Under the pieces are notes generated by a model. It worked only from the letters and a program-made list of their open reading frames with translations, had not been told where the DNA came from and searched no databases. Source: Prevotella sp. (GTDB taxonomy: Bacteria; Bacteroidota; Bacteroidia; Bacteroidales; Bacteroidaceae). Taken from it: DNA of 64,000 bases. Shown here piece after piece: positions 1-64,000 of the stretch (positions are counted from its first letter, which is position 1; each line of letters opens with the position of its first letter). The position numbers and the translations under genes were made by a program. Location of the stretch: NCBI GenBank assembly GCA_017410365.1, contig JAFQQY010000009.1, positions 113,361-177,360 of the forward strand. Direction: 5' to 3'.

Positions 1-1270
1 CGTTGAGGTTGGTATTAATCTCCTCCGGCAGTTCCACCCCAAATTCATTGCCAGTCTTCTCCATTGGCTTTGATAATCCTAATTTGTTGGCCATGGCAGA
101 TATAGTGGTACCCTGAATGATTAATGACACAATGGTGATAAAGAAGACGATATTGAATATCATATTGGCACCCTCAATACCTGCCACTACGGGATAGGTG
201 GCAAAAATGATTGGTACGGCACCTCGCAATCCAACCCACGATACAAACATACGCGAACGGGCTGTCATCTGCCTGAACGGCAACAGGCATAGAAAAACAC
301 TGAGCGGGCGACCGATGAATATCATAAAGATACCTATAAGCAACGCCACAAGAGCTACTTCAAGCATTTCATGAGGATTGACCAGCAGGCCAAGACAAAG
401 GAACATGATAATCTGGAACAACCAAGAAAGTCCGTCCATAAAGGTGGTTATTTCCTTACGATACTTAATCTTATTGTTGCCCACAATCATTCCCGCTACG
501 TACACGGCAAGGTAGCCATTGCCCTTGAAAAGGTCGGTGACAGAGAAAGTGAAAAACACGAATGCCAACAAGAGTATGGGATATAGCGACTGGTTGTCTA
601 TGTTCAGACGGTTGAGCATGAAGACTGCAGCACGACCTAATACATAGCCCAATGCTCCTCCGACGATAAACTGTATGGCAAACGATAGGGCGATGTCACC
701 ACCACTCATTCCCGAAGCCTGTACCAACTGTATAAGCACGATAGTAAGCATGTAGGCCATCGGGTCATTACTACCACTTTCCAATTCTAGCATCGGGCGC
801 AGATTATGCTTGAGATGGATGTTCTGTGAACGAAGGATAGCAAAGACCGAAGCTGAGTCTGTAGATGACATGGTGGCTGCCAACAGCAGCGAGGTTGTGA
901 CAGGGAATGCTATGTTTGACCATGACATTCCTGATATCCACCAGATGAAGAAGCCAGTGAAGAAGGCTGTCAACAGTACGCCTACGGTTGAAAGCATTAT
1001 GCCCTGGGCCAATATAGGACGTATGTCATTAAATCTGGTATCCATACCGCCTGAAAAAAGGATGATGCTTAGGGCCACCATGCCGATAAACTGTGCCTCG
1101 TCAGCGTTATGGAACTGAAGACCGAGGCCGTCGCTGCCGAAAACCATTCCTACGACAAGGAATAGCAACAAGGCTGGTACACCGAACTTGTAACCTGTCT
1201 TGCCTACGATGATACTCACAAAAAGGAGTATCGAACCTACTAATAATATATTTCCTGCCGTGAAAAACAT
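1..1270 (-). CDS. nhaP2: K+/H+ (CPA1-type) antiporter, NhaP2-like, partial
   Basis: Reverse-strand reading frame starting ATG at 1270 and still open at the left edge, so the C-terminus is missing. About 423 residues are visible. It is strongly hydrophobic with roughly 12 membrane segments. Cation/proton antiporter signatures are seen: FGVPALLLFLVVGMVFGSDG near the start, SSTDSASVFAILR, LELESGSNDPMAYML with the paired polar residues of the transport core, and FVSWVGLRGAVPIIFA. The family exchanges K+ or Na+ for protons in the inner membrane, and the full protein usually adds a cytoplasmic TrkA_C-like domain, which would lie outside the window. Only 3 bases separate it from the stop of the dipeptidyl peptidase gene upstream, so it is probably the last gene of that operon. 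The exact ion specificity is inferred. Confidence 0.88.
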   Translation of the reverse strand, partial: MFFTAGNILLVGSILLFVSIIVGKTGYKFGVPALLLFLVVGMVFGSDGLGLQFHNADEAQFIGMVALSIILFSGGMDTRFNDIRPILAQGIMLSTVGVLLTAFFTGFFIWWISGMSWSNIAFPVTTSLLLAATMSSTDSASVFAILRSQNIHLKHNLRPMLELESGSNDPMAYMLTIVLIQLVQASGMSGGDIALSFAIQFIVGGALGYVLGRAAVFMLNRLNIDNQSLYPILLLAFVFFTFSVTDLFKGNGYLAVYVAGMIVGNNKIKYRKEITTFMDGLSWLFQIIMFLCLGLLVNPHEMLEVALVALLIGIFMIFIGRPLSVFLCLLPFRQMTARSRMFVSWVGLRGAVPIIFATYPVVAGIEGANMIFNIVFFITIVSLIIQGTTISAMANKLGLSKPMEKTGNEFGVELPEEINTNLN

Positions 1271-1273
1271 TGT

Positions 1274-3457
1274 TTATTTCAGATAGTCTTCAAAATACTG
1301 GGTTATACGCTCGTGCAGATGCACGCTCTTGTGTCCCATCATGTTGTGTCCCTCGCCAGGATACACAAAGAAGTCAGGTTGGGTTCCTGCCTCTGTGCAG
1401 GCATTAAGGAACTGCAGGCAGTGTTGAGGAACCACCACAGGGTCGTTCATGCCAGTGATAATCTGCAACTTGCCCTTCAGATTTTTTGCCTTGTTTATCA
1501 GATTGCTGTTTTTGTAGCCTTCTGGATTAGCCTGCGGTGTGTCCATATAGCGTTCACCGTACATCACTTCGTACCACTCCCAGTTGATTACAGGGCCGCC
1601 GGCAACACCAACTTTGAATACATCGGGATAGGTGGTCATGAGCGAGGTTGTCATGAACCCTCCATAGCTCCAGCCGTGAACACCCAGACGTTCTTGGTCA
1701 ACACATTTCAGAGTCTTGAGATATTCTACTCCCTTCATCTGGTCTTTCATCTCCTCTACGCCAAGATTACGGAACGTTGCCTGTTCAAAGTCACGGCCAC
1801 GGTCACTAGAGCCACGGTTGTCAAGTATAAATAACAGATAGCCCTTCTGAGCCATATATGTCTCCCATGAGCGACTGGCCCAATGCCAACGTGCTTCAAC
1901 ATTGCGTGTACCTGGACCGCCATAGACGTATACAACGGTAGGATATTTCTTTTGGTTGTCAAAGTTGACGGGATAGACAATTCTGTAATACAGGTCCGTC
2001 TTACCGTCGGCAGCTTTTATGCTGCCCGATTGGTATTTCGGTACGTTGTAACCCTGCCATGGGTCGGCAGCACTGAATATCTCTCTCCGTTTTGCCGTTG
2101 TTGTGTTAATGATATCTATGTTGCGTGGTACGCTTGGTTCGCTGTAATGGTCGAAAAGCATCTTGCCTGATGCCGACAGGATTGGCGAATAGCTGTATGC
2201 AGCATGTACTCCCCTACCGTTGTCTAACAGCGTGCGTTTGCCGTTGCTTATGCTTACAGAATAAATATTGTTCTGCAGCGGACTACTTTCCGTAGATTTA
2301 ATAATTACATTTTTCTTGCTCTCATTGAAGCCTATAATGTCGAGCACCACCCACTGTCCTGATGTCAACTGCTTGAGCTGTTCACCTTTAGTATTAAACA
2401 GATAGAGATGGTTGTAGCCGTCTTTTTCGCTTTGCAATATGAACTTAGTGTTGTCCCAAGGCAAGAATGTTACGGGAGTTACAGGGTGAACATACTTGTC
2501 GTGATGCTCCTTGTAGAGCGTTGCTATCTTCTCGCCTGTTGCTGCGTCGTATGTATTCAGCTGAAAATCTGTCTGGTCGCGGTTCAGCTCTATCATGTAG
2601 ATGAGTCGTGAATCAGGACTCCATGCTATATTCGTGAAATAGCGGTCTGTAGGGTCGCCTGCCTTAAGATAAACCGTCTGGTCTGTCTTAAGGTCATACA
2701 CACCCACAGTTACCTTATGACTCGTCATGCCTGCCATAGGATACTTATCAGGTTCATATTCGGCAATCCTTGTGAAAGTATTCACCTGAGGATAGTCGGT
2801 CACCATACTTTGGTCCATTCGGTAGAAAGCCAATTTCTGTCCGTCGTTGCTCCAGAATGTTCCTTTATGTATTCCGAACTCATCGCGGTGTACGCTTTGT
2901 CCATAAACAATCTCACGACTACCGTCAGTTGTCAGTTTCCTGGTTTTGTTATCTGTATCTGTAACAAAGAGTTGGTTATCCTTGACAAAAGCCACAGCTC
3001 TCGATGCCGCATTCCAGTCGCTATGTGTCTCTCCTTTTCTGTCTTGTTGCCAAACAATCTTCTTCTCCTGCCAGTTATAAAGCATTCGCTGTTTACTGTT
3101 GCCTACAAGCACAAGCGGTTGTTCGCTGTATGGGAACTTAGCGCTCATTAGCGAATGGATGAGCTTTGCCTCTCCGCTTTCATCTACTCCTAAGGCTTTG
3201 TTTATGTCATCTATGCTAACTATAGTCTGCTTCTTGCCGCTTTTTGCATCAATGGTCATTATCTCTTCAGCATCGAGTTCCATAAGTTGGTCTCCCCACC
3301 ACGCAAGATACATGTTCTTTGGAATCATGTTATGGTAGTTGGTGCCGCCAAAGTTGAGATCTTCTAACGAGAATTCTTTCAGTTGTGCACTCATAGCAGA
3401 TGGAAAGGCGACAACCATCAAGGTCATCGCCAGTTTTATGATATTAATCTTCATCAT
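1274..3457 (-). CDS. S9 family dipeptidyl peptidase (DPP IV-like)
   Basis: Periplasmic serine exopeptidase that removes N-terminal dipeptides, probably feeding peptide catabolism. The 727-residue protein starts with a signal peptide (MMKINIIKLAMTLMVVAF, cleavage after SAMSAQ). An eight-bladed beta-propeller fills roughly residues 60-480 and an alpha/beta hydrolase domain follows. The catalytic serine is in GWSYGGF (about Ser597), with Asp672 in GMNDPVV and His704 in PGEGHNM. The DPP4 N-terminal motif can be followed through YGQSVHRDEFGI. The frame is open upstream to 3754, but that part lies inside the methyltransferase gene. The start was set at ATG 3457 (alternative ATG 3454) because the signal peptide begins there. 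It overlaps the 3' end of the methyltransferase by 14 bases, suggesting translational coupling. Confidence 0.93.
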   Translation of the reverse strand: MMKINIIKLAMTLMVVAFPSAMSAQLKEFSLEDLNFGGTNYHNMIPKNMYLAWWGDQLMELDAEEIMTIDAKSGKKQTIVSIDDINKALGVDESGEAKLIHSLMSAKFPYSEQPLVLVGNSKQRMLYNWQEKKIVWQQDRKGETHSDWNAASRAVAFVKDNQLFVTDTDNKTRKLTTDGSREIVYGQSVHRDEFGIHKGTFWSNDGQKLAFYRMDQSMVTDYPQVNTFTRIAEYEPDKYPMAGMTSHKVTVGVYDLKTDQTVYLKAGDPTDRYFTNIAWSPDSRLIYMIELNRDQTDFQLNTYDAATGEKIATLYKEHHDKYVHPVTPVTFLPWDNTKFILQSEKDGYNHLYLFNTKGEQLKQLTSGQWVVLDIIGFNESKKNVIIKSTESSPLQNNIYSVSISNGKRTLLDNGRGVHAAYSYSPILSASGKMLFDHYSEPSVPRNIDIINTTTAKRREIFSAADPWQGYNVPKYQSGSIKAADGKTDLYYRIVYPVNFDNQKKYPTVVYVYGGPGTRNVEARWHWASRSWETYMAQKGYLLFILDNRGSSDRGRDFEQATFRNLGVEEMKDQMKGVEYLKTLKCVDQERLGVHGWSYGGFMTTSLMTTYPDVFKVGVAGGPVINWEWYEVMYGERYMDTPQANPEGYKNSNLINKAKNLKGKLQIITGMNDPVVVPQHCLQFLNACTEAGTQPDFFVYPGEGHNMMGHKSVHLHERITQYFEDYLK

Positions 3458-5006
3458 TGTCAAATCTTCTGTTTTTCTTTCCAAAGTCGCGCTTGCTGCC
3501 TCGACCTCCCTTGTCAAATCGCTTGCCGCTACGGTCGAAACGTTCATGACCTCCACGGTTGTCGCGGTCTTCATATCTTTTCTCTCGTGGTTTACTATCG
3601 CGTCTTTCACTTCTGCGCTCGTCACGACCGTTACGTTTGTCGCCAAACTTTCCGCCCTTTCGTTCCCTGTCACCAAACTTTCGTCCGCCTCTGTCATCAT
3701 TATCTTCAAACTTACGACTGTGGAATGTGAATGAACGAATGTCGCCTTCTTCATTTTCTTCAGTTTCGCTCAGGCGCTTCTTAAACTCACGTTCTTTCTT
3801 GAAGCGATGCTTCTCTGACATCTGCTTCTTTTCCTCCTCTGTCTTCACAATACCACCCTCGCTGCGGAAGTCCTTCAATTTTCCGTCGAATATCTGGTAC
3901 TTGCGGAACTCGCACTCTAACGAACCGTTATACAGAGGTATCTTGATAGATGGTTTCAGACCAATTTGGTCAAAACACTCTTCACGATAGCTCAGCACCC
4001 AAGCATCGTTGTTTAGGAACTGATGCTTCAAGCGTTCGCCAATCATCTTATATGTGCCGAGCAAGTCTGGAGTTGAGATGCGCTCGCCGTAAGGAGGGTT
4101 TGTAACAAGAAGGCTCTTTTCTGCCGGTTGAGTGAAATTCTTGAAGTCGGCCTCCTCAATAGTGATGGTCGAGGTCAGCCCTGCCGCCTTGACATTGAGG
4201 CGTGCTGTGTTCACAGCCTTGATGTCTATATCATAGCCATAGATATGATGTTTGTATTCACGCTCCTGTGAATCGTCATTATAGATATCATCAAAGAGAT
4301 CTTTGTCGAAGTCAGGCCACTTTTCAAATGCATATTCCTTGCGGAATAGTCCCGGGGCCATATTATGGGCGATAAGGGCTGCCTCGATAGGAAGTGTACC
4401 CGAACCGCACATAGGGTCTATAAAGTCCGTATCACCCTGCCATCCGGTCATCAGTATCATACCGGCAGCAAGAACTTCGTTTAACGGTGCCTCAACACTC
4501 TCCTGACGGTAACCGCGTCGGTGCAAGCTCTCACCACTAGAATCGAGCGACAGTGTGCAGTCGTATTCTGCAATATGCATATTAAGGCGTATATCAGGAT
4601 TGGCGACACTGATGTTAGGTCGCTTGCCTTGAGTTTCGCGGAACTGGTCTACAATAGCATCCTTAACCTTGTAGGCTACAAACTTAGAATGGCGGAACTC
4701 ATCTGAGAATACCACTGAATCGACTGCGAAAGTCTTGTCTAGCGACAGGTACTGCGACCAGTCAATCTTCTTCACTTCATCATATACATCATCTGCCGAC
4801 TTTGCCTTAAAGTGCTTTATGGGCTTCAATATTCTGATGGCAGTGCGCAACTGAAAGTTGGCACGGTACATAAGTTCCTTATTGCCCGAAAACGACACCA
4901 TACGTCGTCCTATCTGTATGTCATTAGCACCCAATTGTGTCAGTTCCTTTGCCAATACGGGTTCCAATCCCATAAATGTTTTGGCAATCAATTCAAATTC
5001 TTCCAT
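3444..5006 (-). CDS. THUMP-domain class I RNA methyltransferase (RlmL-like) with RG-rich tail
   Basis: Predicted SAM-dependent guanine-N2 methyltransferase acting on 23S rRNA. The 520-residue protein has a THUMP RNA-binding domain at about residues 45-155. A Rossmann methyltransferase domain follows at about 165-385, with the SAM-binding segment DPMCGSGTLPIEAALIA and the catalytic VTNPPYGERIS loop. From about residue 400 there is a highly charged extension of some 120 residues rich in Arg, Gly, Lys, Asp and Glu. It has repeated GRKFGDR/GGKFGDK-like units, resembling RGG-type RNA-binding tails. The E. coli RlmL N-terminal half is related, but its second (RlmK) methyltransferase half is absent here. 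The gene sits in an operon, downstream of serine acetyltransferase (96-base gap) and overlapping the dipeptidyl peptidase gene. Confidence 0.9.
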   Translation of the reverse strand: MEEFELIAKTFMGLEPVLAKELTQLGANDIQIGRRMVSFSGNKELMYRANFQLRTAIRILKPIKHFKAKSADDVYDEVKKIDWSQYLSLDKTFAVDSVVFSDEFRHSKFVAYKVKDAIVDQFRETQGKRPNISVANPDIRLNMHIAEYDCTLSLDSSGESLHRRGYRQESVEAPLNEVLAAGMILMTGWQGDTDFIDPMCGSGTLPIEAALIAHNMAPGLFRKEYAFEKWPDFDKDLFDDIYNDDSQEREYKHHIYGYDIDIKAVNTARLNVKAAGLTSTITIEEADFKNFTQPAEKSLLVTNPPYGERISTPDLLGTYKMIGERLKHQFLNNDAWVLSYREECFDQIGLKPSIKIPLYNGSLECEFRKYQIFDGKLKDFRSEGGIVKTEEEKKQMSEKHRFKKEREFKKRLSETEENEEGDIRSFTFHSRKFEDNDDRGGRKFGDRERKGGKFGDKRNGRDERRSERRDSKPREKRYEDRDNRGGHERFDRSGKRFDKGGRGSKRDFGKKNRRFDNDED

Positions 5007-5102
5007 TTTATGTTGTGTTTTAAAGCTCCCTCCTGTCCATCCCTAATGGTTGGTATCAGAACACTGGGGCATTTCAAATGCTTAATGTTTTTATGTCAAT
5101 TA

Positions 5103-5990
5103 TTACTTCTTTACTTTCTTTGTCTTCGGTTCCATATCCTCTGTCACCCAGATATTTGCACCAACAACAGAGCCTTCGCCTATTGTTATTCTGCCCAGAA
5201 TAGTTGCATTAGAGTAGACGATGACATTATCTTCAAGTATCGGATGACGGGCTATACCTTTAATAGGATTTCCGTCTTGATCGAGCGGAAAACTCTTAGC
5301 ACCTAATGTAACACCTTGGTATAACTTCACGTTATTTCCTATGATACAAGTAGCACCTATCACGACACCTGTACCATGGTCTATAGTGAAATGGTGACCG
5401 ATTTGTGCCCCTGGATGAATATCAATACCGGTTTCTGAATGTGCCATTTCCGTGATTATTCGTGGTATGAGAGGAACTCCCAATACCAGCAGTTCGTGAG
5501 CTATGCGATAGTTGGTTATCGCCTTGATTACCGGATAACAGGATATTATCTCTCCGTAGCTTACCGCTGCAGGGTCGCCGTTGTAGGCAGCTTCCACGTC
5601 GGTGGCCAGTATACTGCGAATCCTTGGCAATCGCTCTATCATCTGCGCTGCTATGCCTTCTGCTTTATCCTGCAGTTCAACGATGTAAGCATTATCATCG
5701 TCTTTCACAGAGAAACACAAACCCGCCATCACCTGGTCGGCAAGCAACTTGTGCAGACGCTCAATGTTGACACCTATATGATAACGAATCGTACGGGTGT
5801 TTACAGATGATTTACCAAAATATCCGGGAAAAAGTATTGCTCTCGACAGACTTATTATTTCTTCAAGCGCCTTACCTGAAGGCAGAGGATTGCCGTCATT
5901 GTGCTGGTGGAAAAGACCCTCAAGCGATTCTGGTGTAGATAGTTCGTCTACCGTCTGGGTCAAAATATGAGTGTAGTTTAAAGTACTCAT
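5103..5990 (-). CDS. cysE: serine O-acetyltransferase
   Basis: Makes O-acetylserine from L-serine and acetyl-CoA, the committed step of cysteine synthesis. The 295-residue protein has a long helical N-terminal domain (about 1-175) followed by a left-handed beta-helix of hexapeptide repeats (DIHPGAQIGHHFTIDHGTGV and IGATCIIGNNVKLYQGVTLG). The His in DHGTGVVIG and the preceding Asp form the expected active site. Bacteroidales serine acetyltransferases have this longer, EpsC-like N-terminus. The frame can be opened to a TTG at 6005, but ATG 5990 gives a conventional start (MSTLNYTHIL). Its promoter is seen at 6019-6049. It is the first gene of the leftward operon ending in the antiporter. Confidence 0.92.
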   Translation of the reverse strand: MSTLNYTHILTQTVDELSTPESLEGLFHQHNDGNPLPSGKALEEIISLSRAILFPGYFGKSSVNTRTIRYHIGVNIERLHKLLADQVMAGLCFSVKDDDNAYIVELQDKAEGIAAQMIERLPRIRSILATDVEAAYNGDPAAVSYGEIISCYPVIKAITNYRIAHELLVLGVPLIPRIITEMAHSETGIDIHPGAQIGHHFTIDHGTGVVIGATCIIGNNVKLYQGVTLGAKSFPLDQDGNPIKGIARHPILEDNVIVYSNATILGRITIGEGSVVGANIWVTEDMEPKTKKVKK

Positions 5991-6018
5991 CTGTCGTTGT
6001 GTCAATATTTAGTGGGCA

Positions 6019-6049
6019 CAAAGTTACACTAAAGCAATCAAATATCAAA
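6019..6049 (-). promoter_or_regulatory. Bacteroidota promoter of the cysE operon
   Basis: On the minus strand, TTTG (6046-6049) is followed after exactly 19 bases by TAACTTTG (6019-6026). This matches the Bacteroides sigma-ABfr consensus TTTG-N19-TAnnTTTG. The expected transcription start falls around 6012, giving a leader of some 20 bases before ATG 5990. Confidence 0.8.
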
Positions 6050-6089
6050 AATTAATGTCATTTTTTTTCATTATTACAAATTAATTATG

Positions 6090-6097
6090 TAATTTTG
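6090..6097 (+). promoter_or_regulatory. -7 box for the orphan histidine kinase gene
   Basis: TAATTTTG fits TAnnTTTG. No clear TTTG -33 box lies 19-20 bases upstream; the upstream stretch is T-rich. A transcription start near 6104 would exclude the TTG at 6095 as a translation start and supports ATG 6125. Confidence 0.6.
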
Positions 6098-6124
6098 CCC
6101 ACAACTAAATTAACGGTTGGTAAG

Positions 6125-7393
6125 ATGACGGCTACTTGCTCTGTATTTCTATTTGCAGGAATCCCACACAGCACCACAATTCTTTTTTTGTGGGTGTTTG
6201 TTGCTGTAGTCACCATAGCCCTTTTGGCTATGCTTTATTACCAAGTGCGCAAGCACAAAAGACTGTCATTTGAAATTGGCCAACTGTCTGGCATGAAACG
6301 CCATACCGTTGAACACGAGATGGTGCTAAAAGCCATGAAACTGGTAACATGGCGCCTTGATGCACATACACGTCAAATTGTCTATGACAGTGATTTCCGC
6401 GATGCCCCCGACAGTTATGTTCCACAGCCAGGCATTCCTATTGAAGAATTTGTCAAGCAGTTCTCTGCCAAAGATGCTCCCATTATACAGAAAAAGCTCA
6501 TCGACCTTTGTGAAGGCAGGACTGAAGAATATCACGAGCAGCACCAAGTGAAGGCATCGCACGGAGACAGAATGTACTGGACAGAAAGTTTTGCTACCAT
6601 TGCCGAGCGTGATGCTGAGGGCAAACCTTCTGTAATTGTGGGTACTGCCATGCGCATAGATGAACGCAAGAAGTTGGAAACGGAACTCATAAGCGCCAGA
6701 ATAAAGGCCGAAGAGAGTGACCGCTTAAAATCGGCTTTCCTCAACAACATAAGCCACGAGATACGCACACCGCTCAATGCTATCGTGGGTTTCTCTGGTG
6801 TGTTGCAGTTTGCAGAAGACGATGAAGAGCGCGCCCATCTGGTGAGCCTCATCCAAGAAAACAACGACAAGTTGCTTAAGATATTCGAAGACGTGGTGAA
6901 CATGTCTTCTATAGAGGCTGGCGACGCTGAAATAGAAAAGACAGCGTTCGATGTCGATGCTGTAATACGCGAGTTGATCGAGGAAGCCAAAGAACATTTG
7001 AACGACCGACCAATCGATTTGTCTTATGTTTGCGAGAAGAGTCCGTTAATAATAACAAGCGACCCAGACAGAGTGAAAGGCATCGTCAACCATTTCCTTG
7101 ACAATGCCATAAAGTTTACAGACAAGGGCAGCATCACGGTAAGATGCGAATTTCAGCCGAATAACATGCTACGCATCTCTGTTAAAGACACAGGTAGGGG
7201 TATTGCGGAAGAAGACCTCGAAAGAATTTTTGACAGGTTTGTCAAGCTCGATGTCTTTGTTCAGGGTGTCGGACTGGGTCTCCCTGTATGCCGTTCGTTT
7301 GCAAATGCCATTGGCGGAAACGTTGGCGTAGAGTCTGTTGTTGGTAAAGGTTCTACATTCTGGCTTGACCTGCCTAGCAACGTGTTGAAGTAA
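6125..7393 (+). CDS. PAS-containing sensor histidine kinase (orphan)
   Basis: Membrane-anchored sensor kinase of 422 residues. One membrane segment (about residues 18-40, rich in Val/Ala/Leu) is followed by a short linker, a PAS-like sensory domain (about 65-185), HisKA with the phosphorylated His in NISHEIRTPLNAIVGF (His about 210), and a HATPase domain. The HATPase has the N box (FLDNAIKFTDKG), G1 box (DTGRGIAEEDLERIFDRF) and G2 box (QGVGLGLPVC). No receiver domain and no response regulator gene is adjacent, so its partner is unknown. The frame also opens at TTG 6095, but that codon overlaps the promoter -7 box, so ATG 6125 was chosen. It has its own promoter and is divergent from cysE across about 130 bases. 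Confidence 0.88.
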   Translation: MTATCSVFLFAGIPHSTTILFLWVFVAVVTIALLAMLYYQVRKHKRLSFEIGQLSGMKRHTVEHEMVLKAMKLVTWRLDAHTRQIVYDSDFRDAPDSYVPQPGIPIEEFVKQFSAKDAPIIQKKLIDLCEGRTEEYHEQHQVKASHGDRMYWTESFATIAERDAEGKPSVIVGTAMRIDERKKLETELISARIKAEESDRLKSAFLNNISHEIRTPLNAIVGFSGVLQFAEDDEERAHLVSLIQENNDKLLKIFEDVVNMSSIEAGDAEIEKTAFDVDAVIRELIEEAKEHLNDRPIDLSYVCEKSPLIITSDPDRVKGIVNHFLDNAIKFTDKGSITVRCEFQPNNMLRISVKDTGRGIAEEDLERIFDRFVKLDVFVQGVGLGLPVCRSFANAIGGNVGVESVVGKGSTFWLDLPSNVLK

Positions 7394-7513
7394 TTCTTAG
7401 AACCGAATTATTTTTGTTTCCATATTCATTAGCCTCCGCTCTTTATTTCCCACTTTATTTCAATTGTAACATAATTGAAACATTCCTTTAAACATCCTGT
7501 AACATCCATTTGA

Positions 7514-7521
7514 TAATTTTG
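7514..7521 (+). promoter_or_regulatory. -7 box for the phosphate transporter gene
   Basis: TAATTTTG matches TAnnTTTG and lies 27 bases before ATG 7549. The -33 region shows only TTTA rather than TTTG. Confidence 0.55.
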
Positions 7522-7548
7522 CAGCCGTAATTAGCATTAAGCATCATT

Positions 7549-9795
7549 ATGGAATTTATGTATTTGATTATCGTGGTCTTCCTGCTCATACTGGCAGTGT
7601 TCGACCTGTTTGCAGGTGTCAGCAATGACGCCGTAAACTTTATGAACTCCGCCATCGGAGCAAAAGTGGCACGTTTCAAGACTATTATGGCGGTAGCTGC
7701 CCTAGGCGTACTGGTGGGAGCGCTGATGAGTTCTGGCATGATGGATGTAGCGCGTAACGGCATCCTCCAGCCTGCCAGCTACACTTTCCACGAAGTGATG
7801 ATTGTTTTTCTGGCAGTAATGGTGTCCGATGTTATCATTCTCGACGTGTTCAATAGTCTCGGCATGCCAACATCTACCACAGTTTCGCTTGTGTTTGAGC
7901 TGCTCGGTGCAACATTCATTCTTGCCTTGATAAAAATGGCGGGCGATGCATCGCTCACATTCGACATGCTGCTAAATAGCGACAAGGCTCTTAGCGTCAC
8001 CGTCGCAATCTTTGTCAGCGTAGCCGTTGCTTTCTTCTTCGGAGTAATTGTACAATGGTTGGCACGATTGATATTTACATTTAATTACAAGAAAAATCTT
8101 CGCTATACTATTGGCATCTTCGGTGGTGTGGCATTTACCTTCCTTTCATATTTTATATTCATTAAGGGACTAAAAGGTTCGCCATTCGTGCCAGAAGATA
8201 CCCGTAGCTGGATTAATGCCAACACACCTTTGTTGCTTTCTGCTATTTTTGCAGCCTCCACGCTGATTATGCAGTTGCTGCATGCCATACGTGTCAACGT
8301 GTTTAAGATTATTGTACTCATGGGAACCTTTGCTCTTGCCATGGCCTTTGCCAGCAACGACTTGGTTAACTTCATTGGTATTCCACTTGCTGGTCTCGAC
8401 TCCTATCTCGACTTCACCGCCAACGGCAACGGCAATGCCGATTCGTTCCTTATGACCTCGCTCATGTCCAGTGCAAAGACCCCATTACTCTATCTAACCA
8501 TTGCCGGTGTGATAATGATAGTTGCCATGGCCACATCCAAGAAGGCACAGAATGTGGTTAAGACCAGTGTCGACTTGTCTCGACAGGATGAAGGCGACGA
8601 GATGTTCGGTTCTTCTAAGGCGGCCCGCAGCATTGTACGTGCCACTCAAGATGCCAACAGCACCATCATGCGCTATATTCCTAAAAGCATAATCGGATGG
8701 ATTGACCGCCGTTTCTGCAAGGAAGAAGTTATTCTGGCCGACGGTGCTGCTTTCGATGTCATCCGTGCTTCAGTCAACCTTGTACTTGCAGCTACACTAA
8801 TTGTAATTGGTACAAACTATAAATTACCGTTATCAACAACCTACGTAACATTCATGGTTGCCATGGGTTCTAGCCTTGCAGACCGTGCGTGGAGCCGTGA
8901 AAGTGCTGTATTCCGCGTTACTGGAGTGCTCAGTGTCATCGGCGGTTGGTTTATCACTGGCGGTGCAGCGTTTGCCGTTGGTGCAATAATCTGTGCAGTG
9001 ATGTATTTCGGTGGCTTCGTTGCCATGTTAATAGCCATTGGTGTTGTAATATACATCTTTATACGCAGCAATGTCAAAGCAGAAGACAAGTCAAAGGCAG
9101 ATAAGGGCAACGACGTATTCCGTCTGATGATGCGCACCCGCGATCCGGAAATTGTATGGGACCTCTTGCAGAAACACGTATCTCGCACACAGAGTTTTGT
9201 CAACCGCTTTGCCTTTGAACAATACAACAAGATTCTCGATGGACTGGCAAGGGAAAGTGTCAGCACACTCAATCATTGTCACCGCGAACTGAAAAACGAG
9301 CAGGAGCAACTGAAGAAATTCCGTCGCAAGGAGTTGCTCGCATTCCGTCGTGTTCCTGTTTCTATAGCCGTTGAACGCAACACGTGGTATCATCTAGGTG
9401 TAAATAGCGACGAGCAATTCATATATTGTCTCAAACGTATGCTCGAGCCAATAAAGGAGCACGTTGACAACAACTTCAACCCACTGCCAAAACTCTACGT
9501 CGACGAATTTGCCCCTATACGCCAAAGCGTGGCAGAACTTATGCAGCGCACAGATAACATGTTGGCAAGTTGTAAGTTTGAAGGTTATGAGCAGGTTCTC
9601 GTTGATGCAGATGCGGTGAAAGACGAATTGTCATTAATCCGCAAACGCCACTACGACCGCATGCAGAACGACCACGATGACAAGAACCTGAAGATTTCGC
9701 TCGTCTACCTGAACATCATACAGGAGACACAGGAGTTCCTCAGCATCATGCGCCACCAGCTGCGCGCCGGCAGTCGCTTCTTCGGAAATCTATAA
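7549..9795 (+). CDS. pit: PiT-family inorganic phosphate transporter with long C-terminal cytoplasmic domain
   Basis: Imports inorganic phosphate with a cation across the inner membrane. The two inverted PHO4 signatures are visible: LFAGVSNDAVNFMNSAIGAK near residue 20 and MAFASNDLVNFIGIPLAG near residue 265. About ten or more membrane segments extend to about residue 515. The protein is 748 residues, against about 500 for E. coli PitA. The extra 230 residues (from about 520) are soluble, charged and helical (for example ELKNEQEQLKKFRRKEL) and look PhoU/DUF47-like. That may be the regulatory module that other bacteria encode as a separate pap gene; this is inference. It is transcribed alone, between its own promoter and a strong terminator at 9822. 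Confidence 0.92.
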   Translation: MEFMYLIIVVFLLILAVFDLFAGVSNDAVNFMNSAIGAKVARFKTIMAVAALGVLVGALMSSGMMDVARNGILQPASYTFHEVMIVFLAVMVSDVIILDVFNSLGMPTSTTVSLVFELLGATFILALIKMAGDASLTFDMLLNSDKALSVTVAIFVSVAVAFFFGVIVQWLARLIFTFNYKKNLRYTIGIFGGVAFTFLSYFIFIKGLKGSPFVPEDTRSWINANTPLLLSAIFAASTLIMQLLHAIRVNVFKIIVLMGTFALAMAFASNDLVNFIGIPLAGLDSYLDFTANGNGNADSFLMTSLMSSAKTPLLYLTIAGVIMIVAMATSKKAQNVVKTSVDLSRQDEGDEMFGSSKAARSIVRATQDANSTIMRYIPKSIIGWIDRRFCKEEVILADGAAFDVIRASVNLVLAATLIVIGTNYKLPLSTTYVTFMVAMGSSLADRAWSRESAVFRVTGVLSVIGGWFITGGAAFAVGAIICAVMYFGGFVAMLIAIGVVIYIFIRSNVKAEDKSKADKGNDVFRLMMRTRDPEIVWDLLQKHVSRTQSFVNRFAFEQYNKILDGLARESVSTLNHCHRELKNEQEQLKKFRRKELLAFRRVPVSIAVERNTWYHLGVNSDEQFIYCLKRMLEPIKEHVDNNFNPLPKLYVDEFAPIRQSVAELMQRTDNMLASCKFEGYEQVLVDADAVKDELSLIRKRHYDRMQNDHDDKNLKISLVYLNIIQETQEFLSIMRHQLRAGSRFFGNL

Positions 9796-9821
9796 TTGAA
9801 TTTTATTGAATTATTCGAACT

Positions 9822-9857
9822 AGTAGAGACGTCACAATTGTGGCGTCTCTACTTTTT
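9822..9857 (+). terminator. rho-independent terminator after pit
   Basis: Stem AGTAGAGACG (9822-9831) pairs with CGTCTCTACT (9844-9853). The inner part CACAATTGTG is self-complementary. A run of T follows directly (9854-9858). Confidence 0.85.
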
Positions 9858-9938
9858 TGTGTATAGTTTTCATTCACCCAACTCACGTTAAGAAAAACAA
9901 AAACAACAAAAAAGTTTCCGCTTTTGATAAATAATAGT

Positions 9939-9946
9939 TAACTTTG
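9939..9946 (+). promoter_or_regulatory. -7 box for the ATP-grasp/HAD/inositol synthase operon
   Basis: TAACTTTG matches TAnnTTTG. It lies 31 bases before the GTG start at 9978. No exact TTTG box is placed 19-20 bases upstream. Confidence 0.6.
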
Positions 9947-9977
9947 CAAACTGTAAAGAAAATAAAGACAAAACATA

Positions 9978-10787
9978 GTGTACTCGATTGTGGCAATCAG
10001 TAGGGCTGAACGGTTTTCGCCAAACTCAGTGGAAAAGGATGCAGCCATACTTGAGAGTGTTGTTAAAGAGCTGAGAGACAAAGGCTGCGATGTTGCTTTA
10101 AAGAAAGAGACAGAACTTAAAGACAATGTCGGGGCTACTTTGTTTTTGTCGATGGGCAGACTGCCATCTACGCTTAGTTTGCTAAGCGAAAGGCAAGATA
10201 GCGGTGCTGCAGTTGTAAATAGTGCGGCATCGGTAGAGTTGTGCTGCAACAGGCGCAGACTGAACGATGTGCTGGCAGCGGCTGGAGTGCCACTCGCTCC
10301 AAGCGAAGGGAATCATGGCTATTGGCTAAAGCGTGCTGACGGCGTAGCAGAAAGCAAGGCTGACGTGCAGTATGCCGCCAACAAGACAGAAGCAGAAGCA
10401 ACAATGAAACGGATGCTCGCTCAAGGCATGGGAGATGTTATTGCGTGTGCTCACGTTGAAGGCGACCTGCTGAAGTTTTACGGTGTGCGAGGCACTGGCT
10501 TTTTCCGCTACTACTATCCTGGTGATGACGGCGACTGGAAGTTTGACGACGAGGCACGCAATGGCATGCCACAACACTATGATTTTAACGACAAGGAACT
10601 GGCAGACACTGCCGACAGGGCTGCACAAGCAGTCGGACTGGATGTATATGGTGGCGACTGCATCGTAAGCAGCAATGGCAAAGTATGCATCATTGACCTG
10701 AATGACTGGCCCAGTTTCTCGCGTTGCAGAACTGAAGCTGCAAAGGCGATAGCCGAAAGAACATTACAAATTCTGAAAAAGAAATGA
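9978..10787 (+). CDS. ATP-grasp family protein, possible kinase/ligase linked to inositol phosphate
   Basis: A 269-residue cytoplasmic protein with the outline of an ATP-grasp enzyme. It has an N-terminal Rossmann-like part (YSIVAISRAERFSPNS), a nucleotide-binding lysine strand (YWLKRADG), an EGDLLKFYGVRG strand and a metal-binding terminus DLNDWPSFSRC that resembles the D-x-N site of RimK/ITPK-type ATP-grasp proteins. The substrate cannot be told from sequence. Its position, overlapping the HAD gene by ATGA and followed by inositol-3-phosphate synthase, points to an inositol or polyol phosphate (inference). The start is GTG 9978; no ATG lies nearby in frame and the codon sits 31 bases after the promoter box. 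Confidence 0.7.
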   Translation: MYSIVAISRAERFSPNSVEKDAAILESVVKELRDKGCDVALKKETELKDNVGATLFLSMGRLPSTLSLLSERQDSGAAVVNSAASVELCCNRRRLNDVLAAAGVPLAPSEGNHGYWLKRADGVAESKADVQYAANKTEAEATMKRMLAQGMGDVIACAHVEGDLLKFYGVRGTGFFRYYYPGDDGDWKFDDEARNGMPQHYDFNDKELADTADRAAQAVGLDVYGGDCIVSSNGKVCIIDLNDWPSFSRCRTEAAKAIAERTLQILKKK

Positions 10788-11488
10788 ATATTCCAACAGA
10801 CATAAAGGGACTGATTTTCGACTATGGTGGAACGCTTGATACTGGCGGTTGCCATTGGGGAAAGATGATATGGCATGCCTACGAGCACTGCAAGGTGCCT
10901 GTAGACGAGACCCTTTTCCGAGATGCCTATGTGTTTGCAGAGCGCGAACTGGCACGGAATCCTATCATAAAGCCCGACTATACTTTCCACATGACTCTGG
11001 CTGCAAAGATACGCATAGAGATGGAATATATAGAGAGCAAACAGGATGGGTTTGAGGCTTCACGCTGGACAGACGCTGTAGTTGAGCACCTCTATGCTGC
11101 GACAAAGGCAGAAACGCGACGTAGTCGTGAGGTACTGAAAACACTCAAGGAGCAATACCCTATGGTGCTGGTAAGCAACTTCTACGGCAACATAGCCACA
11201 GTGCTGGCAGAATTTGGCCTAGACGGAATATTCCAGCACATAGTAGAGTCTGCTGTTGTAGGTGTACGCAAGCCCGATCCGCGCATATTTACATTAGGTG
11301 TAGAAGCTTTAGGCATGCAGGCAAGCGAAGTCATTGTTGTTGGCGACAGTTACGACAAAGATATTGTAGCAGCCAAGAAAGCCGGATGCCATACCGTATG
11401 GATAAAAGGGGAAGGCTGGACAGACGATGAGCCTGACGGAGAAGCAGCAGACTGGGTAATTGGAAGGATTGAAGAATTGAAGAATTGA
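10784..11488 (+). CDS. HAD-superfamily phosphatase
   Basis: A 234-residue haloacid-dehalogenase hydrolase. Motif I is FDYGGTLD (nucleophile Asp near residue 13). The cap domain spans about residues 20-110. Motif II is VLVSNFYGN, motif III the Lys in GVRKPDPRIF and motif IV VVGDSYDKD. Such proteins dephosphorylate small phosphorylated metabolites. Its start codon overlaps the stop of the ATP-grasp gene (ATGA), so the two are translationally coupled. The inositol-3-phosphate synthase gene follows 89 bases later without a visible terminator. A role as inositol monophosphatase is a reasonable guess from context but is not shown by the sequence. Confidence 0.85.
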   Translation: MNIPTDIKGLIFDYGGTLDTGGCHWGKMIWHAYEHCKVPVDETLFRDAYVFAERELARNPIIKPDYTFHMTLAAKIRIEMEYIESKQDGFEASRWTDAVVEHLYAATKAETRRSREVLKTLKEQYPMVLVSNFYGNIATVLAEFGLDGIFQHIVESAVVGVRKPDPRIFTLGVEALGMQASEVIVVGDSYDKDIVAAKKAGCHTVWIKGEGWTDDEPDGEAADWVIGRIEELKN

Positions 11489-11550
11489 AGGATTGAAGAC
11501 TGCGAAGCTGATGAGCGAAGGCGAATAATTGAAAAATTGAAGAAAAAATA
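11461..11550. repeat. simple word-like repeat of ATTGAAG
   Basis: The end of the HAD gene and the following spacer consist of degenerate repeats of (A)ATTGAAG (GGATTGAAG, GAATTGAAG, AAATTGAAG). They are broken by a 40-base stretch and resume before 11550. The repeat encodes the last residues of the HAD protein (RIEELKN). Confidence 0.7.
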
Positions 11551-11577
11551 ACATAACATATAAAAACTCAAGAAATA

Positions 11578-12906
11578 ATGAAACAGACTAATGTTAAGCC
11601 GGCTGACGGCAAGTTAGGTATTATGGTAGTTGGTTGTGGCGCTGTTTCCACAACATTCATGGTTGGTGTGCTCATGGCACGCCGTGGACTGACCAAGCCG
11701 GTCGGTTCTATGACCCAGTACGACAAGATCCGTGTTGGCAAGGGCGATGAAAAGAAGTATCTCAAATACGACGAGATTGTGCCTATCGCAAAACTCGACG
11801 ACATCGTGTTCGGAACATGGGATGTTTATCCACAGAACGCCTTCCAGGCTGCTATGTATGCTGAGGTTCTGAAGGAGAAGGATATTCTGCCTGTAAAGGA
11901 AGAGTTGGAGCAGATTGTTCCTATGAAGGCTGCTTTCGACAAGAACTACGCAAAGCGTCTTGACGGCGACAACGTGAAGGACTGCAAGGACCGTTGGGAT
12001 ATGATGGAGCAGATTCGTCAGGATATCCGCGACTTCAAGGCAAAGAACAACTGCAGCCGCGTGGTGGTTCTCTGGGCTGCTTCTACAGAAATATATGTAC
12101 CTGTAAACATGGAGGTACACGGTACTCTCGAAGCTCTCGAGGCAGCAATGAAGGCTGACGACCGTGCAAACATCGCTCCGTCAATGTGCTACGCTTACGC
12201 AGCATTGGCAGAAGGTGCTCCATTCATCATGGGTGCTCCTAATACAACTGTTGACATCCCTGCAATGTGGGAGATGGCAGAGAAGACACAGATGCCTATC
12301 GCCGGTAAGGACTTCAAGACTGGCCAGACACTGGTGAAGAGCGGTTTCGCTCCAATCATCGGCACTCGCTGCCTTGGTCTGAGCGGATGGTTCTCTACAA
12401 ATATCCTTGGCAACCGCGACGGTTTGGTGCTCGACGAACCTGCAAACTTCCGCACAAAGGAGGTGAGCAAGCTCTCTACACTTGAGACAATACTCAAACC
12501 AGAATTGCAGCCTGACCTCTACGGACATGGCAACGACGAGGATACTCAGTACTACCACAAGGTGCGCATCAACTATTATCCACCTCGCAACGACAACAAG
12601 GAAGGTTGGGACAACATCGACATCTTCGGTTGGATGGGTTACCCAATGCAGGTGAAGATCAACTTCCTCTGCCGCGACTCAATACTCGCTGCACCATTGT
12701 GTCTCGACCTCTGCTTGCTCAGCGACCTCGCTGCACGCGCAGGACGTTACGGTACACAGCGCTTCCTCAGTTTCTTCCTGAAGAGTCCGCAGCACGACTA
12801 TACTCAGGGCGAGGAACCAATCAACAACCTCTATCAGCAGTATTCTATGCTGAAGAATGCTATCCGCGAAATGGGTGGCTATGAAGGCGACGAAGAGATT
12901 GATTAA
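11578..12906 (+). CDS. ino1: inositol-3-phosphate synthase (MIPS)
   Basis: NAD-dependent conversion of glucose 6-phosphate to 1D-myo-inositol 3-phosphate, the entry to inositol lipids in Bacteroidota. The 442-residue protein has the dinucleotide-binding GCGAVSTTFMVGVLMARRG segment near residue 20. The family-specific GLSGWFSTNILGNRDG and NIDIFGWMGYPMQVKINFLC segments follow, then SILAAPLCLDL. Family length in this phylum is about 430. The upstream HAD and ATP-grasp genes look co-transcribed. The phosphatidylinositol-phosphate synthase expected for inositol lipid synthesis is not next door, so any lipid branch must be encoded elsewhere. Assignment to MIPS is firm; pathway end product is inference. 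Confidence 0.93.
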   Translation: MKQTNVKPADGKLGIMVVGCGAVSTTFMVGVLMARRGLTKPVGSMTQYDKIRVGKGDEKKYLKYDEIVPIAKLDDIVFGTWDVYPQNAFQAAMYAEVLKEKDILPVKEELEQIVPMKAAFDKNYAKRLDGDNVKDCKDRWDMMEQIRQDIRDFKAKNNCSRVVVLWAASTEIYVPVNMEVHGTLEALEAAMKADDRANIAPSMCYAYAALAEGAPFIMGAPNTTVDIPAMWEMAEKTQMPIAGKDFKTGQTLVKSGFAPIIGTRCLGLSGWFSTNILGNRDGLVLDEPANFRTKEVSKLSTLETILKPELQPDLYGHGNDEDTQYYHKVRINYYPPRNDNKEGWDNIDIFGWMGYPMQVKINFLCRDSILAAPLCLDLCLLSDLAARAGRYGTQRFLSFFLKSPQHDYTQGEEPINNLYQQYSMLKNAIREMGGYEGDEEID

Positions 12907-12910
12907 TATT

Positions 12911-13062
12911 TTTCAGATTAAGGATTAATCTGGATTAGAGATTAGGGATTAAAGATTAAGGATTGTATGATTTGTGATTGTTGTGTCACAAATAAACCAT
13001 AATCATTAATCACTAATCTTTAATCCAGAATATTCAATCTCTCATCAATAATTAAGGATAAC
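12911..13062. repeat. self-complementary GATTAAGGATT word repeat
   Basis: The left half repeats GATTA-words directly (GATTAAGGATTAATC, GGATTAGAGATTAGGG, ATTAAAGATTAAGGATT). The right half carries the complement (AATCATTAATCACTAATC, TTTAATCCAGAATATTC), so the spacer can fold into a long imperfect hairpin. It separates ino1 from the next gene. Confidence 0.75.
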
Positions 13063-13077
13063 ACAAACACAACACAT

Positions 13078-15678
13078 ATGCCAATCACTTTTAAGTATAA
13101 CACCATGAAGTCACCGTCATTACTATTGTTTCTGATGCTTTTTCTGGCATTGCCATTGAAGGCACAGATAACAGGAACAATAACAGACGATGAGACAGGC
13201 GAAGGTGTGCCTTTTGCCAGTGTCATCTATAAAGGACATGGCGTTGCTGTGGCTTCAGACATCAATGGACGCTACAAAATAGCACGCCATAGCGGATGGA
13301 CAATAACATTCAGCGCGGTGGGCTATGTCACAAAAACAGTAATGATTGACTCCAAAGTGGGTGGCACACTAAACATTAGGCTGAAGCAAGACAACAGAAC
13401 ACTGAAAGAGGTAACAGTGAAGACCAAGCGCGGCCGTTACAGCAGAAAGAACAATCCTGCCGTAGAACTGATGAAGAAGGTTATCGAGAAGAAAAAACAG
13501 ACCGACCTCGACAACCGCGACTATTACCAATATAATAAATACCAGAAACTGACAATGGCCTTCAACGATGTGAACGAGGCGAAACTGGACTCGCCGAAAT
13601 TCAAGAAGTTCTCATGGCTGAAAGACCAGATAGAAAAGTGTCAGTACAACAACAAGATGATTCTCCCATTGTCGGTAGACGAAACGGTAACGCAGAAGAT
13701 ATACCGCAAAAAGCCGCACAGCGAGAAGAACATAGTGAAAGGACAAAACTCTACAGGCGTCAACGACCTGTTCCAGACTGGAGATATATTGACAACAATA
13801 GTAAAAGATGTATTTACTGATGTCAATATCTACGACGACCAAATCAGATTATTGCAATATCCGTTTACCTCGCCTATCGGCAAGGACGCCATTGCATTCT
13901 ACCGTTATTATATTGAAGACACTCTGTTTGTTGACAAGGACAAGTGCATACACCTGCACTTCCTCCCTAACAACCAACAAGACTTCGGGTTCCGAGGCGA
14001 CATTTATATATTGGCTGACTCTTCATATCAGGTGAAGCGCTGCGAACTGACCATACCTAAGAAGAGCGGCGTGAACTTTGTTGAAGGACTGAGCGTGCAA
14101 CAGGAATTCACCATGCTGCCCGACAGCACATGGGTGCTTACCGTAGACGATATGGTGGCAGAACTCAAACTGGCCAGTTTCATACAAGAGGCGATTGTCA
14201 TCAGAACCACACGACTCAGCGACTATGCCTTTGACGAACTGCCCAAACAGTTATTCCGTGGCAAGACAAAGGAGGTAAAAGAGGCTGACGCCATGATGCG
14301 CGACGAGGCATTCTGGAACCAGTACCGCCAAGTGAGCCTCACCAAGAGCGAGAGCCGTATGGAGACGTTCATACACAATCTTGAACAAATTAAGGGATTC
14401 AAGTATATCATCTTCGGAGCAAAGGCATTCATAGAGAACTTTGTCGAGACGGGCAACCCGAGCAAGGTGGACATCGGGCCTATCAACACGATGATTACCA
14501 GCAACTCCGTTGACGGATTGCGCACGCGTATTAGTGCACAGACCACTGCCAATCTTAACAAGAACTGGTTCCTTAGCGGATATTACGCACACGGTTGGGA
14601 GAGCAAGAAGAACTACTACAAGGGCGAACTGACCTACTCATTCAACAAGAAGGAGTATCTGCCACGCGAATTCCCAAAGCGCACGCTGACGTTCATGTCT
14701 ACTTACGACGTAGCATCGCCGTCAGATAAGTTCCTGCGCACAGACAAGGATAATGTGTTCACAGCTTTCAAATGGACGAAGGTTGACCAGATGATGTTCT
14801 ACAACAAGCAGGAGCTGGCTTTCGAGCGTGAAGAGGATTGGGGCTTTAAGACCACATTGGCATTCAAGACGGAGGAAAATGAAGCTACAAACCAGTTGTA
14901 TTTCACTCCGTTGTCACAACCAACAGAACAAATAAGTGCAATTCGTGGTTCTTCTAAAATCCCAAGCAACGGTTCGTATCGTACAACTGAGTTGCGTGCA
15001 GAACTGCGCTTTGCTCCTGGCGAGACATTCATCAATACCAAGCAACGCCGACTGAAGGTAAATCTCGATGCACCGGTGTTCACCATTGGGCACACCATGG
15101 GATTCAAGGACTTGCTGGGCGGCGACTACAAGTACAATTACACCGAAGCAAGCATATACAAACGCTTCTGGATGAACAGTTGGGGCAAGGTAGATATCTT
15201 CGTACGCGGAGGAATACAATGGGACAAAGTGCCATTCCCATTGCTCTGTATGCCAGCCACCAACTTGTCATACATCATCCAAGACCAAACATTCCAGCTG
15301 ATTAACAACATGGAGTTCCTCAACGACCGCTTTGTAAGTGCCGACATCAGTTGGGACTTCAACGGCAAACTGTTCAACCGAATACCTCTAATAAAGAAGC
15401 TCAAGTGGCGCGAATATCTTGCGGTGAAGTGCTTGTGGGGCGACCTTACCGACAAGAACAACCCGTTCTTGCCAGAGAATGTCGGCGACGAGATTCTGAT
15501 GCACTTCCCGGAAGGTTCTCACCTGATGAACAGGCGCGAGCCGTATGTTGAAATGGCATTCGGCATCCACAACATCTTCAAGATAATGCACGTGGAGTAT
15601 GTTCGCCGACTGAACTATCTCGACCTGCCGACAGCACAGAAAGACGGCATCCGATTTATGTTCCGCATGACTTTCTAA
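13078..15678 (+). CDS. DUF5686/carboxypeptidase-regulatory-like outer-membrane protein
   Basis: Large surface protein of 866 residues. A signal peptide (MKSPSLLLFLMLFLALPLKA) precedes a CarboxypepD_reg-like domain at about 30-110 (GTITDDETGEGVPFASVIYK). A middle region and a long C-terminal part with alternating aromatic strands follow. That part ends in Phe (FMFRMTF), as expected for an outer-membrane beta-barrel. This layout is the DUF5686 family common in Bacteroidota; its function is unknown. The frame opens at ATG 13078. The ATG at 13105 gives a cleaner signal peptide and may be the real start, making 857 residues. It appears monocistronic, flanked by repeat-filled spacers on both sides. 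Confidence 0.85.
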   Translation: MPITFKYNTMKSPSLLLFLMLFLALPLKAQITGTITDDETGEGVPFASVIYKGHGVAVASDINGRYKIARHSGWTITFSAVGYVTKTVMIDSKVGGTLNIRLKQDNRTLKEVTVKTKRGRYSRKNNPAVELMKKVIEKKKQTDLDNRDYYQYNKYQKLTMAFNDVNEAKLDSPKFKKFSWLKDQIEKCQYNNKMILPLSVDETVTQKIYRKKPHSEKNIVKGQNSTGVNDLFQTGDILTTIVKDVFTDVNIYDDQIRLLQYPFTSPIGKDAIAFYRYYIEDTLFVDKDKCIHLHFLPNNQQDFGFRGDIYILADSSYQVKRCELTIPKKSGVNFVEGLSVQQEFTMLPDSTWVLTVDDMVAELKLASFIQEAIVIRTTRLSDYAFDELPKQLFRGKTKEVKEADAMMRDEAFWNQYRQVSLTKSESRMETFIHNLEQIKGFKYIIFGAKAFIENFVETGNPSKVDIGPINTMITSNSVDGLRTRISAQTTANLNKNWFLSGYYAHGWESKKNYYKGELTYSFNKKEYLPREFPKRTLTFMSTYDVASPSDKFLRTDKDNVFTAFKWTKVDQMMFYNKQELAFEREEDWGFKTTLAFKTEENEATNQLYFTPLSQPTEQISAIRGSSKIPSNGSYRTTELRAELRFAPGETFINTKQRRLKVNLDAPVFTIGHTMGFKDLLGGDYKYNYTEASIYKRFWMNSWGKVDIFVRGGIQWDKVPFPLLCMPATNLSYIIQDQTFQLINNMEFLNDRFVSADISWDFNGKLFNRIPLIKKLKWREYLAVKCLWGDLTDKNNPFLPENVGDEILMHFPEGSHLMNRREPYVEMAFGIHNIFKIMHVEYVRRLNYLDLPTAQKDGIRFMFRMTF

Positions 15679-15706
15679 ACAAGGATTACTCTAATGGCTT
15701 ATTTTT

Positions 15707-16150
15707 AACAACGAATTGGACGAATTACACTAATTTTTCTTATTTAGAATTGGTAAAATTCGATTAATTCGTTGTTTTTATCAACCCATTCACAATGGTA
15801 TGAAATCAAACTTCGAGTGTTATTTTTATAAACAACGAATTGGACGAATTAAACTAATTATTCTTATTTAGAATTGGTAAAATTCGTTTAATTCGTTGTT
15901 TTTATCAACCCATTCACAATGGTATGAAATCAAACTTCGAGTGTTATTTTTTATAAACAACTAATTGGACGAATTACACTAATTTTTCTTATTTAGAATT
16001 GGTAAAATTCGTTTAATTCGTTGTTTTTATCAACCCATTCACAATGGTATGAAATCAAACTTCGAGTGTTATTTTTATAAACAACGAATTTGACGAATTA
16101 AACTAATTATTCTTATTTAGAATTGGTAAAATTCGTTTAATTCGTTGTTT
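15707..16150. repeat. four tandem 124-bp hairpin repeats
   Basis: Copies begin at 15707, 15831, 15956 and 16080 (periods 124, 125, 124); the last is cut at about 16150. Each unit starts AACAACGAATTGGACGAATT and contains, after a loop of about 36 bases, AATTCGTTTAATTCGTTGTT. These are near-perfect complements, so every unit can form a 20-bp stem. A near-invariant spacer of about 50 bases (CCATTCACAATGG core) joins the units. Copies differ by few substitutions. The 160 bases from 16151 to 16310 hold only AT-rich sequence with related words (TAATTCGTGGTTA). Confidence 0.9.
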
Positions 16151-16310
16151 ATTATTAAAAACTCAAATTATTTATACATTAGTGAAATTAGTGTAATTCG
16201 TGGTTATGAGCAAGCACAATTCATGGTTAATAATAAGCATAAAAAACATTCGTTGTGCAACTTTTTCATTGTCCCCTACGTCTAACTGTCAGGAACAATA
16301 AAAAAGAAAT

Positions 16311-17096
16311 ATGAAAAAGATACTATTAATTCTTGCAGTGACTTTCATAGCCATGTCATGCATCAAAGTAAAGACCACAACAACAGAGGTAAAAAAAGTT
16401 TCTGAAGAACGACAACTGAAAGGATTCAAGTCTATCGCCATCGACGGGTCGCCAGACGTACACTATAAGCAAGACTCTGTGTGGTCGGTAACGGTGTTTG
16501 CCTCAGAAGAGATAATGCCTTATGTCAAGACTGAGGTAAAAGACGGGCAACTGAAGGTGTTTCTGAAGAGAGGTCATCCGATATCTAAGGAGTATACAGT
16601 CAAGATCGGCGACAAGACAATAATAAATGGCAGCGGCGATGTAGACGTGATGGTCAGCTCTCCCGACCTGATAGGCATAACCCTTCAAGGATCTGGCAAT
16701 TTCGTTGCTCAAGGCAAGATTGATACCGACAAACTGGATATCCGTCTGCGTGGCTCTGGCGAGATAAAGAATCTTGATGTTATCTGCGACACGATTACTA
16801 CCGAACTGGTTGGCAGCGGAGACATCAGCAACATGAAGGTTGACGCATTCTCGTCTGATGTTACTCTCATTGGCAGTGGCGACATCAAGATGTGGCAGCA
16901 GAATGTCCGCAACTCCATGATTCTTCTTAAAGGCAGCGGTGACATTTTCATAAATAACAACAATTGCGGTAACGTATTCAGCAACCTACAAGGTTCTGGC
17001 GATATCCGCCTCACCGGCAATGTTAAGTCATTGAACAACAAACGCCTCGGAAGCGGTGATTATGAACTTTCAGGATTGAAAGTTTTGGAAAAATAG
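16311..17096 (+). CDS. lipoprotein with GIN head domain (DUF2807)
   Basis: A 261-residue exported lipoprotein. The N-terminus is a lipoprotein signal with lipobox AMSC (cysteine at residue 17). The rest is a DUF2807 'auto-transporter adhesin head GIN' beta-helix. It is recognised by the repeated GSGD/GSGE/GSGN turns spaced about 20 residues apart (NGSGDVDV, QGSGNFVA, RGSGEIKN, VGSGDISN, IGSGDIKM, KGSGDIFI, QGSGDIRL, LGSGDYEL). The molecular role of the family is not established. It has no co-oriented neighbour within 400 bases and is probably transcribed alone. Confidence 0.88.
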   Translation: MKKILLILAVTFIAMSCIKVKTTTTEVKKVSEERQLKGFKSIAIDGSPDVHYKQDSVWSVTVFASEEIMPYVKTEVKDGQLKVFLKRGHPISKEYTVKIGDKTIINGSGDVDVMVSSPDLIGITLQGSGNFVAQGKIDTDKLDIRLRGSGEIKNLDVICDTITTELVGSGDISNMKVDAFSSDVTLIGSGDIKMWQQNVRNSMILLKGSGDIFINNNNCGNVFSNLQGSGDIRLTGNVKSLNNKRLGSGDYELSGLKVLEK

Positions 17097-17184
17097 CTTT
17101 CAATTTTTCAATCTTTCATGTCATAGTCCTGTTTGCTTTGATTCCATGCTCCCTCTCCAAGGGCGGGGGGAGAGGCTTTTCCTA

Positions 17185-17502
17185 AAAGTGGTGCGGTTAG
17201 CACTCCTAAATGCACCACTTTCGACACCCAAATGGCCCAGTTACGATGCCTAAACGGCCCTTTCAGAAGTCTAAAACGGCCTTTTAGGAATATCAATCTT
17301 ACACTTTCGTAAGCTTTTCTTGCCTTTAATTTCTCCATCTTATTAGCATGGAGAATGTTAAAATTACAAAAAACGCCCGAAAAACGGGCGAAAAATGTAG
17401 GATTAAAATCCTCATACACTGCACTTAATACCCTATGGTTTAATGCTTTACATGCAAAAATGTAGGATGTAGGAGAAAATTGATTTTTTTAAATCTTGGG
17501 AC
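17185..17502 (+). repeat. 320-bp dispersed repeat, copy 1
   Basis: About 320 bases that recur in inverse orientation at 43392-43713 with roughly 85-90% identity by eye. Landmarks are AAGTGGTGC at one end, three GGCCGTTT-type words, ACACTTTCGTAAGCTTTTC, two ATGTAGGAT words, and GATTTTTTAAATCTTGGGA at the other end. No transposase is encoded. A minus-strand frame (17108-17338, 76 codons, MEKLKARKAYESVRL) is open in this copy; see findings. Confidence 0.85.
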
Positions 17503-18138
17503 CTATCTTTAGAAGAAATCGCATCGGACAGAAGAAACCCAATTCTTGCTGACGTGATGGCTCAACTTGACTACATGGAGAAGCGAGGTAGCGGATTAAA
17601 ACGTATCTGTAATGAGATGAAAGCCCTGGATGGCTATAATGACGAACTGAAGCCTGTTTTCAGGTCAACATCCAGCCAGTTTATGACCACTATATATTCT
17701 ATGGGGTACGAGCCAAAGAACCAACAGGATGAAAAATATCAAGATGGGATTAAGTCAGGACTAAGCTGGGAGCAAGTTGGGACCAAGATTGGCTTAGGCT
17801 GGGATGAAGTTGAGAAATTATTCATAGCCCTTCAAGAACCCCAAACCATGACAGAACTCAAAGAATTGTATCAGTGGTCTAACACAACAAAGTTCAGAGC
17901 TAAATACGTAAGTCCTCTAATAGAAGCGCAATTTGTTGGCATGACTTTACCAAATAAACCAACAAGCCCTAAACAAAGATACTTCCTTACAGATAATGGC
18001 AAGGCATTACTCGCTAATGCGACTCGTAATTCGGATACAAGTGATTTGGTAGAAAAGGTTCATCACATGCTTAAAAAACTTAGTGAAGAAGAGAAGCGTA
18101 TTGCGCTGGAAATGTTGCATAAAGAGAATTGGGTTTAA
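17473..18138 (+). pseudogene. 3' remnant of an AAA/AlbA_2-type ATP-binding protein gene
   Basis: The recognisable protein begins at about 17500 (DLSLEEIASDRRNPILADVM) and runs through YMEKRGSGLKRICNEM to a winged-helix-like C-terminus. This is the tail of the RecG-like/AlbA_2 putative DNA-binding ATPase family, whose full length is about 400-500 residues. The ATPase/AlbA half is missing and is replaced exactly where repeat copy 1 ends (about 17502). A GTG at 17554 could still start a 194-residue product. The C-terminal part (YFLTDNGKALLANA, and a helical KLSEEEKRIALEML) is intact. Probably a decayed gene; expression of the fragment cannot be excluded. Confidence 0.7.
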
Positions 18139-18210
18139 CCCACACGTATTCCAGTTTGATAGATACTAAAACAACAGTTATTCAACTTTGTATTGAATAA
18201 AAACAGGCGG

Positions 18211-18266
18211 CATTTCCTTCTGAAAAGGAAAGGAATTGAATTGTTTATCCTTTTCAGAAGGAAATG
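18211..18266. terminator. hairpin terminator between convergent genes
   Basis: A perfect 19-bp stem: CATTTCCTTCTGAAAAGGA (18211-18229) and its complement (18248-18266), followed by TTTT on the plus strand. On the minus strand the esterase gene ends just upstream, so it may serve both directions. Confidence 0.75.
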
Positions 18267-18281
18267 TTTTGGGTTTAATCT

Positions 18282-19568
18282 TTATTTCCACAGATTCTTC
18301 ATCCATTCCAACGACTCGTCGTTGGTCTCTGGGAAGCGCCAGTGACCATTAGTGGTTGTGGTAGCGAGAGTCTTTGGTGCTGTAATGGCATTATATACTG
18401 CGAAGCATGATGTTGGCGAACAGGTGTCGTCACTATAGCCAAAAGCATAGAATACCGGACACTTCATGATGCGTGCGAAATTGACAACATCATAGTAAGG
18501 CAGCGTCTGTTCTGCTCCAGCCTTCTCCTCCTTTTTCTGGAAGAACTTCGGCCAACCGCCTGCACGACCATGACGGAATCCAAGTACATCGCTCAAGGCA
18601 GGATAGAAAGGAGCGCAGAAATCTACTTTCGGGTTAAGAGCAGCTGTGATGATGGTTAGCGCCCCACCCTGACTGCCACCGGTAACACCAACGTTCTTGC
18701 CGTCCCACTCTGGCAACGTGCAGAGGAAATCGATGCATCGTGAACAACCGGCATACACCTCACGGTAATAATAGGTTTCCTTGTCTTCTATACCATTGTC
18801 ACCATATCCGTCAGCTACCTTGCGCGCCTGTGCAAAATCCTCGTCGCTGAGTTCTGAGTTGCAACCGCTATGGATGTTGATGTTCATGTAGATATAGCCA
18901 CGCTCGCTGTAGAAAGTTGTTGGCTGTATCTTTGCCGAACCGGCACCTGGCGGACAAAAGAGTACAGGGTGCTTCTTTCCGTCCTTTGGTTTGGTCAGAT
19001 AACCGTACATGTTGCGTCCATTCTTTCCGACAGTCAGTTTTACGAGCGACACCTCTACCTTATCGGTTGAATACTTAGGAAGCGGAGTAATCTCTGGAGC
19101 AAGGTCAATCTTGTTTGTCTCCTTCATTGTCTTCTGCCAGAACTTCTCGAAGTCTTCAGGCATTGGCGTGCATGTCTCAATCTTGAACGGTTCGTAACCA
19201 ACCTTCAGCAAGTCCTTATAGGTCTTGTCATAAACAGTGAAACGGTAGTCGCAGGCACGGAAACCCGGTTTCAGCATTGTGCCAATCTGTATTGTGGCGA
19301 TGCCGTTTACAAACTCTACCGAGTCTTCCTGCGCCGGAAGCATCATCTCGTCGCCCACGCGATAGTAAACCTTTACGCCATTGAGCGGATTTCCTCCTTT
19401 GTATGCTTCTATCTTAAGCGTTGCCTGTTCGCCAAGATGATACAGACGTGTTGCATTGTTGGTTTTTGCCAGATATTCAACATATTGCTTACGTGGCTTT
19501 GAAAACTGTGCCCATGCTGTAACAACAATTCCCATCAGCAGTACTAATAAAAGTGTTTTCTTTGTCAT
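18282..19568 (-). CDS. secreted acetyl-xylan esterase / cephalosporin-C deacetylase-like hydrolase
   Basis: A 428-residue alpha/beta hydrolase with a signal peptide (MTKKTLLLVLLMGIVVTAWA). An N-terminal beta-sandwich-like part (about 25-120) precedes an AXE1/CE7-like catalytic domain. The nucleophile serine is in VTGGSQGGAL, the acid in GYSDDTC and the histidine in TNGHWRF. The family removes acetyl groups from xylan side chains or related sugars; activity here is inferred. It is the last gene of a three-gene leftward unit, 20 bases after the 233-residue unknown gene, though the functions do not obviously match. Bacteroidota plant-glycan specialists often carry such esterases. Confidence 0.85.
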   Translation of the reverse strand: MTKKTLLLVLLMGIVVTAWAQFSKPRKQYVEYLAKTNNATRLYHLGEQATLKIEAYKGGNPLNGVKVYYRVGDEMMLPAQEDSVEFVNGIATIQIGTMLKPGFRACDYRFTVYDKTYKDLLKVGYEPFKIETCTPMPEDFEKFWQKTMKETNKIDLAPEITPLPKYSTDKVEVSLVKLTVGKNGRNMYGYLTKPKDGKKHPVLFCPPGAGSAKIQPTTFYSERGYIYMNINIHSGCNSELSDEDFAQARKVADGYGDNGIEDKETYYYREVYAGCSRCIDFLCTLPEWDGKNVGVTGGSQGGALTIITAALNPKVDFCAPFYPALSDVLGFRHGRAGGWPKFFQKKEEKAGAEQTLPYYDVVNFARIMKCPVFYAFGYSDDTCSPTSCFAVYNAITAPKTLATTTTNGHWRFPETNDESLEWMKNLWK

Positions 19569-19588
19569 AATAATATTTAGTTTTTAAG

Positions 19589-20290
19589 TTATGCTATTCT
19601 CTCATACTCTGCATCCATAGCTTCTGTCATCAACTGGAAGTATTCTTTTTTCTTACAAGCCTTTAAGAATAGTCGGGCAAGGCCTTCAGAATTGTCGGCA
19701 AGTTCATCTTCAGGAGCGACATCGTTCAATAAGACGGTCATAGCATCGAGCACCAGACGCAAGATTGAGGGCTGATGAAAGTTGGCTGTCTCTTTCCCAC
19801 TGCTCTTTACTCCCTCTGCATAAGCAGTCATCACAACACGAACAGACAGTTTGATGGCCTTATCAATATCCATATCTTCATTGCCACGGATGTATTCCTT
19901 GTCGTGATTTTCTACGCTTGGCATACTGCCTTGCAAAAGCCACTCGAAGTTACGCTTGTATTCTGCAATCATTGCCTGATGCATTTCATCTGTCTTGCAA
20001 GCCATCTTCACAAGGTCTATCATTGTCATGCCCTCTTTGAAATTCTCCTGCACACGTCTTGTTATCTCCTCTTCTGAGTAGTTGACATGGGCTATAGGAT
20101 AGAACAACACATCATGAAATGCAACTGATATCTGCTCATAATGCTCAAGCATTACCTTCTTTACCACTTGCGGCTTACGTTTCTCATAAGCATCAGTTAT
20201 CTGGCAGTCGATGATGCCAGCGGAATATCCGTTGAAGAATCCGCGCACCATCGTTGCCAGTACTTTGTTCTTATTGATTTTTTCTGCCAT
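19589..20290 (-). CDS. conserved hypothetical, helical cytoplasmic protein
   Basis: A 233-residue protein I do not recognise. It lacks a signal peptide and membrane segments, is almost entirely helical by composition and is acidic. Visible features are a short basic start (MAEKINKNKVLATMVRGFF), a central MTMIDLVKMACKTDEMHQAM stretch and a C-terminal CKKKEYFQLMTEAMDAEYERIA. It begins 7 bases after the metalloprotease stop codon and is followed after 20 bases by the esterase gene, so it is co-transcribed with both. The helical make-up superficially recalls TetR-type ligand-binding domains, but no HTH was seen. Confidence 0.75.
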   Translation of the reverse strand: MAEKINKNKVLATMVRGFFNGYSAGIIDCQITDAYEKRKPQVVKKVMLEHYEQISVAFHDVLFYPIAHVNYSEEEITRRVQENFKEGMTMIDLVKMACKTDEMHQAMIAEYKRNFEWLLQGSMPSVENHDKEYIRGNEDMDIDKAIKLSVRVVMTAYAEGVKSSGKETANFHQPSILRLVLDAMTVLLNDVAPEDELADNSEGLARLFLKACKKKEYFQLMTEAMDAEYERIA

Positions 20291-20297
20291 TTCTTAT

Positions 20298-22706
20298 CTA
20301 TTTAACCTCCAATGCGCGACTGATAACATCATTCAGGTTGGCATAGTGTGCCCTTGTTGCACTGTCGCCGCTGTTCATTGCCGATGCCGTGCGCTGCTTC
20401 AGTTGCTTCAATGTGCGCAATACGTAAGGACGGTTAGCTGTTGTTGCCATTGATGCCTCGTATGCACTTATCAGTTGACTTACGAATGTTGTCTGCAATT
20501 TGGCACGATAATCGCTAACCTTTCTGCCAGTACCTGCCTCTTTGAAGAGCATACGAGTCATGTCGGTGAGAAGTTCGTCGGTTGTATATTCCTTGTTAAG
20601 GTCGTTGTTTCTTATCTTGGTCATCAGGCGCACAACGGCAGTTGTACCGATTGTCGAAGTAAATTCTTGCGGGTCGTTTGTTAATCTCATCATGTACTCA
20701 TTGTCGGTGAGCCATGCCGGTTCGGTGAACACATTGCGGTCAAGATATGCCATTGCCGCCTTCTGCTTTGCTTTTGGCTGCGCTGTGAATACATCACCCT
20801 TCTGGTCGATGGTCTTGAAGTCTCTCATCATGCCGCCAATCTGTCCGATCACATGACCGTTGTAACGGTTGAACTGGTTGAGCACCTGACTGTACATCTT
20901 AGAAAGGTTGGCATTGTAGTAGTCCTTCTTGTCGTAAGTCCACTTCGGCAGGTTCTGCAACATGCGCTTCAGGTTCTTTATTCCGTATTCGCTGGCCTTC
21001 ATAGCATCATCGCCAAGGTCCTCTGTCAGGCAGCGAGGGTCATTACGATAGCCTTCGCCGTCGCCCCACCACAGACGCTTGTTGCCGTTGAGATTCTTCT
21101 CAACCAGCTTCTCCAGCATCAGACGGTCGCTGTCCTCATCGGTAGCTCCAATCATCGGAGTGTAGCCCCACTGTATTGCCCAGATATCATAGTCGTTGAT
21201 GCGAGGGAAGATGCCTTTGCGAGAGATGCCGTCTTCAGGCTGTGCCACATAGTTGAAGCGGGCATAGTCCATGATACTCGGAGTATGGCCGTATTTCTCT
21301 ACCCACTGCTTGTTGCGCAGACTGTCAACGGGAACGGTACTGCTTGCACCGAAGTTGTGGCGGAGTCCAAGCGAGTGACCCACCTCATGAGAAGACACGA
21401 AACGGATGAGTTCGCCCATCAGTTCCTCATCGAAATTCATCTTCTGTGCAGCCTCGTCTATTGATGATGCCTGAATCATGTACCAGTCGTGCAGCAGACT
21501 CATCACGTTGTGATACCAGCAGATGTGGCTCTCAAGAATTTCTCCTGTGCGTGGGTCATGAACATTAGGACCGTAAGCATTCTCGATAGGTGATGCCAAA
21601 TAGCGGATTACGCAATAGCGCGCATCCTCCATGCTCATGGTTGAGTCGTTCTCCGGCCACTCCTTGCCGATGATAGCATTCTTGAACCCCGCCTTTTCGA
21701 AAGCCTTCTGCCAGTCGTTTACACCCTTAATAAGATATGGGCGCCATTGCTTTGGTGTGGCAGGGTCGATATAATAGACGATTGGCTTCTGCGGTTCAAC
21801 CAGTTCGCCGCGCTTCATCTTCTCAACATCCTCTGGTTTTGGTTCCAGACGATAGCGAACGATGAAACGCTTTGACTGTACTCGCTGCTGTTCATCGGTA
21901 AACTCATTGTAGCTGTCAGCAAAGTAGCCCACACGCGGGTCGTAGTATCTCTTCATCATAGGTTTCTCTGGCAACATGATGAACGATATGTTAAGTCCGA
22001 AGGTTGCCTTACCAGTGTATCTAGCTGTTGGCAAAGTCGATGTTGGTCCGGTCTTCCATGTCTTCACCAATCTTATCTCGGTGTTGAGAGGGAAACTCTT
22101 GATGTCTTCTATATAAGACGCCGTGGCTACTGGAGCAGCAAGTCCATACCCCTTCTTTATGTTCTCCGGCAACCCAACGGCTGGGTTGTCTTCGTTGAAG
22201 AACGAGCTTACCTTTATTTTATATGCCTTGTTCTTGTGCGATTCTACCTTGAACGCACCGATAATCGGGTTCTCGTTGGAAATGGTGATGGCTTTGTTTA
22301 TGGACTGACTGCTATCGGCTGCATTTATCAGCAGTTTGGCACGCAACACTAATTGACTGTCTGGCGTAACCTCCCAATAGACTGTCTGTTCGTTCACTTG
22401 TTCGCCACCGAATTTTCCGCTGCTGGCTGGAGTTGAGGTGTAGCGTGTGGTGGTGAGAAACTCGCGACCTATCAGAGAATCGCCCACTTCAAAGAACCAG
22501 TCTTGATTGATTTTTGTTACCTTGAACAAGCCGTTGCGAACAACACTTGGCTTTGGCTCTGGCTTCTTTGCCGGTGCAGCAGCAACTTCCTTATCCTTCT
22601 TCTTTTTCTTCGCCGCTTCTGCCGGCAAACTGACTATCATACCAGCAAGAAGCATGACAATGCTTAATGAACAATGCTTAAAGCTTAATAATTTTTGGTA
22701 CTTCAT
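20298..22706 (-). CDS. periplasmic zinc metalloprotease (DUF5117/DUF5118 type)
   Basis: An 802-residue exported protease. The signal peptide lies in the first 32 residues (SIVMLLAGMIVSLPAEA) and is followed by a Lys/Ala-rich linker. DUF5118/DUF5117-like beta domains occupy roughly residues 45-330. The metzincin zinc motif HEVGHSLGLRH (about residues 437-447) carries three His ligands and the catalytic Glu, with a downstream Met-turn candidate SIMDYARF. This architecture is a Bacteroidota family typically annotated 'zinc-dependent metalloprotease'; substrates are unknown. It heads the leftward unit with the 233-residue unknown and the esterase. Confidence 0.9.
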   Translation of the reverse strand: MKYQKLLSFKHCSLSIVMLLAGMIVSLPAEAAKKKKKDKEVAAAPAKKPEPKPSVVRNGLFKVTKINQDWFFEVGDSLIGREFLTTTRYTSTPASSGKFGGEQVNEQTVYWEVTPDSQLVLRAKLLINAADSSQSINKAITISNENPIIGAFKVESHKNKAYKIKVSSFFNEDNPAVGLPENIKKGYGLAAPVATASYIEDIKSFPLNTEIRLVKTWKTGPTSTLPTARYTGKATFGLNISFIMLPEKPMMKRYYDPRVGYFADSYNEFTDEQQRVQSKRFIVRYRLEPKPEDVEKMKRGELVEPQKPIVYYIDPATPKQWRPYLIKGVNDWQKAFEKAGFKNAIIGKEWPENDSTMSMEDARYCVIRYLASPIENAYGPNVHDPRTGEILESHICWYHNVMSLLHDWYMIQASSIDEAAQKMNFDEELMGELIRFVSSHEVGHSLGLRHNFGASSTVPVDSLRNKQWVEKYGHTPSIMDYARFNYVAQPEDGISRKGIFPRINDYDIWAIQWGYTPMIGATDEDSDRLMLEKLVEKNLNGNKRLWWGDGEGYRNDPRCLTEDLGDDAMKASEYGIKNLKRMLQNLPKWTYDKKDYYNANLSKMYSQVLNQFNRYNGHVIGQIGGMMRDFKTIDQKGDVFTAQPKAKQKAAMAYLDRNVFTEPAWLTDNEYMMRLTNDPQEFTSTIGTTAVVRLMTKIRNNDLNKEYTTDELLTDMTRMLFKEAGTGRKVSDYRAKLQTTFVSQLISAYEASMATTANRPYVLRTLKQLKQRTASAMNSGDSATRAHYANLNDVISRALEVK

Positions 22707-22827
22707 TTTTTCTTTACTTAATTAATTCTTTGCAACAAAGGTATGAATAATTATCGAAACGGACAAAAAAATAGACATGTAATGAAAATGTAATAATGCT
22801 GAGAATGATTTTTTGATTACAATTGAT

Positions 22828-22835
22828 TATTTTTG
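22828..22835 (+). promoter_or_regulatory. -7 box for the response regulator operon
   Basis: TATTTTTG matches TAnnTTTG. It overlaps the TTG at 22833, the furthest upstream possible start of the frame, which argues for translation from ATG 22863 instead. Confidence 0.6.
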
Positions 22836-22862
22836 CAAAAACTTTTAAAACATAACAATAGC

Positions 22863-23558
22863 ATGCAAGAAAACCAAGTCAGGATATTGGTAGTGGATGA
22901 TGAGCAAGACCTCTGCGAGATTCTGAAATTTAATCTCGAGATTGAAGGTTACAATGTTGATACCGCTAATTCGGCAGAGGAAGCACTGGGATTAGACCTT
23001 AGTTGCTACAACTTGCTTCTGCTCGATGTGATGATGGGCGAAATGTCTGGTTTTGCACTTACTCGCCAACTGAAGGCCGACGAAAAGACACAGCACATTC
23101 CTGTGATATTCCTAACGGCAAGAGATACGGAAAACGATATGTTGACAGGTTTCAATATTGGGGCAGATGACTACATTTCAAAACCATTCTCTATCAGAGA
23201 GGTCATGGTTAGGGTAAGAGCTGTGCTCAGAAGAACGGTAACTGTAAGCATACATGATGATGCGCAGCCTACATTGTCGTACGAAGGTCTGAAACTGAAC
23301 CTGAACAAAAAGACGGTTAGTGTCGATGGTGTGGACATACCATTTACTAAAACTGAATTTGAGTTATTGCATACATTGCTTGAGGAGCGCGGCAGGGTGT
23401 TCTCGCGTCAAGAACTGATAAACAAAGTCTGGCCGTCAGACGTACTCGTATTGGACCGCACTGTAGACGTAAACATAACACGAATGCGCAAGAAAATAGG
23501 CAGATTCTCAAAGTGTATCGTCACACGACAAGGCTTCGGTTACTTCTTCGACGCATGA
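22863..23558 (+). CDS. OmpR/PhoB-family response regulator
   Basis: A 231-residue transcription factor. The receiver domain (about 5-120) has the acidic pair in VVDDEQDL, phospho-acceptor Asp55 in LLLLDVMM, the Thr in VIFLTARD and Lys in YISKPFS. The winged-helix DNA-binding domain (about 135-230) contains FTKTEFELLHTLLEERGRVF, VWPSDVLVLDRTVDVNITRM and RQGFGYFF. Start ATG 22863 was chosen because the alternative TTG 22833 lies inside the promoter box. The cognate kinase follows after an 80-base repeat-filled spacer. The regulated genes are unknown; the divergent metalloprotease unit and the downstream sensor kinases are candidates. Confidence 0.92.
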   Translation: MQENQVRILVVDDEQDLCEILKFNLEIEGYNVDTANSAEEALGLDLSCYNLLLLDVMMGEMSGFALTRQLKADEKTQHIPVIFLTARDTENDMLTGFNIGADDYISKPFSIREVMVRVRAVLRRTVTVSIHDDAQPTLSYEGLKLNLNKKTVSVDGVDIPFTKTEFELLHTLLEERGRVFSRQELINKVWPSDVLVLDRTVDVNITRMRKKIGRFSKCIVTRQGFGYFFDA

Positions 23559-23566
23559 CTCCCCCC

Positions 23567-23637
23567 AAACTCATAACTCCTAATTCCTAACTCCAAACTC
23601 CTAACTCCAAACTCCTAACTCCAAACTCCTAACTCAA
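23567..23637. repeat. tandem CTCCTAACTCCAAA word repeat
   Basis: About five copies of a 14-base word (AACTCCTAACTCCA and variants, the first ones as CATAACTCCTAATTCC) fill the gap between the response regulator stop and the kinase start. Unlike the other spacers, only one arm is present, so it does not self-pair. Confidence 0.85.
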
Positions 23638-23638
23638 C

Positions 23639-25045
23639 ATGACCATCGGCAAACGCCTATTCTGGAGCGTGCTCTCGCTCTTCTTTATCTTCGCCGTACT
23701 CTTTATCGTGTTCCAGCAAATGCGCGAAAAGGAGTTCAAGATTGACATGCTAAACCTGAAGTTGCAAGACTATAATGAGCGCATGCACGAATCACTGGAC
23801 TACATAGGCAACTACGATGAAAATACGCTGGATGAGTATGTGAACAGGCATAGTATGCCCAATCTGCGTGTCACTATCGTAAAGGCCGACGGAACAGTAA
23901 CTTACGACAACAAGAGGAAAGACTACAACAACATACATAACCATGGGGACAGACAGGAGATTTCTACTGCCATGAAACTAGGCAGAGGGCACGACATCAG
24001 CAGACAGAGCAACACATTACCTGGATTATATTTTTATTCAGCAACATATTTCCCTGACAAGCAACTGATAATAAGAAGTGCCCTACCCTACAACAACGAC
24101 CTTTCGGCACAACTACAAGCGGACCTGCATTATTTCTGGTTTGCCGTTGCTGTGGTGTTATTGCTGTCTGTAATACTCTACAGGTTCATTAGCAGCCTGG
24201 ACACCAACATCAGTAAGCTAAGGACCTTTGCACGCCGAGCCGACAACAACGAAAGTCTTGAGATAGAAGACCTAGCGGAATTCCCTAACGACGAGTTGGG
24301 AGAGATTTCCGAATACATAATCAAGATATACAAGCGACTGCAAAGAACAAAGGAAGAGCAGAACAAGTTGAAGAAGCAACTGACGCAAAACATTGCCCAC
24401 GAACTGAAGACTCCTGTAGCCAGCATACAAGGCTATCTGGAAACAATAATCAACAACCCAAACATAAACAAAGACAACAAAAAGCAGTTTCTTGAGCGTT
24501 GCTATGCACAAAGCCAACGATTAGCCAATCTACTGACAGACATTTCAACACTTAACCGACTGGACGACGCTACTGGCTTGATGCAATTCGACAATATCGA
24601 CATCGCAACTATAGTAGAACAGATTGAGAAAGAGACGGCACTCGAACTAAAGCAGCGCAATATGCAATTCATAAACAACTTGCCAGAATCGGTATCCGTC
24701 TATGGCAATAGTTCTATGCTCTACAGTATCTTCAGAAACCTTACAGACAACGCCATTGCGTATGCTGGCGAAAACACCACAATAACACTTAGCGTCAAGG
24801 AAGAGAAAGATGAATGGCTGTTTACTTTCAGCGACAATGGCATAGGAGTCGAAAGCAAACATCTGAGCAGATTGTTTGAACGCTTTTACAGAATAGACAA
24901 AGGCAGAAGCCGTAAACTCGGCGGTACTGGCCTCGGTCTTGCCATCGTAAAGAATGCTGTTATCCTGCATGGAGGAAATATAACGGCAAAAAACAATACA
25001 GACGGAGGACTAACATTTAATTTCAGCATTACAAAAAACATATAA
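23639..25045 (+). CDS. two-component sensor histidine kinase
   Basis: A 468-residue membrane kinase paired with the preceding response regulator. Membrane segment 1 lies at about 8-28, a small periplasmic domain at about 30-165, and membrane segment 2 at about 168-188. A HAMP-like coil follows (about 190-240), then HisKA with NIAHELKTPVASIQGY (His about 253). The HATPase domain has FRNLTDNAIAYAG, FSDNGIGVESKHLSRLFERF and GGTGLGLAIVKNAV. All catalytic boxes are intact. The stimulus is unknown. It sits in the same orientation as the response regulator with no terminator between. Confidence 0.92.
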   Translation: MTIGKRLFWSVLSLFFIFAVLFIVFQQMREKEFKIDMLNLKLQDYNERMHESLDYIGNYDENTLDEYVNRHSMPNLRVTIVKADGTVTYDNKRKDYNNIHNHGDRQEISTAMKLGRGHDISRQSNTLPGLYFYSATYFPDKQLIIRSALPYNNDLSAQLQADLHYFWFAVAVVLLLSVILYRFISSLDTNISKLRTFARRADNNESLEIEDLAEFPNDELGEISEYIIKIYKRLQRTKEEQNKLKKQLTQNIAHELKTPVASIQGYLETIINNPNINKDNKKQFLERCYAQSQRLANLLTDISTLNRLDDATGLMQFDNIDIATIVEQIEKETALELKQRNMQFINNLPESVSVYGNSSMLYSIFRNLTDNAIAYAGENTTITLSVKEEKDEWLFTFSDNGIGVESKHLSRLFERFYRIDKGRSRKLGGTGLGLAIVKNAVILHGGNITAKNNTDGGLTFNFSITKNI

Positions 25046-25049
25046 CTTT

Positions 25050-25081
25050 TTTGGATATTTTACAGAATTACACTACCTTTG
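25050..25081 (+). promoter_or_regulatory. Bacteroidota promoter for the tandem kinase genes
   Basis: TTTG (25050-25053), a 20-base spacer, then TACCTTTG (25074-25081), matching TTTG-N19/20-TAnnTTTG. It lies 36 bases before ATG 25118, so the tandem kinases can be transcribed independently of the upstream two-component pair. Confidence 0.75.
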
Positions 25082-25117
25082 TACTCATTAATAACCTGAA
25101 ACAATATTAAGAAGGAT

Positions 25118-27940
25118 ATGCGCACAAAGCTGTTTTTTCTGTTCACTTTGCTGACATTATTCATAACGTGCCCTTCATTCTCAAAGGACTCGGTTCATTT
25201 CGACAATGTTTACTCAGAAGAGAACCCGCTTGTTTATGAAGATGCATACAATCTATGGCCATATTCTTTTCTCAACGATAAAGGAGAACCAGATGGTTTC
25301 AACATAGACATGCTCAAGATGATAATGGATAAACTGGACATACCATATATCATCCGACTGAAACATCCAAGCGAAGTACTGGAAGACATTAAAAACGGCA
25401 AGGCAAACCTTACGGCAGAAATCTATTCTGAATACAACTCCCAATTCGGACTGTTCAGCAATTCCGTAATCAGTCTTTTCACACACAGCATAGCTTCGCC
25501 CATATCACATCCAACAACAATCAAGAAGTTCAGCGACCTGTCAAACACAAGAATAACGGTAAAAGAGAACAGCATCTGCCACTTCGACATGATTGACGCT
25601 GGTATTGCCGACAACGCCATTCCCCAAGAAGACATGATTGAAGCGATTATGAATATCAGTCATGCCGACAGCGGAATGGTGCTCTGGAATACCATGTCGC
25701 TAAAATACCTGATAAACAAATATCATCTGAACAACTTGCAGATCACACCGATTCTGATGAGCAACGACGAATATCGTTTCTTGTCAAACGACACTACTCT
25801 ATTAGGACATATTGACAAAATTCACAAACAGCTGGCTGTCAATGAAGAAATGCAGCCGATAAGAAACAAATGGTTTTACCCTGAAGCAAAAGCAAGTGGC
25901 ATTCCAGAATATATCTGGTATATTGCCACTGCTCTTGTTGCTGTAATGCTTATCTTAATGCTGAACATCGTTATATATCGCAACAAACTGAAAGCGATAA
26001 ACAAAAAAGCAGAAAGACAAACCCAACGTCTGGCATTGTATATGCGTTCAGGACACGCTCAAGCCATTACATACGACATTGAGAGCAACACGTTCCAATC
26101 TTATTCTTTAGAAGGAAACAAGCTGAAAGACTTCACGCCAGAGGAGTTTTCTGTTTATTTTAACTTGAATGATTTTGAAAAAACGATAGAAGCAATAAAC
26201 AGAATCAAGAGTGGAAAGAGCGAAACAGAAAATCTGCTTGTAAGAGGCCATAAGCCCGAGACACCTGACAAAAACAATTATTTCAGACTAAACCTCTCGA
26301 CACTGCACAGCAACAACGGTGTGCCTACCGTTCTGCTAGCTACGCTCATAAACATTACGGACGAAAGAAATACAGCTCTGAAAGCCAACGACCTCTTGCA
26401 AAGATACCATTCTGTATTTAACACTACCATGTCGGACATGTTCTATTTTGACGGAGAAGGACGACTGACTGGAATCAACGACAGGGCATGCGAGACTCTT
26501 GGCATTACAGACAAGACTGGACTGCTGAACGACAACATAAGACTGGAAGACATTACGGTGCAACCAGTAACAATTGAAAGAGAAGACGGTAACCAATGGG
26601 TTAATATGCTATACGACTTAGACGCTATTCCCGACAGCAACAACATGAAAAAGTATGTAAGCAGAAAGGGAGTGCTCTATTACGAAGCAAGAACAGCCAG
26701 CCTGTATGATGACAACGGCAACAAACTATGTACACTTGTTACTGGCATTGACGTTAGCGACACTACATACGCCATTAAAGAAAGAAAGAAGCAGACAGAA
26801 CTGATAATCTCTACAACAAGAAGGGTTAGCGAGTATGTCCTTTGTATCAGCAACGCATTGAATGTTAGCCAAATCAGAATAGTGAACTATTATCCTGATA
26901 CAAGAACCCTGACACTGAAGCACAACCTCAATGAAAAGAGAATGGAACTGTCGCAACTCAGATGTATGGAGTTCATAGACAGGAGCGAGCATCAAGACAT
27001 AAGCACGCTGATAAAAGCTATGGACAAGCGAAAACTGAGTATGGTGACAAAGAAAGTTAAGACCATATTCAAAGACAAGGCAGGCAGAGACGTTTACCTT
27101 TCCATAAACTTCGTACCTATCTATAAGGACAATGTGATAGACCATTATTTCGGACTCTGTCGCGACATTAGCGAACTGACAGAAACGGAAATGAGACTCA
27201 AGCAGGAAATGGAGAAGGCACAAGAAACGGAACTGTTGAAAAACACGTTCCTGAGAAATATGAGTCACGACATTCGCACACCGCTAAACTCAATCGTCGG
27301 ATTCGCAGAGCTGTTCAACTATGAGCATTCCATGGATGACGAGAATGTGTTTATTGGCGAGATAAAGAAAAACACGCATATTCTGCTTGGGCTGATTAAC
27401 GACATTCTGTTCCTGTCCAGACTTGAAGCAAACATGCTTGATTTCAAAACATCCCCCACGGATGTCTCAACATTATTCAAGGCACATTGCAGCATCGGAT
27501 GGAGCAAAGAACTGAGCAATGAGGTAGAAGCCATAATAGAATGCCCTAATGACAATCTGTTGCTCAACATAGACAGTACACATTTCGCACATATCGTTGA
27601 CATACTTTCTGCCAATTCTGCCCTATTCTGCAAAGTTGGAACAATAAGGGCAAGATGTGAATATATCATTGACAAGCTGCATGTTACATTCCAAGACACA
27701 GGGGTGGGCATTGACGAGGAATCAATGAAGCATCTGTTTGACAGGTCAGTAGATACAGACAATATCGAGCAAGGCAGAACCAAGATCGGACTCGTGATCT
27801 GTAAAAGCCTGATAGAGCAGTTGGGAGGCGAACTAAGCATTTCATCAGAACTGGATATGGGCACAACCATTCGTTTCAATATCCCTTGCACGAAAGTAGA
27901 CATTGAAGAGATGGCAGAACCCGCCTTGTTTAAAGACTGA
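25118..27940 (+). CDS. BvgS-like sensor kinase with periplasmic solute-binding domain and altered ATP lid
   Basis: A 940-residue protein. A signal/anchor at residues 1-22 is followed by a periplasmic SBP_bac_3-type solute-binding domain (about 30-255; PDGFNIDMLKMIMDKLDIPY is typical). A membrane segment lies at about 265-288, then two PAS-like regions (about 310-570 and 590-690), HisKA with NMSHDIRTPLNSIVGF (His near 715) and a HATPase-like domain. The HATPase has a usual G1 box (DTGVGIDEESMKHLF), but the G2 lid reads GRTKIGLVICK rather than GTGLGLxI, and the N box is SANSALFCK. ATP binding may therefore be weak. It has no receiver domain and is followed by a paralogue 4 bases later. Confidence 0.88.
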   Translation: MRTKLFFLFTLLTLFITCPSFSKDSVHFDNVYSEENPLVYEDAYNLWPYSFLNDKGEPDGFNIDMLKMIMDKLDIPYIIRLKHPSEVLEDIKNGKANLTAEIYSEYNSQFGLFSNSVISLFTHSIASPISHPTTIKKFSDLSNTRITVKENSICHFDMIDAGIADNAIPQEDMIEAIMNISHADSGMVLWNTMSLKYLINKYHLNNLQITPILMSNDEYRFLSNDTTLLGHIDKIHKQLAVNEEMQPIRNKWFYPEAKASGIPEYIWYIATALVAVMLILMLNIVIYRNKLKAINKKAERQTQRLALYMRSGHAQAITYDIESNTFQSYSLEGNKLKDFTPEEFSVYFNLNDFEKTIEAINRIKSGKSETENLLVRGHKPETPDKNNYFRLNLSTLHSNNGVPTVLLATLINITDERNTALKANDLLQRYHSVFNTTMSDMFYFDGEGRLTGINDRACETLGITDKTGLLNDNIRLEDITVQPVTIEREDGNQWVNMLYDLDAIPDSNNMKKYVSRKGVLYYEARTASLYDDNGNKLCTLVTGIDVSDTTYAIKERKKQTELIISTTRRVSEYVLCISNALNVSQIRIVNYYPDTRTLTLKHNLNEKRMELSQLRCMEFIDRSEHQDISTLIKAMDKRKLSMVTKKVKTIFKDKAGRDVYLSINFVPIYKDNVIDHYFGLCRDISELTETEMRLKQEMEKAQETELLKNTFLRNMSHDIRTPLNSIVGFAELFNYEHSMDDENVFIGEIKKNTHILLGLINDILFLSRLEANMLDFKTSPTDVSTLFKAHCSIGWSKELSNEVEAIIECPNDNLLLNIDSTHFAHIVDILSANSALFCKVGTIRARCEYIIDKLHVTFQDTGVGIDEESMKHLFDRSVDTDNIEQGRTKIGLVICKSLIEQLGGELSISSELDMGTTIRFNIPCTKVDIEEMAEPALFKD

Positions 27941-27944
27941 TATT

Positions 27945-30725
27945 ATGAGTAATAGATATACAATTATATATAGCAGGCTGATGGCAATATTATTGCTATT
28001 GTGCTCTTGGCATATATGTCCAGAGATGTCAGCCAAAAACGTGTTGGGACAATACACCGAGGAACATCCGCTGACAATTATAGCAGACTGGGACTTTCCT
28101 CCATACGACTATCGCAACAATAACGGCAATCCGTCTGGCTATCATGTAGAACTGATCAGCACTATGCTCGACGAACTGAACATCCCATATACATACGTTA
28201 TGAGAGAATGGAGTCAGTCTCTCGAACTATTCAGTCAAGGCAAGGCTGACATCACTATAACGCCTCTATTACCTCAAGAACAAAGAAAAGTCTATAGCAG
28301 TCACGCCAGCCTAGGCACATACCGAGTGGCGGTGGCATACAAAAAAGGCACAGCTCCTATAAAGACTATAGACGACATCAAGTCGGCCGACTCTATCATG
28401 TTTAAAAAAGACGACTATGGAGCAAGAAAGATAATCGAAATGGGCTATGCAATCAAAGATAGCCAATATATACAGATGCGAAAAGGTCTGGAACAGGTCG
28501 CAAACGGAAAGATTAAGTATTATGTCTTAGGAGAATATCCTATTAAATGGGTTATAAAGCAGATGCACCTTTCCGAGGTCGAAACATCATTATTGGACAT
28601 TCCTTCTGCTCGAATAAAATTTATCAGCCATGACAAAGAACTGATAAATGCAATCGACGACAGATTCTACCGACTTGACCAAGCCGGTAAAATAAACAAG
28701 TTGCACAACAAGTGGCTGCATCCGGAAAAGGCTGTAAATGATGCTTCATACACCGCCCTTTACATAACTATCGCTGTCATCATACTCATAATCATTTTCT
28801 TGGTTTCAAACCGCATCATGGCTGTAAGGCTTAGAAGAAAGAATGAGCAATACAGCGAGAAGAACAAGATAATGCAAAGTGCATTGCTCAGAAGCAAGAA
28901 CAGTGTCGTGAAATATGACCTTAGCACAAAGAGACTGACAAACATTTACGGAGATTTCTTACCTGATAGAGGCTTGTCTTACGAAGAATATCTTAACTCC
29001 ATACACCCTGATGACCAACAAAAGGTGCTTGACTTCATCGACAAGATTATTGAAAGTCATAATACTAACTTAGAGATTACATACAGGTGGAATATTGGTA
29101 CAATCGACCAACCAATATGGAGGATTCTATGCGACCAGTCGATAGTAGAGCTCGACCGCAAGAACAGGCCTATCAACATCATCAGTACGTTTATCGACGT
29201 GACGGAAGAGCGCGAGAAAGAACAAGAATCAAACGAACTGCTTGAGAAATACAGTCAACTGCTCGACATGACCTTGGTGGGTTTTGCACTCTATGATAGA
29301 AACGGACAACTGCTCGAAACGAACAAACGAATGCAGGAGATATTCAAATTCAAACATCCAAAAGACGAGTACTACTACAACACTTCTTTGTTCGACCTGC
29401 CTATAATCGACCATAAGGAAGCCTTCAAGCATGATGAGCACATGCACTTCTGCACAATGAGAAGCCTTATTCTGAAGCGCAACGTCAGCAATAAGCTAGA
29501 GATACGCATACGCCCTATTAAAGACGACAATGGCAAGACCGTTTATCTGCTGATAACGGCTCAAGACTTACTGATGGAATACGATTTGCACAAAAAGCAA
29601 AAGAAAAACGATTTGGAGATTCGCAGCATCAATCAAAAGATGTTGGAATATCAAAACGAGCTCAGATATTTGCTTGAGAAGAGCAACATGCGTGTATGGC
29701 GTTCATCAGCCGACTCTAAAGAAATAAAATTCTATAAAGATCTGGACAGTATTGAGCGTACAGTAAGTTTCGACGAGTTCATTGATAATACTCAAGATTT
29801 AGGCTACAAAGAAACCGCAGTCAAACTTATTGGCTTGCAGAATGATGCGGAGGGCAAGCACAAGGTCATACTGCCAGTAAAGAATCTTGCCGTACAAGAC
29901 GACATTATACACTGGTACTCGATGAACAGCATCACCGATTACGATAATGACGGCAATGCCATAGGACGCTTCGGATTGATACGTGATGTCTCTGAACTCA
30001 TCCATTCGCAAGAGAAACTGAAGGAGGAAACAATTCGTGCCAACAACTCCAAGCATCAGAAGAGCGTTTTCCTTGCCAATATGACACACGAAATACGTAC
30101 TCCGCTCAACGCAATAGTAGGTTTCTGCGACTTACTGCAGACAGTGGACAGTCCGGACGACCGCAAGGAATTCATACGCATAATTCGCAACAACTGCAAC
30201 ATGCTCCTGCATCTGATAAACGACATTCTCGACATTTCCACAATTGACGAAAGTGGCTTGTCTATAATGCCAATGGAAATCGATTTTGCAGAATCTTTCA
30301 ACGACATCTGTGCTACATTGTCGCAACAGATTCTTAATCCGCAGATTGAGTTTATCAAGGAAAATCCATACGACTCACTTATAGTTGTTACTGACAAGAA
30401 CAGAATAGAACAGATAATAACCAACTTCACAACCAACGCCATAAAGCACACTCAAAAAGGACATATCAGAGTTGGCTACCGCGTGGAAAACAACGGCATT
30501 TACATATACTGCGAAGACACAGGGCGAGGCATACCTAAAGAGAAATGTGCTGCTGTATTCGAAAGATTTGTAAAGCTAGACGATTTCGTTCAAGGCACAG
30601 GTCTAGGCCTTAGCATCTGCAAGGCAATCACAGATGCCTGCCAAGGCAAAATTGGTGTTGAGTCAGACACTGGCCAAGGTGCAACATTCTGGTTCTGGTT
30701 CCCTTGCGAAATAAAACAGCCATAA
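27945..30725 (+). CDS. BvgS-like sensor kinase with periplasmic solute-binding domain
   Basis: A 926-residue paralogue of the preceding gene with the same architecture. A signal anchor is followed by an SBP_bac_3-type domain (about 30-255; DFPPYDYRNNNGNPSGYHVE is the classic amino-acid-binding start). A membrane segment lies at about 278-300, then PAS regions, HisKA with NMTHEIRTPLNAIVGF (His near 712), and a HATPase domain with complete boxes (TTNAIKHTQKG, DTGRGIPKEK, GTGLGLSICK). The frame extends to TTG 27903 inside the upstream gene; ATG 27945, 4 bases after that gene's stop, is the likely start. Probably co-transcribed and perhaps heterodimerising with its neighbour. Ligand unknown. Confidence 0.9.
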   Translation: MSNRYTIIYSRLMAILLLLCSWHICPEMSAKNVLGQYTEEHPLTIIADWDFPPYDYRNNNGNPSGYHVELISTMLDELNIPYTYVMREWSQSLELFSQGKADITITPLLPQEQRKVYSSHASLGTYRVAVAYKKGTAPIKTIDDIKSADSIMFKKDDYGARKIIEMGYAIKDSQYIQMRKGLEQVANGKIKYYVLGEYPIKWVIKQMHLSEVETSLLDIPSARIKFISHDKELINAIDDRFYRLDQAGKINKLHNKWLHPEKAVNDASYTALYITIAVIILIIIFLVSNRIMAVRLRRKNEQYSEKNKIMQSALLRSKNSVVKYDLSTKRLTNIYGDFLPDRGLSYEEYLNSIHPDDQQKVLDFIDKIIESHNTNLEITYRWNIGTIDQPIWRILCDQSIVELDRKNRPINIISTFIDVTEEREKEQESNELLEKYSQLLDMTLVGFALYDRNGQLLETNKRMQEIFKFKHPKDEYYYNTSLFDLPIIDHKEAFKHDEHMHFCTMRSLILKRNVSNKLEIRIRPIKDDNGKTVYLLITAQDLLMEYDLHKKQKKNDLEIRSINQKMLEYQNELRYLLEKSNMRVWRSSADSKEIKFYKDLDSIERTVSFDEFIDNTQDLGYKETAVKLIGLQNDAEGKHKVILPVKNLAVQDDIIHWYSMNSITDYDNDGNAIGRFGLIRDVSELIHSQEKLKEETIRANNSKHQKSVFLANMTHEIRTPLNAIVGFCDLLQTVDSPDDRKEFIRIIRNNCNMLLHLINDILDISTIDESGLSIMPMEIDFAESFNDICATLSQQILNPQIEFIKENPYDSLIVVTDKNRIEQIITNFTTNAIKHTQKGHIRVGYRVENNGIYIYCEDTGRGIPKEKCAAVFERFVKLDDFVQGTGLGLSICKAITDACQGKIGVESDTGQGATFWFWFPCEIKQP

Positions 30726-30815
30726 TGCTATTTCGTCACCCATACCACAGATAACATTACATAGTACAGCCTGACAAATAAACCTTTAACGCATTGGGAT
30801 TGCTTTAAATAAAAT

Positions 30816-30857
30816 AACTCGCAACCGCTTTCTTACAGCGATTGCGAGTTGCTTTTT
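30816..30857. terminator. terminator between the kinase genes and nhaD
   Basis: Stem AACTCGCAA-CCGCT pairs with AGCG-ATTGCGAGTT (30816-30850) and is followed by CTTTTT. On the minus strand an A/T-rich flank follows, so it may work in both directions. Confidence 0.8.
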
Positions 30858-30899
30858 CAACATCCATACCATGATGGATGCCAAAAGACATGTGTTTAT

Positions 30900-32243
30900 T
30901 TAGAAGAACAAAGCTCTTTCAACCCAATAAACAGCGATACCAGCAATATAGCCCAGGAATACGACCCAAGAGATACGCTTCATGTACCAACCGAACGTTA
31001 TCTTCTCCAAGCCCATTACAACGACTCCTGCAGCCGAACCGATGATAAGCATCGAACCGCCTACTCCAGCACAATAAGCCAGCAACTGCCAGAATATACC
31101 GTCTATAGCCAAATCGCCTGTTTCTGCTAGCGGATACATACCCATACAGCCTGCAACAAGCGGCACATTATCAACGATGCTTGAGAGCACTCCGATGATT
31201 CCTGTCACAAGATAATGATTGCCGTTGAATAAACTATCAAGACCATCGCCAAGCATATGCAAGGCGCCGATTGTTTCCAGACAAGCTACAGCCATCAGAA
31301 TGCCTAGGAAGAACAAGATTGTGCTCATGTCTATGCGTGACAACATATTATGAACACGCTTTTTCATACCACCTACATCTGCTTTCTTTTTCAAGTTATA
31401 GTAGAAAACTTCTGTTGCTGTCCACAACACACCAAGCACAAGCAGGATGCCAATAAACGGAGGCAGATGGGTGATAGCCTTGAATATCGGCACAAATATC
31501 AGACCGCCCACACCAAGGAAGAATATTGCCTTGCGTTGCTTTTCAGTGAAACTTGCTGCATCTACCTTTACTTCAGTTACGGCACTTTCCTCTATGTTGC
31601 CATTAAGCGATAAAGACAGTAAATATGCAGGAATAAGCATCGACACAAGTGACGGCACCAGTAGTTCTGTAATAACACCACCGGCTGTCAGCAGGCCCTT
31701 GTTCCAAAGCATAATGGTTGTTACATCACCTATCGGTGAGAATGCTCCACCAGAATTAGCTGCAATAACCACCAGCGATGCATATATCAGACGGTCCTTC
31801 TTGTCGCTCACAAGTTTGCGCAGCAGCATTATCATTACAATACTCGTGGTAAGGTTATCAAGAATGGCAGACAGGATGAACGTCATGAAGGCAATTCGCC
31901 ATAGAAGTCCTTTCTTGCTTTTTGTTATAAGCAAGCCTCTGACAAAGTTGAAACCACCATTTTGGTCTACCAGTTCTACTATCGTCATAGCTCCCATCAG
32001 GAAGAACAATGTTGTTGATGTAGCGCCAAGATGCCTTTCTATAACCTCGCTTACCGCCAAGGCTGCCTTGTCGCCTATAGCATTTGGCAAATATGCCGAC
32101 GGATCGAACATGAAGATTGTCCAACAAACCACAAACATTAGCAAAGCGATTGCGGCTTTGTTTACTTTAGTAACACTTTCAATAGCTATGAAAAAATAAC
32201 CTATTATGAAAGCAACAATAATAACAATAGATAAAGTTGTCAT
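30900..32243 (-). CDS. nhaD: Na+/H+ antiporter NhaD
   Basis: Exports Na+ (or Li+) in exchange for protons across the inner membrane. The 447-residue protein has about 11-12 membrane segments. NhaD/arsenite-permease signatures are seen: FFLMGAMTIVELVDQNGGFN, ILSAILDNLTTSIVMI, and ANSGGAFSPIGDVTTIMLWNKG, then a second NVPLVAG segment (LSSIVDNVPLVAG). Length agrees with the family. It is transcribed alone from a -7 box at 32287 and converges on the sensor kinases. With the NhaP2-like gene at the left edge it makes two monovalent-cation antiporters in the window. Confidence 0.93.
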   Translation of the reverse strand: MTTLSIVIIVAFIIGYFFIAIESVTKVNKAAIALLMFVVCWTIFMFDPSAYLPNAIGDKAALAVSEVIERHLGATSTTLFFLMGAMTIVELVDQNGGFNFVRGLLITKSKKGLLWRIAFMTFILSAILDNLTTSIVMIMLLRKLVSDKKDRLIYASLVVIAANSGGAFSPIGDVTTIMLWNKGLLTAGGVITELLVPSLVSMLIPAYLLSLSLNGNIEESAVTEVKVDAASFTEKQRKAIFFLGVGGLIFVPIFKAITHLPPFIGILLVLGVLWTATEVFYYNLKKKADVGGMKKRVHNMLSRIDMSTILFFLGILMAVACLETIGALHMLGDGLDSLFNGNHYLVTGIIGVLSSIVDNVPLVAGCMGMYPLAETGDLAIDGIFWQLLAYCAGVGGSMLIIGSAAGVVVMGLEKITFGWYMKRISWVVFLGYIAGIAVYWVERALFF

Positions 32244-32286
32244 TAGTATTAATATTTAATTTATAAGGTATTTTGTTTTCGGGGTG

Positions 32287-32294
32287 CAAAGTTA
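32287..32294 (-). promoter_or_regulatory. -7 box for nhaD
   Basis: TAACTTTG on the minus strand, 43 bases before ATG 32243. No TTTG box at the usual distance. Confidence 0.55.
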
Positions 32295-32434
32295 GCTATA
32301 AAACATATTCAAAGTATCATTATATACAATAAATATCCACGTAATCGTTTTCATATATTATGCATTATACTTTTTTAATAAATGACAACCTTTAAAAAAT
32401 CCAATATTTTGACGCTTTTACTAATAAAATACAT

Positions 32435-32442
32435 TATCTTTG
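32435..32442 (+). promoter_or_regulatory. -7 box for the rhaB operon
   Basis: TATCTTTG matches TAnnTTTG and lies 40 bases before ATG 32483. A TTTG at 32408 is 23 bases upstream, slightly too far, which would fit a promoter needing an activator (inference). Confidence 0.6.
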
Positions 32443-32482
32443 CAAATAGTTTTAACAATAATACTGCTAACGAATCAAAAAC

Positions 32483-33964
32483 ATGGAAGATAAAAAGTAT
32501 TTTTTTGCTGTCGATCTGGGAGCAACCAGCGGCAGAACTATTATCGGAACGCTAAACAACGACCGCATTGAGCTCGAAGAGCTGACACGCTTTGACAATA
32601 ACCTGATTGAGACAGGCGGCAAGTTCTACTGGGACATCTACGCTCTCTATTTCGAGATAATCAAGGGTCTGAAGCTTGCTGCTCAGCGCCAGCTCAACAT
32701 CACCAGCATCGGCATCGACACATGGGGTGTTGACTTCGTGTTTGTTGGCGAAGACGGTGCGTTCCTGCGCAACCCGCGTGCTTACCGCGACCCTCACACC
32801 TTCGGCATGATGGAAGACTACTTCGAGAATGCTGTAAGCAAGGAAGAGGTTTATGGCATCACAGGCATCCAGTTCATGAACTTCAACTCGTTGTTCCAGC
32901 TTTACGCAATGAAGAAGAACAACGACACAGCCATGAAGCATGCAAGCAAGATTCTTTTCGTGCCAGACGCCCTGAGCTATATGCTCACAGGCAAGATGGT
33001 ATGCGAATATACCATTGCTTCAACAAGTCAGATTCTCGACCCAAAGACAAAGCAGCTTGACGAGAAACTGTTGGCAAGCGTTGGCTTGACACGCGACAAC
33101 TTCGGCCCTATCTCCAACCCAGCGGTTGAGATTGGCAAGCTGACAGAGGAAGTACAGAAGATGACAGGTCTTGGCGCAATCCCAGTCATTGCTGTTGCCG
33201 GTCACGACACTGGTGCTGCCGTGGCTGCCGTTCCTGCAAAGGACGAGAAGTTCGCTTACCTGAGCAGCGGCACATGGAGCCTTATGGGCATAGAGACCAA
33301 GGAGGCTATCATCAACGACCTTAGCTACGAGCGCAACTTCACCAACGAGGGCGGCATTGAAGGCACAACACGCTTCCTGAAGAACATCTGCGGCATGTGG
33401 CTCTACGAGCGTTGCCGCAAGGAGTGGACCGATGCTCCAAAGTCTCACACCGAACTTATTGCAGAGGCAATGAAGCAGCCTGCATTCCAGAGCATCATCA
33501 ACCCAGACGATGCGATGTTTGCCAACCCGTCATCAATGATTGACGCTATTCAGACATACTGCCGCGAAACAGGTCAGCACGTTCCTGAAGGCTATGCAGA
33601 AATCTGCCGTTGCATCTTCGACAGTCTTGCCCTGCGCTATCGTCAGGTGTTTGGCTATCTCAAGGAAATGGCTTCGTTCCCAATCGAGGTGCTCCACATC
33701 ATCGGCGGCGGCAGCTTGAACAACGACCTCAACCAGTTCACAGCCAACTCAACTGGCGCCGTTGTGCTGGCCGGTCCTCAAGAAGGTACAGCCCTTGGCA
33801 ACATCATGCTGCAGGCTAAGGCCAGCGGCGACGTTAAGGACATCTGGGACATGCGCCGCATCATAGCCAACAGTCTTGAACTGAAGCGCTTCGAGCCAAA
33901 GGACAAGGAAGCATGGGATGCCGCCTACGAGCAGTTCCTGGCTATAGTTGAGAAAAAGGGTTAG
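32483..33964 (+). CDS. rhaB: rhamnulokinase
   Basis: Phosphorylates L-rhamnulose to L-rhamnulose 1-phosphate with ATP in the cytoplasm. The 493-residue FGGY-family kinase has the phosphate-1 loop FFAVDLGATSGRTIIGTL at the N-terminus. GIDTWGVDFVFVGEDG, AVAGHDTGAAVAAVP and LSSGTWSLMGIE follow, with the C-terminal adenosine-binding IIGGGSLNNDLNQFTAN. Length is normal. It is first in a unit with L-rhamnose isomerase (56-base gap) and two RhaT symporters. Confidence 0.95.
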   Translation: MEDKKYFFAVDLGATSGRTIIGTLNNDRIELEELTRFDNNLIETGGKFYWDIYALYFEIIKGLKLAAQRQLNITSIGIDTWGVDFVFVGEDGAFLRNPRAYRDPHTFGMMEDYFENAVSKEEVYGITGIQFMNFNSLFQLYAMKKNNDTAMKHASKILFVPDALSYMLTGKMVCEYTIASTSQILDPKTKQLDEKLLASVGLTRDNFGPISNPAVEIGKLTEEVQKMTGLGAIPVIAVAGHDTGAAVAAVPAKDEKFAYLSSGTWSLMGIETKEAIINDLSYERNFTNEGGIEGTTRFLKNICGMWLYERCRKEWTDAPKSHTELIAEAMKQPAFQSIINPDDAMFANPSSMIDAIQTYCRETGQHVPEGYAEICRCIFDSLALRYRQVFGYLKEMASFPIEVLHIIGGGSLNNDLNQFTANSTGAVVLAGPQEGTALGNIMLQAKASGDVKDIWDMRRIIANSLELKRFEPKDKEAWDAAYEQFLAIVEKKG

Positions 33965-34020
33965 ATGCCCCCAAAAAGAAATCACTAATTATTACAAACA
34001 AAAAATAAAAACCTAAAGAA

Positions 34021-35277
34021 ATGAAAGAAGAATTAGTAAAAAAGGCATACGAAGTAGCGAAAGAGCGCTACGCTGCCATCGGTATTGACACAGAAAAGGT
34101 ATTGACACAGCTTCAGGACTTCCACCTGAGCATGCACTGCTGGCAGGCAGACGACGTTAAGGGATTTGAAGTACAGGCAGGCGCAATGTCTGGCGGTATC
34201 CAGTCAACAGGCGACTTCCCAGGCGCAGCACGCAACCTCGACGAACTTCGTATGGACGTTCTCAAGGCTAAGTCTTTGATTCCAGGTACACACCGTCTCA
34301 ACCTCCACGAAATCTACGGCGACTTCCAGGGCAAGGTTGTTGACCGCGACGAGGTAACAGTAGAGTACTTCCAGTCTTGGATCGACTGGGCAAAGGAGAA
34401 CAACACTCTGCTCGACTTCAACTCATCTTCATTCTCTCATCCAAAGTCAGGCAGCCTCTCACTGTCTAACCCAGACGAGGGCATCCGCAAGTTCTGGATT
34501 GAGCACACAAAGCGTTGCCGTGACATCGCAAATGCAATGGGTGAGGCTCAGAACGACCCATGTATCATGAACCTTTGGGTACACGACGGTTGCAAGGACG
34601 TTAGCGTTAACCACGCTCTGTATCGCAACCTGCTGAAGGCATCTCTCGATGAAATCTTCGAGAAGGAGCAGCCAATGATGAAGGATTGTATCGAGGGTAA
34701 GGTATTCGGTATCGGTCTTGAGAGCTTCACAGTAGGCTCACACGACTTCTACACAGCTTACGCTTCTAAGTACGATAAGATTCTGACTATCGACACAGGT
34801 CACTATCACCCAACAGAATCACCAGCCGACAAGGTTAGCGCAGTTCTGCCATTCGTTAAGGAGCTTATGCTTCACGTTTCTCGCCCGGTACGTTGGGACT
34901 CAGACCATGTTACCATCATGGACGATCCTACACAGGAGCTCTTCTTCGAAATCGTACGCGCAGACGCTCTCGACCGTGTTCACTATGGTCTTGACTTCTT
35001 CGATGGTTCTATCAACCGTATCGGTGCTTACGTTATCGGTTCTCGTTCAGCTCAGAAGTGCATGCTTCGCGCTCTGCTCGAACCAAAGGATCTCATCGCG
35101 AAGTACGAGCTTGCCGGCGAAGGCTACAAGGTGCTTGCACTCATCGAGGAGCAGAAGGCTATGCCATGGCAGGCTGTTTACGACGAGTTCTGCGTACGCA
35201 ACAATGTTCCTGTAGGCGACGAGTTCATCGCTGACATCGACCAGTACGTTGCAGACGTGGTATCTAAGCGCGGATAA
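34021..35277 (+). CDS. rhaA: L-rhamnose isomerase
   Basis: Interconverts L-rhamnose and L-rhamnulose; a Mn2+/Zn2+-dependent TIM-barrel enzyme. The 418-residue sequence shows SMHCWQADDVKGFE near residue 40, AGAMSGGIQSTGDFPG, and the metal- and substrate-binding region TIDTGHYHPTESPADKVSA, followed by HVSRPVRWDSDHV. These match the RhaA family closely and the length is typical (about 415-420). It lies between rhaB and the first rhaT. The start ATG 34021 follows an A-rich leader without a strong Shine-Dalgarno sequence. Confidence 0.96.
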   Translation: MKEELVKKAYEVAKERYAAIGIDTEKVLTQLQDFHLSMHCWQADDVKGFEVQAGAMSGGIQSTGDFPGAARNLDELRMDVLKAKSLIPGTHRLNLHEIYGDFQGKVVDRDEVTVEYFQSWIDWAKENNTLLDFNSSSFSHPKSGSLSLSNPDEGIRKFWIEHTKRCRDIANAMGEAQNDPCIMNLWVHDGCKDVSVNHALYRNLLKASLDEIFEKEQPMMKDCIEGKVFGIGLESFTVGSHDFYTAYASKYDKILTIDTGHYHPTESPADKVSAVLPFVKELMLHVSRPVRWDSDHVTIMDDPTQELFFEIVRADALDRVHYGLDFFDGSINRIGAYVIGSRSAQKCMLRALLEPKDLIAKYELAGEGYKVLALIEEQKAMPWQAVYDEFCVRNNVPVGDEFIADIDQYVADVVSKRG

Positions 35278-35280
35278 AAT

Positions 35281-35461
35281 CATTTAAGTTGACGAGTTGT
35301 TTTGTTTAGTAAACAAGTTGACGAGTTAACAAGTAAACAAGTTATATGCTTAAATATCAAGCACCTTGTAAACTTGACATCTCGTTTACTTGTCAACTGA
35401 ATCAAACAACTCGTCAACTCGTTTACTCGTCAACTTGTCAACTCGTTAACTTGTCAACTAA
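35281..35461. repeat. self-complementary GTTGACGAGTTAAC word repeat before rhaT copy 1
   Basis: The left arm is built of AGTTGACGAGTT, AACAAGTAAACAAGTT and variants. The right arm is the complement, built of AACTCGTTTACTCGTCAAC and TTGTCAACTCGTTAAC. The two arms flank a short centre (GCTTAAATATCAAGC), so the whole 180-base spacer can fold back on itself. It fills the gap between rhaA and rhaT. Confidence 0.85.
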
Positions 35462-35467
35462 AAAATC

Positions 35468-36502
35468 ATGGAAATAATTATCGGACTTTTAATCATAGCC
35501 ATTGGCGCCTTCTGCCAGTCAAGCTGCTACGTGCCTATCAATAAAATAAAGGATTGGTCGTGGGAGTCTTACTGGATTGTACAAGGCGTCTTCGCATGGC
35601 TTGTGTTCCCGTTCCTGGGAGCAATGCTCGCAGTGCCCGAAGGACAGAGCCTTTGCGGCTTGTTCGGTGCTGCCAATTCGTTCAACCTCTGGATGACCGT
35701 TCTCTTCGGTGTTCTCTGGGGTGTCGGCGGACTCACTTTCGGTCTGTCTATGCGCTACCTCGGCGTGGCTCTCGGACAGTCAATCGCTCTTGGCACATGT
35801 GCCGGTCTCGGAACCATCATGGGACCTGTGCTGCTCAACATTTTCTTCCCAGAGTTGAAAGCGCTTGAGTCGCTCACCTTCGCCGTTATCATGGGTGTTG
35901 TTATCACCCTCATCGGCATCGCCATCATCGGTGTGGCAGGTGGCATGAAGGCTTCATCGCTCTCTGAAGAGGAGAAGAAGGCAGCCGTTAAGGACTTCAA
36001 TTTCCCTAAGGGACTTGCCATCGCACTTCTCGCCGGTTTCATGAGCGGATGCTTCAACGTTGGTCTTGAGTTTGGTAAGGACATCAACTTCGGCGAACTT
36101 ACCGACCCTATGTATCGCACACTGCCAGCAACACTGCTTGTAACGCTGGGCGGTTTCGTTACCAACGCCATCTACTGCTTCTATCAGAACCAGAAGAACA
36201 ACACATGGGGCGACTACAAGAAAGGCAATGTCTGGGGCAACAACCTGTTGTTCTGTGCTCTTGCCGGCGGTCTGTGGTACAGCCAGTTCTTCGGTCTGAG
36301 TCTTGGCAAGGGATTCCTCACAGAATCAGAGACCCTCACCACACTGGCATTCTGCATCCTTATGGCCCTCAACGTAACCTTCTCTAATGTTTGGGGTATC
36401 ATCCTCAAGGAGTGGAAGGGCTGCTCATCAAAGACTATCGTGGTATTGGTAATCGGTATCCTCGTACTGATTGCATCTTCTTTCATACCGCAATTTATTT
36501 GA
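35468..36502 (+). CDS. rhaT: L-rhamnose/H+ symporter, copy 1
   Basis: Imports L-rhamnose with a proton. The 344-residue protein has about ten membrane segments. RhaT-family segments are SSCYVPINKIKDWSWESYWI near the N-terminus, GVLWGVGGLTFGLSMRYLG, LGQSIALGTCAGLGTIMGP, and the conserved FGLSLGKGFLTE and NVWGIILKEWKG close to the end. Length matches E. coli RhaT (344). A second copy follows after another self-complementary spacer. The two proteins share the same framework but differ at many positions, so the duplication is old or the copies have diverged in specificity. Confidence 0.95.
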   Translation: MEIIIGLLIIAIGAFCQSSCYVPINKIKDWSWESYWIVQGVFAWLVFPFLGAMLAVPEGQSLCGLFGAANSFNLWMTVLFGVLWGVGGLTFGLSMRYLGVALGQSIALGTCAGLGTIMGPVLLNIFFPELKALESLTFAVIMGVVITLIGIAIIGVAGGMKASSLSEEEKKAAVKDFNFPKGLAIALLAGFMSGCFNVGLEFGKDINFGELTDPMYRTLPATLLVTLGGFVTNAIYCFYQNQKNNTWGDYKKGNVWGNNLLFCALAGGLWYSQFFGLSLGKGFLTESETLTTLAFCILMALNVTFSNVWGIILKEWKGCSSKTIVVLVIGILVLIASSFIPQFI

Positions 36503-36509
36503 TATTTAG

Positions 36510-36621
36510 TTGACGAGTTGACGAGTTAACAAGTAAACAAGTTAATTGCTTAAATTTCAAGCAACTCGTCAACTTGTCAACTGAATCAAACAACTTGTCA
36601 ACTCGTTAACTCGTCAACTCA
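36510..36621. repeat. self-complementary GTTGACGAGTTAAC word repeat before rhaT copy 2
   Basis: Shorter relative of the spacer at 35281-35461: left arm GTTGACGAGTTGACGAG and AACAAGTAAACAAGTT, centre TTGCTTAAATTTCAAGCAA, and right arm CTCGTCAACTTGTCAAC and AACTCGTTAACTCGTCAAC. It shares long identical stretches with the first spacer (for example GTCAACTGAATCAAACAAC), so the spacer was duplicated together with rhaT. Confidence 0.85.
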
Positions 36622-36627
36622 AAAACC

Positions 36628-37659
36628 ATGTACATCTTCATCGGACTTTTAATCATAGCCATTGGCAGCATAGGCGTAAGCAGTTCCTATATACCTATTA
36701 ATAAAATAAAAGACTGGTCGTGGGAAAACTTCTGGATGGTACAAGGCATCTTCGCCTGGATAGTCTTCCCGTTCCTCGGAGCCCTTCTCGCCATCGACGA
36801 AGGCCGCTCGCTCATAGACATGTGGAGCCAGGGCGGTGCAACGCCAGCCATCATCTACGGAGTGCTGTGGGGCGTGGGCGGACTGACCTTCGGACTCGGC
36901 ATGCGCTACCTCGGTGTGGCTCTCGGACAGAGCATCGGCATGGGCACATGCTCTGCCTTCGGAACAATCCTGCCTCCGCTGCTTGCCGGCGACGACCTCT
37001 TCCACGGCAAAGGCCTGTTGCTGCTCATCGGTGTGAGCATCATGATTGCAGGCATCGCCATCATCGGCTATGCCGGTAGCCTGCGCAACCAGAACCTCAG
37101 CGAGGAGGAGAAGCGTGCCGCCATTAAAGACTTCGCGCTGACTAAGGGACTCGTTGTCGCCTTCCTTGCCGGAGCCATGAGCGCCTGCTTCAACCTCGGA
37201 CTGGAGAGCGGTGCGCCAATGAAAGAATATGCCATCACTGCCGGCTGCAACACGCTCTTTGCCGGTCTGCCAGTCATCTTCCTCGTTACTGTTGGCGGTT
37301 TCTGCACCAATGCAGCCTACTGCATCTATCAGAACATAAAGAACAACACAGCCGGTGAGTATCTGAAAGTGTCGCCAGGCGTGCTCACGAGCAACATCCT
37401 TTTCTGTGCACTTGCGGGCGTATGCTGGTACAGCCAGTTCTTCGGACTCGAAACCGGTCGCAGCTTCCTGCCCAAAGACGGTGTCCTCTATGCTTTCTCT
37501 TGGAGCATCCTCATGTCGCTCAACGTCATCGCCTCAAACATCTGGGGCATCATCCTCAAGGAGTGGAAGGGCGTAGGCGCAAAGACCATCGGCGTGCTTC
37601 TGCTCGGTCTCGCCGTGCTCATAGCTTCCATCATCGTTGTTTCTATCGCTCAGCAGTAA
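36628..37659 (+). CDS. rhaT: L-rhamnose/H+ symporter family protein, copy 2
   Basis: A 343-residue paralogue of the preceding transporter with the same ten-helix layout and motifs (SSSYIPINKIKDWSWENFWM, GVGGLTFGLGMRYLG, LGQSIGMGTCSAFGTI, NIWGIILKEWKGVG). Codon use is slightly more GC-rich than copy 1. It could widen substrate range or dose; neither is visible in the sequence. It is the last gene of the rhaB unit; a terminator follows at 37701. Part of its 3' end (37630-37664) is repeated at 39369-39402. Confidence 0.92.
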   Translation: MYIFIGLLIIAIGSIGVSSSYIPINKIKDWSWENFWMVQGIFAWIVFPFLGALLAIDEGRSLIDMWSQGGATPAIIYGVLWGVGGLTFGLGMRYLGVALGQSIGMGTCSAFGTILPPLLAGDDLFHGKGLLLLIGVSIMIAGIAIIGYAGSLRNQNLSEEEKRAAIKDFALTKGLVVAFLAGAMSACFNLGLESGAPMKEYAITAGCNTLFAGLPVIFLVTVGGFCTNAAYCIYQNIKNNTAGEYLKVSPGVLTSNILFCALAGVCWYSQFFGLETGRSFLPKDGVLYAFSWSILMSLNVIASNIWGIILKEWKGVGAKTIGVLLLGLAVLIASIIVVSIAQQ

Positions 37660-37664
37660 ATCAT
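37630..37664 (+). repeat. direct repeat, rhaT 3' end (left copy)
   Basis: About 34 bases (ATCATCGTTGTTTCTATC, GCTCAGCAGTAA and following TCAT) covering the last codons of rhaT copy 2. Nearly identical to 39369-39402. Confidence 0.85.
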
Positions 37665-37700
37665 TTATACAGGATTTCACCAATTCTTATTAACAAATAA

Positions 37701-37731
37701 AGCAGATGTCTTCACTCGGCATCTGCTTTTT
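37701..37731 (+). terminator. terminator of the rhaBAT unit
   Basis: AGCAGATG and CATCTGCT separated by an 11-base loop, followed directly by TTTT-T. Confidence 0.8.
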
Positions 37732-37796
37732 CTATATCCGAAAACTTGCGGAATTACCAGTTTTTAGCCCTATTTCCGCAAAATATCAAACGATAA

Positions 37797-37828
37797 TTTG
37801 CGGAACTCGTTGTTTTTTTATATATTTG
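37797..37828 (+). promoter_or_regulatory. Bacteroidota promoter of the DUF234-type ATPase gene
   Basis: TTTG (37797-37800), 20-base spacer, TATATTTG (37821-37828), exactly the consensus. It is 19 bases from ATG 37848, so the leader is only about 12 bases. Confidence 0.75.
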
Positions 37829-37847
37829 CGCACAAAATAACATCAAA

Positions 37848-39296
37848 ATGGTACAAGATTTAATAGGCAGAGCATCTGAATTACGCTCATTATCCGATAT
37901 TATCAATTCAAACAGGTCTGAATTTGTGGCAGTATATGGACGCCGACGTGTAGGCAAAACGTTCCTAATTCGCAAAGCCGCATCAGACAAGTTCTCGTTT
38001 TTTGTAACAGGAATGTATAAAGCAACCAAATCAGAACAACTTACCAACTTCGCAATAGCCTTACAGAAATATTCAGGTTCTGACAAACTATCTATACAAA
38101 AAAACTGGATTCTTGCCTTCTATGAATTAGGGCGCTATCTGGAAACTTCTAAAGAAGATAAAAAAATAATATTCATTGATGAACTGCCATGGATGGATAC
38201 AGCTAAATCTGGTTTTATCGCAGCTTTAGAAAATTTCTGGAATAGTTGGGCGGTATTACGAAATGACATCAAACTGATTGTTTGCGGTTCCGCCACTTCA
38301 TGGATGATAAACAACCTTATAAAAAGTAAAGGCGGTTTGCATAATCGCCTAACCCACCATCTGGTATTAAGCCCATTCACATTGCAAGAAAGCGAAGAAT
38401 ATTTCAAATCATTCGGTTTTAGCTATAATAGGAAGCAGATAACCGAATGCTACATGGTATTTGGAGGAATACCATACTACATGTCAATGATGGATAAATC
38501 GAAAAGCGTAGCACAAAATATAGACAATCTGTTTTTCTCTAAAAACGCTCCTCTAAAGGAAGAATTCAACGACCTTTATCGAGCTTTATTCAAAAATGCA
38601 TCCACACATATAGACATTGTTACAACATTAGCGACTAAGCAGATGGGATTAAATAGACAAGAATTGCTTGCCATCACCAAACAAACGGACAATGGCACAT
38701 TCTGCAACGTCTTAGAAGAATTGGAGCAATGTGGCTTTATTCGCTGTTACGAACCATTTGCAACAAAATCGTCAATAGTTTATAAACGTCAAAAGAACAA
38801 CATCATCTATCAACTCGTTGATTTTTACACCCTATTCTATTTCAATTTTGTAAAACAAAATAAATACCAAGATGAACATTTCTGGACAACATGCTACAAT
38901 AGTCCATTACATAACACATGGGCTGGATTTACCTACGAAATGCTTTGTCTAAACCATATCAATCAGATAAAACAGGCATTAGGCATATCCGGGGTACAAA
39001 CTTTAGCTTGTTCATGGAGAGGCAAGGATAACACCAACGGAGTTCAGATTGATTTGATTATTGACCGCAAAGACGACACCATCAATCTCTGTGAAATAAA
39101 ATACTCAAAAGACGAATTTGAAATAACAAAAGATTACGCAGAAAAACTATCTAATAAGGTAAGAACCTTTATTAACAGCACAGGAACTAGAAAGACTATT
39201 CTACTTACAATGATTACAACCTATGGAATTGTACCCAATGCCCATTCTGGTATAATACAAAGCGAAATACAGTTAGACCACTTGTTCCATCCATAA
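37848..39296 (+). CDS. AAA ATP-binding protein with DUF234 / PD-(D/E)XK-like C-terminus
   Basis: A 482-residue protein of the 'archaeal-type ATPase' group. Walker A is VYGRRRVGKTFLIRKA (about residue 25). Walker B is KIIFIDELPWMD (about 105), followed by the sensor segment LIVCGSATSWM. The middle has a winged-helix-like region (about 255-310). The C-terminus holds QIDLIIDRKDDTINLCEIKYSK, the D...ExK signature of a restriction-endonuclease-like fold (DUF234). These proteins are frequent and mobile in Bacteroidota; their role is unsettled, with defence or DNA maintenance often suggested. It has its own promoter and is more AT-rich than the rha genes. It is flanked by a duplicated scrap of rhaT, which suggests insertion. 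Confidence 0.85.
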   Translation: MVQDLIGRASELRSLSDIINSNRSEFVAVYGRRRVGKTFLIRKAASDKFSFFVTGMYKATKSEQLTNFAIALQKYSGSDKLSIQKNWILAFYELGRYLETSKEDKKIIFIDELPWMDTAKSGFIAALENFWNSWAVLRNDIKLIVCGSATSWMINNLIKSKGGLHNRLTHHLVLSPFTLQESEEYFKSFGFSYNRKQITECYMVFGGIPYYMSMMDKSKSVAQNIDNLFFSKNAPLKEEFNDLYRALFKNASTHIDIVTTLATKQMGLNRQELLAITKQTDNGTFCNVLEELEQCGFIRCYEPFATKSSIVYKRQKNNIIYQLVDFYTLFYFNFVKQNKYQDEHFWTTCYNSPLHNTWAGFTYEMLCLNHINQIKQALGISGVQTLACSWRGKDNTNGVQIDLIIDRKDDTINLCEIKYSKDEFEITKDYAEKLSNKVRTFINSTGTRKTILLTMITTYGIVPNAHSGIIQSEIQLDHLFHP

Positions 39297-39368
39297 CATA
39301 AGTGTTTAACCTATATAACTGGGTTCATTAATATTGAGAAATCCGATAGTGCGGAAGATTTACTCTCA

Positions 39369-39402
39369 ATCATCGTTGTTTCTATTGCTCAGCAGTAATC
39401 AT
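39369..39402 (+). repeat. direct repeat, rhaT 3' end (right copy)
   Basis: Repeats the rhaT copy 2 terminus (one or two mismatches, one missing base after the stop codon) just before the lipoprotein start. It is out of frame with any gene here, so it is a fossil of the original rhaT end rather than coding sequence. Confidence 0.85.
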
Positions 39403-39906
39403 ATGCGGAACACACATTTTTATATCTATTATTTTTTAGTGATTTTTTCATTCATCAGTTGCAGTAGCGACCCAGAATACCCTGAGTCGCACTACAAGAC
39501 TCTTGAACTTATTGATAAGTATGGTAGTATAGTTAAGGGCGACTGGCACAGACGGTATATCAACGACAACCAAATGCTATTTGAGCAACTGCACTTGAAT
39601 GGTGACAGCACAATGACTGGCTATGTGAAATGGCTCGCACGAAAGAAAGTGAGCGTTGAAGGCAAAGAGACATGGACCGATTGGGACACCATTGCCGACG
39701 ACAGTCTTAAAGGCACATGGCGCTTACAATGGCGCAATGGCACTGACTACATCATTTTCATCACAAACGTTTTGAAACCACATAATATAACATGGACAAA
39801 TCAAGCCGAACTCTATTATGCCACAAACGAGTCGCTCCACATTCATTCTTCTATATCAGGCAAATCCGTAGAATATACAAGAGGAACAGCTGAAATAGAT
39901 TTTTGA
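39403..39906 (+). CDS. small lipoprotein, hypothetical
   Basis: A 167-residue protein with a lipoprotein signal peptide (MRNTHFYIYYFLVIFSFISC, cysteine at residue 20 followed by SSDPE). The mature part has a lipocalin-like pattern of short beta-strands, with GDWHRRYINDNQMLFEQL and GTWRLQWRNGTDYIIF. No family name is recognised. The frame opens further upstream at 39334, but that part is the duplicated rhaT scrap; ATG 39403 gives the signal peptide. It was probably the original neighbour of rhaT before the ATPase gene entered. Confidence 0.75.
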   Translation: MRNTHFYIYYFLVIFSFISCSSDPEYPESHYKTLELIDKYGSIVKGDWHRRYINDNQMLFEQLHLNGDSTMTGYVKWLARKKVSVEGKETWTDWDTIADDSLKGTWRLQWRNGTDYIIFITNVLKPHNITWTNQAELYYATNESLHIHSSISGKSVEYTRGTAEIDF

Positions 39907-39928
39907 ACAACAAATATTATTAAAATTT

Positions 39929-39962
39929 ATTGCTGTCCGCTATCATTTTAGCGGTCAGCAAT
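39929..39962. terminator. bidirectional terminator between convergent genes
   Basis: ATTGCTGTCCGCT and AGCGGTCAGCAAT form a stem with one mismatch around a 7-base loop, flanked by A/T-rich sequence on both sides. Confidence 0.75.
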
Positions 39963-39965
39963 AAA

Positions 39966-41042
39966 TCAAAGCACAACCTTCATTGCCTTCTTCCCAATCC
40001 TTACTATCACAATGTTGTCAGGTTGCTGGCCGATATTGATTGTCGCGGAATTTAAGGTTGACTTTCCTTCGCCAAATTTTGTGCCATTCAGTCCATAAAT
40101 CTCTACCATTGTTCCGTCGGCAACGCCTGTAACGTTTATTATGCCACCCTTTGCCTGTACTTCAAACGGATAATCCTTTACGTTTGAAATGCCAGTTTCC
40201 TCATCTGTCAAAGCTCTTATCGACTTAAACTTGCTCCATGGAGCTGTGGTCTGGTAACTGGCGATCGATTGCTCGGGCACACACAGTTCCGCATCAAATT
40301 TATTAAATGTATCACTATCAGCAACAGGTGGCACTTCAGCAAATACTTTTATATTCTTAAGACTATCGCAAAATAAGAAAGCACGCGCTTCAATTATTTT
40401 AACGCCAGAACCTATAATCAAAGAAGTCATATTGCTACAATCATCAAAAGCGCCCAAACCTATAGTTGTTACACTATCAGGAATGATTACAGATACAAGA
40501 CTTTTGCATCTACAAAAAACATAACTTCCAATTCTTGTTATGCCATCGCCAATGACCAAAGAACTTAAGTTGCTACAATAAGAAAAGACTGCGTTACCAA
40601 GACTTGTGACGTTATCGGGAATGGTTACCGAAGTTAGGTTGGTACAGTCGGAGAATGCCTGATTTCCTATTTCTTTAACACCACCCCCTAACTTAACCGA
40701 AGTTATACTGCTGCAAATAAAGGCTTGACGGACTATGCAGGTGACACTATTGGGTATGGTTACTGATTTTAAATTTTTGCATCCGCAAAAAGCCAAATAG
40801 CCAATTCTCGTAACAGTAAATGTCTTATTTGCATATGTAACGGTTTCAGGAATAACAACATCTCCTGCGTATTCATCAAAAGAAGAATCAAAATCCCCTT
40901 TATATGTAACCTCTACATAAGAATTTGCATAGTCGATAATATTATAATAAATACCATCTACTTCAAAGTCTTCTTTTGCATTAACAGAAGCAGTGCCAAA
41001 CAACAATGATACTACAACTAATAAAAATCTGAGATTTTTCAT
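39966..41042 (-). CDS. BspA-like leucine-rich-repeat surface protein
   Basis: A 358-residue exported protein. The signal peptide is MKNLRFLLVVVSLLFGTASV. Then come about seven LRR_5 (Treponema pallidum/BspA-type) repeats of 23 residues at roughly 60-240, with the pattern LxSVTIPxSVTxIGxxAFxxC. A linker and a short C-terminal beta domain (GIINVTGVADGTMVEIYGLN) end in IVIVRIGKKAMKVVL, which resembles the truncated type IX secretion sorting domains of Prevotella. Relatives bind host or bacterial surfaces. It is transcribed alone and ends against the bidirectional terminator at 39929. Confidence 0.88.
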   Translation of the reverse strand: MKNLRFLLVVVSLLFGTASVNAKEDFEVDGIYYNIIDYANSYVEVTYKGDFDSSFDEYAGDVVIPETVTYANKTFTVTRIGYLAFCGCKNLKSVTIPNSVTCIVRQAFICSSITSVKLGGGVKEIGNQAFSDCTNLTSVTIPDNVTSLGNAVFSYCSNLSSLVIGDGITRIGSYVFCRCKSLVSVIIPDSVTTIGLGAFDDCSNMTSLIIGSGVKIIEARAFLFCDSLKNIKVFAEVPPVADSDTFNKFDAELCVPEQSIASYQTTAPWSKFKSIRALTDEETGISNVKDYPFEVQAKGGIINVTGVADGTMVEIYGLNGTKFGEGKSTLNSATINIGQQPDNIVIVRIGKKAMKVVL

Positions 41043-41183
41043 TACTTTATCTGTTTATAGAGTTCTGACTACAAAGATATGAAATTATACCGAACAAGCA
41101 AAAAAACTCCCGCTAATTATCTTTATACAACCAACGGATACTGTTTATTTATCGCTCAGAGAAAGTTCATAACAACATCCCCT

Positions 41184-43208
41184 TTATTTCTTTATTTCAT
41201 AATCAGCTACAGCCACATTAGAAATAGTGCGAACACCTTCTGTTGGAGGCAGGGTGCACACAATGCGCTTGTTGCGATTCACCAAAAGCATGTGGGGTTG
41301 CATAGATTCAGCTCGATGCCCCTGCCAATTGGTTAGCAGCAATCCCTTGTCCTCAAGATATTGCATGCCCGACATGAATCGTAATGGACGACCAGGCAAA
41401 TCGTCATTAGTAAGTTGCCAAACGAGTTTTCCGTCTTGCGAATACTCCTCTATTCTTGGATTCTTGTTTGCATCAGCAATAGCAACAATTGTATTTCCAT
41501 TGTCCAAACGGATTACGGAGTGGGCACGACCTGGAGTATCAACACTCCAAACAGCCCGTCCCTTGGCATTGTACTCAACAACCTTTTCGCCACGATAATG
41601 AGCCACTAAATAGTGACCGTTAGGCAGTCGGCGGGCATTACGCATAAATGCCATATCGTTGTCAGGCATTCCTTTAGGAAGAATTTTTACAGAACGTACG
41701 ATGCGCCCTTTGGGCGATACTTCCAATAATCGTCCTTTCTCACACTCTCCAACAAAGGTGTTGCCATTCGGCAATCGCTGACAGGCAAAGACATGACAGT
41801 CTGAACGATAGAAGAACACTGTATCTCCATGCTGGTTAAGTTCCATGACACCATCTCCAATTGTAAAAAGCACATTACCGTTTGGCAGATACCATAAGTC
41901 GTTTGACAATGGAGCATCATGTTGCCATGCCACTTTGCCTGCATCTAATCGAAGCAGTTTTCCTTGGGTATAGTCGGTAGCATAGACTGTGTTTGGGAAA
42001 TGGAAACGGAAGCCATGTTCAACAATACCTGTACCGATGATGAAAGAACCAAATGCGGCATAGGTACTGATTTCTCGCGGTTGCGAAATATACGCTTTGT
42101 AACTGCCTTTAATACCAATACTGCTGCAATCGATAAGATTATATCCGCCGTCACTATTACGTATAGCTTTTCTGATAACACCTTGATAGGCGCGGTCAAC
42201 CACTGGTTGATAGTCAGCAGCTGAAATATAACCTTTGTTTATGGCTGTTTGCAAGAGGTACATGAACATAGCAGAACCAGAAGTTTCGTTCCAGTTACCC
42301 GCGTCATAAGGTTTATCAACCACCTGACTCCACAGTCCTGTTCGCGAATCCTGACAAGCTTTCAACCCCTTACACATATTGCGAAGAGCCTCCATCAGTT
42401 GTTCGCGTCCAGGTTGGTTAGCTGGCAAATAGTCGAATACGTCTGCCAGCAGCACTGCTCCCCAGCCCAGTCCCTCGCTCCACACTTCAGGCGAATGATT
42501 GTCCTTTTCTCTTGCCCAGCCTGTTTTGCCTTTTTCTGCCCATCCATGATAAAGCAATCCGTCACTCCTTCCGCAGAGATGTATTAGTCCCTGTATCTGT
42601 TTTACCACCTCTGCAAAATCTTCTGGGTGTCCCATCGTCTTGGCATAACGAGCAAGAAATATCTGTCCCATAAACACACCATCTACCCAGAGTTGTTGTA
42701 TGGAGCGCGAGTGGTAGAAAATTCCGTGCGCATTGCGAGGATATTCGTCGAATCCACGACGTATGGTTTCTGCTGCAATGGCGTAGCGTTTTTCGCCAGT
42801 TAATTCATAAAGCAACAAACAGGCATAGCCTGGAATAAAATTGTCTAATGCCCTCGGATTGAAAGCTGCTACACGGCCCTCAGCATCAACATTCTGGTCA
42901 ACATAGCGACGCACGTAGTTCAGATAGGTAGAATCGTTAGTCATCCTCCACAATTTCTCCATAGCAAACATTATGTAGCCAGCCTGCCATGTAAAATGGT
43001 TTGTCTGCTTGCCCCAACGTATCACATTTGGATCAGGATGATTGATAATAAAGCTCGTTGCCACTTCCTCTGAATAGATTCGTGAAGCAGCGACGGATTT
43101 AATCATACACATAGCAAAGACTACGACGAGAAGACTCAGCCTCTTCTTAGTTAAAAAAGGTATTGCCGTAAGGTAATCTGTTTTAAATGTTCTTAGTTTT
43201 TGTTTCAT
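41184..43208 (-). CDS. GH105-type unsaturated rhamnogalacturonyl hydrolase fused to a beta-propeller
   Basis: A 674-residue exported protein. A long signal region spans 1-41 (hydrophobic core RLSLLVVVFAMCMIKSVA). Residues about 45-405 form the (alpha/alpha)6 barrel of GH88/GH105. They include RALDNFIPGYACLLLY (Asp122), QQLWVDGVFMGQIFLARY (Asp176), SEGLGWGAVLLADVFDYLP and GNWNETSGSAMFMYLL. GH105 enzymes cut the unsaturated galacturonyl residue from rhamnose in pectin (RG-I) disaccharides. Residues about 410-670 are a PQQ/WD-like propeller with repeated RLPNGNTFV, RLPNGHYLV and RLDNGNTIV turns. The released rhamnose would feed the neighbouring rha genes. Standard GH105 proteins stop at about 370-400 residues, so the propeller is extra. 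Confidence 0.85.
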   Translation of the reverse strand: MKQKLRTFKTDYLTAIPFLTKKRLSLLVVVFAMCMIKSVAASRIYSEEVATSFIINHPDPNVIRWGKQTNHFTWQAGYIMFAMEKLWRMTNDSTYLNYVRRYVDQNVDAEGRVAAFNPRALDNFIPGYACLLLYELTGEKRYAIAAETIRRGFDEYPRNAHGIFYHSRSIQQLWVDGVFMGQIFLARYAKTMGHPEDFAEVVKQIQGLIHLCGRSDGLLYHGWAEKGKTGWAREKDNHSPEVWSEGLGWGAVLLADVFDYLPANQPGREQLMEALRNMCKGLKACQDSRTGLWSQVVDKPYDAGNWNETSGSAMFMYLLQTAINKGYISAADYQPVVDRAYQGVIRKAIRNSDGGYNLIDCSSIGIKGSYKAYISQPREISTYAAFGSFIIGTGIVEHGFRFHFPNTVYATDYTQGKLLRLDAGKVAWQHDAPLSNDLWYLPNGNVLFTIGDGVMELNQHGDTVFFYRSDCHVFACQRLPNGNTFVGECEKGRLLEVSPKGRIVRSVKILPKGMPDNDMAFMRNARRLPNGHYLVAHYRGEKVVEYNAKGRAVWSVDTPGRAHSVIRLDNGNTIVAIADANKNPRIEEYSQDGKLVWQLTNDDLPGRPLRFMSGMQYLEDKGLLLTNWQGHRAESMQPHMLLVNRNKRIVCTLPPTEGVRTISNVAVADYEIKK

Positions 43209-43237
43209 GTCGTTTGTTTTTATTTATAAATAGATTG

Positions 43238-43284
43238 CAAAACTACTCTCAGTTTGCAAATCGTAAACATTTGTTGCAAAGATA
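43238..43284 (-). promoter_or_regulatory. two candidate -7 boxes for the GH105 gene
   Basis: TAGTTTTG (43238-43245) and TATCTTTG (43277-43284) on the minus strand both fit TAnnTTTG. Neither has a TTTG box at 19-20 bases, which would agree with activator dependence (inference). Confidence 0.5.
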
Positions 43285-43391
43285 CTTAAATAATCATTTT
43301 TTTACAATAAAATGTGCTATTATTTTATAATTAATTTAACAGAAATCCTTAAAATCCCCAAATCCCTAGAAAAAAGTTAATCTCCAAATTG

Positions 43392-43713
43392 AGTCCCAAG
43401 ATTTTAAAAAATCAATTTTCTCCTACATCCTACATTTTTGCATGTAAGACATTAAGCCATAGAACGTTAAGTGCAGTGTATGAGGATTTCAATCCTACAT
43501 TTTTTGCCTGTTTTTCGGTGTGTTTTGGTAATTTTAACATTTACCCATGTTAAGAAGATGTAGAAATTAAAGGCAAGAAAAGCTTACGAAAGTGTAAGAT
43601 TGATATTCTTAATAGGCCGTTTTAGACTTCTGAAAGGGCCGTTTGGGCATCGTAACTGGGCCGTTTGGATGTCAAAAGTGGTGCATTTAGGAGTGCTAAT
43701 CGCACCACTTCTT
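43392..43713 (-). repeat. 320-bp dispersed repeat, copy 2 (inverted)
   Basis: Inverted relative of 17185-17502, sharing boundaries (GTCCCAAG... at one end and GCACCACTT at the other) and all internal words. The minus-strand-type frame of copy 1 is preserved here on the plus strand from 43562 (KLKARKAYESVRLIF) to 43735, but its first codons read ATG-TAG. The rest of the 883-base gap (43714-44091) holds two hairpins and nothing that looks coding. Confidence 0.85.
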
Positions 43714-43876
43714 TCAAATATTGATAATGCGAAATAAAAACGAATGTTTGAAAGGGGAAATAGAAAAATAGCCAATAATTGAACAGAAAAGGAAGTTGTA
43801 TTTCTTTTATTGTTCAAAATATTACTATATCGTGTGTAAACTTCCGTTTATAAGAAATGCCAGATTACGAAGCAAG

Positions 43877-43909
43877 AAGTGCCAGATCTCGAATCGAGAA
43901 CTGGCACTT
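43877..43909. terminator. hairpin in the GH105/rhaD gap
   Basis: AAGTGCCAG-A-TCTCGA and TCGAGA-A-CTGGCACTT form a 15-bp stem with one bulge. Only a weak T-run (CGTTTATT) follows, so it may be a terminator remnant or part of a repeat. Confidence 0.5.
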
Positions 43910-44001
43910 CGTTTATTAATATCAAGACCGCATCTTATTAAAATAGATATTGATTAGATTCCAAGCATAGCTGCAGGTGTGACGCCCTAATGTTCACCAA
44001 T

Positions 44002-44034
44002 AAAAAGTCCCCAACGCTTCACAGCGTCAGGGAG
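44002..44034 (-). terminator. rho-independent terminator of rhaD
   Basis: On the minus strand TCCCTGACGCT pairs with AGCGTTGGGGA (two wobble pairs) around GTGA and is followed by CTTTTTATT. Confidence 0.8.
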
Positions 44035-44091
44035 TGTTTACTAAAATAGTAAGTAATAATGATTATATGTAGTCAGTAGTATTCGTTATGA

Positions 44092-44901
44092 CTATTTTGG
44101 AAGATTGAATGCAACTGTCATTTCCTTGAGTTGCTCATCACTCATGCCCTCTGGTTCATAGCCCATTGACTTAGAGTCGATGTAAATCTTAGCACTCTTT
44201 GACAGCACGTCAATCTGGTCGAAAGCATCCATTGCGTCGAGTCCCTTGGCAAATACGCCATGCTTCTCCCAAAGAACTACGTCGTAGTCCTGAAGTTCCT
44301 GCAATGTTGCATCAGCAAGCTTGTTGCTACCAGGCAACTCGTAAGGAACAACGCCAAGACCCAGCGGACAGAATGCCTTTGTTTCTGGAATCATGCTCCA
44401 CAGAATCTTTGTAAGCACGTCCTTACCCAAGAACTTCTTGTTGTGACTCATTGCCACGAGCTCGATTGGGTGGGTATGAACGGTTGCGTTATAGTCGCTA
44501 CCCTTCTCTATGAGGTCTGCATGCACTGTAAGGTGACTTGGCAGCTCACTTGTTGGCATTACAGGATTGTCTGCAATAATAACATAGCTTGCGCAGTCGT
44601 CAAGAATACGGATGATGCTTCCGTTGTCCATTGGCCAGCGAGCGAGGTCGCGCATACGCTTGCCAGTGCCCTTGCAATAGAAATAGCAGCCCTTGAGAGC
44701 AGGCAGTGTTACACCGATTTGCTTCACTTCGCTGATTGCAGGCATCTGACGGATTTCATCGTCAACCATCTTGGTTACATTAACTGTTATGTTACCACCG
44801 TTGCGCTCAGCCCAACCATTCTGCCAGAGGTAACCGGCTACCTCTGCTATCTTTTCGACTTCCGCCTTAAGAGCAGGACGTCCTTCAAGTACACTTTTCA
44901 T
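44092..44901 (-). CDS. rhaD: L-rhamnulose-1-phosphate aldolase
   Basis: Cleaves L-rhamnulose 1-phosphate to dihydroxyacetone phosphate and L-lactaldehyde. The 269-residue class II aldolase has the N-terminal WAERNGGNITVNV loop. The zinc ligands lie in ATVHTHPIELVAMSH, and a third histidine in VVLWEKHGVFAKG, with the phosphate-binding TGKRMRDLARWP and SELPSHLTVH between. Length matches RhaD (about 270). It completes the rhamnose pathway but stands 6.4 kb from rhaBAT and in the opposite direction, with its own promoter and terminator. No lactaldehyde reductase/dehydrogenase gene is seen nearby. Confidence 0.95.
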   Translation of the reverse strand: MKSVLEGRPALKAEVEKIAEVAGYLWQNGWAERNGGNITVNVTKMVDDEIRQMPAISEVKQIGVTLPALKGCYFYCKGTGKRMRDLARWPMDNGSIIRILDDCASYVIIADNPVMPTSELPSHLTVHADLIEKGSDYNATVHTHPIELVAMSHNKKFLGKDVLTKILWSMIPETKAFCPLGLGVVPYELPGSNKLADATLQELQDYDVVLWEKHGVFAKGLDAMDAFDQIDVLSKSAKIYIDSKSMGYEPEGMSDEQLKEMTVAFNLPK

Positions 44902-44936
44902 AGTTTGTATTAGTTTGTTATTACTTAGTTATGGTG

Positions 44937-44944
44937 CAAAGTTA
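44937..44944 (-). promoter_or_regulatory. -7 box for rhaD
   Basis: TAACTTTG on the minus strand, 35 bases before ATG 44901. No TTTG at the standard distance. Confidence 0.55.
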
Positions 44945-45025
44945 CATTATTTTTTTCATTCAGCAACAATTTTTGCAAACTTTCTGCATCATTATATTAC
45001 TGGCCATAAAAAAAACTTGATTAAT

Positions 45026-45056
45026 TTTGTCTTATCTTTAAATTGTACTATCTTTG
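45026..45056 (+). promoter_or_regulatory. Bacteroidota promoter abutting the start of the 205-residue gene
   Basis: TTTG (45026-45029), 19-base spacer, TATCTTTG (45049-45056), a full consensus match. The expected transcription start is about 45063, on top of the first ATG (45062). Confidence 0.8.
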
Positions 45057-45061
45057 CATTT

Positions 45062-45679
45062 ATGAATGAGATACATAACGGCATGGAAGGAATGGAAAGC
45101 AAAGAGAAGTGGAGCGAGAATATAATCATTGCCGATGCCGACTATATAGATAATGTGGCATTCGACCTAACGGTCAACTTCGAGCGTATGCTGGGGCGTC
45201 GCATACAGAAAGCAGATGTCAGCAAATGGATTGACTGCGTAGCGCTGGACGGCGGCTTGCGCGAGGGAGACCATGAGACTCAAGTGGTATTGATACACAG
45301 CAAGGACAAGGCTTCACTCGACAACTTTGCACCTGCCAATTTCGCCGACGAACTGAACGGCAAGGCTTTCCGCGACAACCTTGGAGAGTTTGTCATCAAT
45401 GCATTCCCGACGGAAGACATAACCACGAAAGAGGAGTTCTTCCTTGACGTGATGAGCATGGTTTGCGCTCAAAAGGATGTTAAGAGAGTTATGCTGATAC
45501 CGAACGCTGAAAAATATTACGACAGCGTGCGCATGGCACTTAAGTCTGTTGACGACGAGAAACGCATAACAGTGTTCGCCATGCAACCTATGCCAGGCGG
45601 AAACTTCCGTCAAGAGATTCTCGGCTACTCACTGATGGCTGCTCTGGGAATAAACGGAGAAGAACTGAATGAGAGATGA
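45062..45679 (+). CDS. conserved hypothetical cytoplasmic protein (Bacteroidales)
   Basis: A 205-residue acidic protein without signal peptide or membrane segments. It resembles a Bacteroidales-only family (DUF6621-like, from memory and not verified) commonly found before saccharopine-dehydrogenase-like genes. Recognisable stretches are ADADYIDNVAFDLTVNFERM and a central VALDGGLREGDHETQVVLIHS, which suggests a Rossmann-like alpha/beta fold. The frame is open back to 44915, but the promoter at 45026-45056 shows that part is not transcribed. Starts at 45062 (leaderless), 45083 or 45092 (both ATG) are possible. The next gene follows 42 bases after the stop and is probably co-transcribed. Confidence 0.8.
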   Translation: MNEIHNGMEGMESKEKWSENIIIADADYIDNVAFDLTVNFERMLGRRIQKADVSKWIDCVALDGGLREGDHETQVVLIHSKDKASLDNFAPANFADELNGKAFRDNLGEFVINAFPTEDITTKEEFFLDVMSMVCAQKDVKRVMLIPNAEKYYDSVRMALKSVDDEKRITVFAMQPMPGGNFRQEILGYSLMAALGINGEELNER

Positions 45680-45721
45680 GGGAAAAGGGATGAGAAACTG
45701 TAAGTACAAAACTAAGTAAAC

Positions 45722-47107
45722 ATGGCTAAAATCTACAGACTCAACAGAAACTTCGAAGACACGGTAGAGCAGAAAAAGACACAAGAGCAAAGCGATGTCT
45801 TCACTGAGTTCATGATTATGAGCCGAAAACAAAGCATAAACAAAATAACCAAAGAAGAAAAAAGAACAATGAGCAGAGTATTAATGATTGGAGCCGGTGG
45901 CGTTGCCACGGTAGCTGCGTTCAAGATTGCGCAGAACCCTGATGTCTTTAAGGAATTTATGATTGCAAGTCGCCGCAAGGAGAAATGCGACGACATTGTA
46001 AAAGCTATTCATAAGGCTGGCTACAACATGGATATAAAAACGGCACAGGTGGATGCCGACGATGTGGAGCAGTTGGTAAAATTGTTCAGCGACTATAAGC
46101 CGGAACTGGTCATCAACCTCGCACTGCCCTATCAAGACCTTACCATTATGGATGCGTGTCTGGCGTGCGGATGCAACTATCTGGACACAGCCAACTATGA
46201 GCCGAAGGACGAAGCTCACTTCGAATACTCATGGCAGTGGGCATACAAGGAGAAGTTCGAACAAGCTGGACTTACCGCCATACTAGGTTGCGGCTTCGAC
46301 CCTGGCGTGAGCGGAGTATATACTGCATACGCAGCAAAACACCACTTCGACGAGATTCACTATCTCGACATTGTTGACTGCAATGCCGGCGACCATCACA
46401 AGGCGTTTGCAACCAACTTCAACCCTGAGATTAACATACGTGAGATTACACAGAAGGGACTATACTATAAGGACGGCAAGTGGATTGAGACTGAACCGCT
46501 GGAGATTCACCAGCCTCTCACCTACCCTAACATCGGTCCGCGTGAGAGCTATCTGCTGCACCATGAAGAGTTGGAAAGTCTGGTAAAGAACTACCCTACC
46601 ATCAAGCAGGCACGCTTCTGGATGACCTTCGGCGAGCAGTATCTCAAGCATCTCGACGTTATCCAGAATATCGGCATGAGCCGTATCGACGAGATTGAAT
46701 ACGAAGCACCGTTGGCAGACGGTTCTGGCAATACTGTAAAGGTGAAGATTGTTCCTTTGCAGTTCCTCAAGGCTGTGCTACCTAACCCACAGGACCTCGG
46801 CGAGAACTACGAGGGCGAGACTTCTATCGGATGTCGCATCCGTGGTATCAAGAACGGCAAGGAGCGCACATACTACGTATACAACAACTGCAAGCACCAG
46901 GCTGCATACCGCGAGACGGGCATGCAGGGCGTAAGCTATACAACTGGTGTGCCGGCAATGATTGGCGCAATGATGTTCCTGAAAGGACGATGGCGCAAGT
47001 CGGGTGTATGGAACGTAGAGGATTTCGATCCAGATCCATTCATGGAGCAGCTCAACCTCCAAGGACTGCCATGGGTAGAGGTATTCGACGGCGATTTGGA
47101 ATTATAA
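45722..47107 (+). CDS. saccharopine-dehydrogenase-family enzyme, probable carboxynorspermidine dehydrogenase
   Basis: NADPH-dependent reductive condensation in the alternative spermidine pathway is the likely role; lysine-pathway saccharopine dehydrogenase is the other option. From ATG 45869 the protein is 412 residues, the normal length. It starts with the nucleotide-binding loop MSRVLMIGAGGVATVAAFKI and contains CGFDPGVSGVYTAYA, the signature of this branch, and YYVYNNCKHQAAYRETGMQG. The frame also opens at ATG 45722, giving 461 residues. The extra 49 codons are a degraded in-frame tandem copy of the first 49 codons of the normal protein (see findings). Which start is used cannot be decided from sequence. 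Confidence 0.85.
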   Translation: MAKIYRLNRNFEDTVEQKKTQEQSDVFTEFMIMSRKQSINKITKEEKRTMSRVLMIGAGGVATVAAFKIAQNPDVFKEFMIASRRKEKCDDIVKAIHKAGYNMDIKTAQVDADDVEQLVKLFSDYKPELVINLALPYQDLTIMDACLACGCNYLDTANYEPKDEAHFEYSWQWAYKEKFEQAGLTAILGCGFDPGVSGVYTAYAAKHHFDEIHYLDIVDCNAGDHHKAFATNFNPEINIREITQKGLYYKDGKWIETEPLEIHQPLTYPNIGPRESYLLHHEELESLVKNYPTIKQARFWMTFGEQYLKHLDVIQNIGMSRIDEIEYEAPLADGSGNTVKVKIVPLQFLKAVLPNPQDLGENYEGETSIGCRIRGIKNGKERTYYVYNNCKHQAAYRETGMQGVSYTTGVPAMIGAMMFLKGRWRKSGVWNVEDFDPDPFMEQLNLQGLPWVEVFDGDLEL

Positions 47108-47159
47108 TACCACAAAAACTCCCGTAGCGGAATAACACGAACAATAATAAAGAATAAAT

Positions 47160-48188
47160 ATGGCAAAAAAAGACACTGAAAACGAAATGCAGAATGCACA
47201 GTCAGAGAAGCTGAGGGCACTGCAGGCCGCTATGGCAAAGATAGAGAAGGATTTCGGCAAGGGTTCTATCATGAAACTCGGCGACGAAAACATAGAACAG
47301 GTTGAAGTAATACCGACCGGCAGTATCGGACTGAATGCAGCCCTTGGCGTTGGCGGTTATCCAAAGGGACGTATCATCGAGATTTATGGTCCGGAGTCGT
47401 CTGGTAAGACTACCCTCGCCATCCACGCTATTGCTGAAGCCCAAAAGGCTGGCGGTATCGCTGCATTTATTGATGCTGAGCATGCTTTCGACCGCTTCTA
47501 TGCTGCCAAGCTTGGCGTTGACGTTGACAACTTGTGGATTTCACAACCAGACAATGGTGAGCAGGCACTCGAGATTGCCGACCAACTCATCCGCTCGTCT
47601 GCCATCGACATCATCGTCATCGACTCTGTAGCGGCACTTACTCCAAAGTCTGAGATTGAGGGCGACATGGGCGACAATAAGGTTGGATTGCAGGCACGAC
47701 TGATGAGCCAGGCGTTGCGCAAGCTCACTGCCAACATCAGCAAGACCAACACCACATGTATCTTCATCAACCAGCTGCGAGAGAAGATTGGCATCATGTT
47801 CGGCAATCCAGAGACAACAACCGGTGGTAACGCACTGAAGTTCTATTCAAGCGTGCGCCTCGACATCCGTCGCGTAACCAGCATCAAGGATGGCGACAAC
47901 GTAATCGGCAATCAGGTTCGAGTTAAGATAGTAAAGAACAAGGTGGCTCCTCCTTTCCGCAAGGCAGAATTTGAAATAACCTTTGGCGAGGGCATCTCAA
48001 AGATTGGCGAGATTGTAGACCTTGGCGTTGAATACGGCATCATCCAGAAGAGCGGAAGCTGGTTCTCTTACGGTGGTTCCAAACTGGCACAGGGACGCGA
48101 TGCTACGAAGTCATTGCTCAGAGACAATCCTGAACTGTGCGAAGAGCTGGAAGGCCTCATCATGAACGCCATTGCAGAGAAAGAATAG
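47160..48188 (+). CDS. recA: recombinase RecA
   Basis: DNA strand-exchange ATPase and LexA/SOS co-protease. The 342-residue protein has the [12 protein letters not shown] start and Walker [15 protein letters not shown]. Walker B is [20 protein letters not shown], followed by the L1 region and [30 protein letters not shown] (L2 and the MAW-type core). The C-terminal domain includes [15 protein letters not shown]. Length is standard. It follows the saccharopine-dehydrogenase-like gene after 52 bases and is closed by a terminator at 48215. Confidence 0.98.
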
Positions 48189-48214
48189 ACAAAGCCACAA
48201 CATCAAATAAAACA

Positions 48215-48248
48215 ATAAAGGAAGCCCGTCTGAGCTTCCTTTATTTGT
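48215..48248. terminator. terminator between recA and the convergent secreted protein gene
   Basis: ATAAAGGAAGC (48215-48225) and GCTTCCTTTAT (48234-48244) form a perfect stem around an 8-base loop. The flanks are T-rich on the plus strand and A-rich on the other, so it can serve both directions. Confidence 0.85.
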
Positions 48249-48269
48249 TATACCTTATTATGTTTTTGC

Positions 48270-49583
48270 TTAGAATCTTCTTGTTCCTGTAACAACACCT
48301 CTTCTGTTGAAGATAATAACGCGCTTTGGCTGACCGTCGTAATTGTAAACCCATTCTTCGCTACCGTCATTGTCATAATCAACAGTATTTGAAGGTTCAC
48401 CCAATGCCATGCGCACCTCGTTTTTCTTGAAACCTTTGGCTATTCTACCCTGATGAATCAGTTCACGGTGCTTTTCTGACACACCCTTGAAGTCTGCCCT
48501 GCCTGGCTTAAACAGATAACCGTAGTAGTCTTCCTTCTGTCCGTCAATATCACCAGCAACATTTTCATTTACAAATGTAACCTGCTTGGTGAATATCTCT
48601 CCCGTGCGATGACTCTTCAGCGTCATCTTCACATAGTTGGTATTGCTCTGTGCTTCAATCTTCTGAATCACGAACGAAGACAGACGCAAGATGTTTACAG
48701 TCTTGCCATTAATGTTCTCCATCTTTGTTGCATATCTGGTGTGCACATCCTTTCCGATATACTTGCTATACTCCTCAGATGCAGCTATATTTTCATCTGC
48801 CAACTGGAAAGAACCGTAGAATGTGTGTCTAACGTTGTCCATGCCAAACTCATCGTCTCGCATACCACTGTTGGTCTTGCTCATTGCAACATTCTGGAAG
48901 AACTGATTACCTTTTTCGTCTTCAACGATAATCTTTACCGGGAAACTGCGCGTACCCACACCGATTGCCTTGACCTTCACCTGCTTGTTCTTTTCCACGC
49001 GCACCTGCTCACAGCCGTTGCCATCGCGCTCCGTATCTATATAGTAGATGTCTGTCTTGGTATAAAGCACAGCATCCTTCAGCTTTTCGCGAGCCACATC
49101 CACATCACCTATGTACGCCAAAGTCGGCACACCAAGCTTGCCATAGCAATAGTTGTCAAACGAACCGCTTGGAATTCTGTAGTAATAATACTTGTTCTCG
49201 TCCTGACAAAGGAAATGGATACGATCGCTGCCGTCCATCTCAGATGTATGATTCTTGTAAATCATTATCTTTTGGCGCAGGCGGTTGCTGCTCACTTCCT
49301 TACCTGTCTCCGCATCGGTAAATGTGTTTACAATCATATCATACTTTTCAGGCATGACCATAAACTTCATGCCTTCTACCCAGTCGCAAAGACTACGATA
49401 CTTGAAATACTGTCCGACAAAATCAGTAGCTTCCGGTTCTTCATCCTGACTAGCATCCTGCACCTGACTTGCCGTAGAGGCACCAGTGTTTCTTACATTG
49501 TTGGTCTTTACAATGTATGAGTCTTGTGCATTTGCAGTAATCACCGCAATAGCCAAGCTGACAAGCATAATCATCTTCTTCAT
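48270..49583 (-). CDS. secreted hypothetical protein with BamE/SmpA-like C-terminus
   Basis: A 437-residue exported protein. The signal peptide is MKKMIMLVSLAIAVITANAQ. An acidic low-complexity linker follows (about 35-55, SQVQDASQDEEPEA), then a beta-rich body of unknown fold. The C-terminus KGFKKNEVRMALGEPSNTVD ... WVYNYDGQPKRVIIFNRRGV is the SmpA/OmlA/BamE-type module, often a protein-interaction domain at the outer membrane. No catalytic motif is visible. Transcribed alone, from a -7 box TACCTTTG at 49627-49634, convergent with recA. Confidence 0.75.
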   Translation of the reverse strand: MKKMIMLVSLAIAVITANAQDSYIVKTNNVRNTGASTASQVQDASQDEEPEATDFVGQYFKYRSLCDWVEGMKFMVMPEKYDMIVNTFTDAETGKEVSSNRLRQKIMIYKNHTSEMDGSDRIHFLCQDENKYYYYRIPSGSFDNYCYGKLGVPTLAYIGDVDVAREKLKDAVLYTKTDIYYIDTERDGNGCEQVRVEKNKQVKVKAIGVGTRSFPVKIIVEDEKGNQFFQNVAMSKTNSGMRDDEFGMDNVRHTFYGSFQLADENIAASEEYSKYIGKDVHTRYATKMENINGKTVNILRLSSFVIQKIEAQSNTNYVKMTLKSHRTGEIFTKQVTFVNENVAGDIDGQKEDYYGYLFKPGRADFKGVSEKHRELIHQGRIAKGFKKNEVRMALGEPSNTVDYDNDGSEEWVYNYDGQPKRVIIFNRRGVVTGTRRF

Positions 49584-49626
49584 ACTCTCAATTATATATA
49601 TAATGTGACTAATTCAGTTCTGATTG

Positions 49627-49634
49627 CAAAGGTA
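49627..49634 (-). promoter_or_regulatory. -7 box for the secreted BamE-like protein gene
   Basis: TACCTTTG on the minus strand, 44 bases before ATG 49583. A CTTG lies 18 bases upstream as a weak -33 element. Confidence 0.55.
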
Positions 49635-49738
49635 AAAAAAAATATCTAAAAACAAGATATTTGACATTAATATTATAATAAATCAGTGAATAAAAATACA
49701 TTCATTCATATTTATCCACCATCACAATAACAACACGT

Positions 49739-49860
49739 ATGCCAAAGGTTCGTGCTAAAAACAAGACAAAATAACATATAAATGTGACATATTTCCGTAT
49801 AATATGCCAAAATGTCGCTTTTGTCAGTCAGTGCTGTCATATTATTTTATATTTGGCATA
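49739..49860 (+). promoter_or_regulatory. dnaK upstream region with repeated TATGCCAAA
   Basis: TATGCCAAA occurs at 49739 and 49803 and its complement TTTGGCATA at 49852. A TATATTTG (49848-49855) fits the -7 box and overlaps the inverted copy. An upstream TTTG is 24 bases away, longer than usual. The leader to ATG 49943 is about 80 bases. The remaining part of the 359-base gap is AT-rich with no other structure seen. Confidence 0.45.
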
Positions 49861-49942
49861 CGCTTTGCACAAACAACAGTGTAAGCCGCCCGACGGTCGG
49901 GCAGCAAGAAAAAAAGAAGATAACAAATAAAAAATAAAGACT

Positions 49943-51868
49943 ATGGGAAAAATTATTGGAATTGACTTAGGTACTACAAACTCATGCGTTGCCGTATTTG
50001 AAGGTAACGAACCAGTAGTAATCGCAAACAGCGAAGGCAAGCGCACAACTCCATCAGTTGTAGCATTCGTTGACGGTGGCGAGCGCAAGGTGGGCGACCC
50101 AGCAAAGCGTCAGGCCATCACAAACCCAACCAAGACCATCTACAGCATCAAGCGCTTCATGGGTGAGTCATGGGCACAGACAGAAAAGGAAATCAGCCGC
50201 GTACCATTCAATGTCGTAAACGAAGGTGGCTATCCACGCGTTGACATCGACGGTCGCAAATACACTCCACAGGAAATCTCAGCAATGGTTCTTCAGAAGA
50301 TGAAGAAGACAGCAGAAGACTACCTCGGCCAGGAAGTAACCGACGCCGTTATCACAGTACCGGCATACTTCTCTGACTCACAGCGTCAGGCAACAAAGGA
50401 AGCAGGCCAGATTGCAGGTCTCAACGTTCAGCGTATCGTTAACGAGCCTACAGCAGCCGCTCTTGCCTACGGTGTAGACAAGGCCAACAAGGATATGAAG
50501 ATTGCAGTGTTCGACCTCGGTGGTGGTACATTCGATATCTCAATCCTCGAGTTCGGTGGCGGTGTGTTCGAGGTTCTCTCAACAAACGGTGACACACACC
50601 TTGGTGGTGACGACTTCGACCAGGTAATCATTGACTGGCTTGTTCAGGAGTTCAAGAACGACGAAGGTTTCGATGCCGACCTTACAAAGGATCCAATGGC
50701 AATGCAGCGCCTGAAGGAAGCTGCTGAGAAGGCAAAGATTGAGCTTTCAAGCTCTACATCTACAGAGATCAACCTTCCATACATCATGCCTGTAGGCGGT
50801 ATTCCAAAGCACTTGGTTAAGACCCTCACACGCGCTAAGTTCGAGCAGTTGGCACACAACCTCATCCAGGCTTGTCTCGTTCCATGCCAGAACGCAATGC
50901 GCGATGCTAAGCTCAACACTGCAGATATCGACGAAGTAATCCTCGTAGGTGGTTCAAGCCGTATCCCAGCCGTTCAGGCATTGGTTAAGAACTACTTCGG
51001 CAAGGAGCCTTCAAAGGGCGTTAACCCAGACGAGGTAGTAGCCGTAGGTGCAGCTATCCAAGGTGCCATCCTCAATAAGGAAGAAGGCGTGGGCGATATC
51101 GTTCTTCTCGACGTTACTCCACTTACAATGGGTATCGAGACTATGGGAGGCGTTATGACAAAGATGATTGATGCCAACACAACCATCCCTGCACGCAAGG
51201 TTGAGACATTCTCTACAGCTACCGACAACCAGACAGAGGTAACCATCCACGTACTGCAGGGTGAGCGTCCAATGGCTGCACAGAACAAGTCTATCGGCCA
51301 GTTCAACCTCACAGGTATCGCACCGGCACGCCGTGGTGTTCCTCAGATTGAGGTAACCTTCGACATCGACGCCAACGGTATCCTTAAGGTATCTGCCAAG
51401 GACAAGGCCACAGGCAAGGAGCAGGCTATCCGCATCGAAGCATCATCAGGTCTGTCACAGGAGGAAATCGACCGCATGAAGGCAGAGGCTGAGCAGAATG
51501 CTGAGAACGACAAGAAGGAGCGCGAGCGTGTTGATAAGCTCAACCAGGCAGACTCTATGATCTTCCAGACAGAGACATTCCTCAACGAGAATGGCGACAA
51601 GCTGCCAGCAGATCAGAAGCCAGCAGTAGAGAGCGCACTCAACCAGTTGAAGGATGCTCATAAGAGCGGCGACATAGCAGCCATCGACAGTGCCATTGCC
51701 AACCTGAACACTGTAATGCAGGCAGCAAGTCAGCAGATGTACAGCCAGGCAGGTGGTGCACAGCCTGGACCAGACGCAACATCAGGTTTCAACGGCGGTC
51801 AGCAGGCAGGCGGCGCACAGCAGCCAAAGGATGACATCCAGGATGCAGACTTTGAGGAAGTGAAATAA
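49943..51868 (+). CDS. dnaK: molecular chaperone DnaK (Hsp70)
   Basis: ATP-driven chaperone that folds and remodels proteins with DnaJ and GrpE. The 641-residue protein has the N-terminal [16 protein letters not shown] phosphate loop. [15 protein letters not shown] and [20 protein letters not shown] complete the ATPase domain (about 1-380). A conserved linker ([15 protein letters not shown]), the peptide-binding domain and a helical lid follow. The tail is Gly/Gln-rich and ends in [11 protein letters not shown], as is normal. Neither dnaJ nor grpE is adjacent. The mobile element begins within 200 bases downstream of its terminator. Confidence 0.98.
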
Positions 51869-51902
51869 GCACATAGAGAAATAAGAATACAATATCAAAT
51901 GG

Positions 51903-51937
51903 AAAGCGTGTAGCTCAATGAGTTACACGCTTTTCTT
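51903..51937 (+). terminator. terminator of dnaK
   Basis: AAAGCGTGTA and TACACGCTTT (51903-51933) around a 10-base loop, followed by TCTTGTTTTT. Confidence 0.85.
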
Positions 51938-51940
51938 GTT

Positions 51941-51972
51941 TTTGGCCGTACACAATAATATTGCTATCTTTG
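51941..51972 (+). promoter_or_regulatory. promoter of the excisionase/integrase operon
   Basis: TTTG (51941-51944), 20-base spacer, TATCTTTG (51965-51972), a full consensus match. It follows the dnaK terminator by a few bases. The transcription start near 51979 leaves a leader of about 90 bases before ATG 52070. Confidence 0.8.
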
Positions 51973-52069
51973 CGTTATTATTATAAACATCTGTACCTTA
52001 TTTGTACCTGTAAGAAAAAGTAGATATGATGAGAAGAATAGATATTAAGAACTACAAAATGAATGAATT

Positions 52070-52636
52070 ATGGCAGTAGCAAAGTATAAGATAGTACGGA
52101 AATGTCCTGTGTGCGGAGAAGAGTTCTTCGCAAGGACTTTGGAGTCCTGGTATTGTTCACCCAAATGCTCCAAGGTGGCGTGGAAGCGTAAGCATGATGA
52201 AGAAAAACGCCAACTTGAACTGGACAAGATTGTAAGCAATATGCCCAAGTCTAAAGAGTATATCAGCATAACGGAAGCGTATGCTATGTTTGGTGCAAGC
52301 CGCTCAACCATTTATAGGCTCATCTACATGAAAAAGATTTCCTTCATTGAGCCAGAGAAAGGAATACGACTTGTATGCAAAGGAGAACTAATGAATCTGT
52401 TTCCGTTAAGACAGTCTCCGCTTGACACCAAGCCAAGGAAACCAGTTACCATGTACCGCATGGAACCAGAGGATTGCTATACAATAGGTGAGATTTCCAA
52501 GAAATTTCATCTGGATGACAGCACCGTGTATGCTCATATACGAAAATACTCAATACCGACCCGGCAAATCGGTAATTATGTGTATGCTCACAAGGAATCA
52601 ATAGACAAACTTTATAAAGATATAAAACCATTATGA
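52070..52636 (+). CDS. zinc-finger plus double excisionase-type HTH protein
   Basis: A 188-residue DNA-binding protein. The N-terminus has a Cys4 zinc ribbon (CPVCGEEFF ... WYCSPKCSKVAWKRKH, residues about 10-40). Two MerR/excisionase-type helix-turn-helix domains follow: YISITEAYAMFGASRSTIYR (about 62-110) and CYTIGEISKKFHLDDSTVYA (about 135-180). Proteins of this type act as recombination directionality factors or regulators in Bacteroidota elements. Its stop overlaps the integrase start (ATGA, 52633), which supports control of integration/excision. It is the first gene of the element and has the promoter at 51941. Confidence 0.82.
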   Translation: MAVAKYKIVRKCPVCGEEFFARTLESWYCSPKCSKVAWKRKHDEEKRQLELDKIVSNMPKSKEYISITEAYAMFGASRSTIYRLIYMKKISFIEPEKGIRLVCKGELMNLFPLRQSPLDTKPRKPVTMYRMEPEDCYTIGEISKKFHLDDSTVYAHIRKYSIPTRQIGNYVYAHKESIDKLYKDIKPL

Positions 52637-53880
52637 AAAGATTAGATTATACTAAAGTCTCCGTCAAATTAAAGAAAAGTGAGTGGAGAGATGAGTGGTT
52701 CATCTATCTTGAAGCTTATCCTGTTTATGAGACGGGAAATGACAAACCCAAACGAGTGCGTGAATATCTCAGGAGGTCTATTACTACCCCTATATGGGAT
52801 AAACGACGAAGCGAGCGAGCCGTTGCTGGTAGAATAAAGTACAAGCCCAAGCGAGATGACAATGGCGTTATTCAGTGTAAATCCAAGCAAGATATGGAAA
52901 CTTGCCTTTATGCGGATGGCGTTCGAGTCCTGCGTCAAAAAGAGTACGACAACATGGCTCTCTTTACTGACCAGCAAATGGAAATGGCAGAACAAAGCGA
53001 ACGCTCAAAATGCAATGTTCTGGAGTATATTGAGAAGTTAATCAAAGAAAGAGAGGAAACTGCGTCAGAATCGATAGTTGTCAACTGGCGCAGATTGCAC
53101 ACACTGTTGTCAATGTTTGCCAAGTGTGACTACATACAGTTCTCGCAGATTGACATGAAGTATATTGAGGCATTCCGTTCCTTCTTGATAAAGGCACCGC
53201 AGGGTGGTTCTAAGAAAGGAACTATTTCAAGGAATACGGCATCGACGTACTTCTCTATCTTCAAGGCGGCACTCAAACAAGCTTTCGTGGATGGCTATCT
53301 GAATTGTGATATTGCTGCCAAGGCTAAAAATATCATGTTTCAGAGTGCTCGAAGAGAGTATCTGTCACTGGAAGAACTTAATATATTGGCAAAGACTCCG
53401 TGTGATGATATACTAAAACGGGCAGCCTTGTTCTCTGCACTGACAGGAATGCGACATAGCGATATTCAAAAGCTTAAATGGTCAGAGGTTGAAGAATACA
53501 ATGGTGGGTACCGTCTCAATTTCACTCAGCAGAAGACTAAGGGCGTTGAATACATGCCTATATCGCCACAGGCATACAAGCTTTGCGGTGAGCGCAAGAA
53601 AGACGGAGAACTGTTGGTGTTTGCCGGACTGCCTGACCCTTCATGGATATCTAGGCCTTTGGAACGGTGGGTAAAAGCATCAGGGATTACCAAGCACATC
53701 ACCTTTCATTGCTTCCGCCACACCTATGCAACGTTACAATTGGCTAACGGTACAGACATATATACCGTAAGCAAAATGTTAGGGCATACCAATGTAAAAA
53801 CCACGCAAATCTACGCAAAAGTAATTGACAAGAAGAAAGATGAAGCTACAGAAGCTTTTAAGTTGGACATAGATGAATAG
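52633..53880 (+). CDS. int: tyrosine recombinase / integrase
   Basis: Catalyses integration and excision of the element. The 415-residue protein has an N-terminal arm-binding part, a SAM-like core-binding domain (about 125-220) and a catalytic domain. The catalytic residues are visible: Arg274 in ALTGMRHSDIQKLKW, His359/Arg362 in HCFRHTYATL, His385 in LGHTNVKTTQ and the nucleophile Tyr394 in QIYAKV. This is the CTnDOT/Bacteroides transposon integrase type and appears intact. It is translationally coupled to the upstream excisionase-like gene and closed by a terminator at 53913. Confidence 0.95.
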   Translation: MKRLDYTKVSVKLKKSEWRDEWFIYLEAYPVYETGNDKPKRVREYLRRSITTPIWDKRRSERAVAGRIKYKPKRDDNGVIQCKSKQDMETCLYADGVRVLRQKEYDNMALFTDQQMEMAEQSERSKCNVLEYIEKLIKEREETASESIVVNWRRLHTLLSMFAKCDYIQFSQIDMKYIEAFRSFLIKAPQGGSKKGTISRNTASTYFSIFKAALKQAFVDGYLNCDIAAKAKNIMFQSARREYLSLEELNILAKTPCDDILKRAALFSALTGMRHSDIQKLKWSEVEEYNGGYRLNFTQQKTKGVEYMPISPQAYKLCGERKKDGELLVFAGLPDPSWISRPLERWVKASGITKHITFHCFRHTYATLQLANGTDIYTVSKMLGHTNVKTTQIYAKVIDKKKDEATEAFKLDIDE

Positions 53881-53912
53881 TGATTATCATTTGTAAGCAC
53901 TTAGTATAGAAG

Positions 53913-53956
53913 ACCACTTGTATCAATAAGTCCTTTATTGTACAGGTGGTTTTTAG
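53913..53956 (+). terminator. terminator of the integrase operon
   Basis: ACCACTTGTA (53913) and TACAGGTGGT (to 53950) enclose an inner CAATAA/TTATTG pair; TTTT follows. The remaining bases to 54052 show nothing coding. Confidence 0.8.
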
Positions 53957-54116
53957 TGCCTTTCATTTTCAACATTCTATGTAATGATGCTATTGTTTTG
54001 GCACTTTAACCTTTCGTGGAAACCAAACATTTATAACAATAAACAGATAAAAATGAAAAAAGACAGCCTTTTTTGGCTTCTCTCTTTTTGAAGAGAGCAA
54101 GCGTGTCCACAAACAT

Positions 54117-54845
54117 GTGGAGTGTACAGAAGACTTCTACAGAGAACTGTATGAGTTGTTTGAGATCGCAAGAAGTTGGTATCTTCAAGCTGAAAAGAAT
54201 CATATGAAGACAGAGTACTTCATAGAACTATTTGAGCGCAGTCACCAATATATTGACTGTGATTGTGCACGTTGTAAGAACTCGCGACAGATGGCAATTG
54301 GCATTATTGGTACTTTGTTTAGAGACTCTAAGTGTGTGTCAATAATCAAGAAAAAAGAAGATTATTCCAAGCAGGAACTTATTGAGTTGTTTCTTCAACA
54401 TGTGGGTACTGGTCTGCCAATCCTTACCCGAAAGAAATCGTCCATCCTCACTTTGGGATGCCAATTGTCAGACAGACAGATGGATTTGTTGGTAGAACTT
54501 GTCCAAAGTCACGACATATTTGATTTTGCCGACAACAGTGATGTGCGTAGCGAGTTGTGTCGCCTATTCAAGTGCGACTTGGACGCATCTATCCGTGTAA
54601 AGAATGTACGTAATGTAGCCGTACTGTTTGACGCTATGGCTCAATACCATTTGATAAACAATAATTGGCAATATGTCATGGGAGAAGGTCGCTTCTTAAC
54701 CAGTATCAAAAAGGATGGAACAGAGAAATTCATAACTTCAAGTTGTCTTTCCTCTTCTCTTTCAAGGATAAGAAGAAACGTTTCCATGACAGCAAGTCAA
54801 TATGCCATCTGCAAATCCATCGAACAGATATTAAGAGAGGAATAA
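54117..54845 (+). CDS. hypothetical element protein, 5' end apparently frameshifted
   Basis: A 242-residue frame starting at GTG 54117. The product is cytoplasmic, with a Cys cluster (YIDCDCARCKNSRQM, about residue 50) and a C-terminal region reminiscent of replication/regulatory proteins (SMTASQYAICKSIEQIL). No family recognised. The frame is open back to 54057, and that extra sequence reads as protein (KKTAFFGFSLFEESKRVHKH). The only ATG upstream (54053) is out of frame by one base because it is followed by six A. With five A the gene would run uninterrupted from 54053, giving about 263 residues. As it stands, ATG 54053 gives a 12-residue peptide. See findings. Confidence 0.65.
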   Translation: MECTEDFYRELYELFEIARSWYLQAEKNHMKTEYFIELFERSHQYIDCDCARCKNSRQMAIGIIGTLFRDSKCVSIIKKKEDYSKQELIELFLQHVGTGLPILTRKKSSILTLGCQLSDRQMDLLVELVQSHDIFDFADNSDVRSELCRLFKCDLDASIRVKNVRNVAVLFDAMAQYHLINNNWQYVMGEGRFLTSIKKDGTEKFITSSCLSSSLSRIRRNVSMTASQYAICKSIEQILREE

Positions 54846-54875
54846 ATCACAATAATTCTGCTAAATGAAAGTAAA

Positions 54876-54921
54876 AACGTGATAGTTTGGTTGATACTGC
54901 CTTACTATCACGTTACTTTTT
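54876..54921 (+). terminator. terminator after the hypothetical element gene
   Basis: AACGTGATAGT (54876-54886) and ACTATCACGTT (54904-54914), a perfect 11-bp stem, followed by ACTTTTTCT. Confidence 0.85.
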
Positions 54922-54943
54922 CTATTTAGTGACAGTCTCCCCA

Positions 54944-54951
54944 TAACTTTG
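54944..54951 (+). promoter_or_regulatory. -7 box for the HTH/RepA-like gene cluster
   Basis: TAACTTTG, 28 bases before ATG 54979. The upstream -33 element is not clear. Confidence 0.6.
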
Positions 54952-54978
54952 CATCAAAAATCATAAAAAATAATTAGC

Positions 54979-55347
54979 ATGGAAGAAAATAGTATAAGAT
55001 TTGAAGATATTCCCAACGCTATAACGGGGGTACTGAAAAAGCTGTCATCATTAGAAGACAAGATTGATGGTATATATGAACTTGTTCAATCAGAAAAAGA
55101 AGAAACATGGTTTACGGTTGCTGAATTATGTGCTTATCTCCCAACACATCCGGTAGAGCATACCATATATTGCTGGACAAGCAATCGGGAAATACCGTTT
55201 CACAAGAGAGGCAAACGCATCATGTTCCTCAAATCTGAGATAGATGAATGGCTTCAAGGAACCAAGGGCAAATCGAAGAACGAGATTCAAAGAGAAGCAG
55301 AGGAATATGTACTATCTACACAAAGAAAGAATAGACGGCTAATATAA
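54979..55347 (+). CDS. helix-turn-helix protein, excisionase family (1)
   Basis: A 122-residue DNA-binding protein. A short coiled-coil-like N-terminus (about 12-40, ITGVLKKLSSLEDKIDGIYE) is followed by a MerR/excisionase HTH: WFTVAELCAYLPTHPVEHTI, then WTSNREIPFHKRGKRIMFLKSEIDEWL. This is the helix-turn-helix 'DUF3853/HTH_17' type commonly found ahead of RepA-like genes in Bacteroidota elements. It is followed after 43 bases by a paralogous HTH gene and likely belongs to the same transcript. A regulatory or excision role is inferred. Confidence 0.85.
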   Translation: MEENSIRFEDIPNAITGVLKKLSSLEDKIDGIYELVQSEKEETWFTVAELCAYLPTHPVEHTIYCWTSNREIPFHKRGKRIMFLKSEIDEWLQGTKGKSKNEIQREAEEYVLSTQRKNRRLI

Positions 55348-55390
55348 CCGTGCTACTGTCTGTAAACAATTTAATTAAGGTACGTGACAC

Positions 55391-55732
55391 ATGAATGAAA
55401 GACATTTTAGACTCTATGAGCGAATTGTCGCAATAGAAGACAGTTTGGAGGCTTTGGGACCTATTGACAAACTAATAGAGCGAATCGAGGAATTGGAGAA
55501 GATGGTCAAGCAGACCAAAACCGTCTTGGGGTTTGACGAAGCATGTAAGTATATTGGTGTTTCTGAAAGCCTGCTATACAAACTTACAGCCGCAAAAGAA
55601 GTTCCACACTATAAGCCAAGGGGAAAAATGCTGTATTTTAATAGAGAAGAAATCGACAAGTGGCTGCTCCAAAACAAACAAGAGGTCATTGGAATGGTAA
55701 CGAAAATAGAAATTGATAATCCGAAAGAATGA
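55391..55732 (+). CDS. helix-turn-helix protein, excisionase family (2)
   Basis: A 113-residue DNA-binding protein with the same plan as the preceding one. An N-terminal coiled coil (about 15-45, LIERIEELEKMVKQ) precedes an HTH_17 domain: LGFDEACKYIGVSESLLYKL, then PHYKPRGKMLYFNREEIDKWL. Its stop codon overlaps the start of the RepA-like ATPase gene (ATGA at 55729), so the two products are translationally coupled. Likely a transcriptional or replication regulator of the element. Confidence 0.87.
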   Translation: MNERHFRLYERIVAIEDSLEALGPIDKLIERIEELEKMVKQTKTVLGFDEACKYIGVSESLLYKLTAAKEVPHYKPRGKMLYFNREEIDKWLLQNKQEVIGMVTKIEIDNPKE

Positions 55733-56841
55733 AAATGGAAGAAAATAACAAACATGTACAGCCTAACTCAAAAGAGGAAGGAGTACAGCGTCTCAATCGC
55801 ATATTGAGCGAATCGTTGATAAAGGCAACAGATACTTATAAAACACCTCCTCAGATTATATGGGTTGATAATTCCAGCATAGCCACATTGGGCAACTTCA
55901 GTGCTTCTACTGGTAAGGCAAAGGCGAAAAAGACCTTCAACGTGTCTGCCTTGGTAGCCGCTTCCCTCGCCAACGGCAAGGTACTGAACTATCGCGCCAG
56001 TCTGCCAGAGGGGAAACGCAAGATACTGTATGTAGATACGGAGCAGAGCCGCTATCACTGCCATAATGTGCTGGAGCGCATCCTGAAGCTCGCTGGTCTA
56101 CCTACAAGCATCGACAACGAGAACCTTGACTTTATCTGTCTGAGAGAGTACACGCCCTCCGTCAGGATAGAGGTCATAGACTATGCGCTTGCCCAAGACC
56201 AAAGCTATGGACTGGTCATCATCGACGGAATCAGAGACCTGCTTCTCGACATCAACAATGCGGGAGAATCGGTCGAGGTCATCAACAAGATGATGGAATG
56301 GTCATCAAAGTATGACCTGCACATCCATTGCGTATTGCATCAGAACAAGGGCGACAATAACGTGCGCGGGCATATCGGTACGGAGATGAACAACAAGGCA
56401 GAGACGGTGCTTGTCATCACCAAGAGCACCACCAATCCCGACATCAGCGAGGTGAAGGCGATGCACATCCGTGAGAAGGAGTTCAAGCCGTTTGCCTTTA
56501 CAGTCAATGAGGAAGGGTTGCCAGAGATTGTCGAGCACACGCCGGAGAAGGAAGAAGGTGACAAGCAACCGTCAAGGTTTACTTACCAAGACTTGACATC
56601 CGAACAGCATAACGAGGCGCTGACGGCTGCATTCAAGGAGAAACCTATCAAAGGATTCGATCGCATGGTGGAGGAATTAACGCAAGCCTATGCAGACATT
56701 GGCTTTAAGCGTGGCAGAAGCGTCATCATCAAAATGCTGAAATACCTGATTAACGAGCAAAAGCTCATAGTGAAGCGGGATAATCATTACTATTTCGGAT
56801 ATACACCTGCCGAGATTGACCTGTTCCATGAAGAGGAATAA
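55729..56841 (+). CDS. RepA-like RecA-fold ATPase (AAA_25 type)
   Basis: A 370-residue protein of the RepA/KaiC-like ATPase group. The Walker A region is degenerate, SASTGKAKAKKTF (about residue 60). Walker B is GLVIIDGIRDLLLDI (about 163), and the following CVLHQNKGDNNVRGHIG resembles the sensor/H4 motif of RepA helicases. A C-terminal winged-helix-like domain (about 285-365) ends in YYFGYTPAEI. In Bacteroidota mobile elements this gene is found with a Toprim primase and is thought to serve replication of the excised circle. Here the primase gene follows after a 200-base spacer carrying iteron-like repeats. Confidence 0.82.
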   Translation: MKMEENNKHVQPNSKEEGVQRLNRILSESLIKATDTYKTPPQIIWVDNSSIATLGNFSASTGKAKAKKTFNVSALVAASLANGKVLNYRASLPEGKRKILYVDTEQSRYHCHNVLERILKLAGLPTSIDNENLDFICLREYTPSVRIEVIDYALAQDQSYGLVIIDGIRDLLLDINNAGESVEVINKMMEWSSKYDLHIHCVLHQNKGDNNVRGHIGTEMNNKAETVLVITKSTTNPDISEVKAMHIREKEFKPFAFTVNEEGLPEIVEHTPEKEEGDKQPSRFTYQDLTSEQHNEALTAAFKEKPIKGFDRMVEELTQAYADIGFKRGRSVIIKMLKYLINEQKLIVKRDNHYYFGYTPAEIDLFHEEE

Positions 56842-56854
56842 AAACAGTTCAGAA

Positions 56855-57001
56855 ACCAGTTTAGTTTACGTCCGTACCTATATATAAGAAATAAGGCCAA
56901 AGTAAACCGAAATCGGAGGCTGAATTGGGAAGCGGAAAAGTAGTTTAGCAAATGGTTTAGTTTACGGGTGTGCCTATATAGGAGAAAGGGTAAAGTAAAC
57001 T
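56855..57001. repeat. iteron-like repeats between the RepA-like and primase genes
   Basis: Two related blocks, 56855-56908 and 56953-57001. Each starts GTTTAGTTTACG, continues with a CC/GCCTATATA segment and an A/G-rich part, and ends GTAAAC. GTTTAC and GTAAAC are complementary, so each block can also form a hairpin. Position and form suit a replication origin or initiator-binding site. Confidence 0.6.
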
Positions 57002-57041
57002 GTTTCCATGGACAAAGTAAAACCGAACAAATGAAAGTACA

Positions 57042-57941
57042 ATGAATATTGAACAATCGAAGAAACTGAGCATTATAGACTTCTTAGACAAGGAGAATGT
57101 AACGCTGAAAAAGAAGAAGGGCAATGCCTACTGGTATCTGTCACCCTTCAGGGACGAGAAGACCGCATCGTTCAAGGTCAGCAAGAAGGAGAACCTGTGG
57201 TACGACTACGCCATTAAGGAGGGCGGTGACCTTGTGGAGCTGGTAAAGCGTATGTATAACAAACAATCCGTTTCCGATGCCCTTGCCTACCTTGCGTCCA
57301 AGAGTATTGCCACTGTGGATAAGGCAATCGAGACCGCTATCGCAGCCAAGGAATACACGACAACCAAGATGAACGATGTGAAGCTGCTCCCACTGAGCAA
57401 CCATTCTCTGCTGTCCTATTTCAGTAGCCGACGGATAGACATCACCATTGGCAGGATGTATTGCAGGGAGATACACTACAAGGTTGAGCAAAAACATTAC
57501 TATGGCATTGCCTTTGGCAATCTGAGTGAAGGACATGAGGTGCGCAATCCCTATTTCAAGGGCTGCATCGGGCATAAGGACATCACCCTGCTTGCCCATA
57601 CGTTCAACGAGTGGCAAAACGGTTGTCTGGTCTTTGAGGGCTTCATGGACTTCCTTGCTTATATGACCCTCGTTAAACAGCAAGACCGATGGTTTGTCGT
57701 TGAAAGCCCTTGCGACTATATGATACTGAACTCAGTCGCCAACCTCAAACAGGCATTGCATTACCTTGACCGTTACACCCACATCCATTGCTTCCTCGAC
57801 AACGACCAGGCAGGACGCAAGACGGTTGAGAGCATCAGCAATGTATTCGAGTACAGGGTGACGGACGAGTCCTTCAGATATGCCGACTACAAGGATGTCA
57901 ACGACTATCTGATGAGGAAGAAACGAACGGCATCTGAATGA
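57042..57941 (+). CDS. Toprim-domain DNA primase-like protein
   Basis: A 299-residue primase-like protein. The N-terminus matches the CHC2 region in shape (YLSPFRDEKTASFKVSKKEN, then LWYDYAIKEGGDLVELVKRM) but lacks the zinc-binding cysteines, as is usual in element-borne Bacteroidota relatives. The Toprim domain has the catalytic Glu in LVFEGFMDFLAY (about residue 196) and the DxD-type motif in CFLDNDQAGRKTVE (about 250). It would prime replication of the excised element or the transferred strand. It is preceded by the iteron-like spacer and followed by a 156-base gap before the cargo cassette. Confidence 0.87.
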   Translation: MNIEQSKKLSIIDFLDKENVTLKKKKGNAYWYLSPFRDEKTASFKVSKKENLWYDYAIKEGGDLVELVKRMYNKQSVSDALAYLASKSIATVDKAIETAIAAKEYTTTKMNDVKLLPLSNHSLLSYFSSRRIDITIGRMYCREIHYKVEQKHYYGIAFGNLSEGHEVRNPYFKGCIGHKDITLLAHTFNEWQNGCLVFEGFMDFLAYMTLVKQQDRWFVVESPCDYMILNSVANLKQALHYLDRYTHIHCFLDNDQAGRKTVESISNVFEYRVTDESFRYADYKDVNDYLMRKKRTASE

Positions 57942-58056
57942 CATTATAAAGACGAAAACACCATCATTTGATGCAAAAATGGCTCAAATGCATTGAAATT
58001 ACATATCAAATCTGCACTTTTTCGCCCAAACATGCTTGATTCTCAATTATTATCCT

Positions 58057-58064
58057 TATTTTTG
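58057..58064 (+). promoter_or_regulatory. -7 box for the cargo cassette
   Basis: TATTTTTG, 34 bases before ATG 58098. A CTTG lies 18 bases upstream. Its position shows that the in-frame start at 57993 is upstream of the transcript. Confidence 0.55.
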
Positions 58065-58097
58065 CATCGTTTTAATACATTATTAAAATGTAGCAGA

Positions 58098-59069
58098 ATG
58101 GAATTGAAAAAAGAAATAAGGATATTGGGCAGACGCTTTGAGGTGGAACCTCGTGCCAAGGAAAGCCTGAAAGGCATCACGGTTGGCGAGAAACTCTCAT
58201 ACCGTTTCTATGATGGCACATACCAAGGCACGCCCCTGCTGTTCGTTGAGCCCAAGAAGGGCAATCCCTCTCCACGGACTTGCGCCATTACGGGCAAGCG
58301 GTTGACCGAAGCCCTGGGACTGCCTGCGGTGTTTATCCTTGCGCCCGGACCCACCTACGAGCGACACAGACTGGCAGACAAAGGAGTCTTCTTTGTCATG
58401 TCCGAGGAATATGCCCATCTGCCAGGCATCATAGCATTGGAGAAGACAAGCAACAGGAAGATTGCCGAAGTATTGACCCCTGTGGCGCAATACATACTAC
58501 TCTATCACCTACAGGTGGGCAGTATTGAAGGAATGTCGCCAAGGGATATTGCACCGTTGCTTCCATATTCTTACGAAAGCGTCACGTTGGGTGTCACCTG
58601 TCTTGAAGATGTAGGACTGTGTCAAAAGATTCAGAACGGACAGCGCAGCAAGGTGGTACACTTCGAGTTGAAGGGCAAGGAACTGTGGGACAAGGCTCAG
58701 AACGTCTTGCTGTCACCTGTGGAGAACCGCATCTTTTGCGATGACATACGCTTGGATGCGGAATACCCCGTATGCGGCATCAATGCCCTGGCACATTATT
58801 CCATGCTTAATCGTGACCGGGAAGAGATGATAATGATGACAAGCAAGGAATATCGTGCCGTCAAGTCGGCTGATGTCATGGAGAATCCCAACATCTATGA
58901 CGGCAACTATATCATAGAGGTATGGAAATACCCTGTTGTCAGCAAAATGGGCGACAAAAGCCAGTGGGTTGATCGCCTTTCCCTTGTCCTTTCGTTGAGA
59001 GATGATGATGATCCGAGAGTAGAAAAAGAAGTAGAACGAATAATCAGTGAACAGAAATGGAAGGATTAG
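58098..59069 (+). CDS. winged-helix protein, AbiEi-like partner of the nucleotidyltransferase
   Basis: A 323-residue cytoplasmic protein. The N-terminal half is alpha/beta (GVFFVMSEEYAHLPGI). A winged-helix/MarR-like region is centred at about 150-215 (MSPRDIAPLLPYSYESVTLG), and the C-terminal domain ends in WKYPV ... VDRLSLVLSL. This matches my recollection of 'MarR-like' genes placed before AbiEii-type nucleotidyltransferases in type IV toxin-antitoxin-like pairs. The frame opens at 57993, but the promoter box at 58057 favours ATG 58098. It overlaps the next gene by 13 bases, so production of the two proteins is coupled. Antitoxin/repressor function is inferred from layout. Confidence 0.65.
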   Translation: MELKKEIRILGRRFEVEPRAKESLKGITVGEKLSYRFYDGTYQGTPLLFVEPKKGNPSPRTCAITGKRLTEALGLPAVFILAPGPTYERHRLADKGVFFVMSEEYAHLPGIIALEKTSNRKIAEVLTPVAQYILLYHLQVGSIEGMSPRDIAPLLPYSYESVTLGVTCLEDVGLCQKIQNGQRSKVVHFELKGKELWDKAQNVLLSPVENRIFCDDIRLDAEYPVCGINALAHYSMLNRDREEMIMMTSKEYRAVKSADVMENPNIYDGNYIIEVWKYPVVSKMGDKSQWVDRLSLVLSLRDDDDPRVEKEVERIISEQKWKD

Positions 59070-59836
59070 TCAAGTTCCGTGAAGCATTTGCGGAATACTC
59101 AGAAAACTATGTGGTGATAGGCGGAGCAGCCTGTGACATCACCATGACCAATACCGTGGTGCGTCCACGCGCCACACACGACATCGACATGATAGTCATC
59201 GTAGAGAACATGACCGAGGCTTTCGCCAATCGCTTCTGGCAGTTTGTGCGGGAGGCTGGCTATCGACCTGAAAAGAGGAAACAGGAGGCTGGTGAGCCAC
59301 CAAGGTATGAAATGTATCGTTTCCTTGATGGTAAAGACGGCTATCCCGAGATGATAGAACTGCTGTCACGCCACCCCGACGTGCTTGGAGAGCCAAAGGG
59401 ATTTGTCATAGAACCTATCCCGACCGATGAAGATGTGTCGAGTCTTAGTGCCATCATCATGGACGATGATTACTATCACTTTACTATCGCACACAGCCAA
59501 CTGACTGATGGCATACGCCATGCCAATTCCGCTGCCTTGATAGCACTGAAGGCAAGAGCCTACCTAAATCTCATGGCAGACAAGCGGGACGGCAAGCATG
59601 TGAACACCAAAGACATCAAGAAGCACCGTTCGGACATCCTGAAAAATGTGGTCATAATGACTGAGGACAACATTGAGGCTCCTGCTTCAATAGTGGCATG
59701 TATAAGGGAGTTTGTCGCCTCCATCAGAGCCGACTGGTCAACTCTCGCAGAACCATTGTCAAAGTCACTCGGTCAAGACGAGGCATTTGTGACCGGACTG
59801 TTAGATCAACTGGATGAATTGTTTATAGAAGCATGA
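59057..59836 (+). CDS. AbiEii-like nucleotidyltransferase
   Basis: A 259-residue protein of the DNA polymerase beta-like nucleotidyltransferase superfamily. The active-site strand and loop read YVVIGGAACDITM near residue 20, followed by VRPRATHDIDMIVIVE with the metal-binding DID at about 41-43; a helical C-terminal part follows. The layout (G-G, R-x-T-x-D-h-D) is that of AbiEii/AbiGii-type toxins, which transfer nucleotides to tRNA or other acceptors. Typical AbiEii is about 250-300 residues. It overlaps the upstream winged-helix gene and shares ATGA with the downstream metallophosphoesterase, forming a tight three-gene operon. Confidence 0.75.
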   Translation: MEGLVKFREAFAEYSENYVVIGGAACDITMTNTVVRPRATHDIDMIVIVENMTEAFANRFWQFVREAGYRPEKRKQEAGEPPRYEMYRFLDGKDGYPEMIELLSRHPDVLGEPKGFVIEPIPTDEDVSSLSAIIMDDDYYHFTIAHSQLTDGIRHANSAALIALKARAYLNLMADKRDGKHVNTKDIKKHRSDILKNVVIMTEDNIEAPASIVACIREFVASIRADWSTLAEPLSKSLGQDEAFVTGLLDQLDELFIEA

Positions 59837-60603
59837 CCAATATGAAGATACAATACGCATCCGACCTGCATCTGGAGTTTGCCGACAATTGGCGGTATCT
59901 GAAAGCCCACCCCTTGGAGGTGACGGGCGACATACTGCTGCTTGCCGGCGACATCGGCTATCTCGGCGATGACAACTACTCCAAGCATCCCTTTTGGGAC
60001 TGGGCATCGGAGAACTACAAGGAGGTGCATTGCTGCATGGGCAACCATGAGTTCTACAAATATTATGATGTGGCGACACTGCCCGACGGCTATCTCTTGG
60101 AGGTACGTCCCAATGTATTCAGCCACTACAACGGTATTGCGAGGATTGGCGACACCGACATCATCCTCTCCACCCTTTGGTCGAGGATTCCTTTGGAGGA
60201 CGCTTACTTCACCGAGCAAGTGATAAGCGACTTCCGCCGTATATTATATAAAGGTGAGCTGATGACCCATGCCCAATTCAATGCTGAGCATGAACGTTGC
60301 CTCACCTTTATCAAGGATGCAGTGGCATATTCGCAAGCAGCCCATAAGATTGTTGTCACCCATCATGTACCATCGTTCCGTATGCTCCACCCAAAGTTTC
60401 AAGGCAGCAAGGCAAACGTGGCGTTCACCGTAGAGTTGGAGGACTATATCACCGATAGCGGCATAGACTATTGGATATACGGACATTCGCACACCAACAT
60501 CGATGCCAGGATAGGCAACACCCAATGCTTGTCCAACCAGTTGGGCTATGTTTTCTCTAACGAACATCAGGACTTCTCCCATGGCAAGTACCTGACCATA
60601 TAG
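59833..60603 (+). CDS. calcineurin-like metallophosphoesterase of the cargo cassette
   Basis: A 256-residue phosphoesterase with all five family motifs: ASDLHLE (about residue 8), LLAGDIG (about 37), MGNHEFY (about 70), VVTHHVP (about 175) and YGHSHTN (about 216). The active site is thus complete for a two-metal phosphodiesterase or phosphatase. There is no signal peptide. The start ATG overlaps the nucleotidyltransferase stop (ATGA), so it is made together with it. A hydrolase coupled to a nucleotidyltransferase could remove or process the nucleotides that enzyme adds; that is a hypothesis. A terminator follows at 60637, closing the cassette. Confidence 0.88.
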   Translation: MTNMKIQYASDLHLEFADNWRYLKAHPLEVTGDILLLAGDIGYLGDDNYSKHPFWDWASENYKEVHCCMGNHEFYKYYDVATLPDGYLLEVRPNVFSHYNGIARIGDTDIILSTLWSRIPLEDAYFTEQVISDFRRILYKGELMTHAQFNAEHERCLTFIKDAVAYSQAAHKIVVTHHVPSFRMLHPKFQGSKANVAFTVELEDYITDSGIDYWIYGHSHTNIDARIGNTQCLSNQLGYVFSNEHQDFSHGKYLTI

Positions 60604-60636
60604 CCATCCACATTTTTTTCATCCACCCTCTTTACA

Positions 60637-60666
60637 AGCTCTTCCCTATCGGAAGGGCTTTTTTTG
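60637..60666 (+). terminator. terminator of the cargo cassette
   Basis: AGCTCTTCC and GGAAGGGCT (one wobble pair) around a 5-base loop, followed by a run of seven T. The rest of the gap to 60824 shows only a weak promoter-like CCTTTGC at 60776. Confidence 0.85.
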
Positions 60667-60824
60667 TGCCTTTCGAGTTTGATTTTTGAGTATGATTGCG
60701 AGTGTAATCAAAATTAGAGTTAAGATTTGGCTCCGCGGAAAGTCATTTCGGTTTAAGATTGAAGAAAAGGTAGTTCCTTTGCATCGGCAATAAGCCAAAC
60801 CATAGTAAAATCAAACTTGAAAAT

Positions 60825-61277
60825 ATGAAGTCATTTGTAATATTCGCCATTGTCGTGACCATAATCTATGTCATCTACTATACGGTCATCATCGTGCAGG
60901 ATCTGTACGGAAAGCCCAAGGACGAGAAGTCACAGGGCGAGTCGTTTGATGTCAGTGACATGACCGACGAGGAAGAGTCGATAGCGGTCAGCGAGAGCGA
61001 CGGTGGTTTCAGCGTAGGCGACAACCAATATGAGACAGCCTACGAGGAGAAGCAGCTTGCAGAGCCTACAGAGGAGGCAGCCGCCACTGCGGAAGAGAGC
61101 AAGCCTCATGTGCTTGAAAAGATACAAAGCGCAATCGAGAAGAAGATGGAGGAAGTGAATACCACCTATTCCGACCCCATGTATTCGGAAGAATTGAACA
61201 ACACCATCATCGCCCGCGGTCTTCGTCACAATGGACGTGACATGGTCAAGGTGGAATCACTCAATAATGAGATATGA
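60825..61277 (+). CDS. small membrane-anchored protein at the head of the tra genes
   Basis: A 150-residue protein with one N-terminal membrane segment (FVIFAIVVTIIYVIYYTVII, residues about 4-23). A very acidic cytoplasmic or periplasmic tail (about 30-95, rich in Glu, Ser, Ala) and a short basic C-terminal part follow (IIARGLRHNGRDMVKVE). Not recognised as a named family. Proteins of this kind (DUF4122-like or TraD-position) often precede the DUF4134 genes in Bacteroidota transfer regions. Its stop overlaps the start of the next gene (ATGA at 61274), so it belongs to the tra operon. Confidence 0.75.
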   Translation: MKSFVIFAIVVTIIYVIYYTVIIVQDLYGKPKDEKSQGESFDVSDMTDEEESIAVSESDGGFSVGDNQYETAYEEKQLAEPTEEAAATAEESKPHVLEKIQSAIEKKMEEVNTTYSDPMYSEELNNTIIARGLRHNGRDMVKVESLNNEI

Positions 61278-61606
61278 TGTCAAAAACAAGAAGTGCATTT
61301 CTATCATTATATGCCGCTTTAACCCCAGCTCTGGCCAGTGCTAAGTGTGGCAACGTGGACTACAGCTGGGGAGCGGACGCACTTGCGAGTGCCCATGACT
61401 ATGCCGTGACGATGATGCTCTATATCGTTTATCTGTGCTATGCAGTGGCGGGCATCGTGGTCATAGTCAGCGCCTTGCAGATATATATAAAGATGAATAC
61501 GGGCGAAGAAGGAGTGAAGAAGAACATCATGATGCTGGTGGGAGCCTGCCTGTTCCTCATAGGAGCGACCATCGTCTTCCCCGCTTTCTTCGGTTATCAG
61601 ATTTGA
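61274..61606 (+). CDS. DUF4134-family conjugal transfer protein (TraE-like), copy 1
   Basis: A 110-residue small membrane protein. An N-terminal signal-like segment is followed by CGNVDYSWGADALASAHDYA and two membrane segments (about 40-62 and 80-108), joined by the charged MNTGEEGVKKNIMMLVGACL that marks DUF4134. In Bacteroidota elements this family occupies the VirB2/VirB3-like position of the mating-pair apparatus (TraE). It overlaps the preceding gene and lies 59 bases before a second DUF4134 gene, of which it is a diverged paralogue. Confidence 0.85.
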   Translation: MMSKTRSAFLSLYAALTPALASAKCGNVDYSWGADALASAHDYAVTMMLYIVYLCYAVAGIVVIVSALQIYIKMNTGEEGVKKNIMMLVGACLFLIGATIVFPAFFGYQI

Positions 61607-61664
61607 GATACAGGTGATACGAGATAAGATAACTCAAAGTGTAACAAATTAAAAGGTAAAAAGA

Positions 61665-62030
61665 ATGTTTGAAAGGATTAACAAGAAGGTGAAGGGATTC
61701 TTCTCTTCACAGCGCATGAAAACGCTCGCCCTGATGTTGCTTGTCGGCACCACCGCAGCAATGGCACAGAACGCAGCCGGCGACTACTCGGCAGGAACGA
61801 CCGCGCTTACCACAGTGACGGAGGAGATTGCCAAGTATGTACCTATCGTGGTGAAGCTCTGCTATGCCATTGCAGGTGTCGTTGCAATTGTCGGAGCCAT
61901 AAGCGTTTACATCGCCATGAACAACGAGGAACAGGACGTCAAGAAGAAGATCATGATGGTCGTCGGCGCATGTATTTTCCTCATTGCAGCAGCCCAGGCA
62001 CTGCCTCTGTTCTTCGGCATTGGAGGTTAA
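61665..62030 (+). CDS. traE: DUF4134-family conjugal transfer protein TraE, copy 2
   Basis: A 121-residue membrane protein: basic N-terminus, signal-like segment (LALMLLVGTTAAMAQ), then YSAGTTALTTVTEEIAKYVP and two membrane segments. The connecting loop MNNEEQDVKKKIMMVVGACI matches DUF4134 exactly in spacing. This is the canonical TraE of CTnDOT-type systems and probably forms part of the transfer channel or pilus. It is followed after 49 bases by the DUF4133/TraF gene, as in other Bacteroidota tra operons. Confidence 0.9.
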   Translation: MFERINKKVKGFFSSQRMKTLALMLLVGTTAAMAQNAAGDYSAGTTALTTVTEEIAKYVPIVVKLCYAIAGVVAIVGAISVYIAMNNEEQDVKKKIMMVVGACIFLIAAAQALPLFFGIGG

Positions 62031-62078
62031 ACGCAGCGTGAGATTGTGAGTATGTAGAACGTTAAAACACTGACAGTT

Positions 62079-62378
62079 ATGGCAGATACAAAGCAAGAGC
62101 GTTTTCCGGATTATCCCATTTTCAAGGGACTGCAACGTCCATTGGAGTTCTTCGGGTTGCAGGGACGCTACATCTACTGGGCGGCAGCCACCGCAGGAGG
62201 AGCCGTTGCGGGTTTCATCCTCGGCTACTGCATCTTCGGTTTCGTGGCAGGACTCGTGCTGCTAGTCCTCGCCGTAGCTGTCGGTGGCGTTCTCATCGTC
62301 ATGAAGCAGCGCAAGGGCTTGCACAGCAAGAAGAGTGACAACGGCATATTCATCTATGCCTATTCAAAGAAAGTGTAA
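62079..62378 (+). CDS. traF: DUF4133-family conjugal transfer protein TraF
   Basis: A 99-residue VirB3-like membrane protein. It begins with FPDYPIFKGLQRPLEFFGLQ and RYIYWAAATAGGAVAG, the hallmark of DUF4133. Two membrane segments lie at about 30-50 and 55-75, and the C-terminal tail is basic (KKSDNGIFIYAYSKKV). It sits between TraE and the TraG ATPase, matching the gene order of CTnDOT-type elements. A 122-base gap with a hairpin separates it from traG. Confidence 0.9.
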   Translation: MADTKQERFPDYPIFKGLQRPLEFFGLQGRYIYWAAATAGGAVAGFILGYCIFGFVAGLVLLVLAVAVGGVLIVMKQRKGLHSKKSDNGIFIYAYSKKV

Positions 62379-62438
62379 AACAAAAAAGAGAATCCATTAT
62401 GTCCAAGTGGAAAGCTATCAATGATTGTAAGTGAATGG

Positions 62439-62477
62439 AGGTGGGGGCATCACGCATGAGGGTGCGCCCGCCTTTTT
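62439..62477 (+). terminator. hairpin with T-run between traF and traG
   Basis: AGGTGGGGGCA (62439-62449) pairs with TGCGCCCGCCT (62463-62473), with one mismatch and one wobble, followed by TTTT. It lies inside the tra operon 24 bases before ATG 62501, so it may act as a partial terminator or attenuator. Confidence 0.45.
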
Positions 62478-62500
62478 GCGATTAAAAAAGAAAAAGAACA

Positions 62501-63931
62501 ATGACCCTATACATCATACTCATATTCTCAGCCATCTGCGTGGGCATGGCCATCAGTGTCAAGGCATTCGGCACGGGAGGGAAGCGCAAGCGCATCTTCC
62601 AGGACATCTACTTCTCCATCGAGGAAGTGGATGGCATCGGCGTGCTCTATACCAAGACGGGCGAATACTCCGCTGTTCTGAAGATGGAGAACCCTGTGCA
62701 GAAGTATTCCGCCAACATCGAGGCCTACTATGAGTTCACCCACCTCTTCGCCGCCCTTGCCCAGACCTTGGGCGAAGGCTATGCGCTGCACAAGCAGGAC
62801 GTGTTTGTGAGGAAGGCATTCAAGGAAGAGAACGGTGGAAATCATGAGTTCCTGAGCGAGAGTTACTTCCGCTATTTCAACGGCAGACCCTTTACCGACA
62901 GCGTCTGCTACCTCACCATCACACAGGAGAACAAGAAGAGCCGTCTGATGTCGTTCGACAACAAGAAATGGCGTGACTTCTTGGTGAAGATACGCAAGGT
63001 GCACGACCAGCTGAGGGATGCCGGCGTGAAGTCCCGATTCCTCGGCAAAACGGAAGCCTGCGAGTATGTGGACCGTTTCTTCTCCATGAACTTCCGTGAC
63101 AAGGTGGTGTCGATGACCAACTTCAAGGTCGATGACGAGACCATCGGCATGGGGGACCGTAGCTGCAAGGTGTATAGCCTTGTGGATGTGGATTATGCCA
63201 ACTTGCCGTCGGTCATCCGTCCCTACGCAAATATCGAGGTGAACAACACCAGTATGCCCGTTGATCTCGTGAGCATCGTCGATAGCGTGCCCGGAGCCGA
63301 CTGCGTGGTGTTCAACCAGATGGTGTTCGTGCCCAACCAGAAGCGTGAGCTTGCCCTACTCGACAAGAAGAAAAACCGCCATGCCTCCATGCCCAACCCC
63401 AGCAACCTGATGGCTGTAGAGGACATCAAGCGTGTGCAGGAGGTGATAGCCCGTGAGAGCAAGCAGCTCGTCTATACCCACTACAACCTCGTGGTGGCAG
63501 TGAGCGGCGACACCGACATACAGAAATGCACCAACCATCTCGAAAACTCCTTCTCGCGCATGGGCATCCACATCAGCAAGCGGGCCTACAACCAGTTGGA
63601 GCTGTTCGTCAACTCTTTCCCCGGCAACTGCTATGGCATGAATGCCGACTACGACCGATTCCTCACCCTCGGCGATGCCGCCACCTGTCTGATGTACAAG
63701 GAGCGCATCGTGCATAATGAGGACACCCCGCTGAAGATATACTATACCGACCGCCAAGGTGTGCCCGTAGCCATCGACATCACAGGAAAGGAGGGAAAGG
63801 AGAAGCTGACCGACAACTCGAACTTTTTTTGTTTGGGTCCTTCGGGCAGCGGCAAGTCGTTCCACATGCATGTCATATGGACTAAAACGCATCGAAAAGA
63901 ACTCCAAACAAAACTTAGAGAAACGTCATAA
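62501..63931 (+). pseudogene. traG: traG (VirB4-like transfer ATPase), truncated after Walker A
   Basis: The frame gives 476 residues against about 800-840 for the family. The N-terminal membrane segment (LYIILIFSAICVGMAISVKA), DIYFSIEEVDGIGVLYTKTG and the long N-terminal domain are normal. NSNFFCLGPSGSGKSFHM brings the Walker A motif at about 446-453. After Met456 (codon ends 63868) the protein leaves the family and ends after 20 unrelated residues. The Walker B and the rest of the ATPase domain are absent, so the product cannot power transfer. The downstream 132 bases to the window edge are AT-rich and not recognisable as traG in any frame. Confidence 0.8.
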
Positions 63932-64000
63932 ATAGCTCATTTTCAATACATATTCATTAACATAACGCTCCAACCGCCTATTGCGAGTTTCATCCGTTTA

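What the first reader, a model, noticed from the sequence alone, without database searches (positions are those of the whole stretch)
58098..60603. Three-gene cargo cassette: winged-helix protein, AbiEii-like nucleotidyltransferase and metallophosphoesterase
Three overlapping genes (13-base and ATGA overlaps) sit between the replication genes and tra genes of the element, with their own promoter box and a strong terminator. The first two resemble an AbiE-type (type IV) toxin-antitoxin or anti-phage pair. The third is a metallophosphoesterase with a complete two-metal active site, not part of the classical AbiE system. A nucleotide-adding enzyme coupled to a nucleotide-removing hydrolase suggests a defence or addiction module with a built-in off switch.
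Basis: partly seen in the sequence, partly recalled or inferred. Interest (0 to 1): 0.75.

Follow-up and report, generated by a model that had tools for sequence, protein, structure and literature searches.

The report
Mobile toxin-like nucleotidyltransferase–phosphoesterase defence module
Three overlapping genes carried by a gut-bacterial transferable element look like a toxin-antitoxin defence unit in which a nucleotide-adding enzyme is repeatedly paired, and in a related case fused, with a phosphate-removing enzyme, suggesting a switch not described for this toxin family in the papers seen.

Summary
In detail: a winged-helix protein (WH, 58098-59069), a nucleotidyltransferase (NT, 59057-59836) and a metallophosphoesterase (MPE, 59833-60603) overlap by 13 and 4 nt. 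They are cargo between the primase and tra genes of an ICE; a syntenic ICE lacks them. NT folds like the MenT/AbiEii nucleotidyltransferase toxins and keeps their catalytic residues and phospho-acceptor Thr, although Pfam does not recognise it. WH-NT is a widespread pair on plasmids, prophages and ICEs. The MPE link is real: in 393 genomes of the order, 14 of 25 with an NT match have an MPE beside it (6 downstream, 5 upstream, 3 of a second subfamily). A second, remotely similar NTase precedes the same MPE with similar overlaps in one genome and is fused to it in three. WH-NT lies in or within two genes of type I restriction genes in 9 of 114 loci. I read it as an RNA-modifying toxin-antitoxin/abortive-infection module with a linked phosphoesterase. 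Whether the MPE undoes the toxin's product (off-switch) or strips an inhibitory phosphate from the toxin (on-switch) cannot be decided by sequence. Against: about 30% of WH-NT pairs lack an MPE, and MPE relatives often stand without WH-NT, also in phages.

The parts
58036..58064 (+). Putative Bacteroides-type promoter, TTG-N18-TATTTTTG (TAnnTTTG)
   Evidence: Pattern found; consensus recalled; not tested experimentally
58098..59069 (+). WH: 323-aa protein, N-terminal alpha/beta domain, central MarR-like winged helix (123-204), conserved C-terminal region (6 of 9 invariant residues lie at 230-307); putative antitoxin/regulator
59057..59836 (+). NT: 259-aa MenT/AbiEii-fold nucleotidyltransferase, putative toxin; G22, G23, R38, T40, D42, D44, E101, K165, K189, D193 invariant in 60 rows
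59833..60603 (+). MPE: 256-aa calcineurin-like metallophosphoesterase, complete two-metal site (alternative start 59842)
60636..60665 (+). Putative intrinsic terminator (10-pair stem, T run)
   Evidence: number of such sites not above shuffles
57042..57941 (+). ICE primase (CHC2 zinc finger, Toprim), left neighbour
60825..61277 (+). 150-aa ORF, first gene of the tra block; in the trio-less ICE it follows the primase directly

Best explanation
A mobile three-gene toxin-antitoxin-type defence (or addiction) module carried as ICE cargo. NT is the effector: an AbiEii/MenT-fold nucleotidyltransferase that, when released, transfers nucleotides to an RNA, most likely tRNA 3' ends, and stops translation (fold and residues shown; activity inferred). 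WH is the co-encoded winged-helix antitoxin and probable autorepressor (inferred from gene order, overlap and wHTH). MPE acts in the same pathway (supported by repeated pairing and by a fused NTase-MPE protein) and most likely ends or limits the toxic state by hydrolysing the product NT makes, an off-switch or repair enzyme (inferred; about 0.4 by itself). The weight lies on 'NTase toxin module with a functionally coupled phosphoesterase'.
Against: No toxicity, protection or enzymatic data. 6 of 25 genomes and 20 of 74 non-redundant rows (2 of them doubtful, L190/L191) have no MPE, so the pair can exist without it. Upstream MPEs are intermixed with lone MPEs, so that linkage may be loose. 34 of 40 fetched lone-MPE loci have no NT-, NT2-, AbiEii- or WH-like gene within three genes, and some sit by transporter genes. 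NT-MPE co-divergence is weaker (rho 0.61) than NT-WH (0.86). NT2 is only remotely like NT (hhalign probability 52 over 45 columns) and like the local AbiEii set (9.5), with no Pfam family at E<=0.01. The window copy is not in a restriction operon. The neighbour control is small (17 loci, 20 regions).
Confidence: 0.5

Rival explanations
1. On-switch: WH, like MenA1/MenA3, silences NT by inducing auto-phosphorylation of the active-site Thr (T40). MPE is the matching protein phosphatase that removes the phosphate and re-arms the toxin, for example on infection.
For: MenA1 and MenA3 induce auto-phosphorylation of MenT1 (T39) and MenT3; a Ser/Thr is kept at that site in all hits those authors retrieved for two related families (PMC11375011 Discussion). 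MenT1 T39A stays toxic, so an invariant Thr here (144 of 146, 2 gaps) fits regulation rather than catalysis. The second MPE subfamily carries a GDIHG...GNHDD signature like PPP protein phosphatases (recalled). The word 'phosphatase' does not occur in that paper's text, so what re-arms the toxin is open there. DS-8/DS-9 show metallophosphatase catalytic residues needed for anti-phage defence (PMC13092281 passages).
Against: Retention of WH+MPE after NT loss (L147) and phage-borne MPEs fit an antidote better. MPE-less pairs exist. No phosphorylation data here.
Confidence: 0.25
2. MPE is a second effector (nuclease or nucleotide hydrolase) and NT makes a nucleotide signal or tags a substrate for it; WH is the sensor.
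For: Calcineurin-like enzymes are often nucleases or phosphodiesterases (recalled). The N-terminal alpha/beta domain of WH is uncharacterised. An NTase-MPE fusion would allow channelling.
Against: NT resembles RNA-modifying MenT rather than signal synthases in the top rows. Many pairs lack MPE.
Confidence: 0.12
3. Ordinary two-gene AbiE-like TA with an MPE as a hitch-hiking neighbour in mobile cargo hot spots.
For: The MPE family is common and mobile (67 of 393 genomes); upstream MPEs are mixed with lone ones.
Against: 4-nt overlap; two gene orders; two MPE subfamilies; two NTases; in-frame fusion in three genomes.
Confidence: 0.13

Closest known systems
MenAT (MenT1/MenT3, DUF1814 nucleotidyltransferase TA)
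   Same: NT fold; T-x-D-x-D, K and D active-site pattern; antitoxin gene beside the toxin gene
   Different: WH not shown to resemble a MenA; a phosphoesterase gene is linked; tRNA activity untested
AbiE (AbiEi/AbiEii, type IV TA)
   Same: wHTH gene followed by an overlapping NTase gene; same NTase superfamily (9 of 25 relatives hit PF08843 at E<=1, best 2e-6)
   Different: This NT has no Pfam hit; wHTH is central, not N-terminal; third gene
PrrC and DarTG2 modules linked to type I restriction operons (abstract of PMC2610378; passages of PMC12255303)
   Same: Toxin modules placed in or by hsd operons, as several WH-NT(-MPE) relatives are
   Different: Unrelated enzymes; the window copy is in an ICE, not in an hsd operon
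DefensePredictor DS-8/DS-9 metallophosphatase defence systems
   Same: Metallophosphatase as an essential defence enzyme
   Different: DS-8 is one protein with a NACHT domain, DS-9 pairs with a HAD phosphatase; no NTase mentioned (passages only)
PADLOC PDC-S10 / PDC-M21B candidates
   Same: Weak profile hits of MPE (E 6e-6) and NT (E 0.015)
   Different: Partial and weak; PDCs are described as candidates from 'guilt by embedding' (passages); the content of these two was not seen

Membership tests
AbiE type IV TA | AbiEii NTase (PF08843 above cut-off) | tested here: not met
   P0002: 0 Pfam families at E<=1; 9 of 25 relatives match at E<=1, best 2e-6; hhalign to 13 local AbiEii prob 69 over 33 columns
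AbiE type IV TA | AbiEi antitoxin with N-terminal wHTH (recalled) | tested here: not met
   wHTH at 123-204 of 323; hhalign to 23 AbiEi-like proteins prob 12, E 0.0024
AbiE type IV TA | Antitoxin gene first, next to or overlapping the NTase gene | tested here: met
   13-nt overlap; WH directly upstream in 110 of 114 NT loci
AbiE type IV TA | Toxicity neutralised by antitoxin without binding; phage abortive infection | not testable with these tools
   Needs bench work
MenAT | MenT fold | tested here: met
MenAT | Catalytic D, K, D and phospho-acceptor S/T | tested here: met
   T40, D42, D44, K165, D193 invariant; correspondence by motif and order, not by a residue-level structural alignment
MenAT | tRNA 3'-end nucleotide transfer | not testable with these tools
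   -
MenAT | MenA-type antitoxin and induced auto-phosphorylation | not tested
   The four MenA antitoxins represent three independent families (passage); WH was not compared with them
Type I RM-embedded guard (PrrC/DarTG2-like) | Module sits within the hsd operon | tested here: not met
   Window copy lies in an ICE; met by relatives L046, L050, L053, L187

The most novel reading that the evidence does not exclude
A phospho-gated nucleotidyltransferase immune switch: WH locks NT by driving phosphorylation of the invariant Thr40, and the linked calcineurin-like phosphatase re-arms it. The same logic arose several times (MPE family 1 downstream, family 1 upstream, family 2, and an NTase-phosphatase fusion). 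It would supply the missing dephosphorylation step of the MenT/AbiEii toxins.
Probability: 0.22. Interest if true: 0.85.

Novelty: new variant of a known kind. Interest (0 to 1): 0.68.

Why it matters
AbiE is called the fourth most abundant phage-defence system (PMC11375011 passage), and how MenT/AbiEii toxins are re-armed, or their RNA damage repaired, is open: the Discussion of PMC10435456 asks for rescue mechanisms and PMC11375011 does not mention a phosphatase. A phosphoesterase encoded with, or fused to, an NTase makes both questions directly testable with purified proteins. It also gives a three-gene defence candidate that the libraries used here do not name (no Pfam or NCBIfam hit for the window's WH and NT; weak PADLOC hits).

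Tried and rejected
Housekeeping MPE: rejected as the sole reading because of overlap, several pairings and a fusion, although part of the MPE family does sit in housekeeping-like places (L183: a Cache/PAS/CBS-DUF294 protein and a symporter nearby). CRISPR/CARF regulator: WH relatives hit Csa3/CasR/CARF models in PADLOC (best 3e-4); the matched regions were not checked and the wHTH is assumed to be the cause. An EndoMS row (5gkj_B, E 0.04) and an E52-x-K54 motif hinted at a PD-(D/E)XK-like N-domain of WH; E52 is not conserved, so not claimed; that domain was not folded alone. AbiEi structures did not appear among the listed rows for WH; that excludes nothing. B. finegoldii NZ_OY725932.1, primase 100% identical, was meant as an empty site, but the primase lies at the record edge, so it is uninformative. 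L190/L191 are very remote NT matches (25-27 bits) kept in the counts as 'none'. A viral scan with the first 235 residues of the fusion gave no relative, and no plasmid record covers 80% of the fusion. The NT2 profile carries about 14 MPE residues at its end, which explains its match to the MPE alignment; that match is not used. Papers: no description of this trio was seen in the listings (open-licence PMC text only); the preprint behind the PADLOC candidates was not seen.

Full report
What is there. The element is an ICE with integrase (52633-53880), HTH genes, a RecA/helicase-like ATPase, primase and a TraG-type conjugation block. A syntenic ICE in Parabacteroides distasonis (and the same stretch in a Phocaeicola massiliensis record) has the ATPase (72%), primase (48%), 150-aa ORF (40%), DUF4134 proteins (64% and 74%), DUF4133 (65%) and TraG (77%), with the 150-aa ORF directly after the primase and no WH, NT or MPE in the stretch. 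So the trio is cargo. NT is 100% identical in Bacteroides faecalis, Leyella stercorea (Prevotellaceae), an uncultured Bacteroidales MAG and a P. massiliensis record, which points to recent spread between families.

What the MPE is, and how firmly it belongs. It is a calcineurin-like enzyme with its metal-ligand positions invariant in 45 rows. In an even sample of 393 genomes of the order, 25 carry an NT match and 67 an MPE match. The 25 neighbourhoods: 6 WH-NT-MPE (one, G120, with a split NT frame), 5 MPE-WH-NT, 3 with a second MPE subfamily (2 downstream, 1 divergent upstream), 6 without MPE, 3 cut by contig ends, 2 with NT remnants. In the larger set of 114 loci (80 of them the best of at least 546 relatives, thus biased to close kin) WH is directly upstream of NT in 110 and the MPE tally is 58 downstream, 19 upstream, 4 second subfamily downstream, 1 divergent, 1 at 3.4 kb, 21 none, 10 cut. 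The second subfamily (L039, L133, L135, L055 downstream; L041 divergent) is PF00149 at 1.1e-8 (L135) and scores about 20 bits or less with the first family's profile. On the NT tree the four states need 9 changes. On the MPE tree, downstream and upstream MPEs are in separate parts, each with lone MPEs among them; a single downstream row (L130) sits on the upstream side.

A second NTase with the same MPE. 40 lone-MPE loci were fetched (L147-L186). L154 holds wHTH - NT2 - MPE with 14-nt and 4-nt overlaps, much the plan of the window. NT2 carries GG...R-x-T-x-D-V-D and is remotely similar to NT (hhalign probability 52) but hardly to the local AbiEii set (9.5); Pfam gives none for it, while one plasmid relative is annotated AbiEii/AbiGii. 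L149 holds a 492-aa NT2-MPE fusion behind a wHTH gene; the fusion is intact in three of 31 genomes of that family (100, 98, 97% identity), so it is unlikely to be an assembly error. In L150 most of NT2 is missing and its first residues run into MPE. In L147 WH is followed directly by MPE with NT absent. NT2 also occurs without an MPE beside it (many rows). Other lone MPEs stand by hipBA-like genes (L148, L184), between type I hsdS and hsdM (L155, L180, L182), or by transporter genes; 34 of the 40 show no NT-, NT2-, AbiEii- or WH-like gene within three genes.

Defence context. Clusters identified by Pfam on representatives show WH-NT or MPE-WH-NT between hsdM and hsdS (L046, L050, L053), between hsdS and hsdR (L187, with a 346-aa ORF), or within two genes of hsdR (L043, L055, L057, L125, L127): 9 of 114 loci. 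A check of 119 neighbour proteins from 17 loci against 119 proteins from 20 random regions of 13 of the same genomes gave 7, 6 and 5 members for the best HsdS, HsdM and HsdR models, versus no model above 1 in the control (119 of 123 and 119 of 187 proteins used; 25 of 180 and 25 of 42 models shown). The trio also sits near the tail tape-measure gene cluster of prophages (L003, L035, L040, L115, L116; Pfam run on L115) and, in Methylocella, WH-NT precedes an nSTAND3/Mrr-like gene. Viral contigs gave 33 NT loci, 11 with MPE; of the 80 best viral MPE loci 73 show no WH or NT.

Mechanism. Shown: conserved pairing, fold, residues, mobility, defence-type neighbours. Inferred: NT is a toxin that modifies tRNA ends; WH restrains it; MPE acts on the product or on NT itself. 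The off-switch is favoured slightly because WH+MPE can outlive NT and because phages carry related MPEs, a parallel to PrrC, a toxin linked to a type I system and countered by phage tRNA repair (abstract). The on-switch is a strong rival because MenA antitoxins act by inducing phosphorylation of the Thr/Ser that is invariant here although not needed for toxicity in MenT1. A TA system (DarTG2) within a type I system has been reported as a defence island (PMC12255303 passages).

Limits. No experiment; small neighbour control; trees by a short search; residue correspondence to MenT by motif, not by residue-level superposition; the MPE-less pairs and the many lone MPEs show that the link is frequent, not obligatory.

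Noticed in passing
L149:3865-5343 (also L416, L417): A second NTase and an MPE fused in one 492-aa ORF, behind an overlapping wHTH gene; the fusion is intact in 3 of 31 genomes of one family.
   Followed up: yes
L147:4529-6257: WH followed directly by MPE with NT absent, perhaps an antidote remnant or an anti-addiction pair.
   Followed up: partly
L150:3929-5333: wHTH gene then an MPE ORF that begins with the first residues of the second NTase; most of the NTase is missing.
   Followed up: partly
   Followed up: partly
L155, L180, L182: MPE relatives alone between hsdS and hsdM of type I restriction operons.
   Followed up: no
L148, L184: MPE relatives near an HTH_3 / HipA_C (hipBA-like) pair.
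   Followed up: no
L030:6759-9077: In Methylocella tundrae WH-NT is followed, with 4-nt overlap, by an nSTAND3 / Mrr-like 772-aa gene instead of MPE.
   Followed up: no
L108: A 1107-aa gene lies between NT and MPE.
   Followed up: no
G000 contigs C43, C9, C16: The window's genome has three canonical AbiEii (PF08843) genes besides NT.
   Followed up: no
NZ_OY725932.1: PLSDB 'plasmid' carrying enolase and dnaK next to the ICE; probably a circularised chromosomal piece.
   Followed up: no
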